Assembly (NCBI GenBank): GCA_030619985.1
Contig: JAUXAI010000046.1
Coordinates: 1 to 9,970 of the forward strand
DNA: 9,970 nucleotides
Source of the DNA: a bacterium
GTDB taxonomy: Bacteria; UBP18; UBA7526
Direction: 5' to 3'
The translations under genes and the position numbers were made by a program. The notes beneath the pieces were generated by a model. It saw only the letters and a program-made list of their open reading frames with translations. It was not told the DNA's origin and ran no database searches. The first letter of the stretch is position 1, and each line of letters opens with the position of its first letter. This document shows positions 1-9,970 of this stretch, piece after piece.

Positions 1-494
1 AGACCGATTTGAATAATGTCATTGGTTCCTTAGTAAAGATCCTTTGGTATGGATATCCTTACTCTGATAAAGGGGATGCTATTATTGCTCTGGGCATGAT
101 TGGAAGTGAGAAATCAATTGAGCCATTGTGTGAGATTCTAAAGAATGCAACAAGGGATCATTTGCGCTCTGAAGCAGCAAAGGCATTAGGGCGAATAGGA
201 AATAGGAGAGCAATTCCTACTTTGATCCAAGCTTTGCTAAATGATAGTTATCGCCATACGCGTTGCAGCGCCGCTCAAGCCTTAGGAGAGATAGGCGATA
301 AAAAAGCTATCCCTGCCTTAGAGAGAGCCTTAAAGGATGAGTATTACTATACTCGTTGGCGAGCTGCAGAAGCTTTAAAGAAACTTACCGGTAAGGATTA
401 TACCTATAAAGGCAAAAAATCTCCTTCGAAAGAGATTGAGGAGATGATGAAAAAGATCAAAGAAACGGAGAAAGAACTTCCAAAACAGAAGTAA
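1..494 (+). CDS. HEAT-repeat (PBS-lyase-like) protein, 5' end missing
   Basis: The frame is open from the first complete codon at position 3, and the first possible start is a TTG at position 9 with no ribosome site visible, so the gene most likely begins before the window. The visible ~163 residues contain at least three consecutive HEAT-like helical repeats, each with an 'A..ALG.IG...AI..L' signature: AIIALGMIGSEKSIEPL, AAKALGRIGNRRAIPTL and AAQALGEIGDKKAIPAL, followed by a degenerate 'AAEALKKLTG' unit. A lysine- and glutamate-rich tail of about 30 residues follows. Such repeats form a superhelical protein-binding scaffold, and PBS-lyase-type repeats occur in many unrelated bacterial proteins, so no specific partner can be named. 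The stop codon lies 26 bases before gyrA, so the two genes may be cotranscribed. The fold is clear; the function is unknown. Confidence 0.8.
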   Translation, partial: TDLNNVIGSLVKILWYGYPYSDKGDAIIALGMIGSEKSIEPLCEILKNATRDHLRSEAAKALGRIGNRRAIPTLIQALLNDSYRHTRCSAAQALGEIGDKKAIPALERALKDEYYYTRWRAAEALKKLTGKDYTYKGKKSPSKEIEEMMKKIKETEKELPKQK

Positions 495-520
495 AAGACT
501 CAGGAGGAAAGGATTGGAAG

Positions 521-3148
521 ATGGTAGAAATTAAAGAGAAGATTATTCCCATCTATATTGAAGATGAGATGAAGGATGCCTACATCGATTACGCCATGAG
601 CGTCATCATCGGTAGGGCCTTACCGGATGTAAGGGATGGACTGAAGCCAGTCCATAGAAGGATTCTCTATGCTATGCATCAGATGGGATCGACCCATAGT
701 AAGCCCTATAAGAAGTCGGCAAGAATTGTGGGAGAGGTCTTAGGAAAATATCATCCTCATGGGGATGCTGCGATCTACGATACCCTGACCCGGATGGTCC
801 AGGACTTCTCTCTGAGGCACCCCTTAATCGATGGCCAGGGCAACTTCGGCTCTTTAGACGGTGATGCGCCAGCGGCCATGAGATATACTGAGGTTAGATT
901 AGGCTCCCTGGCTGAGGAGTTACTCAAGGACATTGAGAAAGAGACAGTAAACTTTGGCCCCAACTTCGATGGCTCTTTGCAGGAGCCCCATATTCTACCC
1001 TCTGCCATTCCCAACCTTCTGGTAAACGGCTCTTCGGGAATTGCGGTAGGCATGGCCACCAATATCCCTCCTCATAATTTAGAAGAGGTGGTGGATGGCA
1101 CAATCGCGGTCATAGATGATCCAGAGATTGAGGTGGAGAAGTTAATCCCCGTTATTAAGGGACCAGACTTCCCTACCGGGGCCCTAATCTGTGGAAGGAG
1201 TGGAATAAATGAAGCATATACCACAGGAAGAGGACATATTACCCTAAGGGCCAGGGTGGATATTGAGAAGCATAAGGGAGGAAGGGAGTATCTCATAGTA
1301 AAAGAGATCCCCTTCCAGGTGAATAAGGCAAGGTTAGTGGAGTCCATCGCTAATTTAGTTAGGGCCAAGAAGATTGAGGGAATAGCGGACCTGAGGGATG
1401 AATCGGATAGAAGAGGAATGAGGATCGTCGTTGAATTAAAGAGGGGTGAGATCGCTCAGGTCATCCTAAATCAACTATTCAAGCATACTCAATTACAGAC
1501 CACCTTCGGGGTAATCATGCTCGCTCTGGTCAATAACCAGCCCCGGGTCCTGAACCTTAAGCAAGTAATCGCCTACTACATTGAGCATAGAAGAAGGATA
1601 ACAGTAAGAAGGACAGAGTATGAGTTAAGAAAAGCCTCTCTGCGGGCTCACATCTTAGAGGGCCTGCGCATCGCCATCGCTAACCTGGATAAGACGATAA
1701 AGATAATCAGGACCTCCAAGTCACCTGAAGAGGCTAAGGAAAAATTAATCAAGGCCTTTGAGCTAAGTGGGGAACAGGCCCAAGCCATCCTGGATATGAA
1801 GCTGCAACGCCTGACCGGTCTGGAGAGGGAGAAGATAGACCTGGAGTATAAGGAATTAGAGAAGAGAGTAAAGGAGTATAAAGCAATCTTAAAAGATCCC
1901 CAGAAGGTCCTGGATATTGTCTCTGAGGAGCTATTAGCCATTAAGAAGAAGTATGGGGATAAAAGAAGGACTCAGATTACTAAGGCCGCGGTGGAGGAGT
2001 TCCGGGTAGAGGACTTGATCGCTGAGGAGGATGTGGCCATTACCGTTTCCCATGCTGGTTACATAAAGAGGATCCCGGTCTCTATCTATCGCGTGCAGAG
2101 GAGAGGTGGAAGAGGGGTCACAGGAATGGGGACCAAGGAGGAGGACTTTGTAGAGCATCTCTTGATTGCTTCTACCCACCAGTATATTCTATGTTTTACT
2201 AACAAGGGAAGGATCCACTGGCTCAAGGTCTATAAGATTCCCCAGGCAGGAAGGGCCGCCAAGGGAAAGGCTATGGTCAACCTCTTGAGGCTGGATCAGG
2301 ATGAGTTCGTCACTACCTTTATCCCAGTGAAGGAGTTTGATGATAAATACTTTCTCATTATGGCTACCAAGAAGGGGGTAATTAAGAAGACCAATCTGGC
2401 TGCCTACTCCCGTCCCCGGGCAGGAGGGATTATTGCTCTCCGTCTGGATAAAGGGGATGAGTTAATAAAGGTGAAGATGACCGATGGCTCTCAGGATGTT
2501 GTTTTAGGAAGCAGGGCGGGACTGGCCATAAGATTCCGAGAAGCCCAGGTGCGTGCTATGGGAAGGGGAGCAAGAGGGGTGAGAGGGATTAGGCTGGCTA
2601 AGGACGATCGGCTAATCGGTATGGAGGTCTTAAGGGAGGAGGCCACGTTATTAGCGATTACTGAGAACGGATATGGGAAAAGGACCAAGCATACCAATTA
2701 TCGGGTTCAGTCTCGGGGCGGTAAAGGAGTAATAAATATTCAGACCACCAAGAGGAATGGCCCGGTAGTGGGGATCAAGATGGTCGATACCTCCGATGGG
2801 TTGATGATTATTACTGTAAAAGGGATGATTATCCAATCCCCAATTAAGGATATCCGGTCCATGGGAAGAAATACTCAAGGGGTTCGTCTCATCAGGCTCA
2901 AACCCGAAGATAAGGTAGTGGCTGTTGCCCGGGTCATGGCTAATCAAGAAGAGAAAGAAGCAGAAGTAAAGAGAGAAAGTGAGAAAATTGCAACCGCAAA
3001 AGCGCCCGTCTGGCCACCGGACAGGCAAAAGATTCGCAGAGAGCGCAGAGAAAAGACTAAAAAAGGCGGAAAAAGAAAAAGGGGGAGACCCCCGAAAAAG
3101 AAAATCAAAAATCAAAAATCAAAAGTCAAAATTAAAGTTAAAAGGTAA
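521..3148 (+). CDS. gyrA: DNA gyrase subunit A (GyrA)
   Basis: This is the DNA-cleaving subunit of gyrase, which with GyrB introduces negative supercoils using ATP. The 875-residue product has the N-terminal breakage-reunion domain with GRALPDVRDGLKPVHRR near 31-47, catalytic Tyr122 in AAMRYTE, and a long coiled-coil/tower region to about 500. The GyrA box QRRGGRG at 526-532 marks it as gyrase rather than topoisomerase IV ParC. The C-terminal beta-pinwheel blades follow (GRGARGVRGI, SRGGKGVINI, GRNTQGVRLI). In the quinolone pocket the E. coli Ser83 position is Ala (GDAAIYD, 81-87) and Asp87 is kept. Beyond the last blade (about 805) there is a 70-residue lysine/arginine-rich tail with an AT-hook core KRKRGRPPKKK at 851-861. 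The ATG at 521 is preceded by AGGAGG at 502-507 and a closer AAAGGA at 508-513. The tail is unusual in composition and partly made of repeat-like DNA. Confidence 0.98.
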   Translation: MVEIKEKIIPIYIEDEMKDAYIDYAMSVIIGRALPDVRDGLKPVHRRILYAMHQMGSTHSKPYKKSARIVGEVLGKYHPHGDAAIYDTLTRMVQDFSLRHPLIDGQGNFGSLDGDAPAAMRYTEVRLGSLAEELLKDIEKETVNFGPNFDGSLQEPHILPSAIPNLLVNGSSGIAVGMATNIPPHNLEEVVDGTIAVIDDPEIEVEKLIPVIKGPDFPTGALICGRSGINEAYTTGRGHITLRARVDIEKHKGGREYLIVKEIPFQVNKARLVESIANLVRAKKIEGIADLRDESDRRGMRIVVELKRGEIAQVILNQLFKHTQLQTTFGVIMLALVNNQPRVLNLKQVIAYYIEHRRRITVRRTEYELRKASLRAHILEGLRIAIANLDKTIKIIRTSKSPEEAKEKLIKAFELSGEQAQAILDMKLQRLTGLEREKIDLEYKELEKRVKEYKAILKDPQKVLDIVSEELLAIKKKYGDKRRTQITKAAVEEFRVEDLIAEEDVAITVSHAGYIKRIPVSIYRVQRRGGRGVTGMGTKEEDFVEHLLIASTHQYILCFTNKGRIHWLKVYKIPQAGRAAKGKAMVNLLRLDQDEFVTTFIPVKEFDDKYFLIMATKKGVIKKTNLAAYSRPRAGGIIALRLDKGDELIKVKMTDGSQDVVLGSRAGLAIRFREAQVRAMGRGARGVRGIRLAKDDRLIGMEVLREEATLLAITENGYGKRTKHTNYRVQSRGGKGVINIQTTKRNGPVVGIKMVDTSDGLMIITVKGMIIQSPIKDIRSMGRNTQGVRLIRLKPEDKVVAVARVMANQEEKEAEVKRESEKIATAKAPVWPPDRQKIRRERREKTKKGGKRKRGRPPKKKIKNQKSKVKIKVKR
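3035..3127 (+). repeat. Repeat-like DNA read as the gyrA C-terminal tail
   Basis: The 3' end of gyrA contains two runs that look like intergenic repeat DNA. CGCAGAG occurs at 3035-3041 and again at 3044-3050. A 7-base unit of the form AAAAATC repeats with ATC at 3104, 3111 and 3118 and GTC at 3125, exactly 7 bases apart. Both runs are translated in frame into the basic tail (QKIRRERRE and KIKNQKSKVK). The short exact periodicity suggests simple-sequence expansion or repeat insertion rather than a conserved domain. Confidence 0.6.
3070..3093 (-). terminator. Probable intrinsic terminator of the capA-like gene, inside gyrA
   Basis: Read on the minus strand, GGGGG-TCT-CCCCC (3093 to 3081) forms a five-pair all-GC stem with a three-base loop. 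It is followed directly by TTTTT-C-TTTTT (3080 to 3070), the arrangement of an intrinsic terminator. It lies about 80 bases beyond the stop of the convergent capA-like gene and inside the gyrA reading frame, where the plus strand of the same bases encodes the AT-hook core R-G-R-P-P. The stem is short, so efficiency is uncertain. Confidence 0.5.
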
Positions 3149-3171
3149 TTATTCCTTTGGAGTTTTTTATT

Positions 3172-4218
3172 TTAGGGTATCAGAATCCCTAAAACAAGGT
3201 TCTCGCGAAGCGAGGTTCTTATTTTGATCTTGGTGTTGAATTCGTTTGATAATTTCCGGATTCTTTCCAAGATTCTTTCTGCCTCTTTATCCTTAAGAAT
3301 TCGGGGCTGAAACTTAATCTCTTTGTTATAGACTGAGATAGGAATTATCTCTAATTTTTGTAACTTATCTTTCGAGAAATAGAATCTGAAGATTGCCGAC
3401 TCTTTCGCCTTCTCACTATAGGAGCCGAAGGCGAAGTTCCCCAAAGAATAAATAATCACTCCCTTCTCATAGGTCTCGATACCACTTAGGCTATGGGGAT
3501 GATGGCCCAAGATAATATCCGCCCCTTGATCAATAGCAAGATGGGCTAATTTCCTTTGATACTCCTGAGGGGAAATCTTCTCTTCACTTCCCCAGTGGAA
3601 GGAGACGATTAAAAAATCTACTTTTTCTTTTAGCTCTTTGACATCCTCTTTTACTCTTGAAAATTTACCATAGGCAGCACCTGCTTTTTCTTCTTCTGCC
3701 CAGAATTCTTCAGGGAAGGTATTGGAATAGGCAAGGAATCCAAATCTCTTATTCCTTACTTTTAAGATAACCGGCTCCCTTGCTTCAAAGATGTTCTTCC
3801 CTGCTCCGATGTGGAAGATCATCTGACTATCCAAGACTTCTATGGTCTCAAAGAGGGCCTCTTCTCCATAGTCCAGGATGTGATTATTGGCCAAGGATAG
3901 GACATCGAATCCCACTTCCTTTAATCCTTCTGCTACTTTGGGATGAGCACGGAAGGTATATTCCTTATCTGGAATTGGCTCTCCTTTAGTGGATAAGGGA
4001 GATTCTAAGTTAGCAAAGGAGATATCAGCCTCCTTAAATATGTGAGCGGTATACTTATAAGGATAGGAGGGGCCATATTCTTCAATGAATGGCTCCAAGC
4101 GGTGAGCGAGCATAATATCCCCTACGGCAACAAGAGTAATTTCCTCCTCTTGAGTAATAGCATTTAGACTTAGTAAAAAGCATAGAATGGTGAATAAGAA
4201 GAAAACTTTTTTAAACAT
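3172..4218 (-). CDS. CapA-family (PGA_cap) metallophosphatase-like exported protein
   Basis: The 348-residue product belongs to the CapA/PgsA-like family with a calcineurin-like metallophosphatase fold, named for poly-gamma-glutamate capsule synthesis. Motifs in order, numbered from the chosen start, are: VAVGDIML (Asp34), FANLESPLS (Asn70, Glu72), SLANNHILDYG (Asn111-Asn112-His113), SFHWGSE (His208), ILGHHPHSL (His239, His240, His242) and YSLGNFAFG (Asn261). These cover the metal-binding positions. The N-terminus MFKKVFFLFTILCFLLSLNA is a signal peptide or membrane anchor, placing the enzyme outside the cytoplasm. I chose the ATG at 4218 over an in-frame ATG at 4263 because GGAG lies six bases upstream, the signal peptide starts there, and the longer form would read through a repeat array. 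No capB or capC is nearby, so a capsule role is not supported by context. The gene converges on gyrA with a 23-base gap. Confidence 0.93.
   Translation of the reverse strand: MFKKVFFLFTILCFLLSLNAITQEEEITLVAVGDIMLAHRLEPFIEEYGPSYPYKYTAHIFKEADISFANLESPLSTKGEPIPDKEYTFRAHPKVAEGLKEVGFDVLSLANNHILDYGEEALFETIEVLDSQMIFHIGAGKNIFEAREPVILKVRNKRFGFLAYSNTFPEEFWAEEEKAGAAYGKFSRVKEDVKELKEKVDFLIVSFHWGSEEKISPQEYQRKLAHLAIDQGADIILGHHPHSLSGIETYEKGVIIYSLGNFAFGSYSEKAKESAIFRFYFSKDKLQKLEIIPISVYNKEIKFQPRILKDKEAERILERIRKLSNEFNTKIKIRTSLRENLVLGILIP
3202..3214. repeat. Mini-hairpin CTCGC-GAA-GCGAG in the 3' end of the capA-like gene
   Basis: CTCGC (3202-3206) and GCGAG (3210-3214) form a perfect five-pair stem closed by a C-GAA-G loop. 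It is bracketed by direct copies of GGTTCT at 3198-3203 and 3214-3219. On the minus strand it is translated as Ser-Leu-Arg-Glu near the end of the protein, outside the conserved domain. The GCGAAGC core is a sequence known to form exceptionally stable DNA mini-hairpins. The same loop type recurs at 4976-4998 and 6487-6501. Confidence 0.55.
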
Positions 4219-4252
4219 TTTTAACTCCGAGTGAATCCTGTCAAGTAAAACA

Positions 4253-4258
4253 ATTATC
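4253..4258 (-). promoter_or_regulatory. Possible -10 element for the capA-like gene
   Basis: On the minus strand GATAAT (4258 to 4253) matches the bacterial -10 consensus at five of six positions. It lies 35 bases before the chosen ATG, which would leave a leader of roughly 28 bases. No good -35 hexamer is visible 17 bases further up, where the repeat array begins, so this is a weak call. Confidence 0.3.
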
Positions 4259-4261
4259 GTC

Positions 4262-4342
4262 ATTGCAGTTAGGTCAGTTTAGTCAGTTGAGTCAATTAAC
4301 GGACAAAACAGACAAAACGGGCTAAACGGACACAACGATATT
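4262..4342. repeat. 9-bp tandem repeat array, inverted about its centre
   Basis: Nine consecutive 9-base units fill most of the gap between the divergent capA-like and archease genes. The left four (starting 4262, 4271, 4280, 4289) are of the type TAGTCAGTT. The right five (4298, 4307, 4316, 4325, 4334) are of the type AACGGACAA. The reverse complement of the left unit, AACTGACTA, resembles the right unit, so the array is an inverted repeat centred on 4297/4298 (shared pattern AAC-N-GAC). It could hold divergent regulatory sites or be a repeat element; the sequence does not decide. Confidence 0.75.
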
Positions 4343-4369
4343 ATCACAAACATTAATAAGAAGTCAATT

Positions 4370-4783
4370 ATGGAAAAATACAAGATATTAGAACATACTG
4401 CGGATGTGGGCATAGAGGCAGAAGGAAGAACCTTGGAAAAGGCATTTGAGAACGTTGCTTCTGGGATGCTTTCTCTTATGATCGATCCAGAAAAAGTCAG
4501 TGAAAAGGAGTCCTATTCTCTGAAAGTAAAGGGAAGGGATGAGAAGGAACTACTAGTTGCTTTCTTAAGTGAACTGCTCTATAAGTATGAGGTAAACGAT
4601 ATTCTGCCGAAGAGGGTTGATATTTCTCTTTTGACTAATAAAGATTTGAAGGCTGAGGTATACGGAGAGAAGATAGATCTGAAGAGACACACCATAGATA
4701 CCCAGATCAAGGCAGCCACCTATCATCAACTAGCGATAGAGAAGAATAAGAACTGGAGAATAAGGGTGATTTTCGACATCTGA
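4370..4783 (+). CDS. Archease, RtcB ligase cofactor
   Basis: Archease promotes RtcB guanylylation, lets the ligase turn over many times and broadens its nucleotide use. The 137-residue product has the usual family length. It carries the N-terminal EHTADVGIEAEG motif with His9 and the metal-binding Asp12, the central ELLVAFLSELLYKYE helix, the late KAATYHQLAIE strand, and a C-terminal FDI end whose Asp136 corresponds to the second conserved metal ligand. The ATG at 4370 gives exactly this N-terminus. The upstream AAGAAG is only a weak ribosome site. The gene lies before rtcB on the same strand, an association known in bacteria and archaea, but here 244 bases of repeat-rich DNA separate them, so a single transcript is possible rather than certain. 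Confidence 0.95.
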   Translation: MEKYKILEHTADVGIEAEGRTLEKAFENVASGMLSLMIDPEKVSEKESYSLKVKGRDEKELLVAFLSELLYKYEVNDILPKRVDISLLTNKDLKAEVYGEKIDLKRHTIDTQIKAATYHQLAIEKNKNWRIRVIFDI

Positions 4784-4785
4784 AA

Positions 4786-4950
4786 CACAGATTATCACAG
4801 ATTTGATACAGATGATCACAGATAAATCCGTGTTTATCGGTGCTTTTAATTATGGAGGGTTAGAAGGGTTAAATGGGGTAAGAGAGTAAACCCCCTCCCC
4901 CCTTCATCCCTTTACCATACATCTGCGGTCATCTGCGTTCAAAATCTGTG
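4786..4950. repeat. Imperfect inverted-repeat element with helically phased CACAGAT units
   Basis: The left arm carries CACAGAT-type heptamers at 4786, 4796, 4807 (TACAGAT) and 4817, spaced 10, 11 and 10 bases, close to one helical turn. The right arm carries the reverse complement at 4921 and 4931 (ATCTGCG) and 4944 (ATCTGTG). Read inverted, the right arm matches the left over CACAGATTT-GA, CAGATGA, CAGAT and then TATGG plus G-rich sequence. The left arm has an extra stretch of about 27 bases (4824-4850) containing ATCCGTG. The whole could fold into a long imperfect hairpin, like a non-autonomous palindromic element. No reading frame lies in it. Confidence 0.6.
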
Positions 4951-4975
4951 TCAATGCTTAATATTTATGCTCTCT

Positions 4976-4998
4976 AGAATGCCAGCGAAGCGCATTCT
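4976..4998. repeat. Mini-hairpin AGAATGC...GCATTCT with a GCGAAGC tip, upstream of rtcB
   Basis: AGAATGC (4976-4982) pairs perfectly with GCATTCT (4992-4998). Inside, after a two-base CA bulge, GC-GAA-GC (4985-4991) forms the tip with the C-GAA-G loop also seen at 3202-3214. The hairpin ends 29 bases before the rtcB start and 13 bases before its ribosome site, so it would lie in the rtcB leader if the transcript begins upstream. No T-run follows, so it is not an intrinsic terminator. Confidence 0.55.
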
Positions 4999-5027
4999 GT
5001 AATCCGTGCATAAAGAGGCTTACAAAG

Positions 5028-6485
5028 ATGAAGAAGGAGTGGACCGGACCGTTAGAGAAGATCGATGAATATAGATACAGGATCCCTAAGTCCTACAAAT
5101 CGGGGATGCGCACCTCAGGGATTATCTATACCGATGAGAAACTTCTAAAGAGCATCCGCCAGGACCAGGCACTAGACCAGGTGGCCAATGTTGCCTTTCT
5201 TCCCGGGATCGTGGGAGATTCCCTGGCCATGCCCGACATCCACTGGGGCTATGGCTTCCCCATTGGCGGTGTGGCTGCCTTTGATGTAGAGAAGGGTGTC
5301 ATATCTCCCGGAGGGGTGGGGTACGACATAAATTGTGGAGTGAGAGTTCTGCGCACCAACTTGAGAGAAAACGATATAAAAGAAAAGGTTCAGGATCTGG
5401 GATGGGCTCTCTTCAGAGAGATTCCCTGTGGGGTGGGCTCTACGGGAAGAATAAGGGTGAGCGATAGCGAATGGCAGGAGGTCCTTACCAAGGGCACCCA
5501 GTGGGCGGTGAAGAAGGGATATGGATTACCAGAGGATATTGAACATACAGAGGAGAAGGGTGCTATGCCCGGTGCTGACCCAGATAAGGTCTCTCATCAT
5601 GCTAAAGAGAGGGGGAGAAAGCAGTTGGGAACCTTGGGAAGTGGGAACCACTTCCTGGAGATTCAGGTAGTAGAAGAGATATTTGATGATGAGGCAGCAA
5701 GGGTCTTTGGAATAGAGAAGGGCTCCATCACGGTGATGATTCACTGTGGCTCTCGTGGTTTCGGCCATCAGGTCTGTACTGACCACCTGGTTTTCATGGG
5801 AAGGGCCATAGAGAAGTATGGTCTGAGCCTTCCCGATAGACAACTGGCCTCTGCCCCAGTCAATTCTAAAGAGGGTAAGGCCTATTTCGGGGCCATGGCC
5901 TGTGCGGCAAATTATGCCTGGGCAAATAGGCAGTGCATCATGCACTGGACGAGAGAGATTTTTGAGAAAGTTCTGGGAAGGAGTCCCAAGGATTTAGGGA
6001 TGGATTTAATCTATGATGTGGCCCATAATATCGCCAAGTTCGAGGAATATGATATAGAAGGAAAGAAGGTAAAATTATGCATCCATAGGAAGGGAGCAAC
6101 CAGGGCCTTTGGACCGAATCATCCTCAGATTCCTAAAGAATATAAGTCCATCGGACAGCCGGTCCTCATTCCGGGTGATATGGGAACTAATTCCTATATC
6201 TTAGTGGGAACTAAGAAAGCAGAAGAAGAGTCCTGGGCCTCGACCTGCCATGGCGCAGGAAGGGTAATGTCAAGGCATGCTGCTATTAGACTTACCAGGG
6301 GAAGGAATATTAAACAGGAGTTAGCAGAAAAAGGGATCATCGTCCACTGGAGGGGAAGGCATACCTTGCAGGAGGAGGTCTCTGAGGCCTATAAGGATGT
6401 CAATGAAGTAGTCCATGTGGTTCAGGGAGCAGGGCTTTCGAAGAAAGTAGCCAAGCTAAGACCTTGGGTAGTTGTGAAAGGATAA
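5028..6485 (+). CDS. rtcB: RtcB, 3'-phosphate/5'-hydroxyl RNA ligase
   Basis: RtcB joins RNA ends bearing 2',3'-cyclic phosphate or 3'-phosphate to 5'-hydroxyl ends using GTP and Mn2+. It works in RNA repair and, in archaea and animals, in tRNA splicing. The 485-residue protein is full length. Motifs: MPDIHWGYGFPIGG (68-81), GGVGYDINCGVRVL with metal ligands Asp100 and Cys103, GSGNHFLEIQ with Asn207 and His208, MIHCGSRGFGHQ with His239, DVAHNIAK with His333, and STCHGAGRVMSR with His408, the expected histidine that forms the covalent GMP adduct. All active-site positions are present. The ATG at 5028 has AAAGAGG at 5012-5018 with a nine-base spacer. Archease is the preceding gene. There is no RtcA cyclase or RtcR regulator in the window, so the Enterobacteria-type rtc operon is not present here. 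Confidence 0.98.
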   Translation: MKKEWTGPLEKIDEYRYRIPKSYKSGMRTSGIIYTDEKLLKSIRQDQALDQVANVAFLPGIVGDSLAMPDIHWGYGFPIGGVAAFDVEKGVISPGGVGYDINCGVRVLRTNLRENDIKEKVQDLGWALFREIPCGVGSTGRIRVSDSEWQEVLTKGTQWAVKKGYGLPEDIEHTEEKGAMPGADPDKVSHHAKERGRKQLGTLGSGNHFLEIQVVEEIFDDEAARVFGIEKGSITVMIHCGSRGFGHQVCTDHLVFMGRAIEKYGLSLPDRQLASAPVNSKEGKAYFGAMACAANYAWANRQCIMHWTREIFEKVLGRSPKDLGMDLIYDVAHNIAKFEEYDIEGKKVKLCIHRKGATRAFGPNHPQIPKEYKSIGQPVLIPGDMGTNSYILVGTKKAEEESWASTCHGAGRVMSRHAAIRLTRGRNIKQELAEKGIIVHWRGRHTLQEEVSEAYKDVNEVVHVVQGAGLSKKVAKLRPWVVVKG

Positions 6486-6486
6486 G

Positions 6487-6501
6487 CCAGCCTTCGGCTG
6501 G
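6487..6501. repeat. Mini-hairpin CCAGCC-TTC-GGCTGG just after rtcB
   Basis: A perfect six-pair stem with loop TTC begins two bases after the rtcB stop. On the minus strand the loop reads C-GAA-G, the same closing pair and loop as the hairpins at 3202-3214 and 4976-4998, with an unrelated stem. The following bases are A/C-rich rather than a T-run, so a rho-independent terminator for rtcB is not supported. It may protect the 3' end of the message or be a dispersed repeat. Confidence 0.55.
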
Positions 6502-6636
6502 AAATCCCAAATCCCAAACTCCAAATTCCAAACAAATTCCAATTACCAAATGACCGAAATTCCAAACATCTGCTTCGGACATTGGAATTTTGAACATTGT
6601 ATATTGTTTGTGATTTGTAATTTGTATATTGTAATT
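6502..6636. repeat. Intergenic palindrome with ~7-bp repeat arms
   Basis: Between rtcB and serS the left part is a degenerate run of AAATCCC/AAATTCC units with about 7-base spacing (for example 6502-6529). The right part is a run of ATTTGT/ATTGT units (6597-6636). The two parts are of complementary character and flank a central stem at 6555-6592, where CGAAATTCCAA pairs with TTGGAATTTTG (one G-T pair) around a 16-base apex that again contains C-TTC-G. I see no gene in this gap. Confidence 0.55.
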
Positions 6637-6666
6637 TATCCATAGATTTAGTACAGTGAGGTCTAA

Positions 6667-7911
6667 ATGTTGGATATAAAGTTTATTAGGGAGAATCCAG
6701 AGAAAGTAAAGGAGGCCTGTCAGGCGAAGAAGGAAGAGGTGGACGTTGATAGGCTATTGAAGTTGGATAAAAAATACCTCAGGCTTCTCCAGAAGACAGA
6801 GGAATTGCGCCATAAGAGAAGAGAAGTTTCTAAAAAGCTACCAAAGAAAGGCACTGCGCCAAAATATTCCAAAGAAGAACTCAAAAAGTATGAGGAAGAA
6901 ACCCGAAAGGCAAAGGAAGAGAGGAATAAATTACTTTTGGAAGTTCCCAACCTTCCTGCTCCGGATGTGAAGTTCGGTCAGAGCGAACTGGATAATGAGG
7001 TTATCAGAACCTGGGGAAAGAAGCCTGACTTTGGTTTCGAGCCTCTGGATTACTTGGTATTGGCGGAGAGCCTGGATTTAATTGATGTAAAAAGGGCGAG
7101 TAAGGTATCCGGGACGCGCTTTGGGTATCTCAAAAATGAGGCGGTTCTATTGGAGTTTGCTCTGGTCAACTTTGCTCTTGCCACCTTAATCAAAGAAGGT
7201 TTCCAACCTGTAGTTCCTCCAGCCTTAATTAGTGAGGATTCCATGCTCGGTATGGGTTATCTAGCTCACGGTGGAGAGGAGGAGACCTACCATTTAACCA
7301 GGGATAGACTCTATCTTACCGGCACGAGTGAGCAGTCCATTGGGCCCATGTACAAGGATGAGGTTCTCAGTGAGGAAGAATTACCTAAAAGGTATGTCGC
7401 CTTCTCCAGTTGCTTTCGTCGGGAGGCAGGCTCCTGGGGAAAGGATACCAAGGGCATTTTCCGCGTCCATCAATTCGATAAGGTGGAGATGTTCGCTTTC
7501 ACTACTCAAGAAGATTCTATAAAAGAGCATGACTACTTCCTTTCCTTGGAAGAAAAATTGGTTCGGACCTTAGGAATTCCCTATAGAGTAGTCAAGATGT
7601 GTACCAGTGACCTGGGCAATCCGGCAGCCAGGAAGTTTGATATCGAGTGCTGGATTCCTTCCCAGGGGAAGTATCGCGAGACCCACTCTACCTCTTGCTG
7701 CACCGATTATCAGGCGAGAAGATTGAATATAAAGTATAAAGATAAAAACGGAAAGAAGCACCTGATACATACAGTAAATGGCACTGCCTTTGCTATCGGT
7801 CGCACAATCATCGCCTTAATTGAGAACTTTCAAGAGAAGGATGGCTCGATCTTAATTCCCAAGGTCCTGCGTCCCTACATGGAGGGAAAGAAGAAAATTA
7901 CAAAAGAATAA
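6667..7911 (+). CDS. serS: Seryl-tRNA synthetase (SerRS)
   Basis: SerRS charges tRNA-Ser (and tRNA-Sec where present) with serine in two ATP-dependent steps. The 414-residue product has the class II architecture. The N-terminal antiparallel coiled-coil arm (about 27-95, rich in K and E), which recognises the long variable arm of tRNA-Ser, is followed by the catalytic domain. Visible motifs are TGTSEQSIGPMY (218-229), motif 2 SSCFRREAGSWGKDTKGIFRVHQF (247-270, with the ATP-contacting Arg), the serine-site segment RETHSTSCCTDYQARR (337-352), and motif 3 NGTAFAIGRTIIALIEN (371-387). The Trp in GSWG and the 'THSTSCCTDY' wording differ from the common bacterial 'AGSAGRDT' and 'EISSCSN' forms but keep the key residues. 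The ATG has GTGAGG at 6656-6661 with a five-base spacer. Three tRNA-Ser genes lie within 750 bases downstream. Confidence 0.98.
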   Translation: MLDIKFIRENPEKVKEACQAKKEEVDVDRLLKLDKKYLRLLQKTEELRHKRREVSKKLPKKGTAPKYSKEELKKYEEETRKAKEERNKLLLEVPNLPAPDVKFGQSELDNEVIRTWGKKPDFGFEPLDYLVLAESLDLIDVKRASKVSGTRFGYLKNEAVLLEFALVNFALATLIKEGFQPVVPPALISEDSMLGMGYLAHGGEEETYHLTRDRLYLTGTSEQSIGPMYKDEVLSEEELPKRYVAFSSCFRREAGSWGKDTKGIFRVHQFDKVEMFAFTTQEDSIKEHDYFLSLEEKLVRTLGIPYRVVKMCTSDLGNPAARKFDIECWIPSQGKYRETHSTSCCTDYQARRLNIKYKDKNGKKHLIHTVNGTAFAIGRTIIALIENFQEKDGSILIPKVLRPYMEGKKKITKE

Positions 7912-7926
7912 TAACCTATTTGTAAA

Positions 7927-7936
7927 AAGGAGGTGA
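7927..7936 (+). promoter_or_regulatory. Perfect extended Shine-Dalgarno site
   Basis: AAGGAGGTGA is fully complementary over ten bases to the conserved 16S rRNA 3' end and lies nine bases before the ATG at 7946. It fixes the start of the small membrane protein and predicts strong translation, much stronger than the ribosome sites of the neighbouring genes. Confidence 0.8.
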
Positions 7937-7945
7937 ATATAAATC

Positions 7946-8218
7946 ATGGAGATTAAAAGGGTTCATCCTTTCTCTGTCTTTAAAATTGCGGGATTGTTGT
8001 ACGCTATTTTTGGGCTCTTTGCTGGTTGCATATTTGCTCTTGTTTCTCTAGTGGGTGGGGAGAAAGCTCTCCCTTTTCCATTCGGTGGAGTCTTAGCCAT
8101 AATTATCCTGCCCATTATCTATGGTGTATCAGGAGCTATTTTTGCAGCCATTGGTGCGGCACTATATAATTTAGTTGCCAAACTTGTTGGCGGAATTAAG
8201 ATTAAACTGGAAGAGTAA
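7946..8218 (+). CDS. Small membrane protein of unknown function
   Basis: The 90-residue product is mostly hydrophobic. A short basic N-terminus (MEIKRVHPFSVFK) is followed by one membrane segment at about 12-36 and a second, longer hydrophobic stretch at about 46-80 that could be one long or two short helices. A charged end (KIKLEE) closes the protein. Glycines and alanines are regularly spaced in the second segment (GVSGAIFAAIGAALYN), as in packed helix pairs. I do not recognise a named family with confidence. It starts 34 bases after serS and ends 20 bases before the first tRNA, so it is probably part of the same transcript. The very strong ribosome site supports it being a real, well-translated gene. 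Confidence 0.8.
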   Translation: MEIKRVHPFSVFKIAGLLYAIFGLFAGCIFALVSLVGGEKALPFPFGGVLAIIILPIIYGVSGAIFAAIGAALYNLVAKLVGGIKIKLEE

Positions 8219-8238
8219 CCCAAGTAGTTACCAGTTTG

Positions 8239-8325
8239 GGAAGGATGGGTGAGTGGTTGAAACCGGCGGTCTTGAAAACCGTTAGGCCCTTTTGGGTCTC
8301 GCAGGTTCGAATCCTGCTCCTTCCG
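8239..8325 (+). tRNA. tRNA-Ser (anticodon UGA)
   Basis: The acceptor GGAAGGA (8239-8245) pairs with TCCTTCC (8318-8324), followed by discriminator G at 8325. The anticodon loop CTTGAAA (8271-8277) places TGA at 8273-8275. A long variable arm (about 8285-8299) and T arm GCAGG-TTCGAAT-CCTGC (8301-8317) complete a class II tRNA. CCA is not encoded: TGG follows. It would read UCA and, by wobble, other UCN codons. Confidence 0.96.
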
Positions 8326-8326
8326 T

Positions 8327-8416
8327 GGAGGAGTAGCCTAGTGGTCTAAGGCGGCGCCCTGCTAAGGCGTTAGTCCCTTTGGGGGCTCGTGAGTTCGAAT
8401 CTCACCTCCTCCGCCA
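8327..8416 (+). tRNA. tRNA-Ser (anticodon GCU)
   Basis: The acceptor GGAGGAG (8327-8333) pairs with CTCCTCC (8406-8412). Discriminator G is at 8413 and CCA is encoded at 8414-8416. The anticodon loop CTGCTAA (8359-8365) gives GCT at 8361-8363, for AGC/AGU codons. The variable arm is long, and the T arm is GTGAG-TTCGAAT-CTCAC. Only one base separates it from the preceding tRNA. The discriminator and CCA also form the base of a 10-pair hairpin with the spacer that follows. Confidence 0.96.
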
Positions 8417-8436
8417 TGCACCAGACGGTGCATGGC
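8413..8436 (+). repeat. 10-bp perfect hairpin overlapping the tRNA-Ser(GCU) 3' end
   Basis: GCCATGCACC (8413-8422) and GGTGCATGGC (8427-8436) are perfectly complementary around an AGAC loop. The 5' strand begins with the discriminator base and the encoded CCA of tRNA-Ser(GCU), so in the precursor RNA this helix would compete with, or directly follow, the acceptor stem. No T-run follows. It could affect 3' processing, separate the tRNAs, or be a small palindromic insertion. Confidence 0.7.
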
Positions 8437-8444
8437 TACGCCAG

Positions 8445-8521
8445 GTGCCTGTAGCTCAGTTGGATAGAGCGTTGGGTTGCGGACCCAAAGGTCGAGGGTT
8501 CAAATCCCCCCAGGCACGCCA
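8445..8521 (+). tRNA. tRNA-Arg (anticodon GCG)
   Basis: The acceptor GTGCCTG (8445-8451) pairs with CAGGCAC (8511-8517). Discriminator G is at 8518 and CCA is encoded at 8519-8521. The anticodon stem TTGGG/CCCAA encloses the loop TTGCGGA (8477-8483), giving GCG at 8479-8481, which reads CGC and CGU. The D loop carries A after GG, the A20 identity element of bacterial arginine tRNAs. The T stem GAGGG/CCCCC contains one A-C mismatch (8495/8509). Most bacteria use anticodon ACG (edited to ICG) for these codons, so an unedited GCG form is notable. Confidence 0.93.
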
Positions 8522-8562
8522 TCATATTTGCGGAGTTAAGCGCACCAAAATAATTTATAAAA

Positions 8563-8655
8563 GGAGGAGTGGCCGAGTCTGGCTTAAGGCGCTGCTCTCG
8601 AAAAGCAGTTCCTGCTTATAGCGGGACGGAGGTTCAAATCCTTCCTCCTCCGCCA
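8563..8655 (+). tRNA. tRNA-Ser (anticodon CGA)
   Basis: The acceptor GGAGGAG (8563-8569) pairs with CTCCTCC (8645-8651). Discriminator G is at 8652 and CCA is encoded at 8653-8655. The anticodon loop CTCGAAA (8597-8603) gives CGA at 8599-8601, reading UCG. The long variable arm (about 8610-8626) and T arm GGAGG-TTCAAAT-CCTTC are as expected for class II. Its acceptor is identical to that of tRNA-Ser(GCU). Confidence 0.96.
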
Positions 8656-8657
8656 CA

Positions 8658-8724
8658 GACGCGAATCAGCGCGAACTGTAAAGCAAAAACGAAAGTAATT
8701 AAAACACGAATATACACGAATAAA
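8658..8724. repeat. CGCGAA/CACGAAT units with 10-bp spacing
   Basis: GCGAATCAGC (8661) and GCGAACTGTA (8671) form one pair of units, and CACGAATATA (8705) and CACGAATAAA (8715) another. Spacing is exactly 10 bases within each pair. The pattern resembles the CACAGAT units upstream of rtcB in spacing and wording. It fills the gap between the last tRNA and the next gene. Confidence 0.5.
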
Positions 8725-8741
8725 AAACAGAGTGAGAAAAA

Positions 8742-9044
8742 GTGAAAGGGGAACTACCGCAGTTTTTAGAGAAATATTTCTGGGATGTGGAATTTAAAGA
8801 ACTGAATATGAAGAGATCTGCTCGTTTCATTTTGAAGCGTATCTTAGAATATGGGGATGAGAAAGCAATAGCCTGGATGAGGAAGAATTTTACCGAAAAG
8901 GATGTAGAAGATATTTTAATTAATCTCAGAATCTCTCCCAAGAGCGCCAATTTTTGGGCTACTATATTTGATATTGATAAAAGGAAAGTTTTATCTCTGC
9001 AGAAATCTTATCTGGAGAGACGATATAGAGTCTGGCCATATTAA
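8742..9044 (+). CDS. DUF6922-like protein, possible antitoxin partner of a nucleotidyltransferase
   Basis: The 100-residue product matches, as far as I can recall, the DUF6922 pattern: an N-terminal LPQFLEKYFWDVEF segment (5-18), a central RFILKRILEYGDEKAIAWM helix pair (28-46), and the late motif SPKSANFWATIF (65-76). Proteins of this type are often encoded beside AbiEii/MNT nucleotidyltransferases, as here (two genes downstream), which suggests an antitoxin or regulator role. That role is inferred from context only. The start is a GTG at 8742; the only upstream purine run, GAGTGAG, is weak, so the exact start is less certain than the frame. It is predicted to be soluble and largely helical, with no membrane segment. 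Confidence 0.75.
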   Translation: MKGELPQFLEKYFWDVEFKELNMKRSARFILKRILEYGDEKAIAWMRKNFTEKDVEDILINLRISPKSANFWATIFDIDKRKVLSLQKSYLERRYRVWPY

Positions 9045-9069
9045 ACAGGTATTTTCTAATGGGGTTTTG

Positions 9070-9096
9070 CACAGGTAACCGCAGATAAATTTGTGT
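9070..9096. repeat. Short CACAGGT/CGCAGAT repeat remnant
   Basis: CACAGGT at 9070 and CGCAGAT at 9080 are spaced 10 bases, followed by AAATTTGTGTTG. This is the same wording and phase as the element upstream of rtcB (CACAGAT units then AAATCCGTGTTT). It lies in the 68-base gap between the DUF6922-like gene and the next gene. Confidence 0.45.
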
Positions 9097-9112
9097 TGAG
9101 GAGAAAGAAGGA

Positions 9113-9322
9113 GTGAAGAGAAGATACCAGCTACTCTCTGGATGGAAACATGAGAATCTGGAGAGGAAGATAGAGTGGTTTCTTTCATTGTCTATTACTG
9201 AGAGATATAGTCAAATAATCGGCTTAGGTGAATTTTTGAGGTTAGCTAGGACAAAGAAGAAAGAGGTCTATTTGAATGCTCGCAGAACATTTAAGACTAT
9301 ACAGATCCTTAAACAAAAATAG
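9113..9322 (+). CDS. Small basic protein upstream of a nucleotidyltransferase
   Basis: The 69-residue product starts at a GTG with GAGGAG at 9099-9104, nine bases away. It contains WKHENLERKIEWFLSLSITERY (11-32), likely helical, and a basic end (NARRTFKTIQILKQK). I recall similar short proteins directly before nucleotidyltransferase genes in other bacteria, with comparable 'KI.WF..LS..ERY' and '..RTFKT.Q' wording, but I cannot name a family. Its last 47 bases overlap the start of the next gene in another frame, which implies translational coupling. It may be a third component of the module with the DUF6922-like and nucleotidyltransferase proteins; this is inferred from position. Confidence 0.65.
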   Translation: MKRRYQLLSGWKHENLERKIEWFLSLSITERYSQIIGLGEFLRLARTKKKEVYLNARRTFKTIQILKQK

Positions 9323-9737
9323 GGTAAGATACTTAGTAATCGGTGGGGTAGCCTGTGGTATCTATGGTTCTCCTCGAGTAACAGTGGATGTGGATATAGC
9401 CATTGAGCCCGCACTAGAAAATACCATAAGACTACATAAGGCGTTGATTGAGGCAGGATTTGGTACCGCGCACTTGACTACTCCGGAGAAGATATTGGCC
9501 AATGAGATCAATATCTTTAACGATTATATAAAGTTGGATATAATAACCAAGCCCAAGGGTCTTGATTTCAAAAAGGCTTGGCCAAGAAGATCGATTAGAG
9601 ATATAAAAGGAGTCAAAGTGAAATTTATCTCTCTGGATGATCTCATAAAATCTAAAGTTGCTTCACACAGGAGAATAGATATAGAGGATGTTAAAATCTT
9701 AAAGAAGATAAAGAAGAGGTTAAAAGCAAAGGGTTGA
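9276..9737 (+). CDS. AbiEii/MNT-type nucleotidyltransferase
   Basis: The 153-residue protein has the minimal nucleotidyltransferase (pol-beta superfamily) signature: RYLVIGGVACGIYG (18-31, the GG loop), then VDVDIAI with the paired metal-binding Asp38 and Asp40, and a third acidic residue in KLDII (Asp88). The C-terminal SLDDLIKSKVASHRRIDIEDVKIL segment (119-142) is typical of the AbiEii/DUF6036-like group. Family members act as the toxin of AbiE-type systems, transferring nucleotides to RNA or protein targets, and others have unknown substrates. The ATG at 9276 is the only in-frame start ahead of the GG loop, so the 47-base overlap with the preceding gene is real. AAGAGG about nine bases upstream can serve as the ribosome site. 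The catalytic residues look intact, so it is likely active. Confidence 0.88.
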   Translation: MLAEHLRLYRSLNKNRVRYLVIGGVACGIYGSPRVTVDVDIAIEPALENTIRLHKALIEAGFGTAHLTTPEKILANEINIFNDYIKLDIITKPKGLDFKKAWPRRSIRDIKGVKVKFISLDDLIKSKVASHRRIDIEDVKILKKIKKRLKAKG

Positions 9738-9784
9738 GTGATAAGAGGAGAGGTGCGGGAGTGGTTTAACCGGCACGCCTGCCC

Positions 9785-9804
9785 GCCCTGACAGCTATCA
9801 GGGC
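9785..9804 (+). repeat. Hairpin GCCCTGA...TCAGGGC
   Basis: GCCCTGA (9785-9791) pairs perfectly with TCAGGGC (9798-9804) around CAGCTA. It is the first of two hairpins filling the anticodon-loop position of the tRNA-Ser-like sequence. CCGCCC at 9783-9788 could alternatively pair with GGGCGG at 9829-9834, enclosing both hairpins, so two exclusive folds are possible. Confidence 0.7.
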
Positions 9805-9808
9805 GAGG

Positions 9809-9837
9809 TCTCGCCCACCAAAATTGGTGGGCGGAGA
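9809..9837 (+). repeat. Strong hairpin TCTC-GCCCACCA-AAAT-TGGTGGGC-GAGA
   Basis: GCCCACCA (9813-9820) and TGGTGGGC (9825-9832) pair perfectly around AAAT. After one bulged G (9833), TCTC (9809-9812) pairs with GAGA (9834-9837), giving twelve pairs in all. It ends 14 bases before the GIY-YIG start codon. No T-run follows. It may shield or regulate the nuclease message, or be a recognition structure. Confidence 0.75.
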
Positions 9838-9851
9838 GAGCGTGTAAAACA

Positions 9852-9970
9852 ATGTGGAATATTTATGTACTTTTTAGTGAGAAAACAGGGCGTACCTATA
9901 TAGGGTGTTCAAAAGATATTCAAGCACGTTTAAATCGACACAATTCGGGGCGGGTAAAAGCAACTCGTAG
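9852..9970 (+). CDS. GIY-YIG nuclease domain protein, 3' end missing
   Basis: An ATG at 9852 opens a frame to the end of the window encoding 39 residues. The first residues MWNIYVLFSEKTGRTYIGCS carry the family core: IYV at 4-6 corresponds to GIY and TYIG at 15-18 to YIG. ARLNRHNSGR follows, with the arginine and the H-N pair typical of the small UvrC/URI-like (YhbQ-type) single-domain nucleases, usually about 80-100 residues. The domain cuts DNA one strand at a time in repair proteins and homing endonucleases. No ribosome site is visible: the sequence ahead is the end of the tRNA-like region. I recall small GIY-YIG genes of this type lying directly after tRNA genes in many bacterial genomes, which fits here. 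Confidence 0.85.
   Translation, partial: MWNIYVLFSEKTGRTYIGCSKDIQARLNRHNSGRVKATR

Follow-up and report, generated by a model that had tools for sequence, protein, structure and literature searches.

Mobile DNA classically lands in tRNA genes, which integrative elements enter and restore. GIY-YIG enzymes are chiefly DNA nucleases. SegB of T4-like phages is a free-standing GIY-YIG homing endonuclease that cuts within tRNA genes of many isotypes (PMC13096335). Group I introns with homing endonucleases are found in bacterial tRNA genes, often at the anticodon region, according to some of the literature listed in PMC3984707. The insertion sequences in the rRNA genes of CPR bacteria are dominated by LAGLIDADG enzymes; the paper that describes them contains no mention of tRNA, and GIY-YIG is sparse in it and stands outside homing (PMC11270868). 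The locus analysed here differs from each of these in its anatomy, and is probably an intron-less, homing-endonuclease-like mobile cassette that was inserted in a tRNA gene with one functional tRNA kept.

Anatomy of the tRNA-Ser(GGA) locus and its empty site

The window, the whole stretch of 9,970 nucleotides that was analysed, is a contig of a 1.25-Mb metagenome-assembled genome (G000); six genomes of its phylum were in the comparison set. The last 141 bases of the window (9830..9970, + strand) are the first 141 bases of a second contig, C23, an assembly overlap of k = 141 that joins the two; the contig of a relative carries a k141 assembly name, consistent with the overlap length. The joined sequence contains, in order, a nucleotidyltransferase gene, nucleotides 1–35 of tRNA-Ser(GGA), a 54-nt insert, tRNA nucleotides 36–45, six bases, an 80-residue GIY-YIG open reading frame (ORF), one base, an intact tRNA-Ser(GGA) and, farther on, dnaX and recR.

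The first part of the tRNA relic (9747..9781, + strand), defined by alignment to the intact copy, comprises the 5′ strand of the acceptor stem, the D arm, the 5′ strand of the anticodon stem and the start of the anticodon loop. It is the same as the C23 copy at 35/35 positions, and its nucleotides 1–34 match both that copy and the empty site of a relative (G003) at 100%, as expected from the tRNA-Ser(GGA)-like 5′ part of the original prediction. The anticodon loop is then interrupted by a foreign 54-nt insert (9782..9835, + strand; two-piece alignment with p = 35, insert 54 and dG −36.1), composed largely of hairpin 1 (9784–9805) and hairpin 2 (9813–9832), beyond which nucleotides 36–45 complete the loop and supply the 3′ anticodon strand (9836..9845, + strand; 10/10 the same as the intact copy). 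The insert folds with a z-score of −6.5, and the leader as a whole with −51.1 kcal/mol (z-score of −4.5), which none of the shuffles equalled.

The pairing of CACGC (9774–9778) with GCGTG (9840–9844) across 61 bases that enclose the two hairpins is correct in coordinates and base pairs, as is the ATG of the GIY-YIG ORF at 9852, seven bases past GCGTG. This stem had been read as a conserved structure, but both of its strands were inherited from the tRNA. A conserved paired stem is ruled out by its partial loss in genome G004, where one closing pair is missing and the stem is absent from the minimum free-energy fold, and by its disappearance at locus L132, where the relic 5′ strand GATGG no longer matches the 3′ strand GCGTG. 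For the window hairpins themselves, the leaders available as homologues numbered only two.

The first 39 codons of the ORF occupy 9852..9970 (+ strand), and the frame continues in C23 to a stop at C23:265. The intact tRNA-Ser(GGA) (C23:267–354), beyond the window, begins 1 bp past this stop codon. The window shows no T arm because the contig stops at 9970, and the search of the genome for an intact tRNA-Ser(GGA) that had been proposed finds it directly behind the ORF. The idea of a small mobile cassette therefore survives in its tie to the tRNA-Ser gene and fails in its two proposed forms: a split or permuted tRNA, or a nuclease in place of the 3′ half, is ruled out by the complete tRNA directly downstream. 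A group I intron is ruled out by the lack of a catalytic core match (Rfam) in the window, L004 and L038. The unit measures approximately 350 bp, its sole product is the 80-residue GIY-YIG protein, and it contains no integrase gene of the kind that marks tRNA-integrating elements with a tyrosine recombinase.

The nucleotidyltransferase gene on the left flank (DUF6036/DUF2204; 9276..9737, + strand) is common to G003 and G004, with nucleotide identities of 86.8% and 90.9%, respectively. In G003, a single intact tRNA-Ser(GGA) lies between this gene on one side and dnaX on the other, with no GIY-YIG gene; relative to this empty site, the net insertion is approximately 348 bp. A third genome, G001, has one uninterrupted tRNA-Ser(GGA) ahead of dnaX, to which the intact tRNA of the window is 97.7% identical and thus native-like. 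The block at 8742–9737, composed of a DUF6922 gene, a small ORF and the nucleotidyltransferase gene, separates tRNA-Ser(CGA) from tRNA-Ser(GGA) in the window; it is missing in G001, where the two tRNA genes adjoin, and resembles a toxin–antitoxin-type insertion. Farther upstream, serS and the cluster of serine tRNA genes are preceded by genes for archease and the RNA ligase RtcB (4370–6485).

In G004, which belongs to another genus, relic, hairpins and ORF are present at the same place on one contig, and the nuclease is 93% identical; this contig ends shortly past its tRNA-Ser and does not cover the right flank. The two ORFs differ by 6 amino-acid changes among 12 changed codons (the last, partial codon left out), numbers that are compatible with mild constraint and too few for proof. 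With 94.6% identity in the ORF and 90.9% in the flanking gene, the comparison gives no direct sign of recent transfer at the window locus. The downstream tRNA-Ser of G004 is divergent, at 72.7–75% to the native type, and its relic is 100% native; no match to the source of the divergent tRNA was found among 290 genomes. A general model of an imported tRNA would fit G004 and a few other loci, and it fails for the window with its native-like intact copy.

Recurrence beside structured RNA genes

The original prediction was to be abandoned if no other genome carried such a leader before a GIY-YIG gene; a second genus carries the arrangement too, and further phyla have it with different tRNAs, so this ground for rejection falls away. 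Searched at the protein level, 84,980 species genomes yielded eight loci. A set of 111 distinct loci, mostly from Patescibacteria, was assembled from a 145-genome Patescibacteria sample and six earlier genomes, as the top matches to two queries, with several loci sharing a genome. A tRNA gene lies within 300 bp in 77 of them (28 upstream only, 37 downstream only and 12 on both sides), and only 1/89 tRNA neighbours is on the opposite strand; for the control, Y1 transposase loci of that genome sample, the count near a tRNA is 1/30. For about a quarter of the 111 loci no structured-RNA neighbour was detected. Of the 23 loci examined in other phyla, 20 have a tRNA nearby; one of the remaining three is in an rRNA operon, overlapping a region matched as LSU rRNA. 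In five further loci a tmRNA gene is 90–240 bp away, and one locus overlaps the start of rnpB; these neighbours suggest that structured RNA genes in general are targets. The loci beside tmRNA, over the rnpB start or within the rRNA operon are L123, L128, L133, L127, L168, L119 and L215.

Five such loci are present in the single-contig chromosome of a Zixibacteria member (CP070839), including one with a tRNA-Ala 5′ part before the ORF and an intact tRNA-Ala after it, and a further tRNA-Ser(GGA) case (L074). A Levybacteria genome has a second GIY-YIG gene between a tRNA-His relic, which holds the palindrome CCTGCCTGCAGGTAGGCAGG, and an intact tRNA-His. A different Levybacteria genome carries, between the 5′ relic of a tRNA-Phe and its intact copy (L055:1290–1878), an ORF that looks HNH-like on visual inspection, with CxxC and CxxCH motifs; a second family of nucleases may share this arrangement. 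The source genome of the window has a second GIY-YIG gene (L037; G000:C69:30521–30766) whose hairpin leader follows a short tRNA-like 5′ piece, TCCGGAGTAGC; an intact tRNA-Asn overlaps the end of this gene, and part of the hairpin sequence repeats directly past the tRNA-Asn.

Where the intact tRNA is downstream, the ORF stop mostly falls between −22 and +23 bp from the tRNA start. Among the loci with an intact downstream tRNA, to which the relic statistics are restricted, an insert-interrupted 5′ part of that tRNA was detected upstream of the ORF at a two-piece score of at least 18 in 29/51 loci versus 1/408 mismatched pairs, and at a score of at least 16 in 34/51 versus 4/408. The relic is the same as the intact tRNA copy in the window and several other loci. 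Inserts are located in the D arm, the anticodon loop (the window, L112, L132, L140, L141, L099 and L146) or the T loop (L107), and usually in, or at most 1–2 nt from, the D, anticodon or T loop, with several inside the D stem; the strong impression of a loop preference comes with no formal statistic. The inserts are strongly folded, with a median z-score of −3.0 and 22/31 below −2, compared with a median of 0.0 and 4/28 for the flanks (p = 4e-7). Where the intact tRNA is upstream, many loci have a hairpin leader before the ORF, and a 3′ relic behind the ORF reaches a score of at least 24 in 8/39 loci versus 3.7% of controls; L205, L206 and L208, from other phyla, have this form. A greater divergence of the relic piece before the hairpin than of the piece after it was not significant overall (p = 0.20), and is suggestive in L132 and L099. 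Flank sequence beyond the tRNA is duplicated at L140 alone among the loci compared, which rules out target-site duplication of the flank as a general feature.

The palindrome CTGCCTGCCGGCAGGCAG, a REP-like repeat that also occurs within some tRNA relics, is dispersed in 36 copies in genome G165, 16 in G135 and 8 in G004 (up to one mismatch), and hairpins in genomes with such dispersed palindromes may have arrived secondarily. In some genomes the hairpin is a repeat spread over the genome; for the window this is ruled out, as hairpin 2 has no second copy anywhere in G000. The leaders of L051, L052 and L054, just past the upstream tRNA, have in common an AGGCTC...GGCC motif inside a stem, the outer arm of which repeats the 3′ end of the adjacent tRNA (CGCAA, CGCTC).

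The nuclease and its candidate modes of movement

The ORF matches Pfam PF01541 at 9.8e-14, in agreement with its original naming as GIY-YIG, and Y5, Y16, G18, R26, H30 and E62 are conserved at 97–100% in 118 homologues. The domain with its catalytic Tyr, Arg and Glu places the predicted protein in the GIY-YIG superfamily. A tblastn search against all phage records (50,697) gave no match at 1e-5, a search that short divergent proteins could escape, and IMG/VR gave one partial match, at which no tRNA was found; a phage origin was rejected for want of a match in phage records. On a poorly resolved nuclease tree built from 86 columns, tRNA type changes 57 times compared with a shuffled mean of 66.5 (0/500, or 1/500 once near-duplicates were pruned) and insertion form 20 times compared with 31.8 (0/500). 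Nuclease lineage thus appears to follow target type, as for a free-standing homing endonuclease, within the weak resolution of the tree. The gene for such an enzyme is expected at its own target, with empty alleles; here the tRNA gene is the candidate target, G003 provides an empty site, and the position in tRNA genes is recurrent.

The anatomy, the empty site and the recurrence over many tRNAs and phyla are read directly from the sequences. An endonuclease-driven homing cassette agrees with the order of the parts, the cassette-free locus of G003, the near-invariance of the catalytic residues and the match of lineage to tRNA and insertion form. The mobile unit would consist of the hairpin, a short tRNA piece, the single-domain GIY-YIG ORF and a tRNA 5′ part; its insertion would leave the native 5′ end upstream as a relic and a complete, presumably functional tRNA directly behind the stop codon. 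The nuclease may nick or cut a tRNA gene that lacks the cassette, in the insertion loop or close to it, and repair would then copy the cassette across, with tRNA sequence on both sides as homology. A cut tRNA gene repaired from a donor whose ORF is flanked by tRNA sequence would give exactly the observed product. The tRNA promoter of the relic may drive the ORF and the downstream tRNA jointly, with RNase P separating them, and the hairpin may destroy the target in the relic, shield the ORF leader or both, recognition being another possible role. We propose that, because one complete tRNA always remains, spread of the cassette is tolerated by the host. In the window and several other loci, where relic and intact tRNA are identical, a nuclease that merely recognised the loop would cut its own carrier, so some rule of immunity is missing from this scheme.

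Movement may instead be directed by structure, with the hairpin and the tRNA-gene loops recognised as folded single-stranded DNA (or RNA) and nicked there by the GIY-YIG protein rather than by classical double-strand-break homing. This possibility, which we consider rather unlikely, is modelled on REP/IS200-type hairpins and attC sites; the closeness of most inserts to a D, anticodon or T loop, the strong hairpins adjoining the ORF start in both insertion forms and the dispersal of some inserts as palindromes (36 copies in G165) would suit it. However, no protein known for recognising such hairpins is present, several inserts are within the D stem and the characterised GIY-YIG enzymes cut duplex DNA. 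A tentative, broader view would take the loci as widespread minimal mobile elements (approximately 350 bp, one nuclease of 80–100 residues and one hairpin), found across bacterial phyla, that enter the loops of tRNA and other structured-RNA genes and restore the interrupted gene during insertion; what they read might be the folded cloverleaf instead of the linear sequence.

The frequent identity of relic and intact copy, the dispersed palindromes of some genomes and the duplicated flank at L140 could also arise with no active mobility, through tandem duplication of a tRNA 5′ end beside a resident nuclease gene, after which the extra copy decayed and by chance received a REP-like genomic palindrome. 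The recurrence of one order among unrelated tRNAs and phyla, the narrow spacing of ORF stop and tRNA start, the tracking of tRNA type by nuclease type, the existence of an empty site and the uniqueness of the window hairpin in G000 make this improbable. We give very little weight to a defence or addiction module in which the GIY-YIG protein would attack the tRNA as an RNase or toxin and the linked copy would serve as supply or antidote: its physical linkage with a complete tRNA and the divergent linked tRNA-Ser of G004 agree with such a role, but in most loci the linked tRNA is the same as the relic and would be no antidote, the family is found also at tmRNA, rnpB and rRNA genes, and GIY-YIG enzymes act mainly on DNA. 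An assembly chimera, which might be suspected as the window ends within the feature and the join depends on the 141-bp overlap, is hardly credible given the single contig of G004 and the flanking gene order shared with G003, and is refuted for the class by the same anatomy in a single-contig chromosome.

Comparison with known systems

No description of such a cassette was found in the open-licence papers searched, and as far as that search extends, an intron-less nuclease gene inside a tRNA, the tRNA being kept whole by a linked complete copy, is undescribed; there is a real chance that it represents a distinct class. Cassettes in tRNA genes over many uncultured phyla resemble undescribed selfish elements that spare the host by way of a whole tRNA. 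They would account for many small 'GIY-YIG nuclease family' genes of uncultured bacteria and offer a bacterial counterpart to SegB. As a small collection of nucleases, each with its natural target readable from its own location, they would also make homing directly testable, and for annotators, tRNA 5′ halves and hairpins near such genes would be insertion scars.

The closest solved sequences are the UPF0213/YhbQ-like proteins of Protein Data Bank entries 1zg2 (E value of 0.0064) and 1ywl (E value of 0.051), which have the same single GIY-YIG domain and show weak sequence similarity. As with tRNA-integrating elements, the target tRNA remains whole; the cassette differs in its lack of an integrase, its size of approximately 350 bp, the position of the complete tRNA after the cargo and the hairpin in the relic. 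The CPR insertions likewise encode endonucleases within structured RNA genes of CPR bacteria, with rRNA as the target. Group I introns share the endonuclease-linked insertion, whereas no such intron was found in the window, L004 or L038, and here a second complete copy, not splicing, preserves the tRNA. Like the cassette, SegB is a GIY-YIG gene associated with tRNA genes. However, SegB is a phage gene beside tRNA arrays, whereas the cassette places the gene for an 80-residue bacterial protein within a single tRNA gene, accompanied by a relic of that tRNA, a hairpin in its loop and a complete tRNA behind; the cassette protein had no match in the 50,697 phage records (tblastn, 1e-5). The likeness would be one of working: by analogy with SegB, the cassette may work like a free-standing homing endonuclease.
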